Positions 1 through 64,000 of a stretch of DNA of 64,000 nucleotides are shown here, piece by piece. Source of the stretch: Gemmatimonadota bacterium (lineage in GTDB: Bacteria; Gemmatimonadota; Gemmatimonadetes; Longimicrobiales; Gaopeijiaceae); the NCBI GenBank assembly GCA_002724575.1, contig PBPC01000031.1, forward strand, positions 7,313 through 71,312, given 5' to 3'. The notes beneath the pieces were generated by a model. The model was given only the letters and a program-made list of their open reading frames with translations. It ran no database searches and was not told the DNA's origin. The translations under genes and the position numbers were made by a program. The first letter of the stretch is position 1. Every line of letters starts with the position of its first letter.

Positions 1-1
1 G

Positions 2-931
2 AGAGCGCTGCGCCCCACAGTACGTAAGGCTTGGGGTGAGCGAAGAGCAGAAGGTTCTTTCGCACCGATTCTTCAGCTACGGACGTCATCCCTAAGAGAA
101 ATTCTAGAGCCTCACGGAATCAATGTTAGTTCTCTTCAGGATCGGTCGGATAGTGATATCGAAGCCCGTCTTGTAGAGGGTCTGGAACTGACGCTTAACC
201 AGGTGGTCCGAGACGAGGGCATTCTCGCACCTAATGTGGTTGGGATTCTGAATGGTAGTGATCCTGCCCTTGCCGAGGAGTACGTGGTCTTTTCAGCTCA
301 TATGGACCATGTCGGGATAGGTGAACCGGACGCAAATGGAGACACCATCTTCAACGGGGCTGACGATGACGCTTCCGGGACGATAGCTGTAGTTGCTGTG
401 GCAGAGGCAATGGCGGCACTGCCGGTTGCTCCTAAGAGATCGATGGTATTTCTACTTATAAGCGGTGAGGAAAAGGGGCTTTGGGGCAGTGAATGGTATG
501 CGGAAAATCCGAGTGCCCCGATTGAGCAGTACGTCGCTAATTTCAATGCAGACATGGTTGGAAGGAACTGGCCTGATACGATCGTCGCTATCGGAAAGGA
601 GCACTCAGATTTAGGCGAAACATTGAATAGGGTGAATTCGGAGCATCCGGAAATAGGGATGACCGCGATCGATGATCTGTGGCCCGATGAACGTTTTTAT
701 TTCCGATCAGATCATTACAATTTTGCCAGAAACGGCGTGCCCATTCTGTTTTTCTTCAATGGTACGCACGAGGATTACCATGGCCGTGATGATGAGCCTG
801 ACCGAATCGACCACGATAAAGCAGCCAGGATTGCCAAGCTGATGTTCTATCTTGGTGTTGATGTCGGTAATGCTTTAAATCGTCCCGAATGGAATCCAGA
901 GAGCTACCGCGAGATTGTCCTAGGACGCTAG
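2..931 (+). CDS. M28-family zinc aminopeptidase, 5'-truncated by window edge
   Basis: The frame of the 203..931 ORF stays open upstream to base 2. Motifs HMDHVG, NGADDDASG, SGEEKGLWGS match M28 metal ligands. Confidence 0.85.
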   Translation, partial: RALRPTVRKAWGERRAEGSFAPILQLRTSSLREILEPHGINVSSLQDRSDSDIEARLVEGLELTLNQVVRDEGILAPNVVGILNGSDPALAEEYVVFSAHMDHVGIGEPDANGDTIFNGADDDASGTIAVVAVAEAMAALPVAPKRSMVFLLISGEEKGLWGSEWYAENPSAPIEQYVANFNADMVGRNWPDTIVAIGKEHSDLGETLNRVNSEHPEIGMTAIDDLWPDERFYFRSDHYNFARNGVPILFFFNGTHEDYHGRDDEPDRIDHDKAARIAKLMFYLGVDVGNALNRPEWNPESYREIVLGR

Positions 932-982
932 TAGACGAACTGTACTAGTCGTCCTAGTACTAGGATGGTGTCACGGTGCTCA

Positions 983-1282
983 TTAATGGAGATGATCGGG
1001 GTCGGGATAGCGTGGGAACATATGGTCTAGTCTCAGCGCCCGAAGTATCTCTGCCGTCCTCGGATGAATCTCTCGAGCCCAAACGCTCTCACTTGGAGGT
1101 GTTTGCAGGCGTGCAGTGAGAACTAAAGCAAGATCGGACACTGCTGGCGTATGAAGGCCTGTAAAATCAAAGACCACGTGCGCATCCGAGTCCACGGCAT
1201 TTTTCCGTTGTCCGGGACTAATTGAGCATATACGTGGGCCTCGGGTCTGATTGTCGTTACTTTGTTTTCCGCCGTTTTTCAT
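983..1282 (-). CDS. small hypothetical protein, weakly STAS-like
   Basis: 99 aa ORF in otherwise non-coding gap; VVFDFTGLHTPAVSDLALVLTARL resembles the core of STAS/anti-sigma antagonist domains. Confidence 0.4.
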   Translation of the reverse strand: MKNGGKQSNDNQTRGPRICSISPGQRKNAVDSDAHVVFDFTGLHTPAVSDLALVLTARLQTPPSESVWAREIHPRTAEILRALRLDHMFPRYPDPDHLH

Positions 1283-1466
1283 GGTGGCCTCACCGTTGGC
1301 GTGCTAGACCCGCTCTTGTTCTTTGCCTTATCTAGTATCAAGAGTCATGCCAAATCGGTGTCGTTACATTCGGCGTTAATGATTGAATTGTTCTTGGTGT
1401 GGATAGGAAGGACTATTGCAGACCGTCCCCCTGGCACCGAGAGCCCATGACAAGAAGATTTGCTGT

Positions 1467-2042
1467 ATGAGACTTTCTCGGGTAGGACCTACGAACCGTG
1501 CCTGGCTGTTATCACTGCCATTCTTAGGCATGATTAGTATGCCGGCGCTTGCTCAGACCCAAGCTCAAGTACCCGAGGTTGTGCGACAAGGATATTTCCG
1601 GGCAGTGGGTGAGTTCTTCGCTCTACCCCCAACTGAGCTAGCGATTCTGAAGGAATGGGAGCTTGATGAAGACGAGATCCCAGTAGCTCTATTCATCGCG
1701 GAAAGGAGTGGCGTTTCCACAGAAGCTTTGGTGGCTCTGAGGCGTTCAGGCCAGAGTTGGGCGGAGCTTGCTGGGCGCTACGGGGTCAGTGCGGCGGTTC
1801 TCCATGTGCCGGTACCCGAGCAGAGTTCGGCTGGTGAGATTTCTGCACTGTATCAACAATATAGGAGCACGCCCGAGAGCGGGTGGGCTACTATCCAACT
1901 TGAATCCGCTGAAATTGTTGCACTGGTCAATGTCAGGATTCTAGCTCAAACGCTAGGGATTTCTCCAGCAGAAGTGCTTTCTCAGTCGGAGGCAATTGAT
2001 TCGTTCGTTAAACTGTTTGGTGAGTTGATTCACTACGACTGA
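1467..2042 (+). CDS. secreted hypothetical protein with two similar helical segments
   Basis: ORF 1416..2042; internal ATG at 1467 gives a signal peptide ([18 protein letters not shown]). Confidence 0.55.
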
Positions 2043-2055
2043 TTTCGGAGACTCA

Positions 2056-2736
2056 ATGGCGCGAGCGCACTTTATTCCCCTTTCTACATACGAGGAACTT
2101 CCTCCGGAAGAGATGCGTCGGGAAGCTGAGGCGTTCCTCGCTAAGATGAGACGTCGCCGCACAGTGAGGGAATTTTCTGACCGACCTGTGCCAAAGGACG
2201 TAATCGAAAACTGTATCCTAGCTGCTGGGACTGCCCCCAATGGTGCGAATCGTCAGCCTTGGCGTTTCGTCATGATAGGCGACCCGGAACTCAAGTCCCG
2301 TATTCGGGAAGCAGCTGAAGAGGAGGAAAGGCAGTTCTACCAAGAGAAAGCACCCAAAGAGTGGCTCGATGCCCTAGAACACCTCGGTACGGATGAAAAC
2401 AAGCCGTTCCTTGAGGATGCACCGTGGCTCATTGTGATATTCGCAGAGAGTTACGAGGTGCTTTCTGATGGTACTAAGGCAAAGAATTACTATGTGACAG
2501 AATCAGTTGGTATCGCCACGGGGATGCTTATCACTGCTCTTCACTATGCTGGTCTCGTTACGCTAACACACACACCTTCGCCGATGAAATTCCTTAATCA
2601 CTTACTCGATAGGCCGGATAACGAGCGTGCATTCCTAGTGCTTGTCTGTGGATATCCAGAGGAAGGTGCCACGGTCCCCGAGATCACGAAAAAGTCGATA
2701 GAGGATATCGCTATTATTGCGGATCAATCTAAATAG
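2056..2736 (+). CDS. nitroreductase-family flavoprotein, iodotyrosine deiodinase-like
   Basis: [70 protein letters not shown]. Confidence 0.85.
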
Positions 2737-2745
2737 GTATCACAG

Positions 2746-3114
2746 ATGAGTACTCCAACACCTGACGAGTGGGTCACTATCTACGAGAAACCCACCTGAA
2801 CAACATGTCGGAAGCTCGTGAAGCTTCTTGAGGAAGAAGGTGTCAGCTTCAGGCGAGTGAACTATTTCTTGGAACCACTCAGAAAAGAGGACTTGGTCGC
2901 TTTACTCAGGAAGGGGGGATTGGTCCCGCGCGACCTACTCCGGACCCGAGATAAGTCCTATAGGGAAATGGGTCTAGCAGACCCCAACGTAGATGACGAT
3001 ACAGTTCTGGATGCGTTAGTAGCTGAACCAGGGCTACTCCAACGTCCGATTGTTGAGCGGTCAGGGCGTGTTGTAATTGGTCGTCCACTCGAGAACGTAC
3101 GGAAACTCTTCTAG
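2746..3114 (+). CDS. ArsC/Spx-like redox protein, candidate selenoprotein with in-frame TGA (Sec) at 2797-2799
   Basis: ATG 2746 reads MSTPTPDEWVTIYEKPT-TGA-TTCRKLVKLLEEEGVSFRRVNYFLEPL...LLQRPIVERSGRVVIGRPLENVRKLF. Frame is continuous through the TGA with the ORF-track 98 aa ORF (2818..3114). Family fold and the LQRPIV motif are intact. Confidence 0.75.
2810..2828 (+). promoter_or_regulatory. bacterial SECIS-like hairpin downstream of TGA
   Basis: GGAAGCT-CGTGA-AGCTTCT: 7-bp stem (one G-U), 5-nt loop with G at second position; loop starts 18 nt after the TGA. Confidence 0.55.
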
Positions 3115-3155
3115 TCGCTAGTCAATCCTGATCTTAGGCTCTTGGGATGGCCTTT

Positions 3156-3899
3156 CTAGCGCCAGGTGACTTCCATCGCAAAGAAGTGATCAAAGACCTC
3201 CCGCGTCGGATGATTTCTCTCATTAGATTCAGGGCTTCTGATATAGAAGTCTAGTTGCATCTGAGCCGGATTCACTGCTCCTGCATCAGTTCCTGCACCT
3301 GTCCGGACAACGAGTGTTTCACGATCTCTAATTCCTTGTGTGATCATGAAATGGATTTGGTGTTCATCGTAGAGCATCGCACCATCAAGTGTCGCGCTTC
3401 CCCAACCCCATCCGGCTAGGTATAGAAGACTCTTGGGCCAGTTTGCATCACCACAGCCGGCATTGCCGTGTTCATATAGGAACGCTGCGATACCCCCATC
3501 CTGGCATGGTGAGAATTCCTCAAATCGATCAAGCTCAACCACATAGTGCCCCTCTGGAAGGTCAAGTTCAGCTCGGAATGTGCCAGTATTGGCTTGCTCA
3601 TCAACGTCTAGCTCGATCGTGCCGCCTACTGCTTGAATACCACGGCCATCATCACCCATATGATCCCAGGGGGAAGTATCGTCTAGCGTCCCCACGTGAT
3701 AAACCTGGCTCGCACTCACAATGAAACGACCGTCATAGTTCGTGTGTTGCTCGGGTGTATAGATCCCCATCTCCGTACCTGGCTGGTACCGCGCGCCTGG
3801 CTGGAGTTCACTTGATCCGTCAGGCCCACCAATGCACCCGGTCATCGTTCCTATGCTTGCGAACATTAGGGCTAGCACGCGTTGCTTTTTAAATTTCAA
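3156..3899 (-). CDS. hypothetical lipoprotein
   Basis: Lipobox-like signal LMFASIGTMTGCIGG; TTG start overlaps the TGA of the upstream aminotransferase gene. Confidence 0.6.
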   Translation of the reverse strand: MKFKKQRVLALMFASIGTMTGCIGGPDGSSELQPGARYQPGTEMGIYTPEQHTNYDGRFIVSASQVYHVGTLDDTSPWDHMGDDGRGIQAVGGTIELDVDEQANTGTFRAELDLPEGHYVVELDRFEEFSPCQDGGIAAFLYEHGNAGCGDANWPKSLLYLAGWGWGSATLDGAMLYDEHQIHFMITQGIRDRETLVVRTGAGTDAGAVNPAQMQLDFYIRSPESNERNHPTREVFDHFFAMEVTWR

Positions 3900-5107
3900 G
3901 TCGACACCTCGTCGAATGCCTCTTCAAGGAGATTAAGTGCTTCGAGCAGTATTTCCTCCGGAGCTCCGAATCCGAGGCGCAGATAGTGGTCCATTCCAAA
4001 GTGATCACCAGGAACCACAAGGACATCCTTTTCTACTCTAAGTTTTTCAGCAAACTCTGTTGAATTGATGTCCGCGGAATAGCGGGTGAAGCAGAACGCT
4101 CCGGCATCAGGTGGACGGTAGGTAAAGCGCCCTCCTTGTGTTGCCATCCACTTTTCTAAGAGCCCCAAGTTAGCACGCGTGATTTCTCCCGTGCGGTCCA
4201 GAATGCGTGCTCTTGTTGCTGGTTCGAGAGCCATACAAGCAAGAGTATCTGATAAAGTTGGGGGAGCGATGCTGGTGTAGTCAGTCCGGCCCCAAAGCTC
4301 TGTTACTAAGTCTGGAGGTCCGACAATCCACCCAAGCCGAAGACCAGGCATACCATAAGCTTTCGACATCGAGTTCGTGATCAGAACGCGGTCGTGGCAA
4401 CCCCAAAAGGAAGACGAGATCTCTCCGCTGGTTTCAGCTCCCTGGTACACTTCATCGGACATGATCCAAGCACCGTGCTGTTCAGTGAGTTCTGCGATCG
4501 CCTGCATTGACTCACGAGATAGTGCGGCCCCGGTGGGATTGTTCGGGTGCGTAATAATTACAAACCGAGCCCCCTCATTCAGGGCTGCCTCGAGTTCAGA
4601 TAGATCGGGTTGCCATCCCTCTTCTTCCACTAAGTTCACCGGCAGAATTCGATTGTCGAAAGACTCAATTAAACCGGGGACTTGTCCGTACGTGGGCAGC
4701 ATAACAGCGGCTTTGCCCTGTGATTCAAAGAGGTGCCAAAAACATGTGAAATTAGCTTCTGCACCACCTATAGTGACGAGTACGGAGTCTTCCGATGCAT
4801 CTGAATATAGCGAGGCGATTCTCTCTCTTAGCTGATCAGACCCGTTGGACTGACCGTATCCCAATTCGATTTGGTCGGTGCCACGTTCCTCTCCGGCAAT
4901 GTCAAAGAGTTCGCCAACCGTGAGCGGGTGGACCGCACTCTCAGAGAGGTTGTATCGCACTCGGTGCTCGTAAGTCGACTGCCACCGTTCCATGCGAAAA
5001 GGGGTATAGCGCACGTCTAAGTCTCCTTGGTCAGGTGTTGAAGTGACCACTGTATGTGGGTCTGTACCAAGAGTAAACATTGGTACTCGGATCAGGCTCT
5101 GAATCAA
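3896..5107 (-). CDS. PLP-dependent aminotransferase class I/II
   Basis: THPNNPTGAALS, MSDEVYQG, SMSKAYGMPGLRLGW (PLP lysine). Confidence 0.88.
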   Translation of the reverse strand: MIQSLIRVPMFTLGTDPHTVVTSTPDQGDLDVRYTPFRMERWQSTYEHRVRYNLSESAVHPLTVGELFDIAGEERGTDQIELGYGQSNGSDQLRERIASLYSDASEDSVLVTIGGAEANFTCFWHLFESQGKAAVMLPTYGQVPGLIESFDNRILPVNLVEEEGWQPDLSELEAALNEGARFVIITHPNNPTGAALSRESMQAIAELTEQHGAWIMSDEVYQGAETSGEISSSFWGCHDRVLITNSMSKAYGMPGLRLGWIVGPPDLVTELWGRTDYTSIAPPTLSDTLACMALEPATRARILDRTGEITRANLGLLEKWMATQGGRFTYRPPDAGAFCFTRYSADINSTEFAEKLRVEKDVLVVPGDHFGMDHYLRLGFGAPEEILLEALNLLEEAFDEVST

Positions 5108-5147
5108 AAGTAGCCTAAACTCAGCGCTGACCTGTTAGAATTCTACT

Positions 5148-6710
5148 ATGAGAAAGGTTCTCCTAATCATTCTAGACGGTTGGGGTCACTCCGACTTCAA
5201 GGAATCTCCAACTCCGGGGAATGCGATTGAATTCGCGAGTGTGCCACACTTCCGTGAACTTTACGATCATTGTCCTCGGACTCGACTCGCTTGCTCGGGT
5301 GTCGATGTTGGGCTTCCTGCTGATCAGATGGGTAACTCTGAGGTAGGACACCTCAATCTGGGAGGGGGACGGATTGTTCCCCAGAATCTAGCTCGCATTG
5401 ATCAAGCAATTGCAGACGGAGTGCTTGCTGATCACCTGGGTCTCGAGATTCTCATCGCAGGGTTACGGCAGAGCGGGGGAGTTCTTCACATCGCTGGCCT
5501 GCTCTCGGACGGAGGGGTCCATAGTCATTTAAGGCACTTTATAGCCGTCCTCAATCTCCTTCCCTCAGACATCCCAGTGCGGTTGCATTGTTTCATGGAT
5601 GGACGTGACGCTTCTCCCAAGGCTGGAACTGATTACGTCAAAGAAATTGTAGAGCTTTGCACGAAAGGCACCGATTGGGCTGTCGCTTCAGTTATTGGTC
5701 GATATTGGGCGATGGATAGGGATAAGCGCTGGGACCGCACAAGACGTGCTTACGAATTGATTGTTAATGGTCAAGCTGAGAACTGGACGGACTCTCCGGA
5801 TTTCCTTGAGGAGAGCTATGCTCTTGATGTTACCGATGAGTTCATTGAGCCAACTGGGGTGCGGGGTGTTGGTGAGGCGGGAATCAGTGAGGTGGACGCC
5901 TTGCTACTGATGAACTTTCGTGCCGATCGCATGCGGCAGCTTACCTCGGTGATGACCCTCAAGGATTTCGATGCCTTCGAACGAGACGGAGCTATCCCTG
6001 GTCGTGTTGTGACCATGGCTGAATACGATCCAGCTCTTCCTGTCTCAGTGGCTTTTCCTCTTGAGCGTCTGGAGGCATGTCTGTCAGAGGTGATTTCCCG
6101 GGATGGACGCCGACAATTGAAAACTGCGGAAACCGAGAAGTACGCGCATGTTACTTATTTCTTTAACGGGGGAGAGGAAACCCCGTTCGATGGTGAGGAT
6201 CGCGTTCTCGTACCGTCCCCCAAAGTTGCTACCTATAATCTTAAGCCCGAGATGAGTGCTCGACCGGTAGCCAACGCGGTTACAGGAGCTATTCGCGATG
6301 GGAGGCATGATTTCATCTTGGTAAATTTTGCAAATCCCGACATGGTAGGGCACACAGGTTCAATCCGAGCTGCGATTGAAGCTGTTGAAGTAGTCGATTC
6401 ATGTCTCGGTGAACTGATTCGTTCGGTCGAAGATCACCCAGACTGGGTTGCGTTGGTCACTGCTGATCACGGAAATGCTGAGAAGATGCTTAACGATGAT
6501 GGAGACGTTCACACGGCTCACACAGTTGAACCAGTAGACTTCATCGTCTTTGACCCCCGCGATCCTGCTCATGAACTGGAAGTCTCTGGGCGCTTAGCCG
6601 ATGTTGCGCCAACTGTATTGAATTACATGGGGATTTCTTTTCCTGAACAGATGACTGGAAAGAATTTGATTGCTTCTGTAAGACATAATGACCCGGGTAC
6701 GGGCGCATGA
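5148..6710 (+). CDS. gpmI: 2,3-bisphosphoglycerate-independent phosphoglycerate mutase
   Basis: LIILDGWGHS, QMGNSEVGHLNLGGGRIVPQ, TADHGNAEKM. Confidence 0.96.
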   Translation: MRKVLLIILDGWGHSDFKESPTPGNAIEFASVPHFRELYDHCPRTRLACSGVDVGLPADQMGNSEVGHLNLGGGRIVPQNLARIDQAIADGVLADHLGLEILIAGLRQSGGVLHIAGLLSDGGVHSHLRHFIAVLNLLPSDIPVRLHCFMDGRDASPKAGTDYVKEIVELCTKGTDWAVASVIGRYWAMDRDKRWDRTRRAYELIVNGQAENWTDSPDFLEESYALDVTDEFIEPTGVRGVGEAGISEVDALLLMNFRADRMRQLTSVMTLKDFDAFERDGAIPGRVVTMAEYDPALPVSVAFPLERLEACLSEVISRDGRRQLKTAETEKYAHVTYFFNGGEETPFDGEDRVLVPSPKVATYNLKPEMSARPVANAVTGAIRDGRHDFILVNFANPDMVGHTGSIRAAIEAVEVVDSCLGELIRSVEDHPDWVALVTADHGNAEKMLNDDGDVHTAHTVEPVDFIVFDPRDPAHELEVSGRLADVAPTVLNYMGISFPEQMTGKNLIASVRHNDPGTGA

Positions 6711-7984
6711 ATCAACTTGCGATCCCCTTGGAGCGGCATCGTCTCGATAATGGTCTAAAGGTAGTCCTTTCTCAGGACAATACTGTGCCAATAGTAGCAG
6801 TGAATATTTGGTATGGAGTTGGCTCTAGAAACGAACTTCCTGGCCACACCGGTTTCGCGCACCTTTTTGAGCACATGATGTTTCAGGGTTCCAAGCATGT
6901 CCCTAAGAACAAGCACTTTGAACTGATTGAACGTGCTGGTGGGACCCTTAATGCGACCACCTGGTTCGATCGGACTAACTACTTTGAGACAGTCCCTTCC
7001 CGAGATCTGGAACTTGCACTGTGGCTCGAATCTGACCGGATGGGTTGGATGCTTCCGGCGATGGACCAAGAGAAACTCGACAACCAACGCGATGTCGTGA
7101 AGAATGAAAAGAGCCAACGCTATGATAACCAGCCATACGGTGACTGGGACCAACGCCTTCAGGCGTTGATGTACCCAAAGGATCACCCTTATCACCACCC
7201 GGTGATTGGGTCGGTAGAAGATCTGGATGCTGCAACACTCGAAGATGTAGCTGAGTTTTTCGGTACATACTATGTCCCTAATAACGCTGTGCTAACGATC
7301 GCGGGCGATTTTGACGAATCTCAGGTCATGGATCTTGTCCAGCGCTATTTCGGAGAGATTGAAGCTGGAGCGCCTATCCCGCCACTCCCGGGAGATTCTT
7401 GTCTGGAGCCGATAATTGGGAGCACTGTGCGAGAGCACGTTCTCGCAGAGGTACCACTGGCCCGGGTCATCATGGGATTCCGTATCCCCCCTTATTCCTC
7501 AGAGGACTTTGCGGTCGCCGAGGTCTCTCGGGCACTGCTTGGAATGGGACGTGCGTCTCGTCTTTACCGTGCGCTTGTTCGTGAGCGCCGTGTTGCGAAA
7601 GGGGTTGTGACCTATGCATTCCCGCTTCTGACCGATGCGTCCATGCTACTTGCCTGGGCAACTGGATATCCTGATTCAACGCCAGAAGAAATTGAAACAG
7701 CACTTACGGAAGAAATCGAGGCTCTAGTGGAAGCAAAACAAAGTGAGGTTGATCGTGCGATAGCTCTGACGGAAACCGACTTGGTGAGAGCGCTAGAGCA
7801 GGTGGGTGAGAGGGCCAACCTACTCTCTATGTTTGACCTCTACTTTGATGACCCGGATCGCCTGAACCATGAACTAGATCGACTTAGAGCAGTTACGGTA
7901 GATCAGATCCGGGACTTCGCGGCCTCACAACTCGGCTCCGATAATCGGGCAGTCCTCGTTTATGAGCCAAAGAGGGAATCTTGA
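6707..7984 (+). CDS. M16-family zinc peptidase (catalytic copy)
   Basis: HLFEHMMFQGSKH contains HxxEH; overlaps gpmI stop. Confidence 0.92.
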   Translation: MNQLAIPLERHRLDNGLKVVLSQDNTVPIVAVNIWYGVGSRNELPGHTGFAHLFEHMMFQGSKHVPKNKHFELIERAGGTLNATTWFDRTNYFETVPSRDLELALWLESDRMGWMLPAMDQEKLDNQRDVVKNEKSQRYDNQPYGDWDQRLQALMYPKDHPYHHPVIGSVEDLDAATLEDVAEFFGTYYVPNNAVLTIAGDFDESQVMDLVQRYFGEIEAGAPIPPLPGDSCLEPIIGSTVREHVLAEVPLARVIMGFRIPPYSSEDFAVAEVSRALLGMGRASRLYRALVRERRVAKGVVTYAFPLLTDASMLLAWATGYPDSTPEEIETALTEEIEALVEAKQSEVDRAIALTETDLVRALEQVGERANLLSMFDLYFDDPDRLNHELDRLRAVTVDQIRDFAASQLGSDNRAVLVYEPKRES

Positions 7985-9333
7985 GTCTATTGGATCGCAC
8001 CCAGCCGCCTGGGAGTGGAGAATTTCGGCAATTTGATTTTCCAGAGGTTCAGACAGAGGCTCTACCGAATGGACTTGACCTCAAGATTTGCGTACTCCCT
8101 CGGTTACCAATTGTAAGTGTCAATCTGTTTCTGCGGGCGGGGGAGGGAAGCCTAGTTGAGGGACGAGCGGGAACTGCGGTTCTTACGGGTGATGCTCTAG
8201 AGGGCGGTACTTTGAAACGTAGCGGTTCCTCGCTTGCTGAAGCGCTGGAGGGAATAGGCGCTAGACTTGGGGTGTCCACCGGCTGGGAAGGGACCAACAT
8301 AGCAGTATCAGTTCTAGCAGATCGACTACCAGAGGCATTTTCTCTTCTAGCCGAAGTCGTTCTGGAACCGGATTTTCCCAGCGTAGAAGTTGACCGTGCA
8401 CGTGAACAACAGCTCGCAGACATACGACAGCGTTCTATGGACCCGTCCGCTCTCGCATCGGATGAAGTTAGTCGTCGTTTTTATGCAAAAGGTCTACCAT
8501 ACGCTAGGCCACAAGTAGGTACAGAAGCTTCGATTAGCTCAGTCTCGCGTGATCAAATCAGGGGCTATGCGGAAGCTTGCTATCGTCCAGGGTCTGGAGG
8601 GTTGATCGTTGTTGGGGACGTTGACCCAGAACAAATCAGGTCACTTTCTGGTGAATATTTCGGTTCCTGGATTGGTTCTCCATCTGCGGTAGATGACTTT
8701 CGTGTTAATGCACAAACACGTGAGCGCCGCGTGTGGATCCTTGACCGGCCTGGCTCAGTCCAATCCGAGCTCCGAGTGGGTCATGTAGGCGTCGCGCGCA
8801 CAACCCCGAACTATCTCCCACTCTCGATCGGCAATCTCCTTCTTGGTGGAACCTTTACCAGTCGCCTTAATCTGAACCTCAGAGAAAGAAATGGTTTCAC
8901 ATATGGAGTTAGGTCACGGTTCGGTTTTCGCTCTCAACCAGGACCTTTCCAAGTATCAACAGCTGTGGGTAATGAGGTAACGGCCCCTGCTATTCGGGAA
9001 ATTCTTTCCGAACTAGAGTCACTAGTCGTTGATGGTGCGAAACGAGAGGAAGTGGATGCGGCTCGTGACTATGCTGCCGGAGTATTCGGTCTACATCTTG
9101 AGACCGCTGGCCAGATTGCCTCTCGACTCAATCAAATTGTCGTGTATGGCCTTCCGGACGACTACTACCATCTTCACAGAGATAACATCCGTGCGGTATC
9201 AACCGAGCAGGTAACATCAGCGGTTAAGGAGCATATCCGCCCTGAGGAAGTCCAGGTTATCATCGTTGGTGATGCGGAACGTATTGTGGGTTCAGTGGAC
9301 GCCCTCGGGCTTGGGCCACTAGAAGTTGTTTGA
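7981..9333 (+). CDS. M16-family protein lacking HxxEH (probable structural partner)
   Basis: M16 fold motifs (GGTFTSRLNLNLRERNGFTYGVRS) but GTAVLTGDALEGGT in place of HxxEH; TTGA overlap with previous gene. Confidence 0.88.
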   Translation: MSLLDRTQPPGSGEFRQFDFPEVQTEALPNGLDLKICVLPRLPIVSVNLFLRAGEGSLVEGRAGTAVLTGDALEGGTLKRSGSSLAEALEGIGARLGVSTGWEGTNIAVSVLADRLPEAFSLLAEVVLEPDFPSVEVDRAREQQLADIRQRSMDPSALASDEVSRRFYAKGLPYARPQVGTEASISSVSRDQIRGYAEACYRPGSGGLIVVGDVDPEQIRSLSGEYFGSWIGSPSAVDDFRVNAQTRERRVWILDRPGSVQSELRVGHVGVARTTPNYLPLSIGNLLLGGTFTSRLNLNLRERNGFTYGVRSRFGFRSQPGPFQVSTAVGNEVTAPAIREILSELESLVVDGAKREEVDAARDYAAGVFGLHLETAGQIASRLNQIVVYGLPDDYYHLHRDNIRAVSTEQVTSAVKEHIRPEEVQVIIVGDAERIVGSVDALGLGPLEVV

Positions 9334-9501
9334 TAAGGGCGAATATGAAGCGGCAAGATGTCACATTGAGGGTGTGTAGGCGTCACACAGAGAGGACGCA
9401 AAGTCGACAGACTTGTTGAAAAATGGGCATTTTCTTGTGGCATGGTGCCTGCACAACAAGATGCCAGCAAAGAGTATTCTCTATAGTTGAGGAGTTTAGA
9501 C

Positions 9502-10155
9502 GTGTCCGGTACCCGCCAAGAGGAGAGCGTCCAGCCTATTGCTCGTGAGGACAAAGCTCACGAGCGAAACCTCAAACTTGGCGACCTCAGTGACGCCGAT
9601 GTAGTTCAAGCTTCATTGGACGGTGATGATCGGGCATTTGGTGAATTGGTCAGACGTTATGACCAAAGACTACTCAATTTTGTCTACCGGACTATTGGGG
9701 ACCGGGAGCGGAGTGAAGATCTGATTCAGGAGACTTTTGTTCGAGTCTATAGGCATCTGCACCGGTTTGATCAGTCGAAGAAGTTCTCAACATGGATCTA
9801 TACAATCTCAAGCAACCTAGCTAAGAACGAACTCAGAAATAGGTCGCGTAATCCATTGGTGCTTTTCCAGACGATTAAGAAGAACTGGAGTACCGACGAC
9901 AGACCACTGGAGTGGGAGGACCCGAAGTACAAACCTGATGATCTCTACAGGAAGCGCTTCCTGAGGGCGAGGGTAGAGGAGGCTGTTGAGGAGTTACCAA
10001 AGCACCATAGGATGGTGTTTGTGCTTCGAGAGCTGGAAGGGAAGACCTATGAAGAAATTGCCGAAATCACTGAATGTAATCTCGGGACAGTAAAGAGCCG
10101 TCTAAACCGAGCCCGCAACAATTTTGCAAAGATTATAGCACCCATGATTGAGTAA
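9502..10155 (+). CDS. ECF-type RNA polymerase sigma factor
   Basis: RSEDLIQETFVRVYRHLHRFD, FSTWIYTISSNLAKNELRNR, TYEEIAEITECNLGTVKSRLNRAR. GTG 9502 has GAGGAG upstream. Confidence 0.92.
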   Translation: MSGTRQEESVQPIAREDKAHERNLKLGDLSDADVVQASLDGDDRAFGELVRRYDQRLLNFVYRTIGDRERSEDLIQETFVRVYRHLHRFDQSKKFSTWIYTISSNLAKNELRNRSRNPLVLFQTIKKNWSTDDRPLEWEDPKYKPDDLYRKRFLRARVEEAVEELPKHHRMVFVLRELEGKTYEEIAEITECNLGTVKSRLNRARNNFAKIIAPMIE

Positions 10156-10210
10156 GGGACTGAGATCTAAGAATAGGAACCCTGCAAAAATAGAGCAGGC
10201 AGAGAGGACC

Positions 10211-10242
10211 GCGGCCCCACTGGATGAACCCGGTGGGGCCGC
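10211..10242 (+). terminator. strong GC-rich hairpin between sigma and anti-sigma genes
   Basis: GCGGCCCCACTGG / CCGGTGGGGCCGC, 13 bp with one G-U, 6-nt loop ATGAAC; no T-run. Confidence 0.6.
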
Positions 10243-10284
10243 TGCTGTTGGAACCCGGGTGCGGTGGACGAAGTATCAGTTTCA

Positions 10285-10872
10285 ATGACTTGCTCCGACT
10301 ACATCAAGAATTTTTCCGATCTCATAGACGGAAACACGGCAGAGGAGGACGTACGGGCCTTCGAAGAGCACCTTCATGAGTGCTCTGCGTGTAGTCGTCA
10401 CCGGCACGTCATTGAACAAGGTTCAGCGCTCTTACGAACCCTGCCGAAGCCGAAACTGAGCGAGAATTTTGGACCTAGGCTTAGGCACCGACTTTATCAT
10501 GTCGATGATCAGCATTCTCTCCGTAGTGTAACTTCTGTTGCTATGCCAGCAGCTTTGCTAACGGTGGCAGTCGTCTTGCTAATTGTTTCTTGGTTGCCTG
10601 TAATAAGGGATACTACTCCTGAGATTGCACTTGAGACGGTTGTCGTGGAGCAACCTCTGGCGCAGGTCACATGGCAGCCTTCAGTCATGAGTTCGTCTTC
10701 ATCTGGATTTGTTATTTATCCTTTTGCTGACCTCAGTGAACGAGCATTCTCGGATTTCCAGCAAGAATTGTGGGATGAAGCTCACGCGCTGCTCTTCGAG
10801 TACTCGCCCTTATCCCAACATTCCCGACAGCGTGGTGTGCTTCGTCGCACAGGACTCGGGCAGCAACGCTAG
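10285..10872 (+). CDS. zinc-finger anti-sigma factor, membrane anchored
   Basis: FEEHLHECSACSRH (HxxxCxxC), single TM segment AALLTVAVVLLIVSWLPVI; follows ECF sigma gene. Confidence 0.75.
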   Translation: MTCSDYIKNFSDLIDGNTAEEDVRAFEEHLHECSACSRHRHVIEQGSALLRTLPKPKLSENFGPRLRHRLYHVDDQHSLRSVTSVAMPAALLTVAVVLLIVSWLPVIRDTTPEIALETVVVEQPLAQVTWQPSVMSSSSSGFVIYPFADLSERAFSDFQQELWDEAHALLFEYSPLSQHSRQRGVLRRTGLGQQR

Positions 10873-10940
10873 AGAGCCAACTCCGAAGGATTGTCTCAAG
10901 CACTACTTTCACTGGACGAATGCCAGCTTAGTTTGATCGA

Positions 10941-11942
10941 GTGACAATACCTCAACTCCCTCCCGCGCTCACCAAGGTTCGAGGTGGTGTATTCTATCTG
11001 CACGGTGAAGACGCTTTCCGTAAGGAACAGGTAGTTAATGCCCTGGTCGATGCGCACCTCGATGCGGCGACCCAAGACTTTAATCTTGACCAACTAAGGG
11101 GTACTGAGACTGACATAGAAACTGTAGCCTCAGTTATGGCCACTCCGCCAATGATGGCTGAATGGCGTGTAGTTGTTGTGCGAGAGGTGGAAGGATTCGC
11201 TTCAGGCAAGAAGGCTCGAGAAACCATGCTAGAGGTTGTTAGAAATCCACCACCAGGCCTCGCGTTAATCCTGAGTTGCACGGTACCACGGGGTTCCAGA
11301 GCTAAGTTCTACCGAGATCTTTCAAGCCTCTCACATACAGTAGAGTTCAAGACATTCACGAGTGCTGATGTTCCGGGGTGGTTAATCAACAGGTCCCGGG
11401 AAGCTTATTCGGTGGAAATAGAGGTAGAGGCAGCTCAGGCACTCTCATCAGCGATCGGAACAAATCTAGGGGTATTGGACCGCGAACTAGAGAAACTCGC
11501 TGACTTTTTGGGAGATCGTTCACTTATAACGATCAGTGATGTCGAAGCTGTCGGAACGAAAATCCCGTCACAGGATCGCTGGCGTTGGTTCGACCTCGTT
11601 GGTGAACGCAGATTTCAGGAAGCATTACCGGGTCTCGATGTTCTGATTGGGCAAGGTGAATCGGGGGTAGGGCTTGTGATAGGCTTAGCAACCCATCTGT
11701 TACGATTAGGGGTCGCATCGACAAAAGGTTTGCGTAGCCTAGAGGCGGCTCTTCCACCGCACCAAAAATGGCTGGCAAAGCGGGCGATGGCCCAATCCAA
11801 GAAATGGCCCCCTGGTGAGTTGGACGTTGCTATTGAGGAATTACTCAGGGCTGACCGTCTCTTGAAGGCCTCGCCGCAAAGTGATCAGCACTTTGTCGAA
11901 GAGTGGCTATTGGGCCTGGTTTCACGGGCCGTTGCAGTATGA
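10941..11942 (+). CDS. holA: DNA polymerase III delta subunit
   Basis: GGVFYLHGEDAFRKEQVVNAL... LDRELEKLADFLGD, typical HolA architecture. Confidence 0.85.
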   Translation: MTIPQLPPALTKVRGGVFYLHGEDAFRKEQVVNALVDAHLDAATQDFNLDQLRGTETDIETVASVMATPPMMAEWRVVVVREVEGFASGKKARETMLEVVRNPPPGLALILSCTVPRGSRAKFYRDLSSLSHTVEFKTFTSADVPGWLINRSREAYSVEIEVEAAQALSSAIGTNLGVLDRELEKLADFLGDRSLITISDVEAVGTKIPSQDRWRWFDLVGERRFQEALPGLDVLIGQGESGVGLVIGLATHLLRLGVASTKGLRSLEAALPPHQKWLAKRAMAQSKKWPPGELDVAIEELLRADRLLKASPQSDQHFVEEWLLGLVSRAVAV

Positions 11943-12757
11943 TTGGCCGTCTACATGGAATCGGGCTGCTAGTTCTCGCAATGTCATTTCTGGTTCCTCT
12001 CCCCGGTGGGGCTCAGACGGATGCTGCTACGCTCCCAGAGATCGAAGAACTTGCACGAAATGGTCGTTCTGATGAGGCACGAGCTGCTTTATTGGGCTGG
12101 TGGGAAGAATCTCGGGTTCTTGCATCAAGAGAAGAACGCCAGTTCGCACTCTGGCTACGTGGTCGTCTTACAGTTGATCCATCACAGGCTGTAAGGGACT
12201 TTCGGCGTTTGGTCGTAGAATACCCAGGCGGGCCCTTTACTGCTCGAGCACTCTATAGGCTTGCCCAGGAGGCTTATGAAAGAGGGGCCACCGCAGATTT
12301 CGAACGGCATATGGCGTCCTTATCTCGGGATTACCCTGGGTCGTCGGTGTTGGCTGAAGCCGAGGCATGGGTCAGTGGAACCCAGGGGGTACTAGCGCTT
12401 CCACCGGTTACGCCATCTACTGCCTCTGAGCGGTCTAACGAGAATCAAGATGATGCTGTAACTCCGGTTGATGCGGCACCTTATTCAGTCCAGTTGGGGG
12501 CATTCTCAAATGAGGGGCGTGCCTCTGCACTCTTCGACCGTGCTCGTGCAGCTGATCTGAATGTTAGGCTGGTGCGGATGCCACAAAGTAACTTGATCCA
12601 TGTGCGTGCAGGTCGTTTTGAGACCTCGATGGAAGCGACGGAATTCTCAAGGCGAGTGAGTGAGCTTGGATTCGCGGCGGCTGTTGTGCGAGATGCGCGA
12701 GATGAGGAGTTAGTCCGCAGTAATTTCAGAGTTCCCAGTAATGACCAAGCACACTAA
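11939..12757 (+). CDS. SPOR-domain protein with signal peptide
   Basis: ATG 11939 overlaps holA TGA; C-terminal YSVQLGAFSNEGRASALFDRARAADLNVRLV is a SPOR domain. Confidence 0.8.
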   Translation: MIGRLHGIGLLVLAMSFLVPLPGGAQTDAATLPEIEELARNGRSDEARAALLGWWEESRVLASREERQFALWLRGRLTVDPSQAVRDFRRLVVEYPGGPFTARALYRLAQEAYERGATADFERHMASLSRDYPGSSVLAEAEAWVSGTQGVLALPPVTPSTASERSNENQDDAVTPVDAAPYSVQLGAFSNEGRASALFDRARAADLNVRLVRMPQSNLIHVRAGRFETSMEATEFSRRVSELGFAAAVVRDARDEELVRSNFRVPSNDQAH

Positions 12758-12782
12758 GATCGTTGATTACTGACATTCATCC

Positions 12783-15437
12783 TTGAGCATCGGCTTCTCG
12801 AGCCTACTTTCACCTATGGCCCCGGCGGACACACCCCTGATGCGGCAGTGGCGAGAAGCGAAAGCAGATCATGCTGATTCGCTGCTATTCTTCCGTGTTG
12901 GTGACTTTTATGAACTGTTCCATGACGATGCTGAGGAGGGCGCAAGGCTACTAGGTCTGACCCTCACATCACGGAATAATGGGGCTGCGGCTGGAGTACC
13001 CTTGGCCGGGGTCCCTGCCAAGGCTCTTGACGAATACCTATCAAAGCTCGTGAGGATGGGTCGGCGAGTCGCGATATGCGACCAAGTTGAAGACCCCTCG
13101 GAAGCGAAGGGGATCGTCCGGCGAGAAGTTACAGAAATGATCACACCTGGAACTGTGCTCGCTGATTCACTTCTAATGAAGCACCGGAATAATTTCTTGG
13201 TGGCTCTCGTTGACGCAGGGACAGATTCCTTCGGTATGGCCGTCTTGGACGTATCAACGGGTGAGATGTCTACGCAGCTCGTTCCCGCCAGTGAACTTCG
13301 CGCCGAACTTGGGCGTTTGGAGCCTTCAGAACTGCTGTTGCCTTACTCGCTTGAAACTTCGGACCAATTGACCTGGGCGTCTGGGCCATCCATCCCTCGA
13401 ACTCTCCGTGCGGACTGGATGTTCGACGTAGACCTCTCAACAGATGCTCTGTTGAATTCTTTCGGCGTGCATTCACTCGATGGTTTTGGGTTCCAATCTG
13501 AAGATCAATCGCTCGTGCGGGTTTCTGGGGCGCTTGTTCAGTATTTGAAAGAAATTCGCCCAGGGGGTGTGCTACATCTGAAGCCTCCTCGAATTCGCCG
13601 TCCTGGTCAGGTCATGCTTCTCGATGAGATGACTCGAAGAAATCTCGAGTTGATTGAACCTCTACGTACTGGAGAGGAAGGAGGCACATTACTCGATGTC
13701 CTTGATGTCACTACGACACCCATGGGTGGGCGGCTTCTGCGTCGCTGGGTACTAGAGCCGCTTATTCACATGGAGGACATCGCTGTTCGGCACGGTGCGG
13801 TGGAGGAGTTCGTAGAGCGCCCTGAAGTTAGAAGCCGGATTCGAGGATCTCTATCTGGTATTACAGATCTTGAGCGTTTAGCGGGCAAGGTCGGCACTGG
13901 GCGGGTCACACCAAGGGATCTCGCAGGGTTACGGAGATCTCTTGATCAGCTACCTGAGATTCAGGCTGCAGGGATTGAGGCAAGAGATTTCTTGATTCGT
14001 GAATGTGCGGTCGACAAGGACTGCCTGGAGGACGTATCCACGCTGTTGAAAAGGGCAATCTCAGATGATCCGCCGGCGACTCTTCAGGAGGGCGGAGTTG
14101 TCAAAAAGGGCTGGTCGGAGGATCTGGACGAGCTTCGTGCAGCCAGAGACGGTGCACGGGACTTTATAGCTAGTCTCCAGGCTCGAGAACGTGAGAGAAC
14201 CGGTGTCGCATCTCTGAAGGTTGGGTTTAACAAAGTTTTTGGTTACTACCTCGAAGTTACTCGAGCAAACCTAGACAAGGTGCCTGGCGACTATGTCAGG
14301 AAGCAGACACTCGCGAACGCTGAACGTTACTTCACTCCTGAGCTCAAAGAATGGGAAGAGAAGGTTTTTGGAGCAGAGGACCGAATTTCTCATTTGGAGT
14401 CTGAGCTTTTTAGTGATATCCGAGGGCGTGTCGCCAAGGAGATCGGGAGACTTCAAGACACCGCAACAAGAATCGCGACGCTGGATGTCCTGGTAAGCTT
14501 CGCTGAAATCGCCGTTAGCCAAGACTATGTGCGACCGGAGACTCACTCAGGTTTTGAACTCGAACTTGTAGCTAGTCGGCATCCTGTCGTAGAGACGATG
14601 ATGCCCCGAGAGAAGTTTATTCCGAACGATATTTGCTTAGATGAGAATGGATGGATCGTCGTGTTAACAGGACCCAACATGGCGGGCAAGAGCACCGTAC
14701 TCAGACAAGTCGGATTAATTCAACTCCTAGCTCAGATTGGATCCTTCGTGCCGGCCGATCAAGCCAGGATACCGGTAGCGGATCGTATATTTACTCGTGT
14801 TGGCGCCTCAGATAACCTGGCACGGGGTCAGTCGACATTCATGGTAGAAATGAGTGAGACCGCAGCGATCGTCCATGGAGCTACTGAGATGAGCTTGGTA
14901 TTACTCGACGAAATTGGTCGGGGCACTTCGACTTACGATGGCGTGTCGATTGCGTGGTCGGTCACTGAGTATTTGCATGAAGAACTAGGCTCGAAAACCA
15001 TTTTCGCCACGCACTACCATGAGTTAACCCAATTGGGCGATCTGCTCCCTGGTGTGAAAAATATGAATGTCTCGGTTCGTGAAGTAGGATCGGATATCGT
15101 GTTTCTGCGCCAACTACTAGAGGGTGGTGCAGATCGTTCATATGGGATCCAGGTCGCCCGTCTCGCTGGCTTGCCTGACACAGTCGTGGCACGTGCGCAT
15201 GAACTCCTTGTGGAATTGGAGGGAACACATACGGGTGGCGGAGAAGGTCTCGGACGGCGTGGTATGCATCGTCCAGGATCGGGAACTGAGCTGCATCAGC
15301 TATCAATGTTTAGGGTAGATCACCCTGCCTTGATTCGCTTACGTGAGTTGGTTCCAGATGATTTAACTCCCCGGGATGCTCTAGAACTCATGTATCAATT
15401 AAGGGCAGCTGTACACGGAGATGAGAACACAAAATGA
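12783..15437 (+). CDS. mutS: DNA mismatch repair protein MutS
   Basis: MRQWREAKADHADSLLFFRVGDFYELFHDDA; TGPNMAGKSTVLRQVGLI; LLDEIGRGTSTYDGVSIAW. Start may be ATG 12816. Confidence 0.97.
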   Translation: MSIGFSSLLSPMAPADTPLMRQWREAKADHADSLLFFRVGDFYELFHDDAEEGARLLGLTLTSRNNGAAAGVPLAGVPAKALDEYLSKLVRMGRRVAICDQVEDPSEAKGIVRREVTEMITPGTVLADSLLMKHRNNFLVALVDAGTDSFGMAVLDVSTGEMSTQLVPASELRAELGRLEPSELLLPYSLETSDQLTWASGPSIPRTLRADWMFDVDLSTDALLNSFGVHSLDGFGFQSEDQSLVRVSGALVQYLKEIRPGGVLHLKPPRIRRPGQVMLLDEMTRRNLELIEPLRTGEEGGTLLDVLDVTTTPMGGRLLRRWVLEPLIHMEDIAVRHGAVEEFVERPEVRSRIRGSLSGITDLERLAGKVGTGRVTPRDLAGLRRSLDQLPEIQAAGIEARDFLIRECAVDKDCLEDVSTLLKRAISDDPPATLQEGGVVKKGWSEDLDELRAARDGARDFIASLQARERERTGVASLKVGFNKVFGYYLEVTRANLDKVPGDYVRKQTLANAERYFTPELKEWEEKVFGAEDRISHLESELFSDIRGRVAKEIGRLQDTATRIATLDVLVSFAEIAVSQDYVRPETHSGFELELVASRHPVVETMMPREKFIPNDICLDENGWIVVLTGPNMAGKSTVLRQVGLIQLLAQIGSFVPADQARIPVADRIFTRVGASDNLARGQSTFMVEMSETAAIVHGATEMSLVLLDEIGRGTSTYDGVSIAWSVTEYLHEELGSKTIFATHYHELTQLGDLLPGVKNMNVSVREVGSDIVFLRQLLEGGADRSYGIQVARLAGLPDTVVARAHELLVELEGTHTGGGEGLGRRGMHRPGSGTELHQLSMFRVDHPALIRLRELVPDDLTPRDALELMYQLRAAVHGDENTK

Positions 15438-15829
15438 AATTCACAGAAGACTTCTGCTCGCAGAGGAAAACGCTGAGGGGTTTCATAATTTCTGGAATGC
15501 TTGTTGCAGCGTTCTCATGCGGTGTGGAAAGTGAAATTGAACAACCGATGCCACTACTAGATGAGATGACGATCGATTACCCGATAAGCCTTTGGGATCA
15601 AGCTATAGAGGGTAAAACATTGCTAAGGGTGCTAGTTACAGAAGCAGGTTCCGTCGATTCTGTAGAAATCTTCGAATCCTCTGGTCACCCCGCTTTCGAT
15701 TCTGCAGCAGTTGCTGGAGTAATAGAACTACAGTTTGATCCAGCTACCCAAGATGGGGAAAGTATTGGTGTATGGGTGACGTTGCCTGTTCAGTTCTCTA
15801 AGCGTCCCCTGCCTGATAACGAAAATTAA
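15434..15829 (+). CDS. TonB C-terminal-domain lipoprotein
   Basis: LLRVLVTEAGSVDSVEIFESSGHPAFDSAAVAGVIELQFDPA; signal ending ..VAAFSCG. Confidence 0.7.
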   Translation: MKFTEDFCSQRKTLRGFIISGMLVAAFSCGVESEIEQPMPLLDEMTIDYPISLWDQAIEGKTLLRVLVTEAGSVDSVEIFESSGHPAFDSAAVAGVIELQFDPATQDGESIGVWVTLPVQFSKRPLPDNEN

Positions 15830-15863
15830 TGTCATATCTAAATTTATAGGGGTTACAAAAGCC

Positions 15864-17258
15864 TTGTCTTCAATGCCTGAACGCCACAGGGAGCCATACG
15901 ACAGTGTGCTGGATCTGATCGGATGGACACCTATGCTGAAGTTAAGCTCAGTAGTTGATGGTGCTCGAACGCCAGTCTACGTGAAACTGGAGTTCATGGG
16001 TCCGGGGGGCTCGGTCAAGGACCGTATCGGCATTGGAATGATTCAAGCGGCCGAAAGAGATGGGACTCTCAAGGCCGGTGGGACGATTGTCGAAGCCACT
16101 GGAGGTAACACTGGACTTGCTCTAGCGATGGCAGCTTCGCTTAAGGGATATCGGTGCATTTGCACGATGCCAGATAAGATGAGTAGTGAAAAGGTCAAAC
16201 TCTTGCGTGCCTTTGGAGCGGAGGTGGTCATCACACCTACGGCGGTGCCTCCTGATCATCCTGATCACTATCTCCAAAAAGCGCGTGCAATTACAGCTGC
16301 GACTCCGGGTGCTGTGATGGCAGATCAGTTTTATAACGAGGCAAATCCACAGATACATTATGAGACAACAGGGCAGGAGATTTGGGAACAGAGTGAGGGG
16401 CGCGTTACCCATTTCGTGGCTTCTGCAGGGACAGGGGGCACAATCACAGGTGTTGGACGCTACCTAAAGGAAAAGAATCCAGCTGTCCGCATAGTCGGGA
16501 TTGATCCTGAGGGCTCCATAACTGCTCCGTTCTTCAATACCGGGGAAATAGGAGAGGGTACCCCTTACAAAGTTGAAGGCATTGGCAATGACAAGATTCC
16601 CGGGACATTGGATCTTGATGTTGTTGACGATTATCGAGTTCTCCCGGACCAAGTAGCGTTCGCGATGGCTAGGAGAATGACACGCGAAGAGGGGTTGTTT
16701 GCGGGTGGCTCAGCGGGCCTCATGGTTCATGGAGCCATTGAGTTGGCTAAGCAGATTGATGATCCAGAAGCCTTCGTGGTTTCGCTAGTTTGTGACTGGG
16801 GTGAACGCTACCTGAGCAAGGTCTATGATGACGAATGGATGCGGGAGAATGGCTTCCTTGAGAGATCCAGGCGTACAAAAGTTCGTGACCTTATCGACAA
16901 GAAAAATTCTGATGCACCAGAACTGATCACGATAGAACCGGGGACATCAATACGGATTGCTTTGTCTACGATTACTGCACATGACATCGGCCAGTTGCCG
17001 GTTGTCTCTGACGGCTCCTGTGTGGGGTCGGTTACAGAATCAAGTCTGATGAGCCAAGTACTTGAGGATACTGCGTTGCTTGATAGGCCTGTCGATAGCG
17101 TGATGGCCCCTCCGTTCCCAGTGATCGCTGATCATGTCGACTCTGAGGAAATAAGGGCTCTTCTTACTCGGGGTAATGCGGCCTGTCTGGTGAGTACGAA
17201 AGGCCAGCTTGTAGGTATCGTCACACGTTATGATGTCGTGAGAGCGTTGACCGCATGA
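15864..17258 (+). CDS. cystathionine beta-synthase / PLP-dependent lyase with CBS domains
   Basis: GGSVKDRIG, EATGGNTGLALA, SAGTGGTITGVGRYLKE plus tandem CBS domains. Start may be ATG 15873. Confidence 0.9.
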   Translation: MSSMPERHREPYDSVLDLIGWTPMLKLSSVVDGARTPVYVKLEFMGPGGSVKDRIGIGMIQAAERDGTLKAGGTIVEATGGNTGLALAMAASLKGYRCICTMPDKMSSEKVKLLRAFGAEVVITPTAVPPDHPDHYLQKARAITAATPGAVMADQFYNEANPQIHYETTGQEIWEQSEGRVTHFVASAGTGGTITGVGRYLKEKNPAVRIVGIDPEGSITAPFFNTGEIGEGTPYKVEGIGNDKIPGTLDLDVVDDYRVLPDQVAFAMARRMTREEGLFAGGSAGLMVHGAIELAKQIDDPEAFVVSLVCDWGERYLSKVYDDEWMRENGFLERSRRTKVRDLIDKKNSDAPELITIEPGTSIRIALSTITAHDIGQLPVVSDGSCVGSVTESSLMSQVLEDTALLDRPVDSVMAPPFPVIADHVDSEEIRALLTRGNAACLVSTKGQLVGIVTRYDVVRALTA

Positions 17259-18277
17259 GAATAGCAGTCCTCATGGGAGGGGTTTCGGATGAGCGAGAAG
17301 TATCGTTGTCATCCGGGGTCCAGGTCGCGAGCGCTCTCCGTAATCTGGGTCACAAAGTTGTCTCAGTGGACACAGTGAGAGGATCTTTAGATGAGGCAGA
17401 AGAGGCTCTTTTACTCAAAGCGGGGGTGGGTGCATTACCCCCGCTAGTCGGAGAACTGGCATCGCTAGACGAAGTGCAGACCGTGATGCTACGTGGTAAT
17501 TCTGAACTCAACGAAATCGATGTCTTCTTTCTTGCGCTCCATGGAGGATCTGGAGAGGACGGCACCATCCAGGCCGTTCTCGAAGTTGCTGGTGTAGCAT
17601 ATACCGGTAGTAACAGACTTGGTTGTTCACTAGCGATGGACAAGGAGGTCAGCAAGCGCCTCTTGCGTCAAGCAGGTATACCAACACCGGACTGGCTGTG
17701 TGGAGAGTGCTCCGCCGTGGAAGTCGCGGACACATTAGGTCTGCCTGTGATTGTTAAGGCAGCTTCTGGCGGCTCGTCACTTCGATTGGTCCTCGCTCAT
17801 GATCTCGAGGAGCTCGAATCTGTAATAGATGAAACTCGTGGATGGAATGATCTAGTACTGTTTGAACGGTATCATCCGGGGCGAGAGGTCACGGTAGGGA
17901 TCTTGGGAGAAGAAACACTCCCAGTCGGGGAGATTATTCCCGAGCATGAAATCTTCGACTACGAGTGCAAATATCAACCTGGAATGGCTCAAGAAATATT
18001 TCCAGCTGACATTCCGTCAGACCTTGCTTCCAGACTCAGGACTCTTGCTCTATCAGCTCATAAGGCGCTTAGGCTTCGTGACTATTCGAGGATAGACTTC
18101 ATGGTTGATCGCCAAGGAGAGCCTTGGTGCCTGGAGGCGAACGCTTTACCTGGAATGACCTCCAACAGCTTACTTCCTAAGTCAGCAGCAGTAGCAGGGG
18201 TGGCTTTCCCCGAGTTGTGTGACCGGATTGCTAAACTTGCAGAAGTCAGGAAACATAAGAATTCTGATTGTCCTTGA
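17255..18277 (+). CDS. ddl: D-alanine--D-alanine ligase
   Basis: LMGGVSDEREVSLSSG, LALHGGSGEDGTIQ, EANALPGMTSNSLLP. Confidence 0.93.
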   Translation: MRIAVLMGGVSDEREVSLSSGVQVASALRNLGHKVVSVDTVRGSLDEAEEALLLKAGVGALPPLVGELASLDEVQTVMLRGNSELNEIDVFFLALHGGSGEDGTIQAVLEVAGVAYTGSNRLGCSLAMDKEVSKRLLRQAGIPTPDWLCGECSAVEVADTLGLPVIVKAASGGSSLRLVLAHDLEELESVIDETRGWNDLVLFERYHPGREVTVGILGEETLPVGEIIPEHEIFDYECKYQPGMAQEIFPADIPSDLASRLRTLALSAHKALRLRDYSRIDFMVDRQGEPWCLEANALPGMTSNSLLPKSAAVAGVAFPELCDRIAKLAEVRKHKNSDCP

Positions 18278-18375
18278 GGCGTTGTGCATTAAAGAGATCG
18301 TGATTCCGGAACATGCTCACAGAGTTAGGGTTGGATAGATTCCCCTCGAAATAAGTAAGATCAATAACACAGAGA

Positions 18376-19206
18376 ATGGCTTACTCGACCACTAGCTTCG
18401 GTTTCAGGTACATGATCACCCCTATGGTGAAGAACCTGATAATCGCTAATGTGGCGGTCTTCTTTCTAACCGTGCTGGTCGGACAAAATTTCATGTTCGA
18501 GTGGTTCGCGTTCCAGCCCACACAGATTTTTTTCAAGCCGTGGGGTGTGATCACCTACATGTTCCTACATGGTGGTTTGTGGCATCTCTTCTTCAACATG
18601 CTGGTCTTGTTCTTTTTTGGCCCACCACTTGAGGGTCGCTGGGGTGAAAATGAGTTCCTGAAGTTTTATTTCTGCTGTGGTTTTGGAGGGGTAGCACTCA
18701 GTTACTTTTTCCTACCGGCTGTGGTGGTTGGAGCGTCAGCTGCGATGTATGGCCTAATGCTTGCCTTCGCGATGAACTGGCCGAACGTGCCGATATATAT
18801 CTGGGGGATCTTCCCGGTTAAGGCCAAGTACCTCGTGAGCCTGATTGTTGTCATAGCTGCCCTGAGCGCTTTCGGAGGCAGCTATGACGGTGTTGCCCAC
18901 TTCGCACACCTCGGAGGTTTAGCTGCAGGCTTTATTTACCTGAGGGCCGATTGGCGATTAAATCGGTACTTGGGTTGGCTTAAGAAGAAGACTCCCAAGA
19001 GTGGTCATCTCGTTGTTGTTCACACTGACAATCACTCTGGCTACTCAGCTGATCATGTTTCGGGTAAGCGACATGCAGATGATCCGGTGCTCTTTGATAG
19101 AGTTGATGAGGTTCTTGATAAAATTTCCGCGAAAGGCATGTCCTCACTGACTCCTGAAGAGCTAAAACTCCTGGATCGGGTGTCCAAGCAACATCGGACT
19201 AACTAG
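18376..19206 (+). CDS. rhomboid-family intramembrane serine protease
   Basis: HGGLWHLFFNMLVLFFFGPPLE, VVGASAAMYG, HFAHLGGLAAG. Confidence 0.88.
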   Translation: MAYSTTSFGFRYMITPMVKNLIIANVAVFFLTVLVGQNFMFEWFAFQPTQIFFKPWGVITYMFLHGGLWHLFFNMLVLFFFGPPLEGRWGENEFLKFYFCCGFGGVALSYFFLPAVVVGASAAMYGLMLAFAMNWPNVPIYIWGIFPVKAKYLVSLIVVIAALSAFGGSYDGVAHFAHLGGLAAGFIYLRADWRLNRYLGWLKKKTPKSGHLVVVHTDNHSGYSADHVSGKRHADDPVLFDRVDEVLDKISAKGMSSLTPEELKLLDRVSKQHRTN

Positions 19207-19357
19207 CCCCCCAAGACCTAGCTACGGTGTTTTCGAGATCATTACTCTGTCATAGCTCCTGAATCAGTTGTTCGCCTTGGAGTGGGTTGCGAGGTTACTG
19301 GTTGAGCGATTTGCTGAACGCATAGATTCGGCGTTGATCTGACCCAAAGAGGTACTC

Positions 19358-21628
19358 ATGGTCTCGAAATGGCAGTTTCGCACCTGTTCGCAGAGGTTTC
19401 TTTCGACAGTAACGCTACTCTTGGTCACGGGCTGTGCTGGTGCACAGGTCAGCCCACCACCACCAATCCCGGAAGTATCACAGAATTCTCCGGAAGTAAT
19501 CCAAGTATCTCAGCCTGATGAGCCGACCCCACAAAACCAGGCAGATCAGATTAATCTCGATACGGTTCAAGCAGGAGAGTTCGACCAGGGTAAGATGTGG
19601 ACCTTTGAATTTCCTCCTGTCGATTATATCACAGAGACCTATGGTTTCCGGCCGGACACCGAGTGGTTTGAGCGGGCCCGACTAGGAGCGCTTCGTATCC
19701 CGAGTTGTTCAGCATCTTTTGTCTCACCGTATGGGTTGGTCATGACCAACCACCACTGCGCTCGAGAGTTTATATCCCAAGTTTCAGGAGATGGCGAAGC
19801 CTTGCTGGATGAAGGTTTTATTGCAGAAAATCTTGCAGATGAGCGAACCGTTGAAGAATTCGAGGCAGATCAGCTAGTTGAGATTCTGGACGTCACCGAT
19901 GAAGTCAATGCTCAGCTTGACTTGGTTCCTCAGGATGAACGTGCAGGAGCCCGAACAGAGCTTTTGGATGAGATCAGAGGTCGGATCTTGGAGCAGCGTG
20001 GAGGTGAAGATTCGGGATACGAGATAGAGATGATCTCCCTATACAACGGAGGTCGGACATCCGCTTATGTATTTCGACGGTACACGAACGCCAAGCTTGT
20101 AATGGCACCTGAATTACAGATCGGATTTTTCGGTGGGGATCCGGACAATTTTACGTATCCACGATATAACATGGATTTCGCCTTTTTCCGTCTTTACGAT
20201 GAAAGTGGTGTCCCACTTTCAAGCGATACTTACTTCCCGTTTGACCGTGACGGGCTGTCGGAGGGCGACCCGATTTTCATTGTGGGGAATCCCGGGTCAA
20301 CCAGTAGGCTTCAGACCGTATCAGAGCTCGAATACCGTCGTGATGTAAGTGATCGATTCCTACTTGAAACGGTTAGGAAACGTATGGCGGTTCTAGAAGT
20401 TTATATAGAAGAAAACCCCGAGATTGCTGAGCAGTATGACTTGCGGAACCAGTACTTTAGCCTGAGTAACACTGAGAAGGCATATGAAGGACAACTCCGA
20501 GGGCTTCATGACCCAGTAATCCTCGCGAAGCGAGCTGACACTGAGGCTAATTTCCAAGAGGCAATCGATGCTGCCCCCGCCTTGCAAGATCTTTACGGTG
20601 GTTTAGTTGATCGCATGGCAGAATTGCAAGACTTGAAGCGGAGTCGCACGGATGTGGTTGCTGCATTTTCAGTTTTTGGGAATCCGATCCTTGACTCATC
20701 GACTCTCATTAGGGGCTTTTTTGGGCTTCAGGTTATTTCAATGCAACAAGGTGGTGCGCTGGCTGAAGATCTCGAGTCAATGATCGATAATGCTCGAGGG
20801 ACTCCCCAAATCCCCGAGGAACTAGATGTGGTTTTGATGGCCGATCGATTTAGGGACTTGGTTGAGCATCTCGGCGCTGATCATCCAGCCGTGGTGAGTC
20901 TTCTTGCTGGACGCACCCCTGAGGTGGTAGCGGAACAAGTGGTCTCGAATAGCATGCTCAGTGATTCCGCCGCTGCTGTAGTTGCTCTTGAGTCTGGCGG
21001 TATCGGACCGCAGGATCCTGCGGTCCAGGCAGTTATAGCCTTTCTTCCGGCTTTCTTAGAACTGAACAGCCTTTTCGCCGAAGTCGCACCTGAGGAAGAG
21101 GCGATCGCTTCGGAACTAGGACGTGCCCGTTTCGAGATCTATGGAACCGAAGTGCCACCTGATGCAACGTTCTCTTTACGGATCGCAGATGGATCCGTTA
21201 GAGGCTACGAATACAACGGTACCATGGCACCTGTGTTTACTACGCTCTTCGGACTCTATGACCGTCACTACTCCCACAGTGGAAAAGAAGACTGGGCATT
21301 ACCGGAGCGGTGGATGAATCCGCCTAACTCTCTTGATCTTTCTACCCCGATAAATTTTGTATCAACAGCTGATATTATCGGTGGTAACTCAGGCTCTCCG
21401 GTTCTTGATCGTGATCTTGAGGTAGTCGGTCTGGTATTTGATGGCAATATTGAAAGTCTCCCAGGAGATTACATATATCTGCCCGAAAAGAATCGATCAG
21501 TAAGCGTAGATGTACGGGCTATCCTAGAGGCTCTTGATGAAATTTATGACCTTGATCGGCTCGTGCTTGAGCTCACTACAGGACGTCTCTTCGAGACCGA
21601 GGAGGAGGCGGACCAGATAGGGCGTTAA
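19358..21628 (+). CDS. S46-family dipeptidyl-peptidase (exported lipoprotein)
   Basis: SASFVSPYGLVMTNHHCAREFI, IIGGNSGSPVLDRD, lipobox LVTGCAGA. Confidence 0.92.
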   Translation: MVSKWQFRTCSQRFLSTVTLLLVTGCAGAQVSPPPPIPEVSQNSPEVIQVSQPDEPTPQNQADQINLDTVQAGEFDQGKMWTFEFPPVDYITETYGFRPDTEWFERARLGALRIPSCSASFVSPYGLVMTNHHCAREFISQVSGDGEALLDEGFIAENLADERTVEEFEADQLVEILDVTDEVNAQLDLVPQDERAGARTELLDEIRGRILEQRGGEDSGYEIEMISLYNGGRTSAYVFRRYTNAKLVMAPELQIGFFGGDPDNFTYPRYNMDFAFFRLYDESGVPLSSDTYFPFDRDGLSEGDPIFIVGNPGSTSRLQTVSELEYRRDVSDRFLLETVRKRMAVLEVYIEENPEIAEQYDLRNQYFSLSNTEKAYEGQLRGLHDPVILAKRADTEANFQEAIDAAPALQDLYGGLVDRMAELQDLKRSRTDVVAAFSVFGNPILDSSTLIRGFFGLQVISMQQGGALAEDLESMIDNARGTPQIPEELDVVLMADRFRDLVEHLGADHPAVVSLLAGRTPEVVAEQVVSNSMLSDSAAAVVALESGGIGPQDPAVQAVIAFLPAFLELNSLFAEVAPEEEAIASELGRARFEIYGTEVPPDATFSLRIADGSVRGYEYNGTMAPVFTTLFGLYDRHYSHSGKEDWALPERWMNPPNSLDLSTPINFVSTADIIGGNSGSPVLDRDLEVVGLVFDGNIESLPGDYIYLPEKNRSVSVDVRAILEALDEIYDLDRLVLELTTGRLFETEEEADQIGR

Positions 21629-21848
21629 TAGCAGAATCCATATAATGAGCTAAAAGCAAACTTCAAGCTGGTGAATCGAACATTCCGCGGTGCCTTGCCC
21701 ACCCTCTCAGCACTTTCTAGAATCCGTGTCCCCATAAGCTGAGGCGGCCCTCTAGGAGTGCCTCCTGCGACAAATAAGGGCTCACCACTACCCGAGTTCG
21801 TCGGGGTAGAAGATGTCCCTAAATAATCGAGATCCCGGAGGACTCTGA

Positions 21849-23921
21849 ATGGCATCAGCCAAGGAATATCCCACAGACCGGATACGGAATATCGCGGTTC
21901 TCGGACATGGTGGATCTGGAAAAACAAGTTTGATAGAAGCGCTCTGCTTCGTGTCAGGCACTTCGAATCGTCATGGCAATGTTGATAACGGGACTGCGCT
22001 TACTATGCATACTCCCGAAGAGCATGCCCATGAAATTTCGATCCAGATGACCCCGGCCTACGCTGAGCATAATGGTGTAAAGGTCAACCTTCTGGACACA
22101 CCGGGATACTTGGATTTCACGGGCGAAGCTCTTTCTGCCGTACGAGTAGCGGATGCCGCCATCATTGTCGTCAATGCCACCTCAGGCATCGAGGTTGGCA
22201 CTGAACGCGTTTGGGAATACTGCGAGGCCCGAGGAATTCCCCGGATCTTTTTTGTTTCCATGATGGACAAAGAGCATGCTGACTTTGATGGTGTGTTTCA
22301 ACAAATCAAGAGCCTCAGTGAGAGTGCGCTCCCTGTAGAGATTCCAGTTGGCGAAGGTCCTGCTTTTGAGGGGATCATTAACCTCTTCAGTGAAAAGGCT
22401 CATATCTACAAGAAGGGGACAACCAAAGGGGAATATGACGAAACTGAAGTTCCGGAGGATTTGAAGGATAAGGGAGCCCAGTGGGAGACCGAGCTCCAGG
22501 AGACATTGGCCACAACGGATGAAGATCTTCTGGAGAAGTACCTGGAAGGTGGAAAGATCTCCCGTGAAGAAGCGATTGATGCAATGGCTCGTGGGATGGC
22601 ACGCAACGAAATCTCCCCAGTTTTCTGTGGTGCTGCGCCACTTACATACGGAATCCAGGCACTCCTCAGTAAGCTCGTAGAGTTGTGTCCTAATCCAGCC
22701 GAATCAGGAACCGAAACAGTTGGTGACCAGGAGCTTATGGCCGACGATGGAGAGCCACTGGCAGCACTCGTCTTCAAGACTGCGGCCGAGCCACATATTG
22801 GGGAATTATCATACTTCCGAATCTTCTCGGGTATGGTCGCTAGCGGGTCAGAAGTTGTGAATGCATCGGATGGTCGAGCAGAGAAACTCAACCACTTGAG
22901 TATCCCTATGGGTAAGGAGCGGCATGAGGTTTCCGTACTTCATTCTGGAGATATTGGGGTCGTGGCCAAGCTCAAGCACACGCATACCAATGACACGCTC
23001 AACAACAAAGGAAAAAAACTGTCTTTAGATAAAATCGAATTCCCGAGTGCGGACATTGCGGTAGCTATTAAGGGAGTTAGTCGGAACGACGAGGACAAAC
23101 TCGGAGAGGTTTTGCCTAAGCTACATGAGGAGGACCCAACGTTTTCTGCTGCGTTTAATGGAGAGCTTCACCAGACTATAGCCAGAGGTGTAGGTGAGTT
23201 GCATCTCGACGTTCAGTTCGAGCGCATGGAGAGGAAGTACGGGGTCAAGGTTGAAACCGGACAGCCAAAAATCGCTTACCGAGAAACGATCACAAAACAG
23301 GCTGAAGGACAGGGGCGGCACAAGAAGCAGTCAGGTGGTCGTGGTCAGTTCGGGGACTGCAAGATACGAATGTCACCGAGGCCCCGGGGTGCAGGCTACG
23401 AGTTTGTTAACTCGATCAAAGGTGGGGTTATCCCTACAAAATATGTGCCGTCTGTAGACCGTGGGATAAGAGAAGCGTCTGAAAATGGAGTGCTAGCGAA
23501 TTATCCCTTGGTCGATTTTGCAGCTGAATGCTACGACGGTTCTTACCATGCCGTAGATTCATCTGATATCGCATTCAAACTTGCTGGTTCGATGGCTTTC
23601 AGAAACGTGGCCGAAAAATGTGGGCCGGTCTTACTGGAGCCAATCATCGAAGTATCAGTAACTACTCCGGACGAATATGTCGGAGATATCATGGGTGATT
23701 TGACCTCAAGGAGAGGGAAGGTACAGGGTATGGATCCCTCCAGTGGTCGCACCACGGTGAAGGCAATGGTTCCAGAATCAGAGCTATATAAGTACGCGGC
23801 AACACTGAGATCGATCACCCAAGGTCGTGCCCATCACACTCGTAACTTTGCTGGCTATGAGCCTGCACCGCATGAAGTCATTGAAAAAGTAAAGGCTGAG
23901 CGAGCGGCAGAGAGGTCGTGA
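21849..23921 (+). CDS. fusA: elongation factor G, type II paralogue
   Basis: LGHGGSGKTSLIEA (P-loop), VNLLDTPGYLDF, EF-G domains IV/V; SD GGAGG upstream. Confidence 0.88.
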   Translation: MASAKEYPTDRIRNIAVLGHGGSGKTSLIEALCFVSGTSNRHGNVDNGTALTMHTPEEHAHEISIQMTPAYAEHNGVKVNLLDTPGYLDFTGEALSAVRVADAAIIVVNATSGIEVGTERVWEYCEARGIPRIFFVSMMDKEHADFDGVFQQIKSLSESALPVEIPVGEGPAFEGIINLFSEKAHIYKKGTTKGEYDETEVPEDLKDKGAQWETELQETLATTDEDLLEKYLEGGKISREEAIDAMARGMARNEISPVFCGAAPLTYGIQALLSKLVELCPNPAESGTETVGDQELMADDGEPLAALVFKTAAEPHIGELSYFRIFSGMVASGSEVVNASDGRAEKLNHLSIPMGKERHEVSVLHSGDIGVVAKLKHTHTNDTLNNKGKKLSLDKIEFPSADIAVAIKGVSRNDEDKLGEVLPKLHEEDPTFSAAFNGELHQTIARGVGELHLDVQFERMERKYGVKVETGQPKIAYRETITKQAEGQGRHKKQSGGRGQFGDCKIRMSPRPRGAGYEFVNSIKGGVIPTKYVPSVDRGIREASENGVLANYPLVDFAAECYDGSYHAVDSSDIAFKLAGSMAFRNVAEKCGPVLLEPIIEVSVTTPDEYVGDIMGDLTSRRGKVQGMDPSSGRTTVKAMVPESELYKYAATLRSITQGRAHHTRNFAGYEPAPHEVIEKVKAERAAERS

Positions 23922-24153
23922 TAGGGTGTGCAGCCAGTGCTGCGCACGGGTTTGGGCTTGGCGATCATGGTTGGTTAGATAAGACATGCTAATGGGGCTC
24001 GCACGAAGGCTTCCTCCTGCCTGCCTACTCGCCATATTACGTTGTTGTACACCTGTACTTCTGGTGATTTGAGCAGGCTGTGTTTGTCCTATATTCGAGT
24101 TATCTAATTCCGATACCTATTACCGGTGACTCCACATTATCGAAAGGTGACCT

Positions 24154-24963
24154 ATGCCGTCTAAAGTCACGGCCCTCCCAGTTCGGAGAACCTTTGGCCA
24201 AACCATGCGCACTGACGTGTGGTGGCTTCAGCCCGTCGTGGTTTTTGTTGTCTTCACCTCCTTTGTCATCTACTCCACATGGGCTGCGTTTCAGGGGAGC
24301 AACTATTATTCGGGGAACCTGCTTTCTCCGTTCTACTCACCTCTGATCTGGGGAGATCCGGCGCACTCGTTTACGGGTACACTAGAGCCTGGATGGTGGC
24401 CCTCCTTTCTCCCTGTATTTTCTCCAGCATTCGTGATCCTATGGGCGCCTGTGAGCTTCCGTCTTACCTGCTATTATTACCGTGGAGCTTACTATAAGGC
24501 TTACTGGCCCGGCCCATCGTCCTGCTCCGTAGGCACGCCTCGTGAAGCTTACATGGGTGAGAGGCACTTCCCATTAATTCTGCAGAATGCCCATCGATAC
24601 ACATTGCCCTTTGCTCTGCTACTTCTCGTTTTCTTGTCTCATGATGCCTGGAAAGCTCTGTGGTTTGAAACTGGATTCGGTTCGGAAGAACTTGGGCTTA
24701 GCATAGGAACGATCGTTTTGACAGCAAACGTAGTCCTCCTTGGTGGCTACACGTTTGGGTGCCATTCGCTGAGGCATCTAATCGGCGGAGGGATTGATAA
24801 GCTAGCAGGCAGGCCAGTTCAGAGGGCTGCATATGAGTGTGTTTCTTGGTGTAATAGCCGCCACATGATTTGGGCCTGGTGTAGCCTGATTTGGGTGGCA
24901 TTCGCAGATATCTATGTCCGGTTGTGTGCGATGGGAACTTGGGTGGACTGGAGGATCCTCTGA
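24154..24963 (+). CDS. succinate dehydrogenase membrane anchor subunit
   Basis: Multi-TM protein with FRLTCYYYRGAYYKAYWPGP and FPLILQNAHRY; directly upstream of SdhA and SdhB. Confidence 0.8.
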   Translation: MPSKVTALPVRRTFGQTMRTDVWWLQPVVVFVVFTSFVIYSTWAAFQGSNYYSGNLLSPFYSPLIWGDPAHSFTGTLEPGWWPSFLPVFSPAFVILWAPVSFRLTCYYYRGAYYKAYWPGPSSCSVGTPREAYMGERHFPLILQNAHRYTLPFALLLLVFLSHDAWKALWFETGFGSEELGLSIGTIVLTANVVLLGGYTFGCHSLRHLIGGGIDKLAGRPVQRAAYECVSWCNSRHMIWAWCSLIWVAFADIYVRLCAMGTWVDWRIL

Positions 24964-26783
24964 TGACCCAGCACCAGGTCTTGGAGTACGACGTTATAGT
25001 GATTGGAGCGGGTGGCGCTGGTCTACGCGCGGCGATTGAGGCCGCAACTAAAGGCGCTTCGGTGGGTTTGATCTGCAAATCTCTTCTCGGAAAGGCCCAT
25101 ACTGTTATGGCTGAAGGCGGTGTTGCTGCGGCCCTTGCCAATGTTGACGACCGAGATAGTTGGAAGGTTCATTTTGCTGATACAATGAGAGGTGGACACT
25201 ACCTCAACGCTTGGAGGATGGCGGAACTGCATGCGAAGGAAGCACCTGAGCGCGTGCGAGAACTGGAAGGTTGGGGCGCGCTCATGGACCGCACTCCAGA
25301 CGGCCTTATCAACCAGCGGAATTTCGGTGGGCATGCGTACCCTCGACTGGCACATGTCGGTGACCGAACGGGCCTTGAAATGATTCGCACGCTCCAGGAC
25401 CATGGGATCCATGAGGGGATCGATGTGCACATGGAGGTCACAGTCAGCAAGCTCCTTATGGATGGAGGGCGATGTGCTGGTGCTCTTGCGTACGATCGAG
25501 AGCTAGGACGGTTTAAGGTTTTCAAGGCCAAAGCTGTGGTCATGGCAACTGGTGGTATCGGACGAGCTTTTCTGGTCACTAGCAATAGCTGGGAATACAC
25601 GGGTGACGGACACGCCTTAGCCTACCAGGCTGGTGCAGAACTAGTTGATATGGAGTTCGTGCAATTCCACCCAACGGGTATGGTCTGGCCGCCGAGTGTG
25701 CGAGGTATCCTTGTAACCGAAGGTGTGCGCGGCGAAGGTGGGATTCTCAAGAACAGTGAAGGTCGCCGTTTTATGTTCGATGACATTCCTCCGCTGTATA
25801 AGGAATCAACTGCTGATACTCCCGAAGAGGGATGGCGTTATGTCATAGGTGACAGGGAAGCGCGCCGCCCTCCGGAACTGCTTACACGAGATCACGTGGC
25901 TCGCAAGATCGTGAAGGAAGTCCAGGAAGGACGTGGTAGTCCTCACGGAGGGGCGTTCCTCGACATCGCTTGGATCCAAGAGCATATCAAGGACTCAGAG
26001 GATCATATCAAGAAAAAACTTCCAAGTATGTATCATCAGTTCAAAGAACTGGCGGGTATCGACATTACCAAGGAGCCTATGGAGGTTGGGCCGACCACTC
26101 ACTATGCGATGGGCGGTATTCGAGTAGATCCGGATTCCCAGATGTCGACAACCGTTCCAGGTCTTTTCGCGGCAGGTGAATGTGCAGCGGGACTGCATGG
26201 AGCGAACCGATTGGGAGGTAATTCGCTCTCGGATTTACTCGTATTCGGAAAGCGGGCTGGGGGATATGCTGCTGAGTTCTCTGCTGAGAACACGCCGGTT
26301 CATCTTCAGGACGAACAGATTGACTTAGCAGTCCATGAGGCACTGTCTCCACTCGAGAGGGATCCAGGGGCGGATGTGGGGCCCTATCGCTTGCAGTATG
26401 AACTACAGCAACTAATGCAGGACAAGGCCGGGATCGCCCGCGAAGAGGGTGGTCTTGCCGAGGCGTTGGATGAACTGCAGCAACTCAAGACAAGGGCTCA
26501 GGCCATGGGAGTTGGTGGTAGCAGAGAGTATAATCCGGGCTGGCATACGGTCCTTGATCTGCAGAATCTACTCACGGTTGCTGAAGCCGTGGTTATGGCA
26601 TCAGACGCACGCAAGGAAAGCCGTGGAGCTCACTCACGGCTGGACTATCTTGATAAAGATCCAGAGTGGGGAACAGTGAATCTTGTTCTTAAGAAAGGGC
26701 ACGATGGGGAAATGGAACTTCGTAGAGAAGGGATTTCAGAGATACCGAAAGAACTCCGTAAAATTATTGAGGAACAAGGTTGA
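24963..26783 (+). CDS. sdhA: succinate dehydrogenase/fumarate reductase flavoprotein subunit
   Basis: DVIVIGAGGAGLRAAIEA, HTVMAEGGVAAALA, HGANRLGGNSLSDLLVFG; ATG overlaps upstream TGA. Confidence 0.95.
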   Translation: MTQHQVLEYDVIVIGAGGAGLRAAIEAATKGASVGLICKSLLGKAHTVMAEGGVAAALANVDDRDSWKVHFADTMRGGHYLNAWRMAELHAKEAPERVRELEGWGALMDRTPDGLINQRNFGGHAYPRLAHVGDRTGLEMIRTLQDHGIHEGIDVHMEVTVSKLLMDGGRCAGALAYDRELGRFKVFKAKAVVMATGGIGRAFLVTSNSWEYTGDGHALAYQAGAELVDMEFVQFHPTGMVWPPSVRGILVTEGVRGEGGILKNSEGRRFMFDDIPPLYKESTADTPEEGWRYVIGDREARRPPELLTRDHVARKIVKEVQEGRGSPHGGAFLDIAWIQEHIKDSEDHIKKKLPSMYHQFKELAGIDITKEPMEVGPTTHYAMGGIRVDPDSQMSTTVPGLFAAGECAAGLHGANRLGGNSLSDLLVFGKRAGGYAAEFSAENTPVHLQDEQIDLAVHEALSPLERDPGADVGPYRLQYELQQLMQDKAGIAREEGGLAEALDELQQLKTRAQAMGVGGSREYNPGWHTVLDLQNLLTVAEAVVMASDARKESRGAHSRLDYLDKDPEWGTVNLVLKKGHDGEMELRREGISEIPKELRKIIEEQG

Positions 26784-27532
26784 TGAAGACTGCGACCTTT
26801 AAGGTATGGCAGGGCAACTCTGATGGAGGTGAATTAGAGACCTACGAAGTCGAAGTTGATCAGGGCTATGTGGTTTTAGATGCTATCCATCGTATCCAGG
26901 CTGAGCAGGCAAACGATCTAGCCGTCCGATGGAACTGTAAGGCAGGCAAGTGTGGCTCGTGCTCTGCTGAGGTGAACGGGTCGCCCAAACTCATGTGTAT
27001 GACTCGAGTTGATGAATTACCGGCGGACAAGCCGATCACGGTCGAGCCTATGCGGACTTTTCCAGTCGTTAAAGACCTCGTGACAGACGTATCATGGAAC
27101 TATGAAGTAAAGGCTTCGATCAAGCGTTTCTCTCCGAAGACAGCTGATCATGAAGATGGAAGTTGGAGTATGGATCAGTATGACGTTGAACGCCCTCAGG
27201 AATTCAGGAAATGTATTGAGTGTTTCTTGTGCCAAGACGTATGTCACGTGCTTAGGGACCATCAACTTCATGACCGGTTCGCTGGGCCACGTCACTACGT
27301 TTACGTAGCAAATATGGAGATGAACCCAATTGACACGGGTGATCGAGTTGCAGAATTGAGAGAGGAACTCGGTATCGGGTACTGCAACATTACCAAATGT
27401 TGTACAAAAGTGTGCCCGGAGGGGATTACAATCACTGACAACGCAATCATTCCTCTCAAGGAAAGGGTCGTGGATCAGTCCTACGACCCTCTTGCAAGGC
27501 TCATCAAGTTGGTGAAGGGAACTGGTGATTAA
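26783..27532 (+). CDS. sdhB: succinate dehydrogenase/fumarate reductase iron-sulfur subunit
   Basis: WNCKAGKCGSCSAEVNG (2Fe-2S), CIECFLCQDVCH and CNITKCCTKVCPEGI. Confidence 0.94.
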   Translation: MKTATFKVWQGNSDGGELETYEVEVDQGYVVLDAIHRIQAEQANDLAVRWNCKAGKCGSCSAEVNGSPKLMCMTRVDELPADKPITVEPMRTFPVVKDLVTDVSWNYEVKASIKRFSPKTADHEDGSWSMDQYDVERPQEFRKCIECFLCQDVCHVLRDHQLHDRFAGPRHYVYVANMEMNPIDTGDRVAELREELGIGYCNITKCCTKVCPEGITITDNAIIPLKERVVDQSYDPLARLIKLVKGTGD

Positions 27533-27585
27533 CTGATTTACGCCTAACCCAGATCGCGACCTAGGGTGAAATGATTAGGTCGATT

Positions 27586-29844
27586 TTACGATACTAGTCC
27601 TCCGGTAGCTTGTCGAAGCAGTTCGGTCACCCGGTCCAGCGCTGCTGCGATGCGTTCCATCTGGGGTTCTACCAGGTGCCACTCACGTTGTTCGATCGCC
27701 TCTCGGATACCGGGTAAGGTCTTAACGCCGTATCCAGTGTAAAAACCCGGAGCATAAATTGTGTGTCGGAACCATGGTCGCCCTGGAAGCCCATCCGTGT
27801 CTGTCATAGCCTGTTCAATTTTCTGCAGTACTTGATTGATTTCTATCATGCGGATTGGCGACAGAGTTCCGTTGCTCAGTTGTTCACCGAGCATCTGATC
27901 AAGGTCCAGAGAAGCGCCTTCGAGTCTTGCTACGGCATTTTGGAGAGGTGCAAAATTGAAAAACGGCACTTCGTCCTTACTCATCGGCGGATTATATGTC
28001 TGTGTTGGATCAGCCTGAAGACGAAATGCGTCCATTTCGACGAGTCGGTTGTGTTGGATAGTCTCTGCTCGGAGGTCGTCGGCTAGGGTTACAACTTCAC
28101 TTACGTAACGGTTAATAGTCTCGGTATAGTTTCCCATCCGGAGTGGAAGAACATCAGCATCAGCAAACCTTAGTGTCAGTCGGCCGGCCACCTTAGCTAG
28201 AGTAACTCCATAGCTAAAGCCCGGATCTCCAAAACGCGTATAGTGATCGAAGGAGTCAAACTGAGAATGGTAAGAACCACCTCCGCTCTCCCCTCCGAAA
28301 CTGATGTTAAGGGATCCGATCCCAAGGTGCTGAAGGAATGGTGTATAGTCCGAGCCTGAGCCGAGCGGAGCGATCCAGAGGTCTCCTTCTCTTTGCGCAC
28401 TTGGATCACCTGAAACCGCTCTTGTGGCCCGAGAGCGTTCCCAAACCGATACACCTGTTTGGGGATCTTCTACCTCTTTAGCTACTTCATTGACCACACG
28501 CTCCAACGTGTGGGAGCCGCCTGCGGAGAGAAAACCGCGACCATTACCATCAGTATTGATATAGAGAACTGCCTTCTCATGTAGTTCGTCTCGATGATGT
28601 TCTGCCCATTCTGTTGAGCCGAGAAGGCCTGGTTCTTCAGCATCCCAGCCAGCGTAGACAATAGTCCGTTTCGGGCGCCAGCCAGTGCGTGCTAGCTCAC
28701 CCACTGCACGCGCTTCTTCCATCAGCGCAACCATTCCGGAAATTGGGTCTGCTGCTCCCATCGCCCATCCGTCGCGATGGTTACCGCGCACTACCCATTC
28801 ATCTGGGAAGTCTGAACCGCGCATCACAGCGATCAAGTTGTAGGCTGGCGTGAGATCCCAATTGAACTCAAGGTGCAATCGTACCCGCGCCGGACCCGGA
28901 CCCAGATGATAGGTGATTGGTAATGCCCCTCTCCAATTAGCAGGGGCGACAGGGCCTTCCATCGCAGTTAGAAGCGGCAGAGCATCAGCATAAGATATCG
29001 GGAGCACCGGAATTTTCATGATCGTGGGTGCCTCTTCGACAGTGTAGCGTTCGGCATCGACCGTGGCACCCACAAATGGAGTAAGAGGATCTCCAGGATA
29101 GAGCGGCATATCCTGGACAGCTCCTCGCTGGACTCCGTGCTCCATACGATAAGGACCCTTCGGGTAGACATCGCCCTGGAAGTATCCGTCATCTCTCGGA
29201 TCGGAGAACAGAATGCAGCCGATGGCTCCGTGCTCGGCTGCGACCTTAGGTTTTATACCTCGCCACGAGCCACCATATCGAGCGATTACAATCTTACCCT
29301 CTACACTGATGCCGCGGCGTTCTAGTTCCTCGTAGTCAGAGGGAATCCCGTAGTTGACATAGACCAATTCACCCGTGACGTCTCCATCAGCAGAGTATGC
29401 ATTAAACGTTGGGAGTCGATCTTCCTCGATTCCCGATGTTTCGTCCTCGGCCAAGGTTGGTTCACGAAGTTGGGCTGTATATCTGGTCGGCTCTATAAGT
29501 TCGAGTTCTCGGATTCGAGGAGTTGGGTAAAGCACCTGGTATTCATCGAGACGCACTTCAAAGCCCCACGACTCGAATTGTTCGATCATCCAGTAAGCTG
29601 TTTCCCTATTGTGGGGTGAACCCGTGTAGATTGGTTTGGATACGATGTACCGCATCCATTCCTCAAGGTTGTCGGCGTTTAGGTGGGAATCGTATAGGCT
29701 TTCTAGCTCTAGTTGCCGGGCTGCTGACTCAGAAGTGAACCCCAGTACAGCTTTTGAGGCCTCTTGTGCTGACGCCCCCTGAAGTTCCAGAAGTAAGAGG
29801 GTAAAGATTAGAGAGCGAGTCAAAAAGCGTGAAGTCCGAACCAT
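27586..29844 (-). CDS. M28 peptidase, glutamate carboxypeptidase II-like with PA and dimerisation domains
   Basis: RGNHRDGWAMGAADPISGMVALMEEARA, YAGWDAEEPGLLGSTEWAE; ATG at 29844 gives signal peptide. Confidence 0.92.
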   Translation of the reverse strand: MVRTSRFLTRSLIFTLLLLELQGASAQEASKAVLGFTSESAARQLELESLYDSHLNADNLEEWMRYIVSKPIYTGSPHNRETAYWMIEQFESWGFEVRLDEYQVLYPTPRIRELELIEPTRYTAQLREPTLAEDETSGIEEDRLPTFNAYSADGDVTGELVYVNYGIPSDYEELERRGISVEGKIVIARYGGSWRGIKPKVAAEHGAIGCILFSDPRDDGYFQGDVYPKGPYRMEHGVQRGAVQDMPLYPGDPLTPFVGATVDAERYTVEEAPTIMKIPVLPISYADALPLLTAMEGPVAPANWRGALPITYHLGPGPARVRLHLEFNWDLTPAYNLIAVMRGSDFPDEWVVRGNHRDGWAMGAADPISGMVALMEEARAVGELARTGWRPKRTIVYAGWDAEEPGLLGSTEWAEHHRDELHEKAVLYINTDGNGRGFLSAGGSHTLERVVNEVAKEVEDPQTGVSVWERSRATRAVSGDPSAQREGDLWIAPLGSGSDYTPFLQHLGIGSLNISFGGESGGGSYHSQFDSFDHYTRFGDPGFSYGVTLAKVAGRLTLRFADADVLPLRMGNYTETINRYVSEVVTLADDLRAETIQHNRLVEMDAFRLQADPTQTYNPPMSKDEVPFFNFAPLQNAVARLEGASLDLDQMLGEQLSNGTLSPIRMIEINQVLQKIEQAMTDTDGLPGRPWFRHTIYAPGFYTGYGVKTLPGIREAIEQREWHLVEPQMERIAAALDRVTELLRQATGGLVS

Positions 29845-30220
29845 GATGGCAACCTCGAGTGAAGCTAAAAGATGGTTATGTACAGTGCCCAACTGGGGCT
29901 CACAAAATAGGGTTCTTAGAGCATGGCGGAAGTACGAGCATAGATTCAGTCTCCGGCCAGTGCTTGATCAAGTTATAAAGAAATACTTCTGTGCTAGATC
30001 TCGTCATAGTGATGGTGAGAAGGTGTATTTTCGGGTCTCGGTTCGGCCCAAATCAATTGTTAGTTGAACGGGGTAAGAATAAGTGACTCGTGCCCCCTTG
30101 CCTGGATAGGGCTTTTCAGTTTAGGCTCCCCCCGGCCCCGGGGACTCAAGCAACATTTGGGATAATCGCGCCTGAGTCCTCACCTCAATACAACAGGATC
30201 AATCACAAACCCGGACGCTC

Positions 30221-31633
30221 ATGACCCCCAAAGAATTTTTTAAGCTTGCCGAAGAACACGGTGCCGAAATGGTGGACCTAAAGTTTACGGACTTTCTTGG
30301 CGCGTGGCAGCATTGTTCCTACCCCATCGATACTTGGGATGAAGGGACTTTTGAGGATGGAGTAGGTTTCGATGGCTCTTCAATTCGAGGGTGGCAAGGC
30401 ATTCAAGAATCTGACATGCTGGCTGTTCCGGATGCCTCGACGGCACGTGTGGACCCGTTCTTCGCGCGACCAACCATCAGTGTGCTCGCGAATATCGTAG
30501 ATCCAGTGACGAGGGAGGACTATTCCCGTGACCCACGTCACGTAGCTCGTAAGGCAATTGAGCACATGAAGGGTACGGGTATCGCGGATACGTGCTACAT
30601 CGGCCCGGAGCCAGAATTCTTTATCTTTGACGATGTTCGGTATGAACAGAACGAGCATAGCGGCTTCTATGAGATCGATTCTGTTGAGGGGGCTTGGAAC
30701 ACCTCTCGTTATGAAGAACCCAACCTAGGATATAAGCCACGGTTCAAGGGTGGCTATTTTCCAGTTAGCCCCACAGATAGCTATCACGAGCTCCGGGGAG
30801 AGATGGTCTATACGATGCGCGATTTGGGTATGGTCGTAGAGGCTCATCACCATGAAGTGGGTACTGCCGGCCAAGGTGAGATAGACCTTGAGTTTACTGA
30901 ACTTTTACACATGGCAGACCAGTTGGGCTGGTTTAAGTACATCATTCGCAATGTTGCGAAACAGCATGGTAAGACTGTCACGTTTATGCCTAAGCCGATT
31001 TTCAATGACAACGGGAGCGGGATGCATACTCACCTCTCCCTCTGGAAAGATGGCACCCCTCTTTTTGCGGGTGATCAATATGCAGGACTGAGCACAATGT
31101 GTATGCACGCAATTGGCGGCGTACTCCGTCATGCTCGTGCCCTACTTGCTTTTGCTGCTCCCACGAGTAACTCCTACCGACGATTAGTCCCAGGCTTTGA
31201 GGCTCCTGTGAACCTCGCTTATTCAAAGAGGAACCGCTCAGCAGCAGTTCGCATACCGATGTATTCGAATAGTCCTAAGGCGAAACGCCTTGAGTTCCGC
31301 TGTCCGGATCCAAGTGCGAACGGGTACCTGATGTTTTCAGCGATGCTTATGGCTGTGCTCGATGGGATCGAAAATGAAATTGATCCAGGCGCTCCGCTTG
31401 ATAGGGATATCTATGACATGAGCCGAGAAGAACTAGCGCAATATGGACAAACACCGGGCTCTCTTGAGGAGGCACTCGAGGCACTTGAGGAGGACCACGC
31501 TTTTCTGACTAATGGGGGCGTTTTCACAGAAGATGTGATCTCCGGTTGGATCGACTACAAGATGGAGAACGAAGTCGATCCACTTCGTCTGCGTCCTCAT
31601 CCGCACGAGTTCCATCTGTACTACGACTGCTAA
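30221..31633 (+). CDS. glnA: glutamine synthetase type I
   Basis: [59 protein letters not shown]. Confidence 0.97.
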
Positions 31634-31846
31634 GTCCCATACGAGAAAAGCTGCACTAGCGAATAGTCATTTATCGAGAGTAATCAGAAGTTGGCTGGCT
31701 CAACTAGAGCTCTTGAGGTTTTGGATAACTGGGAGCGTTTTGTTCTGTAGTTCTGCAAAGGCAACCCTCTTAAGGGTATCCGGATTAGGTGAAATGTGCC
31801 TTCTGCGCTGGTACCAAATCTGCCCTCAAGGCCTTAGCTTCAATCA

Positions 31847-31958
31847 GCTGCCAGGGGCATCCTCAGTGGCGTGCGGCGACCAGGACATCGTCATCGGCAG
31901 AGGATTGAGAGAGACCCTCGGAACCTGATCCGGTTGAGACCGGCGGAGGGAGCGCGGC
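31847..31958 (+). promoter_or_regulatory. TPP riboswitch (thi box) upstream of thiC
   Basis: AGGGGCATCCTC...GAGGATTGAGAGAGACCCTCGGAACCTGATCCGGTTGAGACCGGCGGAGGGAG: conserved TPP core; P1 GCTGC/GCGGC and P2 ATCCTC/GAGGAT pair. Confidence 0.92.
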
Positions 31959-31997
31959 CGATGGATTGGCCTAGAAACACCCAGGTCTAATCATGTC

Positions 31998-33790
<1,793 letters not shown>

Positions 33791-33892
33791 GTGGAAAGCA
33801 AGACCCTATCCCGATTATTCCTCAATTTCGTTCTTGTCATACCAAGCGTCGGAGCGACTCAAGCATCCGGTACCAGAAGCTTCTGCAGTTGA
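33791..33892 (+). CDS. putative 33-aa leader/micro-ORF
   Basis: GTG 33791 preceded by GGGAGG; reads VESKTLSRLFLNFVLVIPSVGATQASGTRSFCS*, its TGA overlaps the TTG start of the next gene. Confidence 0.35.
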   Translation: MESKTLSRLFLNFVLVIPSVGATQASGTRSFCS

Positions 33893-34824
33893 AGAAGATT
33901 CTGGTGACCGGTGCCGGGGGTCAGATTGGCTCATGGCTTGTTCCTAAACTTCGAGGTCTCTACAGCAACTCACGAGTGGTTGCCACCGACATTCGCCAAC
34001 TCGATCCCGAGATGGCGGAGTCGGGACCCCTCGAGCTCTTGGATGCAACAGATTCAGAAGCACTTGGCGAGGCCGTAGAACGCCATCAGGTCGGTCTTAT
34101 CTATCATCTAGCAGCAGTCTTATCAGCAACTGGTGAGCGTGATCCCAGACGTGCGTGGCGTGTTAACATGTCAAGCCTTGAATCCGTGCTCGAGGTTGCC
34201 CGTCATCAGGGTTGTGCAGTCTTCACGCCCAGCTCGATCGGTGTTTTCGGATCGGGTACGCCAAAGGATCTCACACCTCAGGACACCGTGATGCAACCGA
34301 CTACAATGTACGGGATCACAAAGTTGGCCGGTGAACTTCTTTGTAACTACTACCATCGAAAATACGGAGTTGATACCCGTGGTGTACGCTACCCTGGCTT
34401 GATCTCACACGGTGCGCCACCGGGTGGCGGAACCACTGATTGGGCCGTTGATATCTTTTACAGTGCTGTCGAGGATGGACATTACGATTGTTTCTTAGGT
34501 CCGGATACAAAGCTTGATATGATGTATATGCCTGATGCGGTCAGTGCTGCCATCGCTGTTATGGAAGCTGACCAGGATGCACTTGAGCATAGAAACGCAT
34601 TCAACCTGACTGCAATGCAGCTTACACCAGAGATGCTATCTGCCGAGATCCAGAAACATCTTCCGGGCTTTACGATCGATTACGATGTTGACCCAATCCG
34701 GCAGGCTATCGCCGACTCGTGGCCAGACCGTATCGACGATGAGGCTGCTCGAAAAGAATGGGGTTGGGAACCATTGTTTGATATTGAATCAATGACTAAA
34801 GACATGCTTGAACATCTCAAATGA
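33889..34824 (+). CDS. SDR-type L-threonine dehydrogenase / NAD-dependent epimerase family
   Basis: ILVTGAGGQIGSWLVPKLR, TPSSIGVFG, PTTMYGITKLAGELLCNYYHRKYGVDTRGVRYPGLIS; followed by kbl-like gene. Confidence 0.85.
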   Translation: MKKILVTGAGGQIGSWLVPKLRGLYSNSRVVATDIRQLDPEMAESGPLELLDATDSEALGEAVERHQVGLIYHLAAVLSATGERDPRRAWRVNMSSLESVLEVARHQGCAVFTPSSIGVFGSGTPKDLTPQDTVMQPTTMYGITKLAGELLCNYYHRKYGVDTRGVRYPGLISHGAPPGGGTTDWAVDIFYSAVEDGHYDCFLGPDTKLDMMYMPDAVSAAIAVMEADQDALEHRNAFNLTAMQLTPEMLSAEIQKHLPGFTIDYDVDPIRQAIADSWPDRIDDEAARKEWGWEPLFDIESMTKDMLEHLK

Positions 34825-34834
34825 GTGTTATGCC

Positions 34835-36058
34835 ATGCCATTAGACAGACTTACGAGAGTGCTTGATGACCATGTGTTGGCGCTCGAAGAGGCTGGGACA
34901 GCTAAGGGTGAGGAAAGCATTGTGGTTTCGGTCAAGCCTGCTGAGGATGACCGCGGTCCTCGATTTCTATTGAAGGGTGAGGGGTCTCAAGAGTTTATCC
35001 GCATGAATTCCAACTCCTATCTTGGCATGGGTCTGAGAGAGGAAGTTATTGCTGCAGAAGAACATGCGACTCGGATGTTTGGAGCCGGGCCTGGTGCCGT
35101 GAGATTCATCTCCGGTAGCTATGACGCACACATCATTCTGGAAGAGAAACTTGCGGAATTTCATGGTCGAGAGGCCGCGATGATCTTTTCATCTGCCTAC
35201 GCGACAGTCGTGTCTACGATTACACCGTTGACTACACCTGAGACCGTATTGGTGTCTGATGAACTCAACCACAACTGCATCATCAATGCGATGAAGTTGA
35301 GTCGGCCAGCGGGTAAGGCTGTCTATCCTCATAATGACATGGGGGCATTAGATGCGGCACTTGAAGCGTGGAAGGGTAGGGCCAGGCGAGCGCTGGTAGT
35401 TACCGATGGAATTTTCTCGATGAGGGGTGACCATGCGCCTGTTGATGAGATAGTAGAGCTGTGCATTAGGCATGACTCAGATTACGAAGAAAATGTGGTT
35501 TGTGTGGTAGACGACTCTCATGGAGTCGGTGCATTTGGCCATACAGGAAGGGGGGCTGAGGAGTTCACGAACAGCAAACCAGCCGACATCCTTGTGGGTA
35601 CTCTGGGAAAAGCATTCGGTGTTAACGGTGGCTATGTAGCGACGAATGCCGGGACGGTTCATTTCCTTCGGGAATCATCGCAGATGTATATCTACTCGAA
35701 TCCGATAACAGTTGGCGAGGCAGCTGCTGCACTGCGCTCTGTAGAAATCGTAGATAGTCCAGAAGGCATCGCGCTATTGGAGCGACTCCGGGGCCTCACA
35801 CAACATTTTGAGCAAGGGCTGAATCGGTTGGGAATCGAGACGATACCCGGCGAGCATCCAGTCGTACCTCTCATGATTAGGGATACGGACAGGACAAAGG
35901 ACCTGGTCTCATACCTGTATGACAGTGGAGTGCTCGTTACCGGCTTGACTTATCCCGTAGTACCGCGAGGGGACGAGGAAATCCGTACGCAGATCAATGC
36001 CGACCATACCAAGGCAGACATTGACCATGTGCTGGGTCTACTGGAAGCCTATCGGTGA
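34835..36058 (+). CDS. kbl: glycine C-acetyltransferase-like PLP enzyme (2-amino-3-ketobutyrate CoA ligase family)
   Basis: NSYLGMGL, GAGPGAVRFISGS, VVDDSHGVGAFGHTGRG, DILVGTLGKAFGVNGGYV. Confidence 0.82.
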   Translation: MPLDRLTRVLDDHVLALEEAGTAKGEESIVVSVKPAEDDRGPRFLLKGEGSQEFIRMNSNSYLGMGLREEVIAAEEHATRMFGAGPGAVRFISGSYDAHIILEEKLAEFHGREAAMIFSSAYATVVSTITPLTTPETVLVSDELNHNCIINAMKLSRPAGKAVYPHNDMGALDAALEAWKGRARRALVVTDGIFSMRGDHAPVDEIVELCIRHDSDYEENVVCVVDDSHGVGAFGHTGRGAEEFTNSKPADILVGTLGKAFGVNGGYVATNAGTVHFLRESSQMYIYSNPITVGEAAAALRSVEIVDSPEGIALLERLRGLTQHFEQGLNRLGIETIPGEHPVVPLMIRDTDRTKDLVSYLYDSGVLVTGLTYPVVPRGDEEIRTQINADHTKADIDHVLGLLEAYR

Positions 36059-36921
36059 TGTCCAGATGCTGTTGTTCACCAATGACACCCCGGCGGCAGT
36101 CAGGTGGAGTCCGGATACTGTTGATCCTATGTATTACTGTAATCTCTAGCTGTCAGGCTGCACCGTCAGGTTATTCAGGGGTATTCGATGGCAGTGCTGG
36201 ACGATGGGTAGACCTTACCCACTCATTTGCTGAGTCAACGATCTACTGGCCAACTGATACCGCGGGATTCCAGCTTCAGGAGCTCGCTTTTGGCCAGACT
36301 GAAGGTGGCTGGTTTTACGCCTCATATCAGCTTGCTTCTGCTGAGCATGGAGGTACGCACCTGGATGCACCGATTCATTTTGCTGATGGCGGGCTCACGA
36401 ATGACGAGATCCCCCTGTCGGGACTCATCGGTCCGGCAGCCGTTGTCGATGTATCTGAAAAAATTGATCCAGACTACCTAGTTTCAATAGAGGATCTTAC
36501 GACTTGGGAGGCAGTAAACGGAGATATTGAGGATGGTGCCATACTTTTGATTCGCACCGGATGGTCAGACCGTTGGGATGACCGTACCGCTTATTTAGGC
36601 ACGAATATGACCGGTGAAGAAGCTGTCGCGCAGCTTCATTTTCCAGGTATCAGTGAAGAGTTGGCCCAGTGGCTGGTAGATGAGAGGGGAATCGTTGCTC
36701 TGGGTATCGACACGCCAAGTATCGACTACGGACAGTCATCAGACTTTCGTGCTCATGTGATTCTTTATAGAGAAAACATTTCAGGCTTCGAGAATATCAC
36801 GAACCTTGATTTACTGCCGGCTACAGGGAGCTTTGTCATTGCGTTACCCATGAAGATCGAGGGAGGTAGCGGCGGGCCACTCAGGATCGTTGCCTTTGTT
36901 CCAGCTGAGCTGGGGTCGTGA
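36055..36921 (+). CDS. cyclase-family / kynurenine formamidase-like lipoprotein
   Basis: EHGGTHLDAPIHF metal motif; lipobox VISSCQ. Confidence 0.85.
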   Translation: MMSRCCCSPMTPRRQSGGVRILLILCITVISSCQAAPSGYSGVFDGSAGRWVDLTHSFAESTIYWPTDTAGFQLQELAFGQTEGGWFYASYQLASAEHGGTHLDAPIHFADGGLTNDEIPLSGLIGPAAVVDVSEKIDPDYLVSIEDLTTWEAVNGDIEDGAILLIRTGWSDRWDDRTAYLGTNMTGEEAVAQLHFPGISEELAQWLVDERGIVALGIDTPSIDYGQSSDFRAHVILYRENISGFENITNLDLLPATGSFVIALPMKIEGGSGGPLRIVAFVPAELGS

Positions 36922-36959
36922 ACTGAATGGATGGACCTGTCAACCTTCCCAGGGTCCGG

Positions 36960-38948
36960 TCACCAACCCAGCGCTAGGGCTACCAATTGGCTAGGCGTTT
37001 CTTCATCTCCGATTGCAACTACAATGAACTGGCGGCCGTTGGCCATATAAGTCATAGGTGCGCCAGAGGTCCCTGCAGCTAGCTCAATTTCCCATAGGAC
37101 CTCCCCGGTCTCTTTTTGCCAAGCACGGAAAAACTTACCGCCTGCGATGGGTAGGATTGAGAGCGCTGCTTCTGTTCCTTCTCCTAAAAATAGTAGGGTC
37201 TTGGTGAGAAGAGGGGCGGCCCTACCACGTTGACCGAGCCAAGGGAGGTCAAGTTCAGCAATGGTGGGATGGCTACGAGGACCCGGGCCATTGGGCTGCA
37301 TCCATAGGTGCTCACCAGTGTTCATGTCTATCGCGGTGATTCGACCATATGGAGGCTTGAGCAGTGGGAGGCCTGAGGGCATAGGCACCTCTCTGGGTAG
37401 GCCTCTCACATAATTGAAGTCGGAACTGTCGGGGTCGGTAGGAGGAACGAGAGCGGTAACACTGGGGGACGTGACGGATGGGACGTACAGGACGCCTGTT
37501 TCGGGGTCAACTGCTGCCCCTCCCCAATTTGCACCTCCAACCCATCCCGGCATTAGGATCGTTCCCTTAGTACCTCCAGGGCTATCATCGAGTAGTGTGG
37601 GTGGGGTGTACATCTCTCCATAGACGAATTCTGAGACGATTGCCTCAGCTTCTGCCCTAAGCTCAGGAGTAAAGTCCACAAGGTCATCGATGCTAAGACC
37701 TTGTAGATCAAATGGGGCGGGATGTGTAGGGAAGGGTTGGGTTTCTGCTGCTACTTCCCCCGGAACTTCAGAAGGAGGAACGGCTCGGTCTTCAATCGGC
37801 CAGATTGGTTCACCAGTTTGCCGATCGAATGCGAATACGAAGGCTTGCTTGGTAACTTGTGCTACCACTTTCCTCGGTTGGCCATCAATAACTACGTCTA
37901 GAACGTTTGGGGCTGCAGGTGGGTCGTAGTCCCAGAGACCGTGTCTCGTCATCTGATAGTGCCACACTCTTTCACCTGTTTCTACATCGACTGCGGCTAC
38001 ACTTTCTCCATATAGATTGTCGCCCAGCCGGTGTCCGCCGTACCAATCGTTTGTTGTTGTTTTTAAAGGCAGATAGACGTGCCCCAGTTCCTCATCAGCA
38101 CTCATCATTGTCCAGACATTACCATTACCACTGTAGGCCCAAGAGGAGTCTGCCCAGGTCTCGATTGCTGGATCTCCTGGCCCAGGGATTGGGCTAAATC
38201 GCCAAAGCAGTTCGCCAGAGTTGGTATCAAAAGCCCTCACATATCCAGGAGGAGCGGTCTGCCAGTTTCTATTGGGTGCCATCGCTTGTGAGCCGACGAT
38301 CACAGCGTTCCGAACAACGATCGGAGGAGATCTCCAAGTGTATGTCGTCACTCTAGGATCTAAATCAACCGCTAAGTTGATCACACCTCCTTCACCGAAG
38401 TCTGCTAGAACGCTGCCCGTGCCCGCATCTAGGGCCACCAGATATTGGCCTGATCCGAGAAAAATTCTCTCATTTATACCATCACTCCAGTAGGCGACAC
38501 CTCTATTCGTTCGGCCGGTGGGGCGATCTCTAAGTCCTTCTGCGTATGGGTCGTAGCGCCATTGCTCAATGCCAGTTTCCGGATCGAGAGCCACTGCTTG
38601 GCCCATGTTAGTCGTAGTGTAAAGCCTATCGCCAATTTTGATTGGTGTTACCTGGTAGTTGGGATTGATATAAAGCCCAGGATTGCGAGTTAGGAGGTCG
38701 TAATCTGCCGATTCCCAGACCCAGGCGATCTCGAGCTGGTCTACATTGGCGGCAGATACCTGATCTAACGGGGAATATTTACTGGCTGCTAAGTCCCGAC
38801 CGTAATGAGGCCAATCGCCGGGATCAATCGAAAATTCCTGCTCAGCATCTTTCCCAAAGCCTAGGATACCGATGCCAAGTGCGAGAAAGGGAATTGTGCT
38901 CCAGGGAGCTCTTAACCATCTCCCTTTTCCGGTATTGCTGGTATCCAT
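36960..38948 (-). CDS. PQQ-dependent dehydrogenase (copy 1)
   Basis: WPHYGRDLAASKYSPLDQV, NRGVAYWSDG, HGLWDYDPPAAPNVLD beta-propeller motifs. Confidence 0.92.
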   Translation of the reverse strand: MDTSNTGKGRWLRAPWSTIPFLALGIGILGFGKDAEQEFSIDPGDWPHYGRDLAASKYSPLDQVSAANVDQLEIAWVWESADYDLLTRNPGLYINPNYQVTPIKIGDRLYTTTNMGQAVALDPETGIEQWRYDPYAEGLRDRPTGRTNRGVAYWSDGINERIFLGSGQYLVALDAGTGSVLADFGEGGVINLAVDLDPRVTTYTWRSPPIVVRNAVIVGSQAMAPNRNWQTAPPGYVRAFDTNSGELLWRFSPIPGPGDPAIETWADSSWAYSGNGNVWTMMSADEELGHVYLPLKTTTNDWYGGHRLGDNLYGESVAAVDVETGERVWHYQMTRHGLWDYDPPAAPNVLDVVIDGQPRKVVAQVTKQAFVFAFDRQTGEPIWPIEDRAVPPSEVPGEVAAETQPFPTHPAPFDLQGLSIDDLVDFTPELRAEAEAIVSEFVYGEMYTPPTLLDDSPGGTKGTILMPGWVGGANWGGAAVDPETGVLYVPSVTSPSVTALVPPTDPDSSDFNYVRGLPREVPMPSGLPLLKPPYGRITAIDMNTGEHLWMQPNGPGPRSHPTIAELDLPWLGQRGRAAPLLTKTLLFLGEGTEAALSILPIAGGKFFRAWQKETGEVLWEIELAAGTSGAPMTYMANGRQFIVVAIGDEETPSQLVALALGW

Positions 38949-39171
38949 GAGGCTAGCTCGATTTTTGTGGGCCCTCATTCAAGGTCCCCTCACGATTGAA
39001 AGGTTACGGAACGGATATCCCCACTCAAATGGTCAGCCGGGAAATGTAACAGGGGCTTTCCTATCGTGTTCAGCACTCCTAGGTATCTCCAGACTGGTTG
39101 CGACCATGCGTGGTGATCGGCATCGTCTTGATGCCGTCTGATCAAGTTTATCCAGACCAAGGTAGGAATCG

Positions 39172-41901
39172 ATGTATCGCACTCTCATATCGGTCTTGAT
39201 TTTCTGCGTTATCCTGGTGCTTCCAAATGAGTTGCTGGCCCAAGAAGCGCCTGCCCTTAACCCGTCCGACTATGGGCAGTTTGAGAATCTTGGACTATTC
39301 GAGCTCGATCCAAAGGGAAACTGGCTTGTGTCCGGTATCAGACGTGTAGATGAGACTACTGAACTGCGGCTGATCGCTAGTGACGGAAATGGTGAGCCAC
39401 TTGTGCTCGAGCATGCTACAGGACCGGTATTCAGTCGAGATGGGAGTTGGATGGCGTATAGAGCCGGGGTCCATCCGGATGAACTTGAGGAGTCAGATGA
39501 ACCAATCCGGGACAGACTCGGTTTGGTCAATCTAGCCAACGGTGTGGACACGGTACTCTTTGAGGTTCAGCGCTTTGCTTTCCGGGACGATGGTATCTGG
39601 TTAGCTGCGCGGGGTTATGCGTCTGCGGACACACTGGGTGCCGATCTCGTGATCATGAATCCCTCTACAGGGGCGCAAACGCTCATCGGAAACGTTGATG
39701 AGTTTGTATGGCAAGATAAAGGGGAATTGATCGCTGCCACTTTGCGTACCTCTTGGGGGAGCTCGAACAGTGTCGTGATTTTCGATCCTGAAGGAGAGAG
39801 GCTTCGGACGCTAGATTCTCGCGATGCACATTACAGCGCTCTGAGCTGGCAAGACGAGTCAGCACAGCTCGGGGTTATGCGTTCGATGGAGCTTGAGGGT
39901 CGCGAGGGCGATACACATGACGTGCTCCTCTGGGAAGATGTTAACTCTGGCTTGGATCCGCGGGTTCTAGCAGCGCTCGGGCGGGACGATATCCCTGAAT
40001 CGATGCGAATGACGGACTATGCTGGGATCGATTTTGATGCTACCGGAGCGACGATTTTTGTCGGCTTACGGGACTGGACGGCAGTAGAAGCAAATGATGC
40101 TGAGTCAGTTGATAGTATTGAAGACGAGGAAATCTCTCCAGCAGATGTACAGGTCTGGCATTGGGATGATGACCAGATTCTGAGGAGTCAGGAATACCGT
40201 GCAGAACAGATCTCACGGCAGACTTTTCTGGCAGCGTGGCATGTAAGGGATGATGAACTTGTAATCCTTGGCGAAGATTTCTCGGAAGAAGTTGAAATTG
40301 TTGCTGATGGGAAGTGGGGGATTGTCCCTGACTACACACCATACAGGTTTCAGCGTCGCTTTGGTGATGGCGCTGCGGATTGGTACCGGGTTGATCTTCA
40401 GACGGGCGAACGCACGCTTCTTGCCGCAGAAGTGCAATTCGGTTTCGAAGCTGGAGGAGGGGATAGCCCAGTGTTGGTTTATGGGGATGATCGTTGGTCT
40501 GCGGTCGACCTAGCTTCGATGCAAAAGACAGTTTTAGCTGAGGGCCGTAGCTTTACGCAACCGCTTTTCGATCACGATTACCCAGGACCTCATCCTCCTT
40601 GGGGTATCGGAGGGTGGGCCGATACCGGTGAGTCGGTGCTTCTTTATGATAAGTATGATATTTGGCTCGTTGAATTGGATGGTTCGTCAGCGACGCGTAT
40701 CACGCGTGGCGAAGAAGATGGCCTTATTTATCGACTCGTCCGAATGGATTCTGATGTCAGTTTCGGGGACCCGCATGTCATAGATTCAAGTCAGCCGGTC
40801 TGGCTGTCATTCATGGACGAGCGCACAAAAGACTCAGGCTACGCCAAAGCTGATCTTCGTTCTGGCCAAGTGAATGTTCTATTAGAGGAGCCTGCTGTAG
40901 TAAACTCGCTGACCAAAGCTGAAGATGCCGATCGGTATGCTTTGCGTATCCAGCGCTGGGACGATTCTCCTGATGTTTTTGTGGGAGGGCCGGATCTTTC
41001 CGATCTTCAGCAGGTGACGCGTACGAACCCATTCCAATCCGATTACGCGTGGGGTCACTCAGAACTGATTGAGTATACTACTGATGCTGGTCACGAACTT
41101 CAGGGGATCCTCGTGTTTCCCGCTGAATTCCGTGAGGGGGAACAGTACCCGCTCATTCTATACCAGTACGAGCGATTGTCAGATGGCCTCCACAGGTACT
41201 ACACGCCTAGCGAGAGGCGTTACTACAACTACCAAGTCTGGTCTCAAGAAGGGTATTTCGTGTTGATGCCCGACATTGTTTACGAACCTGGACGCCCTGG
41301 TCCGTCGGCTCTAGATGCAGTTGAGCACGCAATCGATGCTGCAGTTGCAACGGGCCATGTTGATCCTGACCGGATTGGTCTGATTGGTCATTCGTGGGGT
41401 GGCTATCAGGCTTCATATCTTCCGACTCGGACTGACCGTTTTGCCGCTTCGGTAGCCGGAGCAGCGATCACAAACTTCTTGAGCTTTATGGGCGCGGTCC
41501 ATTGGAATGGGGGGTTGCCGGAGACTGGACACTGGGAGACAGGACAGGCCCGGATGGCGGTCCCGTACTGGGATGACTTCGAGGGGCACTTAGAGAGTTC
41601 TCCATCCTATGGCATTGAGAACTTGGAGACGCCTGTTCTACTGATGCACGGCGACGAGGATGGAGTGGTAGACTTCCGACAGGGACTGGAGTACTACAAT
41701 TATGCACGGCGGGCCGGTAAGGAAGTCGTGTTACTTGTTTACCCCGGTGCAGACCATAGCCTAATCAGAGCGGAGCAGCAGGTGGATTATCACCGGCGAA
41801 TCCTAGATTGGTTTGGGCATTATCTTAAGGCTGAACCAGCAGCAGCTTGGATTACCGAGGGCGAGAGTTGGGTTGAGCGCGGCAAAAGAATCGGTAACTA
41901 G
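39172..41901 (+). CDS. S9-family prolyl oligopeptidase
   Basis: Signal peptide; GLIGHSWGGYQASYL catalytic Ser, HGDEDGVVDF, GADHSL. Confidence 0.92.
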   Translation: MYRTLISVLIFCVILVLPNELLAQEAPALNPSDYGQFENLGLFELDPKGNWLVSGIRRVDETTELRLIASDGNGEPLVLEHATGPVFSRDGSWMAYRAGVHPDELEESDEPIRDRLGLVNLANGVDTVLFEVQRFAFRDDGIWLAARGYASADTLGADLVIMNPSTGAQTLIGNVDEFVWQDKGELIAATLRTSWGSSNSVVIFDPEGERLRTLDSRDAHYSALSWQDESAQLGVMRSMELEGREGDTHDVLLWEDVNSGLDPRVLAALGRDDIPESMRMTDYAGIDFDATGATIFVGLRDWTAVEANDAESVDSIEDEEISPADVQVWHWDDDQILRSQEYRAEQISRQTFLAAWHVRDDELVILGEDFSEEVEIVADGKWGIVPDYTPYRFQRRFGDGAADWYRVDLQTGERTLLAAEVQFGFEAGGGDSPVLVYGDDRWSAVDLASMQKTVLAEGRSFTQPLFDHDYPGPHPPWGIGGWADTGESVLLYDKYDIWLVELDGSSATRITRGEEDGLIYRLVRMDSDVSFGDPHVIDSSQPVWLSFMDERTKDSGYAKADLRSGQVNVLLEEPAVVNSLTKAEDADRYALRIQRWDDSPDVFVGGPDLSDLQQVTRTNPFQSDYAWGHSELIEYTTDAGHELQGILVFPAEFREGEQYPLILYQYERLSDGLHRYYTPSERRYYNYQVWSQEGYFVLMPDIVYEPGRPGPSALDAVEHAIDAAVATGHVDPDRIGLIGHSWGGYQASYLPTRTDRFAASVAGAAITNFLSFMGAVHWNGGLPETGHWETGQARMAVPYWDDFEGHLESSPSYGIENLETPVLLMHGDEDGVVDFRQGLEYYNYARRAGKEVVLLVYPGADHSLIRAEQQVDYHRRILDWFGHYLKAEPAAAWITEGESWVERGKRIGN

Positions 41902-41993
41902 TCTGTCCTTGCTTGCCCTGCTAGAAAATCCGCCTCATGCTCACTTCCCATCATCAAGGATGCGTAAGGCTACCTAGAAAGGAGAAACTCACT

Positions 41994-43643
41994 GTGCATC
42001 GTTCGAGGTTTAGTCAATATCTGGTTGTCTTCTTCATTACAATTTTCGTTCCAGTAGGGCTCGGAGCTCAGGCGGATGCTCGCCTGCAACGTCTCAAGAA
42101 CGAAGCACTGCAGATGGTTGAGGAAGATGCAAAGATGGTTCAGGAAATCGTTGATATGCTCTTCAGCTTTGGTGAATTGGGCTTTCAGGAATTTGAAACC
42201 CAGAGGTATTTGACTGGAATTCTTGAAGATCACGGGTTTGAGATAGAACTGGGTGTTGCTGGAATGCCAAGTGCCTGGATTGCACAGTGGTCGAATGGCT
42301 CGGGATCTCCGGTGATCGCCCTGGGCTCGGATGTGGACGGCATTCCTCAGTCAAACCAAAAGCCTGGAGTTGCCTACCGTGACCCTATCCTCTCGATGGC
42401 TCCAGGGCATGGTGAGGGGCATAACTCAGGGCAGGCTGTAAATATCGTGGCAGCCCTTAATGTGAAAGAATTGATGGAGCGCGAAGACATAGATGGCACA
42501 CTGATGATTTGGCCTGGGGTTGCAGAGGAACAGCTTGGATCCAAAGCATTTTTTGTGCGGGATGGGGTTTTTGATGGTGTAGACGTCAATCTATTCAGTC
42601 ACGTATCCTCGAACTTTTCAGTCACATGGGGCCACACGAGCGGGAATGCTCTTGTTTCCGCCCAGTTTCGTTTCACTGGAGAAACAGCTCACTCAGCTGG
42701 ATCCCCTTGGAGGGGCAAATCAGCCTTAGACGCAGTCATGCTTCTTGCTCAGGCCTGGGAGTACAAGAGAGAACATCTGCGTCCTCCGCAGCGTTCCCAT
42801 TACATAATTGTGGAGGGTGGTGATCAGCCAAATGTTGTACCTCAGACTGCAACAATCTGGTTCTATTTCCGTGAGGTCGACTATCCACGTGTTGTAGAAA
42901 TGTATGATGCCGCAAAGTTGATGGCGCGTGGTGCGGCAATGATGACGGGCACGGAGATCGACACGATCATGACAGTCGGTTCAGCTTGGAATAGGCATTT
43001 CAGTAAGCCCGTTGCTGAAGTCACGCAAACGAACATAGAGCGCGTCGGGCTTCCAGAATGGTCCGAGGCAGATGTTGCCTTAGCGAATGGACTCCAGCGT
43101 GACCTAGGTCAAGAAGAGCGAGGTCTTCCTACTCAAGTCCCATCTCTAAGAGGGCCAATTGATCTGGCGAACTATACTGGTGGAGGCTCTGATGATATCG
43201 GGGACGTGTCTTGGAATATGCCGACTGTCACGATGCGTTACCCAGCTAACATGCCAGGTGGCCCCGGGCATAATTGGGCGAATGGGATAGCCATGGCGAC
43301 GCCCATAGCACACAAAGGCTCACTGGCTGGAGCTAAGGTTCAGGCCCTTACTCTGCTCGACCTATTCTTAGATGGACAGACCGTTGAAGCCGCGTGGGAT
43401 TACTTCAATGATGTGCAGACGGTCGAGACGACCTATACCCCATTTATTACGCCAGATGACAAACCGGCGATATGGTTGAACGAGGAGATTATGGCGGAAT
43501 GGAGAGAGCGTATGCGTCCATTCTACTATGACCCTTCGCGCTATGATACTTACCTCGAACAGTTAGGAATTGAATATCCAACTGTCCGCACTCGGCCAGT
43601 CTCGGAAGATGGCTTAGATAGGTCAGTTCCGAATAGGCATTGA
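41994..43643 (+). CDS. M20-family amidohydrolase, AbgB-like (copy 1), exported
   Basis: GELGFQEFETQRYL, GSDVDGIPQSNQKPGVA, APGHGEGHNSGQAVNIVAAL; GTG 41994 with AAAGGAGA SD. Confidence 0.88.
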   Translation: MHRSRFSQYLVVFFITIFVPVGLGAQADARLQRLKNEALQMVEEDAKMVQEIVDMLFSFGELGFQEFETQRYLTGILEDHGFEIELGVAGMPSAWIAQWSNGSGSPVIALGSDVDGIPQSNQKPGVAYRDPILSMAPGHGEGHNSGQAVNIVAALNVKELMEREDIDGTLMIWPGVAEEQLGSKAFFVRDGVFDGVDVNLFSHVSSNFSVTWGHTSGNALVSAQFRFTGETAHSAGSPWRGKSALDAVMLLAQAWEYKREHLRPPQRSHYIIVEGGDQPNVVPQTATIWFYFREVDYPRVVEMYDAAKLMARGAAMMTGTEIDTIMTVGSAWNRHFSKPVAEVTQTNIERVGLPEWSEADVALANGLQRDLGQEERGLPTQVPSLRGPIDLANYTGGGSDDIGDVSWNMPTVTMRYPANMPGGPGHNWANGIAMATPIAHKGSLAGAKVQALTLLDLFLDGQTVEAAWDYFNDVQTVETTYTPFITPDDKPAIWLNEEIMAEWRERMRPFYYDPSRYDTYLEQLGIEYPTVRTRPVSEDGLDRSVPNRH

Positions 43644-43695
43644 AGGATAAGCACGTTGGAGTACTCGAATACCTTCGAAGATAGACAGGAGGCAA

Positions 43696-45339
43696 ATGAT
43701 GGGAGAGAAGAACAGACCACCCAGTGGTATAGAACGTCGTGACTTCCTCAAGGCAGCTGCTGCTGCAGCTGCTGCGGGTGCAGTACATCCGCTGGCTCTT
43801 GAGGCGTCAGATCCCTCGTTTCCTCGATGGGTCGAACAGGAGCAGGAAGCAGCTTCGCCGATTCAATTAGGTCAGGGTGAACACCCGGCATTGGTTTTCC
43901 AGGCCTATCCTGGCGGTACGGGATCACTGATGGAGAAACTATGGAGAGAGCATGGTCCAAGGATGTTCGACAGGCCAGCTATCCGTGTGCGCCCGTGGCG
44001 AGGCTCCGTACCAACAAATGAAGAGGATATAGCGTTTCTCCCGGTACATCGACTGTCCGCACTAGTCCGCTCGCGCCGAATCTCATCCGTTGACCTTACA
44101 GAAATTTACCTTGATAGAATCAAGCGTTACGATCCGATCCTACTATGTGCAGTGACGATTCTTGAGGATCGGGCTCGTGAAGAAGCTCAACAGGCAGACA
44201 TGGACCTCCGCAGCGGAAACTGGAGAGGGCCACTTCATGGTATCCCCTACGGTGTAAAGGACCTCTTTTCGACCACCGGAGCACGTACTACATGGGGCTC
44301 AGCCGACTTCGAAAACCAAGTAATAAACGAAGATGCTGAGCTTGTGGTTCGACTACGAGAGGCGGGCGCCGTATTGATTGCTAAGCTAGCAACAGGTGAG
44401 TTCGCTAGTGGTGACCGTTGGTTCAGGGGTCGGACTAAAAACCCCTGGAACGTTCAAGAAGGCTCGAGTGGCTCTTCTGCTGGTCCTGGTTCGGCTACTG
44501 CGGCGGGCTGCGTAGCATTTTCAATTGGTACCGAAACTCGTGGGTCGATCGTCTCACCTTCCCGGCGTAACGGTCTCAGCGCGCTTCGACCAACTTTCGG
44601 GAGAGTGAGTAGATACGGTGGAATGGTCCTTTCATGGAGCATGGACAAGGCAGGCCCGATGTGTCGCACCATCGAGGACTGCGCTCTTGTCTTCAACGAG
44701 ATTCATGGAGCGAGTGAGCACGATCCTGCGACGGTCACTGCTCCGTTCGTATTCGACCGGAGGCCGGATTTGGGATCATACCGTATTGGGTTCACAGAGG
44801 ATGCCCCTGAGTCATTTCTAGAAAAACTCTCAGACTTAGGTGCGAATCTCAAAGAGATGAATGAACTCCCGGAGTTCCGATCCGACCAACTTGGCGCGGA
44901 TTCAGCGGCAGCATTCGACTATCATGTAGCACCGGGTGGTGTTGAGCCGGAACCAATCCCCGAGGATCTCGAAGAGGGTGAGGCTCGGCGCAGAGGTCGT
45001 TTCCGTCGCGGTCGGGATGCGCGAGCCATTGACTATGTCAACGGTCAGAGGCGGCGCCTCATTTTCATGAAAAAAATGCAAGAGGCTATGGATGGGTTTG
45101 ATATGTTTGTAAGTGGTTCTGGCGAAGTAGGCCTAACAAATGATACTGGACACCCCGCAGCTATCGTTCAGTATGATTTCGGGGTGCGTAATCCCGACTC
45201 TGAGACACCGACCACGATGCCGCTCACGACTACAATTGTGGGCGATCTATTCGCTGACGATAAGATTCTTAATGTGGCGCATGCCTTCCAGTCAGCGACC
45301 GATTGGCATCTGAGAAGGCCCACTCTTCCAGATATGTAG
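43696..45339 (+). CDS. amidase-signature family enzyme with Tat signal (copy 1)
   Basis: IERRDFLKAAAAAAAAGAV Tat signal; GVKDLFSTTG, GSSGSSAGPGSA, GTETRGSI (Lys-Ser-Ser). Confidence 0.88.
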   Translation: MMGEKNRPPSGIERRDFLKAAAAAAAAGAVHPLALEASDPSFPRWVEQEQEAASPIQLGQGEHPALVFQAYPGGTGSLMEKLWREHGPRMFDRPAIRVRPWRGSVPTNEEDIAFLPVHRLSALVRSRRISSVDLTEIYLDRIKRYDPILLCAVTILEDRAREEAQQADMDLRSGNWRGPLHGIPYGVKDLFSTTGARTTWGSADFENQVINEDAELVVRLREAGAVLIAKLATGEFASGDRWFRGRTKNPWNVQEGSSGSSAGPGSATAAGCVAFSIGTETRGSIVSPSRRNGLSALRPTFGRVSRYGGMVLSWSMDKAGPMCRTIEDCALVFNEIHGASEHDPATVTAPFVFDRRPDLGSYRIGFTEDAPESFLEKLSDLGANLKEMNELPEFRSDQLGADSAAAFDYHVAPGGVEPEPIPEDLEEGEARRRGRFRRGRDARAIDYVNGQRRRLIFMKKMQEAMDGFDMFVSGSGEVGLTNDTGHPAAIVQYDFGVRNPDSETPTTMPLTTTIVGDLFADDKILNVAHAFQSATDWHLRRPTLPDM

Positions 45340-45342
45340 CCT

Positions 45343-45386
45343 TATTGCGGGGTGCCGAGAGCTTAGGGTAGCGGCACCCCGCAATA
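45343..45386. terminator. bidirectional hairpin between convergent genes
   Basis: TATTGCGGGGTGCCG ... CGGCACCCCGCAATA, perfect 15-bp stem, 14-nt loop; no clear T-run. Confidence 0.75.
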
Positions 45387-45417
45387 GTTGTCAAAGCGAG
45401 TGAGTCGGGTGTTTGAG

Positions 45418-46434
45418 TTATATGCCGTCGAGTAGCGTCTCAACATGTGCGGCAGCAGCAATCGCTGTTCCGTCTACATTGTAGCCGCCCTCTAATAGCG
45501 AGACCAAACGTCCACCGCAGTAGTCATTGGCTATGTCCATTGTAGTTCGGGTCATACGTCGAAATACATCGTCAGTGAGGTCGAAGCAGCCGAGAAGGTC
45601 ATCCATGCGACTGTCGAAACCGGCAGACACAATGACGAAGTCCGGCTGGAAATTGCTTACGGCCGGCAGCAACACACTGTCCCAATGCCTGAGCATATCG
45701 ATGTCCTTTGATCCGCAATCTAAGTGAACATTCAGGTTGAGATCTGAGCCTTCTCCCTCTCCGCGGAGTGATGGGTCTCCTGTACCAGGATATGCTTGCC
45801 AGTCATGAGCTGAGAAAAAGAGCACGCTTGGGTCATCGTAGAACGCATTTTGGGTTGCGTTGCCATGGTGGTAGTCCCAGTCGACGATCAAGATCTTTTC
45901 AAAACCGTGGCGAAGTTGCGCGTACCTAGCAGCGACTGCTGCGTTGCTGTAGAAACAAAACCCCTCTTCCTGGCCAGTGTTGTTCGCGTGATGCCCTGGA
46001 GGCCTGACAGCACAAAACGCATTACGCACCTGTCTATTTGCTACAGCATCAATCGCGCCTAAGGCTCCTGCTACAGCAAGTTCTGCAATTTCACCGGTCA
46101 CTTCAATTTCACGAACGGCGTCCACATGCTCTGAGGTATGGTGGCGGCGAATGAAGGGCATTGAATCAGGATGCATTTGCAGTGGGGTTAACTCTGAGTT
46201 GAGCCCACGCTCTTCGAAAGCCTGTGCAATACGCATCAATCGTAATGGCCGCTCTGGGTGTGGTTCGCCGCCACGATCAGGCAACTCGTGCTCAAGGTAC
46301 CTCGGATCTGTTATGAGCCCTGTACCGGTTTGGGTTGGCGAGACATTACTGTTCACGAATGGTTTAGGCATTGCTCCTGCTGCCAGTAGGCTTTTCGCCA
46401 AATCCCCGAGAAAAACTCTACGAGTTCTAGTCAT
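45418..46434 (-). CDS. histone-deacetylase-superfamily enzyme with Tat-like signal
   Basis: AVRPPGHHANN, VDWDYHHGNATQ, SAGFDSR, LEGGYN; ATG 46434 gives MTRTRRVFLGDLAKSLLAAGA. Confidence 0.87.
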   Translation of the reverse strand: MTRTRRVFLGDLAKSLLAAGAMPKPFVNSNVSPTQTGTGLITDPRYLEHELPDRGGEPHPERPLRLMRIAQAFEERGLNSELTPLQMHPDSMPFIRRHHTSEHVDAVREIEVTGEIAELAVAGALGAIDAVANRQVRNAFCAVRPPGHHANNTGQEEGFCFYSNAAVAARYAQLRHGFEKILIVDWDYHHGNATQNAFYDDPSVLFFSAHDWQAYPGTGDPSLRGEGEGSDLNLNVHLDCGSKDIDMLRHWDSVLLPAVSNFQPDFVIVSAGFDSRMDDLLGCFDLTDDVFRRMTRTTMDIANDYCGGRLVSLLEGGYNVDGTAIAAAAHVETLLDGI

Positions 46435-46554
46435 AAATGTAGCTCCGTACGAGGAGAAGCCTAGCAATCTTCTCCTAGCCACTTGCCCAAGACAAGCGAT
46501 AATGGCATTCGTATCGCTCCTTTGGAACCCAGGATTTACCGGAGAACAAATTCC

Positions 46555-48201
46555 ATGCGTCACGTATCTCTTCTGTTAGCGTTCATGATTGCAGCATTAA
46601 CGCTCGTGCCGGATCTCATAGCTCAACAGGACCCGAGACTTGAAAACCTCAAGGCAGAGGCAGAGCAAATGATCCAAGATCGGGCAAAGCTTGCTCAGGA
46701 AATTGTCGATCACCTGTTCTCTTTTGGTGAGCTTGGGATGCAGGAGTTCGAGACGCAGCGGTATCTCACAGGCTTACTAGAGGAAGAAGGTTTTGATATT
46801 GAGTTGGGAGTAGCGGGGATGCCAAGCGCCTGGACTGCAACGTGGTCAAACGGCTCAGGTGAGCCCGTGATTGCTTTGGGCTCTGATGTTGATGGTATCC
46901 CTCAGTCCAACCAGAAACCTGGAGTTGCGTATCGTGACCCGATACTGTCGATGGCACCTGGACATGGTGAGGGCCATAACTCTGGGCAGGCTGTGAATAT
47001 TGTTGCGGCAATCGTGGTTAAAGAACTCATGCAGCGTGACGGTATAAATGGGACTCTTCTGATCTGGCCTGGTGTTGCCGAAGAACAAGTTGCTTCAAAG
47101 GCGTACTTCGTTAGGGAAGGGGTCTTCGAAGATGTAGACGTGAACCTGTTCACCCATGTTGGTAATAATTTCGGTGTTTCCTGGGGCCAGGCAGGTGGTA
47201 ATGCCCTCTGGTCGGTCCAGTTCCGCTTCACGGGTGAGACTGCGCACTCAGCAGGGTCGCCCTGGCGAGGCCGATCAGCACTCGACGCAGTCATGCTTAT
47301 GGCCCAAGGCTGGGAGTTCAAACGGGAACACCTGAGACCTGCAGCTAGGTCACACTATATCATAGTCGAGGGTGGTGACCAGCCGAATGTGGTACCTCAG
47401 ACTGCAACGATCTGGTTCTATTTCCGCGAGCGAGATTATGAACTCACAAAAGAGCAATACGATGCTGCAATTTTGATGGCTGAAGGTGCTGCCCTAATGA
47501 CTGGTACAGAAGTAGATACGATCATGACGGTGGGAGCAGCTTGGGGTCGCCACTTCAGCAAACCGGTTGCCGAGGTGACTTACTCCAATATTCAAGCGGT
47601 TGGACTACCGGACTGGAGCGAGGATGATATCCGATTTGCGGAAGCGTTCCAGAGAGAAATGGGTGTAGATGTAACTGGTTTGGCTGACTCTATTCGTGAC
47701 TTAAGGGGGCCGGTTGACCTATCTCGGTCCCTTGGTGGTGGATCCGACGATATCGGAGATGTTTCGTGGAATATGCCGACCGTCACACTCAGTTATCCAT
47801 CTAATATGTCAGGTGGTCCCGGACATAACTGGGCGAATGGGATCGCGATGGCGACACCCATTGCGCATAAAGGTGCTGTTGCAGGGGCTAGGGTTCAGGC
47901 ACGCACACTGCTAGACCTCTTCTTGGATGGTGAGACGGTTGAAGCGGCATGGGCTTACTTCAACGATGTCCAAACTGCCGAGACTGTCTACACACCATTT
48001 ATATCACCGACAGACCAGCCAGCGATCTGGCTTAATGAGGGGATCATGGCACGATGGCGACCGGAGATGCGTCCTTATTACTACGATTCGAATCGTTTTA
48101 GCACGTATCTAGAACAACTCGGCATTGAGTATCCAACTATCCGCACACGCCCGGTTTCTGAAGAAGATGCACCTGTGGGTGGTGCACCTGGTGGTTTCTA
48201 A
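46555..48201 (+). CDS. M20-family amidohydrolase, AbgB-like (copy 2), exported
   Basis: Highly similar to 41994..43643; ATG 46555 with GGAG SD and signal peptide. Confidence 0.88.
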   Translation: MRHVSLLLAFMIAALTLVPDLIAQQDPRLENLKAEAEQMIQDRAKLAQEIVDHLFSFGELGMQEFETQRYLTGLLEEEGFDIELGVAGMPSAWTATWSNGSGEPVIALGSDVDGIPQSNQKPGVAYRDPILSMAPGHGEGHNSGQAVNIVAAIVVKELMQRDGINGTLLIWPGVAEEQVASKAYFVREGVFEDVDVNLFTHVGNNFGVSWGQAGGNALWSVQFRFTGETAHSAGSPWRGRSALDAVMLMAQGWEFKREHLRPAARSHYIIVEGGDQPNVVPQTATIWFYFRERDYELTKEQYDAAILMAEGAALMTGTEVDTIMTVGAAWGRHFSKPVAEVTYSNIQAVGLPDWSEDDIRFAEAFQREMGVDVTGLADSIRDLRGPVDLSRSLGGGSDDIGDVSWNMPTVTLSYPSNMSGGPGHNWANGIAMATPIAHKGAVAGARVQARTLLDLFLDGETVEAAWAYFNDVQTAETVYTPFISPTDQPAIWLNEGIMARWRPEMRPYYYDSNRFSTYLEQLGIEYPTIRTRPVSEEDAPVGGAPGGF

Positions 48202-48225
48202 GGTGTCAGATATCACATTACGGAT

Positions 48226-49845
48226 GTGATCATGAACTCGCCGGCATTTTTTGGTATAGCTTCGGTTCTACTAGCCCTGCTTAGGCCGGGAGTGGTGGTT
48301 GGGCAGGACATTGATGTGGTCGAACTGACTACAGAACAGATCCAGCATGCTTACGCTGCTGGTGAGTACACATCTGTAGAATTGACCAAGGCGTTCCTCG
48401 AGCGAATTAATCGCTATGAGGACTACTATAATGCGTTCATATCGATGAACCCCGAGGCTCTGGACATAGCAGCGCGTCTTGATGAAGAGTACCGCTCTTC
48501 TGGGCCAAGGGGTCCACTCCATGGAGTTCCGGTTGTCATTAAGGACAACATGGATTACACCGGACTCGTGACGACCGCGGGGTTCTGGGGCTTCAGCACT
48601 AAGATGGGTGGAGTCGATATGATTCCTGGCGATGATGCTACTGCTGTCGAGCGACTGCGTAATGCCGGGGCGATTATTATTGGCAAGACAAATCTGCCTG
48701 ATTTTGCAGGTGACGGGACACGCACAAACAGCTCTGTAGCTGGTGTCACCCTGAACCCCTACAATGTCACCAAGGCTCCGGGTGGCTCTAGCGGAGGTAC
48801 CGCTACTGCGGTGAATGCAAGCTTTGCTGTGCTAGGGTTGGGGACTGAAACCGGAGGGTCGATACAGAACCCTTCATCCGCTCAAGCGCTGGTGGGTGTC
48901 AAACCAACATACGGGCTTGTCCCGCTAGAAGGTGTCTATCCGATTAACAGCAGCTATGTCGATGTGGTTGGGCCGATGGCGAAGAACGTACACGACGCAG
49001 CTGTTACTCTAGATATAATTTCCGGTCCAACAACAGATGATTTTGCAACATTCGCCGCAGTGGATCATATCCCGGAGAATGGATATGTGAGTGTTCTCAC
49101 TGAGGCGATCATCGAAGGAAAACGTTTCGGTCTTGTTGGGTCGGGTTGGCGGGAGCGTTGGCTGCCTCTAGACCCTAAGACTGAGACAGTTTATCAGGCG
49201 GCCATTTCTACCCTCACAGACCTTGGCGCAGTAGTCATCGAAGATCCATTCGCAGGGTCAGGATTTATTGAGCTATATGGCAAACGGCCCGGCGTCCCCA
49301 CACAGGGTGCATACGACAGGCTGATCTACCTACAAGGCCTTGGTCCAGATGCAGCATTTCACAGCATCGAAGAATGGGAGGAGCTATCGGGAGAGGTGTT
49401 TCGTCGCCGTGGCAGAGGACGCGGTGGACAGGGTGAAAGACCTCGAGTGTCACCGGCTAGGCCAGGTGCTACAGAAGAGGGCGATGCGTTCCAGTCTTGG
49501 CGCATGGAGATTCGAGATCTTTTCCGGAATGTCATGGTAAAACACGAACTTGATGCTCTTTTCTTTCCCCAGGCGGGTGCACCAAACCGTGATCTAGTCG
49601 AGGATCCTGAACGGCCGGATTACAGCCCGAACAATTGGCCAGAGTTGCCCAGTAACATTATCAATGACTTCGGATTCCCAGTTGTGACTGTTCCGTATAC
49701 ATACTATGAGGATAATACTCCCTTTGTGTTAGCTTTCATCGGGGACATGTGGACTGAGTCTGATTTGCTCGGTTATGCCTATATCTTCGAGCAGGCCGTC
49801 ATGGCTCGCCGTGCTCCTGAACTGATTGATAAGCGCAGCAACTAA
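48226..49845 (+). CDS. amidase-signature family enzyme, Sec signal (copy 2)
   Basis: VVIKDNMDYTG, APGGSSGGTATAV, GTETGGSIQNPSS. Confidence 0.9.
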   Translation: MIMNSPAFFGIASVLLALLRPGVVVGQDIDVVELTTEQIQHAYAAGEYTSVELTKAFLERINRYEDYYNAFISMNPEALDIAARLDEEYRSSGPRGPLHGVPVVIKDNMDYTGLVTTAGFWGFSTKMGGVDMIPGDDATAVERLRNAGAIIIGKTNLPDFAGDGTRTNSSVAGVTLNPYNVTKAPGGSSGGTATAVNASFAVLGLGTETGGSIQNPSSAQALVGVKPTYGLVPLEGVYPINSSYVDVVGPMAKNVHDAAVTLDIISGPTTDDFATFAAVDHIPENGYVSVLTEAIIEGKRFGLVGSGWRERWLPLDPKTETVYQAAISTLTDLGAVVIEDPFAGSGFIELYGKRPGVPTQGAYDRLIYLQGLGPDAAFHSIEEWEELSGEVFRRRGRGRGGQGERPRVSPARPGATEEGDAFQSWRMEIRDLFRNVMVKHELDALFFPQAGAPNRDLVEDPERPDYSPNNWPELPSNIINDFGFPVVTVPYTYYEDNTPFVLAFIGDMWTESDLLGYAYIFEQAVMARRAPELIDKRSN

Positions 49846-49934
49846 GTTCTAGGATTCAACTAACTGAGGCACTAGGGTGTCTCGGTTTTGGTGACACGCT
49901 CCTTAACATTATCCCGACCAGATAAAAGGGACCG

Positions 49935-51269
49935 ATGCCAGCTAGTCATAAATGCAGTGTAATCTTTGGGGTTTTCTGGATTGCGGCGCTGGCGGTTCCT
50001 ATCTCTGCCCAACAAGCCGAGGGCGGGGCTACAGATCCTCGACCCAATGTTTTTTTTGATTGTGACGGGAGAGACTGTAATTCTGAGTATTACCGTACCG
50101 AGATCACCTGGGTGAATTGGGTTCGGGATCGTGAAGTAGCTGATGTCCATATCATCATGACGAGCCTTAGGACAGCCTCAGGTGGTCAAGAATACCAGAT
50201 CGATATGATTGGATATCGCGAGTACGACGGGTATGAGGACTCAAGTCTTTTCCAGGCTTTATCCACTGATACCGATCGAGAACGGCTAGATGGGATCACA
50301 CATGCTCTAGGCCTTAGTCTAGGACGATTCGCAAGTGAATCAGGATTCAGAGGGATTGTGACGCTCCAGGGTCCCGATAACCCTTCGCAGGGTGGTCCGG
50401 GAGCTAACCGCATGGTGTCACAGGAGGAAGTTGATGACCCATGGAACCTTTGGTTTTTCCGTTTCAACGGGAGTGGCAACCTAGACGGGGAAGAGACTCG
50501 ATCGAGCCTGCGCCTGAACAGTACCTTATCTGCAACACGAGTTACGCCGACGTGGAGAATGGTTTTCTTCAACTATATGAGCTCAAATAAGGTTGAAGTC
50601 GAGTTAAACGACGGAACATTCAGCGATCAACGGACAGACTGGACTTCAAGCCAACTAATTGCGTATGCGCTTAGCGATCACTGGTCGATTGGGGCCCAGA
50701 GTTCAGCATCTCGGTCGACGCGCTCCAACCAAAATTTCAGGATTGGAATAACACCTGCAATCGAATACAGCTTCTTCCCATATGACGAAGCGACTAGGCG
50801 CTCGCTAACAGTTTTCTACAAGATTGGTCCCGCATATAGGGACTACATTGAGGAGACTGTATTCGGTGAAATGTCAGAAACTAGATGGGAACAGTCTTTA
50901 GAGATCGAACTTTCGCAGAGACAACCTTGGGGTGACGCCGGGATAAGTTTGAGTGGCTCACACTACCTTCACGATATCCAGCGTCATAACGTGTCAATGA
51001 GCGGAAATATAGATTTCCGGATCGTCCGTGGGTTTAGTGTCAATGCTCGAGGTGATATTACTTGGGTTGACGACCAGATTTACCTCTCTGCTGGTGGCGT
51101 CACTGACGAAGAGGCGCTGCTCCGGCTCCGCACTAGGGCTACCGATTTTAACTACGGACTCACGCTTGGCTTTTCAATCCAGTTCGGCACTATTTACAAC
51201 AATGTTGTGAATAACCGATTCCGGGCAGCGAGCAGTGGCGGTCCGCCTTCCTGGGTTCGCGGTAGATAG
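49935..51269 (+). CDS. putative outer-membrane beta-barrel protein
   Basis: Signal peptide; FFDCDGRDCNSEYYRTEITWVNWVRDREVADVHIIMTS then alternating amphipathic strands ending in a barrel-like C terminus. Confidence 0.6.
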   Translation: MPASHKCSVIFGVFWIAALAVPISAQQAEGGATDPRPNVFFDCDGRDCNSEYYRTEITWVNWVRDREVADVHIIMTSLRTASGGQEYQIDMIGYREYDGYEDSSLFQALSTDTDRERLDGITHALGLSLGRFASESGFRGIVTLQGPDNPSQGGPGANRMVSQEEVDDPWNLWFFRFNGSGNLDGEETRSSLRLNSTLSATRVTPTWRMVFFNYMSSNKVEVELNDGTFSDQRTDWTSSQLIAYALSDHWSIGAQSSASRSTRSNQNFRIGITPAIEYSFFPYDEATRRSLTVFYKIGPAYRDYIEETVFGEMSETRWEQSLEIELSQRQPWGDAGISLSGSHYLHDIQRHNVSMSGNIDFRIVRGFSVNARGDITWVDDQIYLSAGGVTDEEALLRLRTRATDFNYGLTLGFSIQFGTIYNNVVNNRFRAASSGGPPSWVRGR

Positions 51270-51323
51270 CTAGTAGTTCAGCTTTAACGGAAGAGCGTCG
51301 CTTGAGGTAGTGAAAAGAAAGTT

Positions 51324-53228
51324 CTATGAGTTAGGCAGAGCGAATGCTATTAGGCCGCGGTCTGAGTTGGAGCCGGTTACGCCGATGACAATGAATTGTT
51401 GCCCATCGCTTGTTTCGTAAGTCATCGGGTTCGCGGTGCCTTCATTACCTAGGAGATCACCCTCCCAAACGGTTTCGCCTGTTTCACTATGAACTGCGTA
51501 GAGTTGGGGGTTATAACCACTCAGGAAAACAAGTCCTCCAGCAGTGACGAGGGGGCCGGCGTTACCCATCCGCCCTAATTGGGGCAACTCCACACCGGCG
51601 AGCATAGGGTGGTTTCGGATCCCTGGCTGATCACCAAGTGAGACTTGCCATAAGTGTTCCCCAGAATTCAGATCGATTGCTGTAAGTGTGCCGTAAGGAG
51701 GTTTTACGATCGGAAGCCCCGAGACTGTTAGCCCTCGTAAACGCTGCACATAGTCTGCATCTGCAGTACCTGGCTCGGGTTCTACGAGTTGATGGACTAG
51801 AGGACGATCTTTACTCGGGATATAGAGCACGTTCGTCCTAGGATCAAATGCTGCTCCGCCCCATCCTGCTGCTCCAGTCGCACTAGGCATCGTAACCGTC
51901 CCTTCCAAAGAAGGAGGCGTGAAGAGCGGTCCGAGGCGATAAGATCCAAGCAGTTCAATTGCTTCCGCCTTTATCTCTGGTGTGAAGTCAATCACATCGT
52001 CTAATGTGAAACCCTGTCTCGCAAATGGCGCGGGCTTAGTCGGGAAGGGCTGTGAAGGCGCAGTTCGCTCACCGGGCACGTCACTAACAGAGACCGGACG
52101 TTCCTCGATTGGCCAAACAGGCTCTCCTGTCACCCGATCGAAGACAAATGTGAAGCCAGATTTGGTGATTAGAGCTACCGCATCAATGATGCGTCCATCT
52201 ACCTCTATCGTGACAAGATTCGGAGGGGCTGGTGGGTCGTAGTCCCAGATTCCGTGATGTACGGTCTGAAAATGCCAGACGCGCTCACCTGTTCGTGCGT
52301 CTAAGCATAAGAGAGACTCTGCAAACAGGTTGTAGCCCTTTCGGTGCCCGCCGTAGTAGTCACCGTTGGGAGTACCAACGGGTAGATACACGAGGCCGCG
52401 TTCAGTATCGACCGTGAAAGGTGCCCATACGTTTGTGGATCCGGTGTAAGACCAGGATTCATCCTCCCAGGTGTCGTTACCCAATTCACCAGGCTGTGGA
52501 ATTGTGTGAAAGGTCCAGACGCGCTCACCTGTCCGCGCATCGAACGCCTGAATATCCCCTGGGGGATTACGGCGGTATACCCGATCGTCTGGCATCCCGC
52601 TTCCGAGGATGACCAGGTCATTCCAGATCACTGGGGGCGAGGTATTTGTGTAATGAAGTTTATTGATTTCCCAGATCAGTCCTTCAGTGAGGTCAATCTT
52701 CCCGCCTACACCGAAAGATTCGATTGGCTGCCCTGTGGCCGCATCCAATGAGATCAAGTTCCAGCGACTATTGATGAAAATTCGCCTCTGATTCCCGTCG
52801 CTCCACATCGCGACCCCGCGGTGACAGAAGCCGCAGTTCCGAGGCAATTGTCCCCAGCTATACGCACGCGGGTCGTAGCTCCAGTACTCCTCTCCAGTGC
52901 GTGCATCAAGAGCGATAACACGACTATACGGTGTACTCACGTACATCGTGTCATTGATGACGATAGGGGTGGCTTCGAAGCGTCCAGGTCGGACACGCTC
53001 GCCCCGGAATGCCAAGCTAGAGCCTGCTACCGGTTGCTCGTCTGAATCCCAGCTCCAGGCGACCTCTAGCCCGGTGATACTCTCCCTGTTGATCTGGGTA
53101 AGGGAGGAGTACTTCATCCCTCCGGGATCACCCCCGTAGACTGGCCAATCAACGTCCTGGCATTCGACCGGAGGTCCAAGGCTCGTAAATAGTAAGATTA
53201 AGGAGAATCGGCGAATGTGGACCTCCAC
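51324..53228 (-). CDS. PQQ-dependent dehydrogenase (copy 2)
   Basis: Similar to 36960..38948 (WPVYGGDPGGMKYSSLTQI, HGIWDYDPPAPPNLV). Confidence 0.92.
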   Translation of the reverse strand: MEVHIRRFSLILLFTSLGPPVECQDVDWPVYGGDPGGMKYSSLTQINRESITGLEVAWSWDSDEQPVAGSSLAFRGERVRPGRFEATPIVINDTMYVSTPYSRVIALDARTGEEYWSYDPRAYSWGQLPRNCGFCHRGVAMWSDGNQRRIFINSRWNLISLDAATGQPIESFGVGGKIDLTEGLIWEINKLHYTNTSPPVIWNDLVILGSGMPDDRVYRRNPPGDIQAFDARTGERVWTFHTIPQPGELGNDTWEDESWSYTGSTNVWAPFTVDTERGLVYLPVGTPNGDYYGGHRKGYNLFAESLLCLDARTGERVWHFQTVHHGIWDYDPPAPPNLVTIEVDGRIIDAVALITKSGFTFVFDRVTGEPVWPIEERPVSVSDVPGERTAPSQPFPTKPAPFARQGFTLDDVIDFTPEIKAEAIELLGSYRLGPLFTPPSLEGTVTMPSATGAAGWGGAAFDPRTNVLYIPSKDRPLVHQLVEPEPGTADADYVQRLRGLTVSGLPIVKPPYGTLTAIDLNSGEHLWQVSLGDQPGIRNHPMLAGVELPQLGRMGNAGPLVTAGGLVFLSGYNPQLYAVHSETGETVWEGDLLGNEGTANPMTYETSDGQQFIVIGVTGSNSDRGLIAFALPNS

Positions 53229-53375
53229 GAGACGGGGTTAGGAGAACGTTCGGTGGGTGCGTTAGAGTGTCAAGGCTAGTGGTTTGTCAAAAGAGATTGT
53301 CTGGCGCGCACCCCAGAAACCCGCATCTTGGCCACTGGGGCTGACCTACCTAACACGACTCGGTGGAGGTAAATC

Positions 53376-54290
53376 ATGAAATTCGCCCTGAACCTCACAT
53401 TCCTGGGGATCACCAGCCTAAGTTTGTTGTTGCTCACGAATGAGGCGATCGACCGGTCTTCATCCCTGCAAGAACCTCAACAAGAGGTTCCTAAAAAACT
53501 ACTTTTTCTTACACATGCTGGGCTCTATAAACACACGAGTTTACAGCCTGCTGAGGAGGCAGTTGCTTCGTGGGGGCCTTCTGCGGGCTATGAACTCACT
53601 ACCCTCCAGGGCTATCTGCAGGACCAGCAAGCGCTCGACTTATCAAGTATTACCCCTGATTACTTGGCGCAGTTTGATGGTCTGATGATGATGACGAACG
53701 GGAATCTCCCACTCGAAGACTCACAGAAGAAAGCGCTGGTAGATTTTGTGAGGGATGGAGGTGGTTTTGTTGGTGTCCATAATGCTTCCTTAACCCTCTA
53801 CGACTATCCTGAATTCGGTGAGATGCTGGGTGCGTATTTTCGCAGGACCATTAGCCAGAACCACATACTTGTGCTAGCGGTAGAAGACCCAGAGCATCCA
53901 GCGACGAAAATGTTGGGTTCGAGTTGGCCGGTCATGGATGAATTTTACCAGTTCGGTACTTCTGCTTGGCATGAAGATCAGCCGCAGGAAAATGTGGATA
54001 TACTCTTTGGTAATCGCATACCGCTTGGATTTTCACGTAACCGGGTCCGTGTTCTACTTAGCATTGATACCGAGGCTACTGACATCTCCGGGTTAGAAGA
54101 GATTGAATTGGGTGGCGATTATCCTCAGTCATGGGTTCAAGAATTTGGAGAAGGGCGCTCGTTCTACACCTCGCTTGGTCACCGAGATGATATTTGGAGC
54201 AATGACCCAGTATTTCGCGCACATCTCCTAGGTGGTATACGATGGGCTCTTGGTCTGGAAGATGGTGATGCTACCCCGTTTGGCCGTTAG
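53376..54290 (+). CDS. exported ThuA-domain protein
   Basis: LLFLTHAGLYKHTSLQPA, FDGLMMMTNGNLPL, FVRDGGGFVGVHNAS, SWVQEFGEGRSFYTSLGHRDD. Confidence 0.86.
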   Translation: MKFALNLTFLGITSLSLLLLTNEAIDRSSSLQEPQQEVPKKLLFLTHAGLYKHTSLQPAEEAVASWGPSAGYELTTLQGYLQDQQALDLSSITPDYLAQFDGLMMMTNGNLPLEDSQKKALVDFVRDGGGFVGVHNASLTLYDYPEFGEMLGAYFRRTISQNHILVLAVEDPEHPATKMLGSSWPVMDEFYQFGTSAWHEDQPQENVDILFGNRIPLGFSRNRVRVLLSIDTEATDISGLEEIELGGDYPQSWVQEFGEGRSFYTSLGHRDDIWSNDPVFRAHLLGGIRWALGLEDGDATPFGR

Positions 54291-54456
54291 CTCTATCTGT
54301 TAGGGTCAGCGATTTGAATGTTCCTGGACTACGTCAGACACGACTCTCTAGATAGTTAGATCACGAGAGTTTCTGAAATGTTGGTCCGTCTGCTCACGCT
54401 CACATACCTTCAGGTGTCTGACTAAAAATTCGCTCTAACGAACAAGTGGAGGTTTA

Positions 54457-55203
54457 GTGGCTGGCCATAACAAGTGGTCAAAGATTAAGCGAAAGAAAGG
54501 CGTCAATGATGCAAAACGCGGCGCACTTTTCACCAAGCTCATACGTGAGATCACTGTAGCAGCACGTGATGGTGGAGGAGAGCCGGATTACAACGCCCGC
54601 CTTAGGCTTGCGGTAGATACCGCCCGAGCAGCGAGTATGCCAGCTGAGAATATCGAGAGAGCGATCAAGAAGGGCACTGGCGAACTAGAAGGTGTTAACT
54701 ACGAAGAGGTCGCTTACGAAGGATATGGGCCTGGTGGGGTAGCGCTTTTCATCGAGTGCCTTACGGACAATACGAATCGAACGGTCGCAGCGGTACGTCA
54801 CGCCCTAACTAAATACGATGGTAGCCTGGGGACAGACGGGTCGGTTGCATGGCAATTTGATCGTAAAGGCCAAATCGTGATTGATGCAGGACGGTACGAT
54901 GAGGAATCATTATTTGAGGTAGCTATAGAAGCCGGTGCGGAAGATGTGATTGCGGATGAGGATGAATTCATACTGACTACGGAAGCTGCTGATTTCATAT
55001 CTGTTCAGGATGGAATGAAGGAGGCAGGAATTAAGCCAACTTCGGTTGAACTCACTCGAATTGCTAAGAATGAAGTTGCTGTAACGGGGCGGGACGCGGA
55101 GAAAATGCTAAAGCTTCTCGAAATGCTAGAGGAGTTGGATGACGTTCAGAAGGTTCACTCGAATGCAGATATTGATGAGGACATCATCGCAGAGGCTATG
55201 TGA
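54457..55203 (+). CDS. yebC: YebC/PmpR-family protein
   Basis: MAGHNKWSKIKRKKGVNDAKRGALFTKLIREITVAARDGG. Confidence 0.97.
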   Translation: MAGHNKWSKIKRKKGVNDAKRGALFTKLIREITVAARDGGGEPDYNARLRLAVDTARAASMPAENIERAIKKGTGELEGVNYEEVAYEGYGPGGVALFIECLTDNTNRTVAAVRHALTKYDGSLGTDGSVAWQFDRKGQIVIDAGRYDEESLFEVAIEAGAEDVIADEDEFILTTEAADFISVQDGMKEAGIKPTSVELTRIAKNEVAVTGRDAEKMLKLLEMLEELDDVQKVHSNADIDEDIIAEAM

Positions 55204-55715
55204 CAGAGAAATCCAACGAAGTTTTGGTCTTGGGCGTTGATCCCGGGACCGCAGCTACTGGCTATGGCGTAGTTGCTCTTGGGGAAAGCGGCGCGGTTAC
55301 CCTTGTGGAGTGTGGTGTTATCCGAACGTCACCAGATCACGTCCTCGCGAACCGGATTCGAGAAATCTATGATGCGATTGTGGCCTTAATCCTACGTCAC
55401 CAACCCTTCGTAATGTCTGTCGAGGATGTTTTCCACGGGAAGAACGCCCAGAGTGCTCTCAAGCTAGGACACGCTCGGGGGGCTATTCTCTTGGCTGCAG
55501 CACTCCACGAGCTTGCCGTTGCAGAGTACGCTCCTCGGCAGATCAAGAAAGCTGTCGTCGGGAGTGGTAATGCGACCAAAGACCAAGTTGGTTTCATGGT
55601 GAAACAGAAGCTCAAACTGAAAGAACCTCCGAAACCTGCAGATGCTGCGGATGGAGTCGCGACAGCTCTCTGTCATTGCATGATCGGAAGCTTTCCAGGA
55701 GAGATCTCTTTATGA
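55200..55715 (+). CDS. ruvC: Holliday junction resolvase RuvC
   Basis: LGVDPGTAATGYGVV, MSVEDVFHGKNAQSALKLGHARGA. Confidence 0.95.
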   Translation: MTEKSNEVLVLGVDPGTAATGYGVVALGESGAVTLVECGVIRTSPDHVLANRIREIYDAIVALILRHQPFVMSVEDVFHGKNAQSALKLGHARGAILLAAALHELAVAEYAPRQIKKAVVGSGNATKDQVGFMVKQKLKLKEPPKPADAADGVATALCHCMIGSFPGEISL

Positions 55716-56296
55716 TCTCACGTCTTCAAGGAAAGCTCCTATCCCGAGACGCTGCGTGTGTTGAGGTCGAGACTTCAGGAGGAGTCGTCTATGAGGTGGA
55801 GGTCCCAATTACGGTTTTACAGGGGCTTCCATCTCCTGGTGGTTCAGTTGAACTGCGTACCCTACAGGTCGTGACCGAGAGTTCTATCGCTCTTTATGGG
55901 TTTTCTAGTGCTCACGAGCGATTGCTTTTCCAAAGGCTCCTGACTGCCACAGGGGTGGGGGCGAAGCTCGCTCTCGCGATGATGTCGACTTATTCCGCTG
56001 AACGTCTTGCGCAGGCCCTAGTTGAGAAAGACTCGACGGCGCTTCAGCAGGTGAGTGGTATAGGAAAGAAGAAGGCAGAGAAGATCGCACTCGATCTTGC
56101 GGATAAGGTTGCAGACCTTGCAATTGTGACCCCGGTAGTGGATGGCGTGACTGGTGGTGCTCAAGATGCTGTGCAGGCCTTAGTAAACCTGGGTTACTCA
56201 TTTTCAGTGGCTGATACCGCGGTTCGTGCGGTATTGGAGGATGGAATTCCCGATTCAACTGAAGAGTTGGTTCGCCGGGCTCTTTCGGCCACCTGA
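55712..56296 (+). CDS. ruvA: Holliday junction helicase subunit RuvA
   Basis: MISRLQGKLL, RLLTATGVGAKLALAMMS, VSGIGKKKAEKIALDL; ATGA overlap. Confidence 0.93.
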   Translation: MISRLQGKLLSRDAACVEVETSGGVVYEVEVPITVLQGLPSPGGSVELRTLQVVTESSIALYGFSSAHERLLFQRLLTATGVGAKLALAMMSTYSAERLAQALVEKDSTALQQVSGIGKKKAEKIALDLADKVADLAIVTPVVDGVTGGAQDAVQALVNLGYSFSVADTAVRAVLEDGIPDSTEELVRRALSAT

Positions 56297-56451
56297 ACTC
56301 ATAGCAATATGATTGTGAGCGCCTTGGGTAGAATAACCTCTGATTTTTTAGGACTTTCCTGCACTGTCGTAACAGAGCGACTAGGGGATAGAGGCCTTGA
56401 GTGCTCAGTGTATGTCTTGCATAAGGTGTTGGACTTCGGGGAGATTCCCGT

Positions 56452-57498
56452 ATGACCGAGCACACCCACATAACAACACCCGAGTCACTTACCGAAGACT
56501 CATCTAGTGAACCGACTCTTCGACCCAGACAGCTAGAGGAGTTCATCGGGCAGAGTAAGGTCAGGGAAGCGCTTTCAATCTCGATTGAAGCCGCAAAACA
56601 GAGGCGTGAACCTCTCGATCACATTCTGTTCCATGGACCTCCAGGCCTGGGTAAGACGACTTTGGCCGCGCTGCTTGCTCGGGAGATGGGTGTCAACATA
56701 AAGACCACGTCAGGCCCCATACTCGAGAAACCAGCGGACTTAGTTGGCATTCTCACTAACCAGCGGGAAGGGGATATCCTCTTTATCGACGAGATTCACC
56801 GGCTACGGCCGGTTATTGAGGAGTTTCTTTATCCGGCCATGGAAGATTGGCAGGTCGATATACGCTTGTCAGACGGGCCAAAAGCTCAGACGATGACGAT
56901 GAAAGTGGAGCCCTTTACCCTCGTAGGAGCCACTACTCGTTTCGGGTTGTTGACAGCTCCAATGCGTGCCCGCTTTGGCATCGTGCATCGCCTGAATTTT
57001 TATCCGGCCGAAGAGCTCGTGACCATCGTTCGTCGAAGTGCCGAGATCTTGAATGTGGAGGCAGATGAAGAAGGAGCTATTGAGTTGGCGAGACGGGCCC
57101 GCGGTACCCCGCGAGTAGCAAATCGACTGCTTAAAAGGGTCAGAGACTTTGCTCAAGTTCGTGCCCAGGGAAAGATCGATGGGCAAGTCGCGCAGGATGC
57201 GCTAAAAATGCTCGATGTCGATGAGTACGGCTTGGATGAAATGGATGCACGTGTGCTCAAGACGCTCATCGAGAAATTTGAGGGAGGCCCTGTAGGACTG
57301 AATTCATTAGCTGTTGCCATGGGTGAGGACTCGACCACCTTGGAAGAAGTCTATGAGCCTTTCTTGATTATGGAGGGATTCCTGATGAGGACTCCTCAGG
57401 GACGTGTTGCGACCCCCCGAGCATTCCGCCGTTTCGGTTATACAATTCCAGAAGACAACCTGAATGCTCAGGAATCGTTTTTTACAGACGGTTCGTGA
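56452..57498 (+). CDS. ruvB: Holliday junction helicase subunit RuvB
   Basis: [39 protein letters not shown]. Confidence 0.97.
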
Positions 57499-57523
57499 GA
57501 CGGGAATTAGCTAGTTCGCTTAG

Positions 57524-58621
57524 GTGATGGTACCGCCTGACGGTTCACGGGTATCCGACTATCAGTACGAGCTGCCACCCGAACGTGTGGCGAAGTACCC
57601 TGTGTCGGTTCGAGATGCTAGCAAGCTGCTTGTGGTGACGCGCCCAGTGGATGCTCTGTCACCGGAAGAAGAAAACTTTACCGAATTCCGTCACCTGCAG
57701 TGCAGAGACATGGTTGAGCTGTTCGAGCCAGGTGACCTGCTTGTCATCAATGAAAGCAGGGTGCTGCCGGCTAGGTTACTAGGAAGGAAATCAACTGGAG
57801 CCCCATCCGAGGTTCTCCTTGTGAGGCCATCAGCCGATGCGGATGATCCTTATATTTGGGAAGCTCTAGTGCGGCCGGGATCAAAGCTAAAGCCTGGCCG
57901 GACTGTGGTCGTTGCTCCTGACCTGACTGTGGAAATTCTAGATTCGGCGCCAGAAAGTGGTCGGCTGGTCAAGTTGGTCTCGGACCTCTCACCAGAGGAA
58001 GTGATCAATAAACACGGCCACATGCCTCTGCCTCCCTATATTGACCGGTCGGATGAGCCAATTGATCGAGAACGATATCAGACTGTCTACGCTCGTGAGT
58101 CTGGTTCGATAGCAGCGCCCACGGCCGGGCTGCATTTTACAGACGACTTACTGACACGCTTGCAGGAACACGGAGTCCGTCGAGTTGCTGTCACTCTTCA
58201 CGTTGGGATCGGGACCTTTCGCCCCGTAACGGCTGAAGATCCAGAAGAACACGCATTACATGAGGAGCACTATTATATATCAAAGGAAGCTGCCGACGTG
58301 ATCAATAAGTCCATCGTCTCAGCCAAGCGGGTTTGGGCGGTCGGCACGACTGTGGTCAGAACACTTGAGTCGGCTGTGGATGACAGAGGACTTGTTCGAT
58401 CTGGGTCGGGCACCACGCAGCTTTTCATACGGCCCCCATTCAATTTCCAGATTGTAAATTGTCTTCTGACTAATTTTCATCTCCCGCGATCTACATTACT
58501 GATGCTTGTGGCTGCGTTCGCTGGATATGACAACACTATGGCAGCCTATCAGCAGGCGGTCGCGCTTGGTTACAGGTTCTATTCGTACGGGGACGCTATG
58601 GCAGTTGTGGATCGTAAGTGA
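57524..58621 (+). CDS. queA: S-adenosylmethionine:tRNA ribosyltransferase-isomerase
   Basis: YQYELPPERVAKYPV, AAPTAGLHFTDDLL, NFHLPRSTLLMLVAAFAG. Confidence 0.95.
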   Translation: MMVPPDGSRVSDYQYELPPERVAKYPVSVRDASKLLVVTRPVDALSPEEENFTEFRHLQCRDMVELFEPGDLLVINESRVLPARLLGRKSTGAPSEVLLVRPSADADDPYIWEALVRPGSKLKPGRTVVVAPDLTVEILDSAPESGRLVKLVSDLSPEEVINKHGHMPLPPYIDRSDEPIDRERYQTVYARESGSIAAPTAGLHFTDDLLTRLQEHGVRRVAVTLHVGIGTFRPVTAEDPEEHALHEEHYYISKEAADVINKSIVSAKRVWAVGTTVVRTLESAVDDRGLVRSGSGTTQLFIRPPFNFQIVNCLLTNFHLPRSTLLMLVAAFAGYDNTMAAYQQAVALGYRFYSYGDAMAVVDRK

Positions 58622-58714
58622 CCTGTACTTCTTACACGCATCCGGTAGCCAACAAGCGCATCAAATATTGCTAGTGAGATAAAGTCGGACTGCATTTGAA
58701 TGAGCAGTGGTTAG

Positions 58715-59881
<1,167 letters not shown>

Positions 59882-59900
59882 ACCCGTACGGAGATCTTCA

Positions 59901-60227
59901 GTGAATTTTGCCTTTTACACATTCATTATGGTTCCCCGGGGGCCAAATTCCGCGATCATCAACATGGGTATGATGTTCGCAATGGTTGCAATTTTCTGGT
60001 TCCTGCTGATCCGACCGAACATGAAGGAACGAGAGCGACATGAGATGATGTTGTCCTCGGTCAAGAAAGGGGACGACATTGTGACCACGGGTGGTATCAT
60101 CGGGAAGGTTGTTCACGCTGAAGAGACCCAGCTCACAGTAAGGACCGGAGAGAATACGAGGATCACGGTGGACCGAGCACGTATTGCAGCGGTGCTCGAT
60201 CATAAAGGTGAACCACAAGAGGAGTAG
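59901..60227 (+). CDS. yajC: preprotein translocase subunit YajC
   Basis: FWFLLIRPNMKERERHEMMLSSVKKGDDIVTTGGIIGKV. Confidence 0.92.
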   Translation: MNFAFYTFIMVPRGPNSAIINMGMMFAMVAIFWFLLIRPNMKERERHEMMLSSVKKGDDIVTTGGIIGKVVHAEETQLTVRTGENTRITVDRARIAAVLDHKGEPQEE

Positions 60228-60238
60228 GGACTCGGCTC

Positions 60239-60751
60239 GTGGCTTTGCATCAAGTCGTCATAATGGGCGACCCGATTCTTCGAACGGCAGCAGCCGAAGT
60301 AGATGTGTTCGATCAGGACCTAAAGATACTGGTGCGTGATATGTTCGAGACGATGTACCATGCAGAAGGTATTGGTCTCGCAGCTCCTCAAATCGGCATC
60401 TCTCAGCGGGTGATTGTGGTTGACTTAAGAAGTGAAGAGCAGCCTGAGGCCCGTTTAGCTCTGATCAACCCCGAGATCGTGTGGGCGAGCAGGGACACTG
60501 AAAAGTCTCCAGAAGGCTGTCTGAGTATCCCCGGATTAGAAGAAGTGATAAAGAGATCCTCGGCTATCAGAGTGGAGGCGGTCGGTATTGATGGTGGGCG
60601 GATGGAACTGGAAGCTGATGGACTTTTTGCACGAGTGTTGCAGCATGAGATAGATCATATTGATGGTATACTGTTCGTTGACCGGGTTAGCGCACTCAAG
60701 CGCCGTATACTGATGAAAAAGTGGAAAAAAATTCAGTCTGAAGAGGATTGA
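60239..60751 (+). CDS. def: peptide deformylase
   Basis: GIGLAAPQIGISQRV, EGCLSIPG, LQHEIDHIDGILFVDR. Confidence 0.96.
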   Translation: MALHQVVIMGDPILRTAAAEVDVFDQDLKILVRDMFETMYHAEGIGLAAPQIGISQRVIVVDLRSEEQPEARLALINPEIVWASRDTEKSPEGCLSIPGLEEVIKRSSAIRVEAVGIDGGRMELEADGLFARVLQHEIDHIDGILFVDRVSALKRRILMKKWKKIQSEED

Positions 60752-60760
60752 GTGAGAGCG

Positions 60761-61693
60761 ATGAGAATTCTCTTCTGGGGGACACCTGATTTTGCAGTCC
60801 CAGCTCTGAGGGCACTCGCAAATGATGGGGTAGAAATCGCAGGTGTTGTTACACAGCCTGACCGACCTGCCGGACGTGGAAGACGCGTAAAGATGTCGCC
60901 GGTAAAGGAAGAGGCACTTGCTTTGGGCCATGAGGTATTGGCGCCTATTCGTCCTCAGGGTCAGGAGTTTATTGAGCAAATCACGGAGTTGAGGCCTGAT
61001 CTTTCGGTGGTGGTGGCTTACGGGCATATCCTAAAGCCTGAAATATTAGATTTGCCCTCGCTCGGATCGATAAACGTGCATGCCTCGCTTCTTCCTCAGC
61101 TCAGGGGTGCGGCACCTGTAAACTGGGCAATTATACGCGGGCACGAGCAGACAGGAGTTACGGTCATGCGCATGGTTGAAGCCATGGATGCAGGGCCGAT
61201 AATACACCAGCTCTCTGAACCCATCTCCGATGAGGATAGTGCATCAGAACTGATGTCTAGACTTTCTGAACTCGGGTCTCTAGCACTGAGAGAAGCATTG
61301 GAATCCATCAAACGTGGGGATACCGAAGAGAGAGAGCAATTAGAGGATGCTGTGAGCTATGCACCCAAAATAGATCGCAAATCAGCAAGAATTGACTGGA
61401 CATTATCAGCCAATGAGGCAGCACTTTTTATTCGTGGTATGGATGCCACTCCGGGAGCGTGGTCGGAGTTGGCTGGTATGCCGATCAAGTTTTTTAGGCC
61501 GAGCCTCGTGCCTGAGTCGGAATTTTCTCAGCCTGGTGCTGTTGTTAGAGCTGACCCTGAACAGGGCCTGGTGATCTCAACGAGTTCAGGTGGTGTGTCA
61601 GTCAGCGAAGTTCAGCCCGCAGGTCGCCAGCGGATGAACACCTTAGACTGGATTAATGGGCGGGGAGTTAAATTAGGCCAGCATTTCGAGTGA
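60761..61693 (+). CDS. fmt: methionyl-tRNA formyltransferase
   Basis: ILFWGTPDFAVPALRAL, VTQPDRPAGRG, INVHASLLPQLRGAAPVNWAI. Confidence 0.95.
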   Translation: MRILFWGTPDFAVPALRALANDGVEIAGVVTQPDRPAGRGRRVKMSPVKEEALALGHEVLAPIRPQGQEFIEQITELRPDLSVVVAYGHILKPEILDLPSLGSINVHASLLPQLRGAAPVNWAIIRGHEQTGVTVMRMVEAMDAGPIIHQLSEPISDEDSASELMSRLSELGSLALREALESIKRGDTEEREQLEDAVSYAPKIDRKSARIDWTLSANEAALFIRGMDATPGAWSELAGMPIKFFRPSLVPESEFSQPGAVVRADPEQGLVISTSSGGVSVSEVQPAGRQRMNTLDWINGRGVKLGQHFE

Positions 61694-62337
61694 AAAAGAT
61701 CCCATGTCTTCACGTGGTGACCGATGATGGCATACTTGAGCGCCAGGGCATCCTAGGAGTCATGAAGACCGTTTACGAAACGGGAGGACCGGATGTGGCC
61801 CTGCATATTCGTGGTCCGTCTACGCACGGCCGCAAGATTCATGAATTGGTCAGAAAGATCCGACCCATAGCAGATTCAACAGATGGGCACCTCTTTTTAA
61901 ATGACCGCTTAGACATCGCTTGGACTGCAGGAGCTGACGGGGTGCATTTGGGGCAGAGATCTCTTCCCATCCGTGCTGTACGTCGACTTGTTGGACACGA
62001 TCTAACGATTGGGGCCTCAGTTCATAATGAGCGTGAATCTGCTGCTGCAGAAAAAGAGGGCGCAGACTACGCGTTTTTGGGCACACTGTTTATGAGCCCC
62101 AGTCATCATGGGATAGAACCAGGTGGTGTATCGCTCATATCGAAAATGTGCCCGGTGATCAGGGATATGCCGCTTGTGGGTATTGGTGGCATAACTCCCG
62201 AGCGAGTTGGCGGTGTCTTAGCTGCAGGAGCCAAAGGAGTCGCTGTGATAAGAGGGGTTTGGGATGCTGGAAATCCACGTGATGCCGTTCGTGCTTATCT
62301 TTCTGAACTCAAATTGGGCGAAGGAGAACACACTTGA
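61690..62337 (+). CDS. thiE: thiamine phosphate synthase
   Basis: LFLNDRLDIAWTAGADGVHLGQ, IGASVHNERES, GIGGITPERVGGVLAAGAKGVAVI. Confidence 0.88.
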   Translation: MKKIPCLHVVTDDGILERQGILGVMKTVYETGGPDVALHIRGPSTHGRKIHELVRKIRPIADSTDGHLFLNDRLDIAWTAGADGVHLGQRSLPIRAVRRLVGHDLTIGASVHNERESAAAEKEGADYAFLGTLFMSPSHHGIEPGGVSLISKMCPVIRDMPLVGIGGITPERVGGVLAAGAKGVAVIRGVWDAGNPRDAVRAYLSELKLGEGEHT

Positions 62338-62552
62338 GCAGCACTGAACAGATTCAAGTTCGATTAAATGGTAAGGATCGGGACATTACATTTGGTCACA
62401 CAGTCCAGAGTCTGCTCGAAGCCATTGAGATCAATCCTTTGGCAGTAGTTGTAGAGGTGAACAGGGAGATTTTGAACCGTGACCAATACTCTGATGTGGG
62501 TATCCACGAAGGGGATACGATTGAGGTGGTTCATTTTGTAGGTGGGGGTTAG
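62334..62552 (+). CDS. thiS: sulfur carrier protein ThiS
   Basis: 72 aa, ends HFVGGG; between thiE and thiG. Confidence 0.9.
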   Translation: MSSTEQIQVRLNGKDRDITFGHTVQSLLEAIEINPLAVVVEVNREILNRDQYSDVGIHEGDTIEVVHFVGGG

Positions 62553-62556
62553 CGCG

Positions 62557-63375
62557 ATGACAACAACTGACCTTGGTGTGACTGCTGAAGTGACAAAAGA
62601 ACTTGATAGTCCCTTAGAAATAGCAGGAGTGAAGTTTACATCGCGCCTCATTGTCGGTACTGGAAAGTATACCACTAACCAGATCATGATCGATGCCATT
62701 AGGGCGAGTGGTGCTGAAATGGTGACAGTTGCGGTGCGTCGTGTGGATCTCGATCGGACAAAAGAGGAGGCAATTCTACATCACCTAAACCCAGAAGAGT
62801 TTTTCTTATTGGCAAATACTGCTGGATGCCACACGGCAGACGATGCAATCCGGTACGCGAGGTTGGCTCGGGCTGCCGGCTTCAACGAGTTCGTGAAGTT
62901 AGAGGTTATCGGTGATGATGAGACGCTATTACCAGACGTCCAGGCTACGATTGAAGCAGCGCAGATTCTTGCCGATGAAGGGTTCAAGGTAATGGCATAC
63001 ACCAACGATGATCTCATTACTGCACTTCGACTCGAGGATGTTGGTTGCGTCGCAGTTATGCCGCTTGCAAGTCCGATTGGCAGTGGGCTTGGTGTTGTGA
63101 ACCCTTACTTCATCAGGGAGATCAAGAGGAGGCTCGAGGTCCCAGTCATCGTAGATGCAGGGGTAGGAACCGCATCCGACGCTTGTCTGACTATGGAACA
63201 AGGAGTGGACGGCGTCCTTATGAATACCGCATTGGCAGCAGCTGAGGACCCAGTCAGGATGGCTCATGCGATGAAGACTGCTACGATTGCTGGGCGACTT
63301 GCCTTCTTGGCTGGCCGCATGAAATCTCGTGAGATCGCAGTTCCGTCGTCTCCTAAGGTGGGAATGCTGGACTGA
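62557..63375 (+). CDS. thiG: thiazole synthase ThiG
   Basis: SRLIVGTGKYTTNQIM, TVAVRRVDL, DAGVGTASDACLTMEQGVDGVLMNTALA. Confidence 0.96.
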   Translation: MTTTDLGVTAEVTKELDSPLEIAGVKFTSRLIVGTGKYTTNQIMIDAIRASGAEMVTVAVRRVDLDRTKEEAILHHLNPEEFFLLANTAGCHTADDAIRYARLARAAGFNEFVKLEVIGDDETLLPDVQATIEAAQILADEGFKVMAYTNDDLITALRLEDVGCVAVMPLASPIGSGLGVVNPYFIREIKRRLEVPVIVDAGVGTASDACLTMEQGVDGVLMNTALAAAEDPVRMAHAMKTATIAGRLAFLAGRMKSREIAVPSSPKVGMLD

Positions 63376-63378
63376 GCC

Positions 63379-64000
63379 GTGACACAAGACAGGTGCAGCT
63401 TAGGCCGACGGGTCGCATTCAAGATAAGAGAACAAGTTGAGCGCGGCCGTCGGCTCGACAGAGCTCTGGAATCATGTATTCAAGGTGTAGACCCTCGAGA
63501 GCGTGCGTTTGCCCACGAACTCGCCTATGGAGTGACGAGACTACGAGGTCGACTGGATCATTTACTTTCACCTCATGTGCACAGAGGTGTGGACACACTT
63601 GATCCGGACGTACGAGAAGTTCTGAGGCTTGCTCTCTACCAGTTGCTCTATATGAATTCGGTGCCTGACTACGCAGCGGTCTCAGAGTCAGTGGCACAGG
63701 TCCGCTCGCTCGCTGGTAAAGGTGCAGCTGGACTTGCGAACGCTGTGTTGCGAAAGCTGGCTGCAGGGGGAGCTGATACGGCGGAATTCCCAGATCTTGA
63801 TTCTGATCCATTAGGATTCCTTACGACCTGGGGATCTCATCCAAGGTGGCTGGTCGACCGTTGGCTCAAGAGATGGGGGGCTCAGAAGGTTTTCGACCTC
63901 ATCGAAGCTAACAATACGCGTCCGTTGGCCTGCTTGACTCCGCTTTATTCAAAGGCGGAAGAGGCTCTGAAAGCCCTCAAGATGGCAGGGCTGGATGGAG
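63379..64000 (+). CDS. rsmB: 16S rRNA (cytosine-C5)-methyltransferase RsmB, 3'-truncated by window edge
   Basis: Frame open to window end: VTQDRCSLGRRVAFKIREQVERGRRLDRALESCIQGVDPRERAFAHELAYGVTRLRGRLDHLL... NSVPDYAAVSESVAQVRSLAGKGAAGLANAVLRKL. Not in ORF track. Confidence 0.85.
   Translation, partial: MTQDRCSLGRRVAFKIREQVERGRRLDRALESCIQGVDPRERAFAHELAYGVTRLRGRLDHLLSPHVHRGVDTLDPDVREVLRLALYQLLYMNSVPDYAAVSESVAQVRSLAGKGAAGLANAVLRKLAAGGADTAEFPDLDSDPLGFLTTWGSHPRWLVDRWLKRWGAQKVFDLIEANNTRPLACLTPLYSKAEEALKALKMAGLDG

Follow-up and report, generated by a model that had tools for sequence, protein, structure and literature searches.

Does the in-frame TGA at positions 2797-2799 end a short, broken gene, or is it read as selenocysteine (Sec) in an ArsC/Spx-like protein? 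This is the question raised by the locus described here, which lies in a 64,000-nucleotide stretch of Gemmatimonadota DNA (hereafter, the window). The most probable answer, to which a probability of about 0.96 is given, is that the gene encodes a selenoprotein of the ArsC/Spx family, Sec being inserted at UGA 2797 via SelB and a hairpin at 2810-2828. Sequence evidence supports both the recoding (its signal and machinery) and the protein itself (fold, redox motif and arginines).

A reading frame with one internal TGA

Direct translation confirmed that a single frame runs from ATG 2746 to the terminal TAG with the TGA as its sole internal stop (Table 1). The 122-residue product reads MSTPTPDEWVTIYEKPT-U-TTCRKLVKLLEEEG...GRPLENVRKLF; the part that follows Sec begins TTCRKLVKLL and carries LLQRPIV further on. 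The Shine-Dalgarno-like AGG in front of the gene overlaps the stop codon (TAG, 2734-2736) of the preceding nitroreductase-family gene. In the mechanical ORF list, as the original prediction had pointed out, the gene begins only at GTG 2818, which yields a piece of 98 residues from which strand 1 and the redox motif are lost. The locus is a clean example of gene callers removing an active site.

Table 1. Positions of the Sec-ArsC gene, its functional sites and adjoining elements in the window
Feature	Position	Strand	Remarks
Nitroreductase-family gene (PF00881)	2056..2736	+	Stops 9 nt before the Sec-ArsC start
AGG, putative weak Shine-Dalgarno-like triplet	2735..2737	+	8 nt upstream of the ATG; direct reading
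Sec-ArsC gene, ArsC/Spx-like selenoprotein (predicted), 122 aa	2746..3114	+	One in-frame TGA; stop TAG 3112-3114
TGA, predicted to be decoded as Sec, residue 18	2797..2799	+	Same column as catalytic Cys12 of E. coli R773 ArsC
TGT, Cys21	2806..2808	+	Second residue of UxxC; putative resolving role
Predicted bacterial SECIS hairpin	2810..2828	+	Stem 2811-2816/2822-2827 (GAAGCT/AGCTTC), G-U pair 2810-2828, loop CGTGA 2817-2821
GTG, start in the mechanical ORF call	2818..2820	+	False start within the SECIS loop
Arg66 (ArsC Arg60)	2941..2943	+	Ungapped alignment to 1jzw/1i9d; invariant in 37-row alignment
Arg100 (ArsC Arg94)	3043..3045	+	Ungapped alignment to 1jzw/1i9d; invariant in 37-row alignment
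Arg113 (ArsC Arg107)	3082..3084	+	Ungapped alignment to 1jzw/1i9d; invariant in 37-row alignment

TGA had been claimed to serve as a normal stop elsewhere in this DNA, so that any recoding would be local, and this holds: 21 of the 37 window ORFs of at least 250 residues, a set that includes some non-gene ORFs, end in TGA, 9 in TAA and 7 in TAG. As TGA is the commonest stop of these long ORFs, the code is not reassigned. Were the TGA decoded as Cys or Trp, whether through near-cognate readthrough or because of a local reassignment, the frame would stay just as open. Such decoding is nevertheless very unlikely, given this stop usage and the presence in the genome of a dedicated Sec apparatus; Trp is additionally disfavored because homologues have the redox Cys, not Trp, in this column.

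The source genome is a Gemmatimonadota MAG (2.4 Mb in 100 contigs, with 89% completeness; its closest named relatives are MAGs of the Gemmatimonadales), and the search for selA, selB, selC and selD proposed with the original prediction found all four in it. SelA scores 539.8 bits, SelB 312 bits across its first 356 positions within a single frame of 636 residues, and tRNA-Sec 68.7 bits, with the anticodon TCA assigned by ARAGORN. SelD (L079, contig C75; 380.7 bits) is itself a selenoprotein, whose frame requires decoding of a TGA in ...SHGAGUACKLG... (the GUAC site). SelA was also detected in all 11 genomes that carry the Sec form found in the window, while one Cys-form genome (G074) is without it. 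Across this Gemmatimonadota family, SelA occurs in 92 of 121 genomes, and Sec use is therefore the rule there; further genes with an internal TGA are probably miscalled in this family.

Conservation of the TGA and of the predicted SECIS hairpin

A family-wide search detected TGA at the same codon throughout the genus (five genomes, the four relatives being 89-95% identical to the window protein) and in six further genomes of the family at 58-62% identity. Four other genomes of the family have an unbroken frame with TGT or TGC in this column, the position of the redox Cys of ArsC/Spx proteins. Because the same TGA recurs in 11 separately assembled genomes and other close relatives have Cys, chance and sequencing error are both rejected.

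The mechanical ORF calls, which show just the 98-residue piece, would also suit a decaying pseudogene in which a Cys codon has become TGA and translation either stops at residue 17 or begins anew from GTG 2818. This explanation is refuted by the comparison of the 11 genomes and is left with almost no probability: the TGA, together with the frame before and after it, is conserved down to 58% identity and no further disabling change occurs, the restart would drop strand 1 and the redox motif, and synonymous sites are most constrained directly after the TGA.

In a wider sample of the phylum, two relatives from the same order, members of a sister family (L082 and L084), are Cys forms. Sec forms with a UxxS motif were found in another family (L083, L085 and L086), and a second clade of UxxC Sec forms, approximately 40% identical to the window protein, extends over four families (L028-L030, L087-L092 and L095). 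An acidobacterial MAG (L048, Pyrinomonadaceae) likewise has a Sec form. The UxxS sequences (PTUSAS, PTUPAS) branch inside the supported clade of the window's UxxC form, which indicates that UxxS and UxxC interchange. In a maximum-likelihood tree with 50 rows, 5 changes of the Sec/Cys label are required, compared with 16.7 for shuffled labels, and supported branches alone demand at least 2 of them. Such natural Sec/Cys pairs, at 50-60% identity within one bacterial family, should be useful for learning what Sec buys the ArsC fold.

With regard to the recoding signal, it has been reported that bacterial SECIS elements have a loop of 3-9 nt, a stem of 4-16 bp, a G among the first two nucleotides of the loop and a spacing of 16-37 nt (PMC13188914). 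The candidate hairpin agrees with these rules, having a 5-nt loop (CGUGA) with G at position 2 followed by U, a stem of 6-7 bp and a loop that lies 17 nt after the TGA; the check for a SECIS element thus returned a hairpin with a loop G at the right distance. Folding of the single sequence is less telling. The 51-nt stretch, for which the figure holds rather than for the hairpin alone, folds at -8.7 kcal/mol (published limit -7.5), no better than shuffled sequences (z +0.58). Against synonymous shuffles, the hairpin gives P of approximately 0.11 (0.06-0.18 per sequence in the window's clade), and no Rfam model matched the window at gathering thresholds.

The case for the SECIS element rests on how synonymous conservation differs between Sec and Cys copies, and this comparison we regard as decisive over single-sequence folding. 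Codon conservation was expressed as the share of same-residue sequence pairs that use the same codon. Among Sec copies it reaches 0.85 at codons 4-10 after the TGA (the hairpin), against 0.36 at codons 1-3 and 0.53 at codons 18-33, whereas Cys relatives show no excess at codons 4-10 (0.46); in a subset with one sequence per lineage, the values at codons 4-10 are 0.83 (Sec) and 0.45 (Cys). The second Sec clade behaves in the same way, with 0.86 at codons 4-10 and approximately 0.5 elsewhere. Its hairpin is CAAGGC-GGTC-GCCTTG, with one two-sided change, CAGGGC/GCCCTG, in L030. The SECIS region of this clade (CGCAAGGCGGTCGCCTTG) is frozen across families, almost letter for letter.

Fold, active site and possible substrates

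The assignment to the ArsC/Spx group was right, with the refinement that the protein stands nearer to ArsC than to Spx. It scores 67.3 bits against PF03960 (ArsC; gathering cut-off 24) and 100.7 bits against TIGR00014 (arsC, the glutaredoxin-type arsenate reductases), just below the cut-off of 106.05, while its sister in the neighboring genus (L019) attains 106.9 bits. Against the two Spx models it scores 54.9 bits (cut-off 123) and 63.8 bits (cut-off 75.05). An AlphaFold2 model built on 37 aligned rows (mean pLDDT 90.5, pTM 0.80) has the predicted fold of ArsC, and 3rdw is given as its best PDB match. The TMq values in Foldseek were 0.87 for 3rdw, 0.90 for 3f0i and 0.85 for E. coli ArsC, all of them arsenate reductases, and 0.81 for Spx (1z3e).

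Sec18, Arg66, Arg100 and Arg113 align without gaps to Cys12, Arg60, Arg94 and Arg107 of E. coli R773 ArsC, and all four are invariant in the 37-row alignment (with Sec written as C); the equivalents of the three arsenate-binding arginines are hence kept. On the other hand, His8, Asn9 and Ser15 of ArsC, which were reported to be necessary for arsenic resistance (PMC5593903), are replaced by Glu14, Lys15 and Cys21. With Cys where ArsC has Ser15, the protein gains a UxxC pair similar to the Spx CxxC switch.

The window protein is most likely a selenol-thiol oxidoreductase of the UxxC type, judging from its sequence. Briefly, SelB on the hairpin would bring Sec-tRNA-Sec to UGA 2797, and translation would yield a protein of 122 residues with a thioredoxin fold, in which Sec18-Thr-Thr-Cys21 stands at the start of helix 1. 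In the predicted chemistry that we infer, the Sec18 selenol would be the attacking nucleophile on an oxidized substrate, perhaps a disulfide, perhaps an oxyanion that Arg66, Arg100 and Arg113 hold in place. Cys21 would then form a selenenyl-sulfide, with thioredoxin or glutaredoxin as its likely reductant.

If the recoding is real, the product could also be a Spx-type redox switch that binds the alpha subunit of RNA polymerase, since UxxC sits where Spx has its CxxC switch and the structure matches Spx (TMq of approximately 0.81). This seems improbable, as the Spx models score far below their cut-offs and the ArsC-type GRP arginine is retained.

A true arsenate reductase serving arsenic detoxification deserves more weight, and the TIGR00014 scores of the protein and its sister, together with the invariant arginines, speak in its favor. 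Several observations count against it besides the loss of His8, Asn9 and Ser15. Searches of the window's own genome (89% complete) for ACR3 and ArsB detected neither. ACR3 was found in none of the 11 Sec-form genomes (this one and 10 relatives) but in three of the four Cys-form genomes, a contrast in which kinship and genome size are confounders. ArsB-type matches appeared in only two of the 11 Sec-form genomes, at 60-72 bits. The pattern of ACR3 does not favor arsenic detoxification. Moreover, the neighbors of Sec-ArsC are the nitroreductase gene and a gene on the reverse strand, not ars genes. Genuine arsenate detoxification consequently appears rather unlikely, and arsenate as the natural substrate is doubtful; another substrate, a small molecule or a protein thiol/oxyanion, is the more probable choice. 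The absence of ACR3 with the Sec form makes the 'arsenate reductase' label of the family testable.

The upstream gene scores 85.9 bits against PF00881 and is BluB/FbiB-like, under the cut-offs. The order nitroreductase then Sec-ArsC is kept in eight genomes of two genera (the five of the genus and three of the neighboring one), and the two genes may possibly form an operon. Downstream, a lipoprotein-like gene with a lipobox-like start (TMTGCIGG; 3156-3899, minus strand) converges on Sec-ArsC, which it adjoins in the genus only. One tentative reading, for which less than even odds would be given, is a non-arsenic branch of ArsC-fold selenoproteins that joins the oxyanion arginines of ArsC to a Spx-like UxxC and has a new substrate or a role in redox signaling. 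In this reading, Gemmatimonadota without the ACR3 arsenite exporter retain the branch, partly beside a nitroreductase.

Relation to known selenoproteins and ArsC-fold proteins

ArsC-type selenoproteins were reported in 2005 from the Sargasso Sea (14 sequences; PMC1088965) and in 2008 from the Global Ocean Sampling data, in two groups, UxxS and UxxC (PMC2398784); two reviews, from 2022 and 2026, list them (PMC9312934, PMC13188914). As both motif types have been described since 2005-2008, the kind of gene found in the window is already known. However, the main text of these two reviews of prokaryotic selenoproteins contains no occurrence of Gemmatimonadota, and the present gene is a well-supported selenoprotein in that phylum.

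Among the described groups, arsenate reductase 2 (cd03032; 42 marine sequences; PMC2398784) is like the window protein in its ArsC/Spx-type domain and UxxC motif, a likeness drawn from its description. Arsenate reductase 1 (pfam03960/TIGR00014; PMC2398784, PMC13188914) belongs to the same domain family and also has Sec in the redox motif, although its second motif residue is Ser (UxxS) where the window protein has Cys. ArsC_rel_Se_1 (NF041106) is likewise ArsC-related with UxxC, but the window protein is not a member, scoring 28.6 against a cut-off of 85. Two relatives in the window's family that are members (L036 and L037, 117 and 106 bits) branch far from it. In these two, the TGA is accompanied by a 7-bp hairpin with the loop GTT, which beats all 1000 synonymous shuffles.

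Among related proteins with Cys at the nucleophile position, E. coli R773 ArsC (1i9d, 1jzw) shares with the window protein the fold, the three arginines and the position of the nucleophile, and differs from it in having Cys12 for Sec and His8, Asn9 and Ser15 for Glu, Lys and Cys. Bacillus Spx (1z3e, 7f75) has the same fold and a CxxC-like motif at the same place; compared with it, the window protein carries Sec for the first Cys, scores weakly against Spx models and possesses the GRP arginine typical of ArsC.
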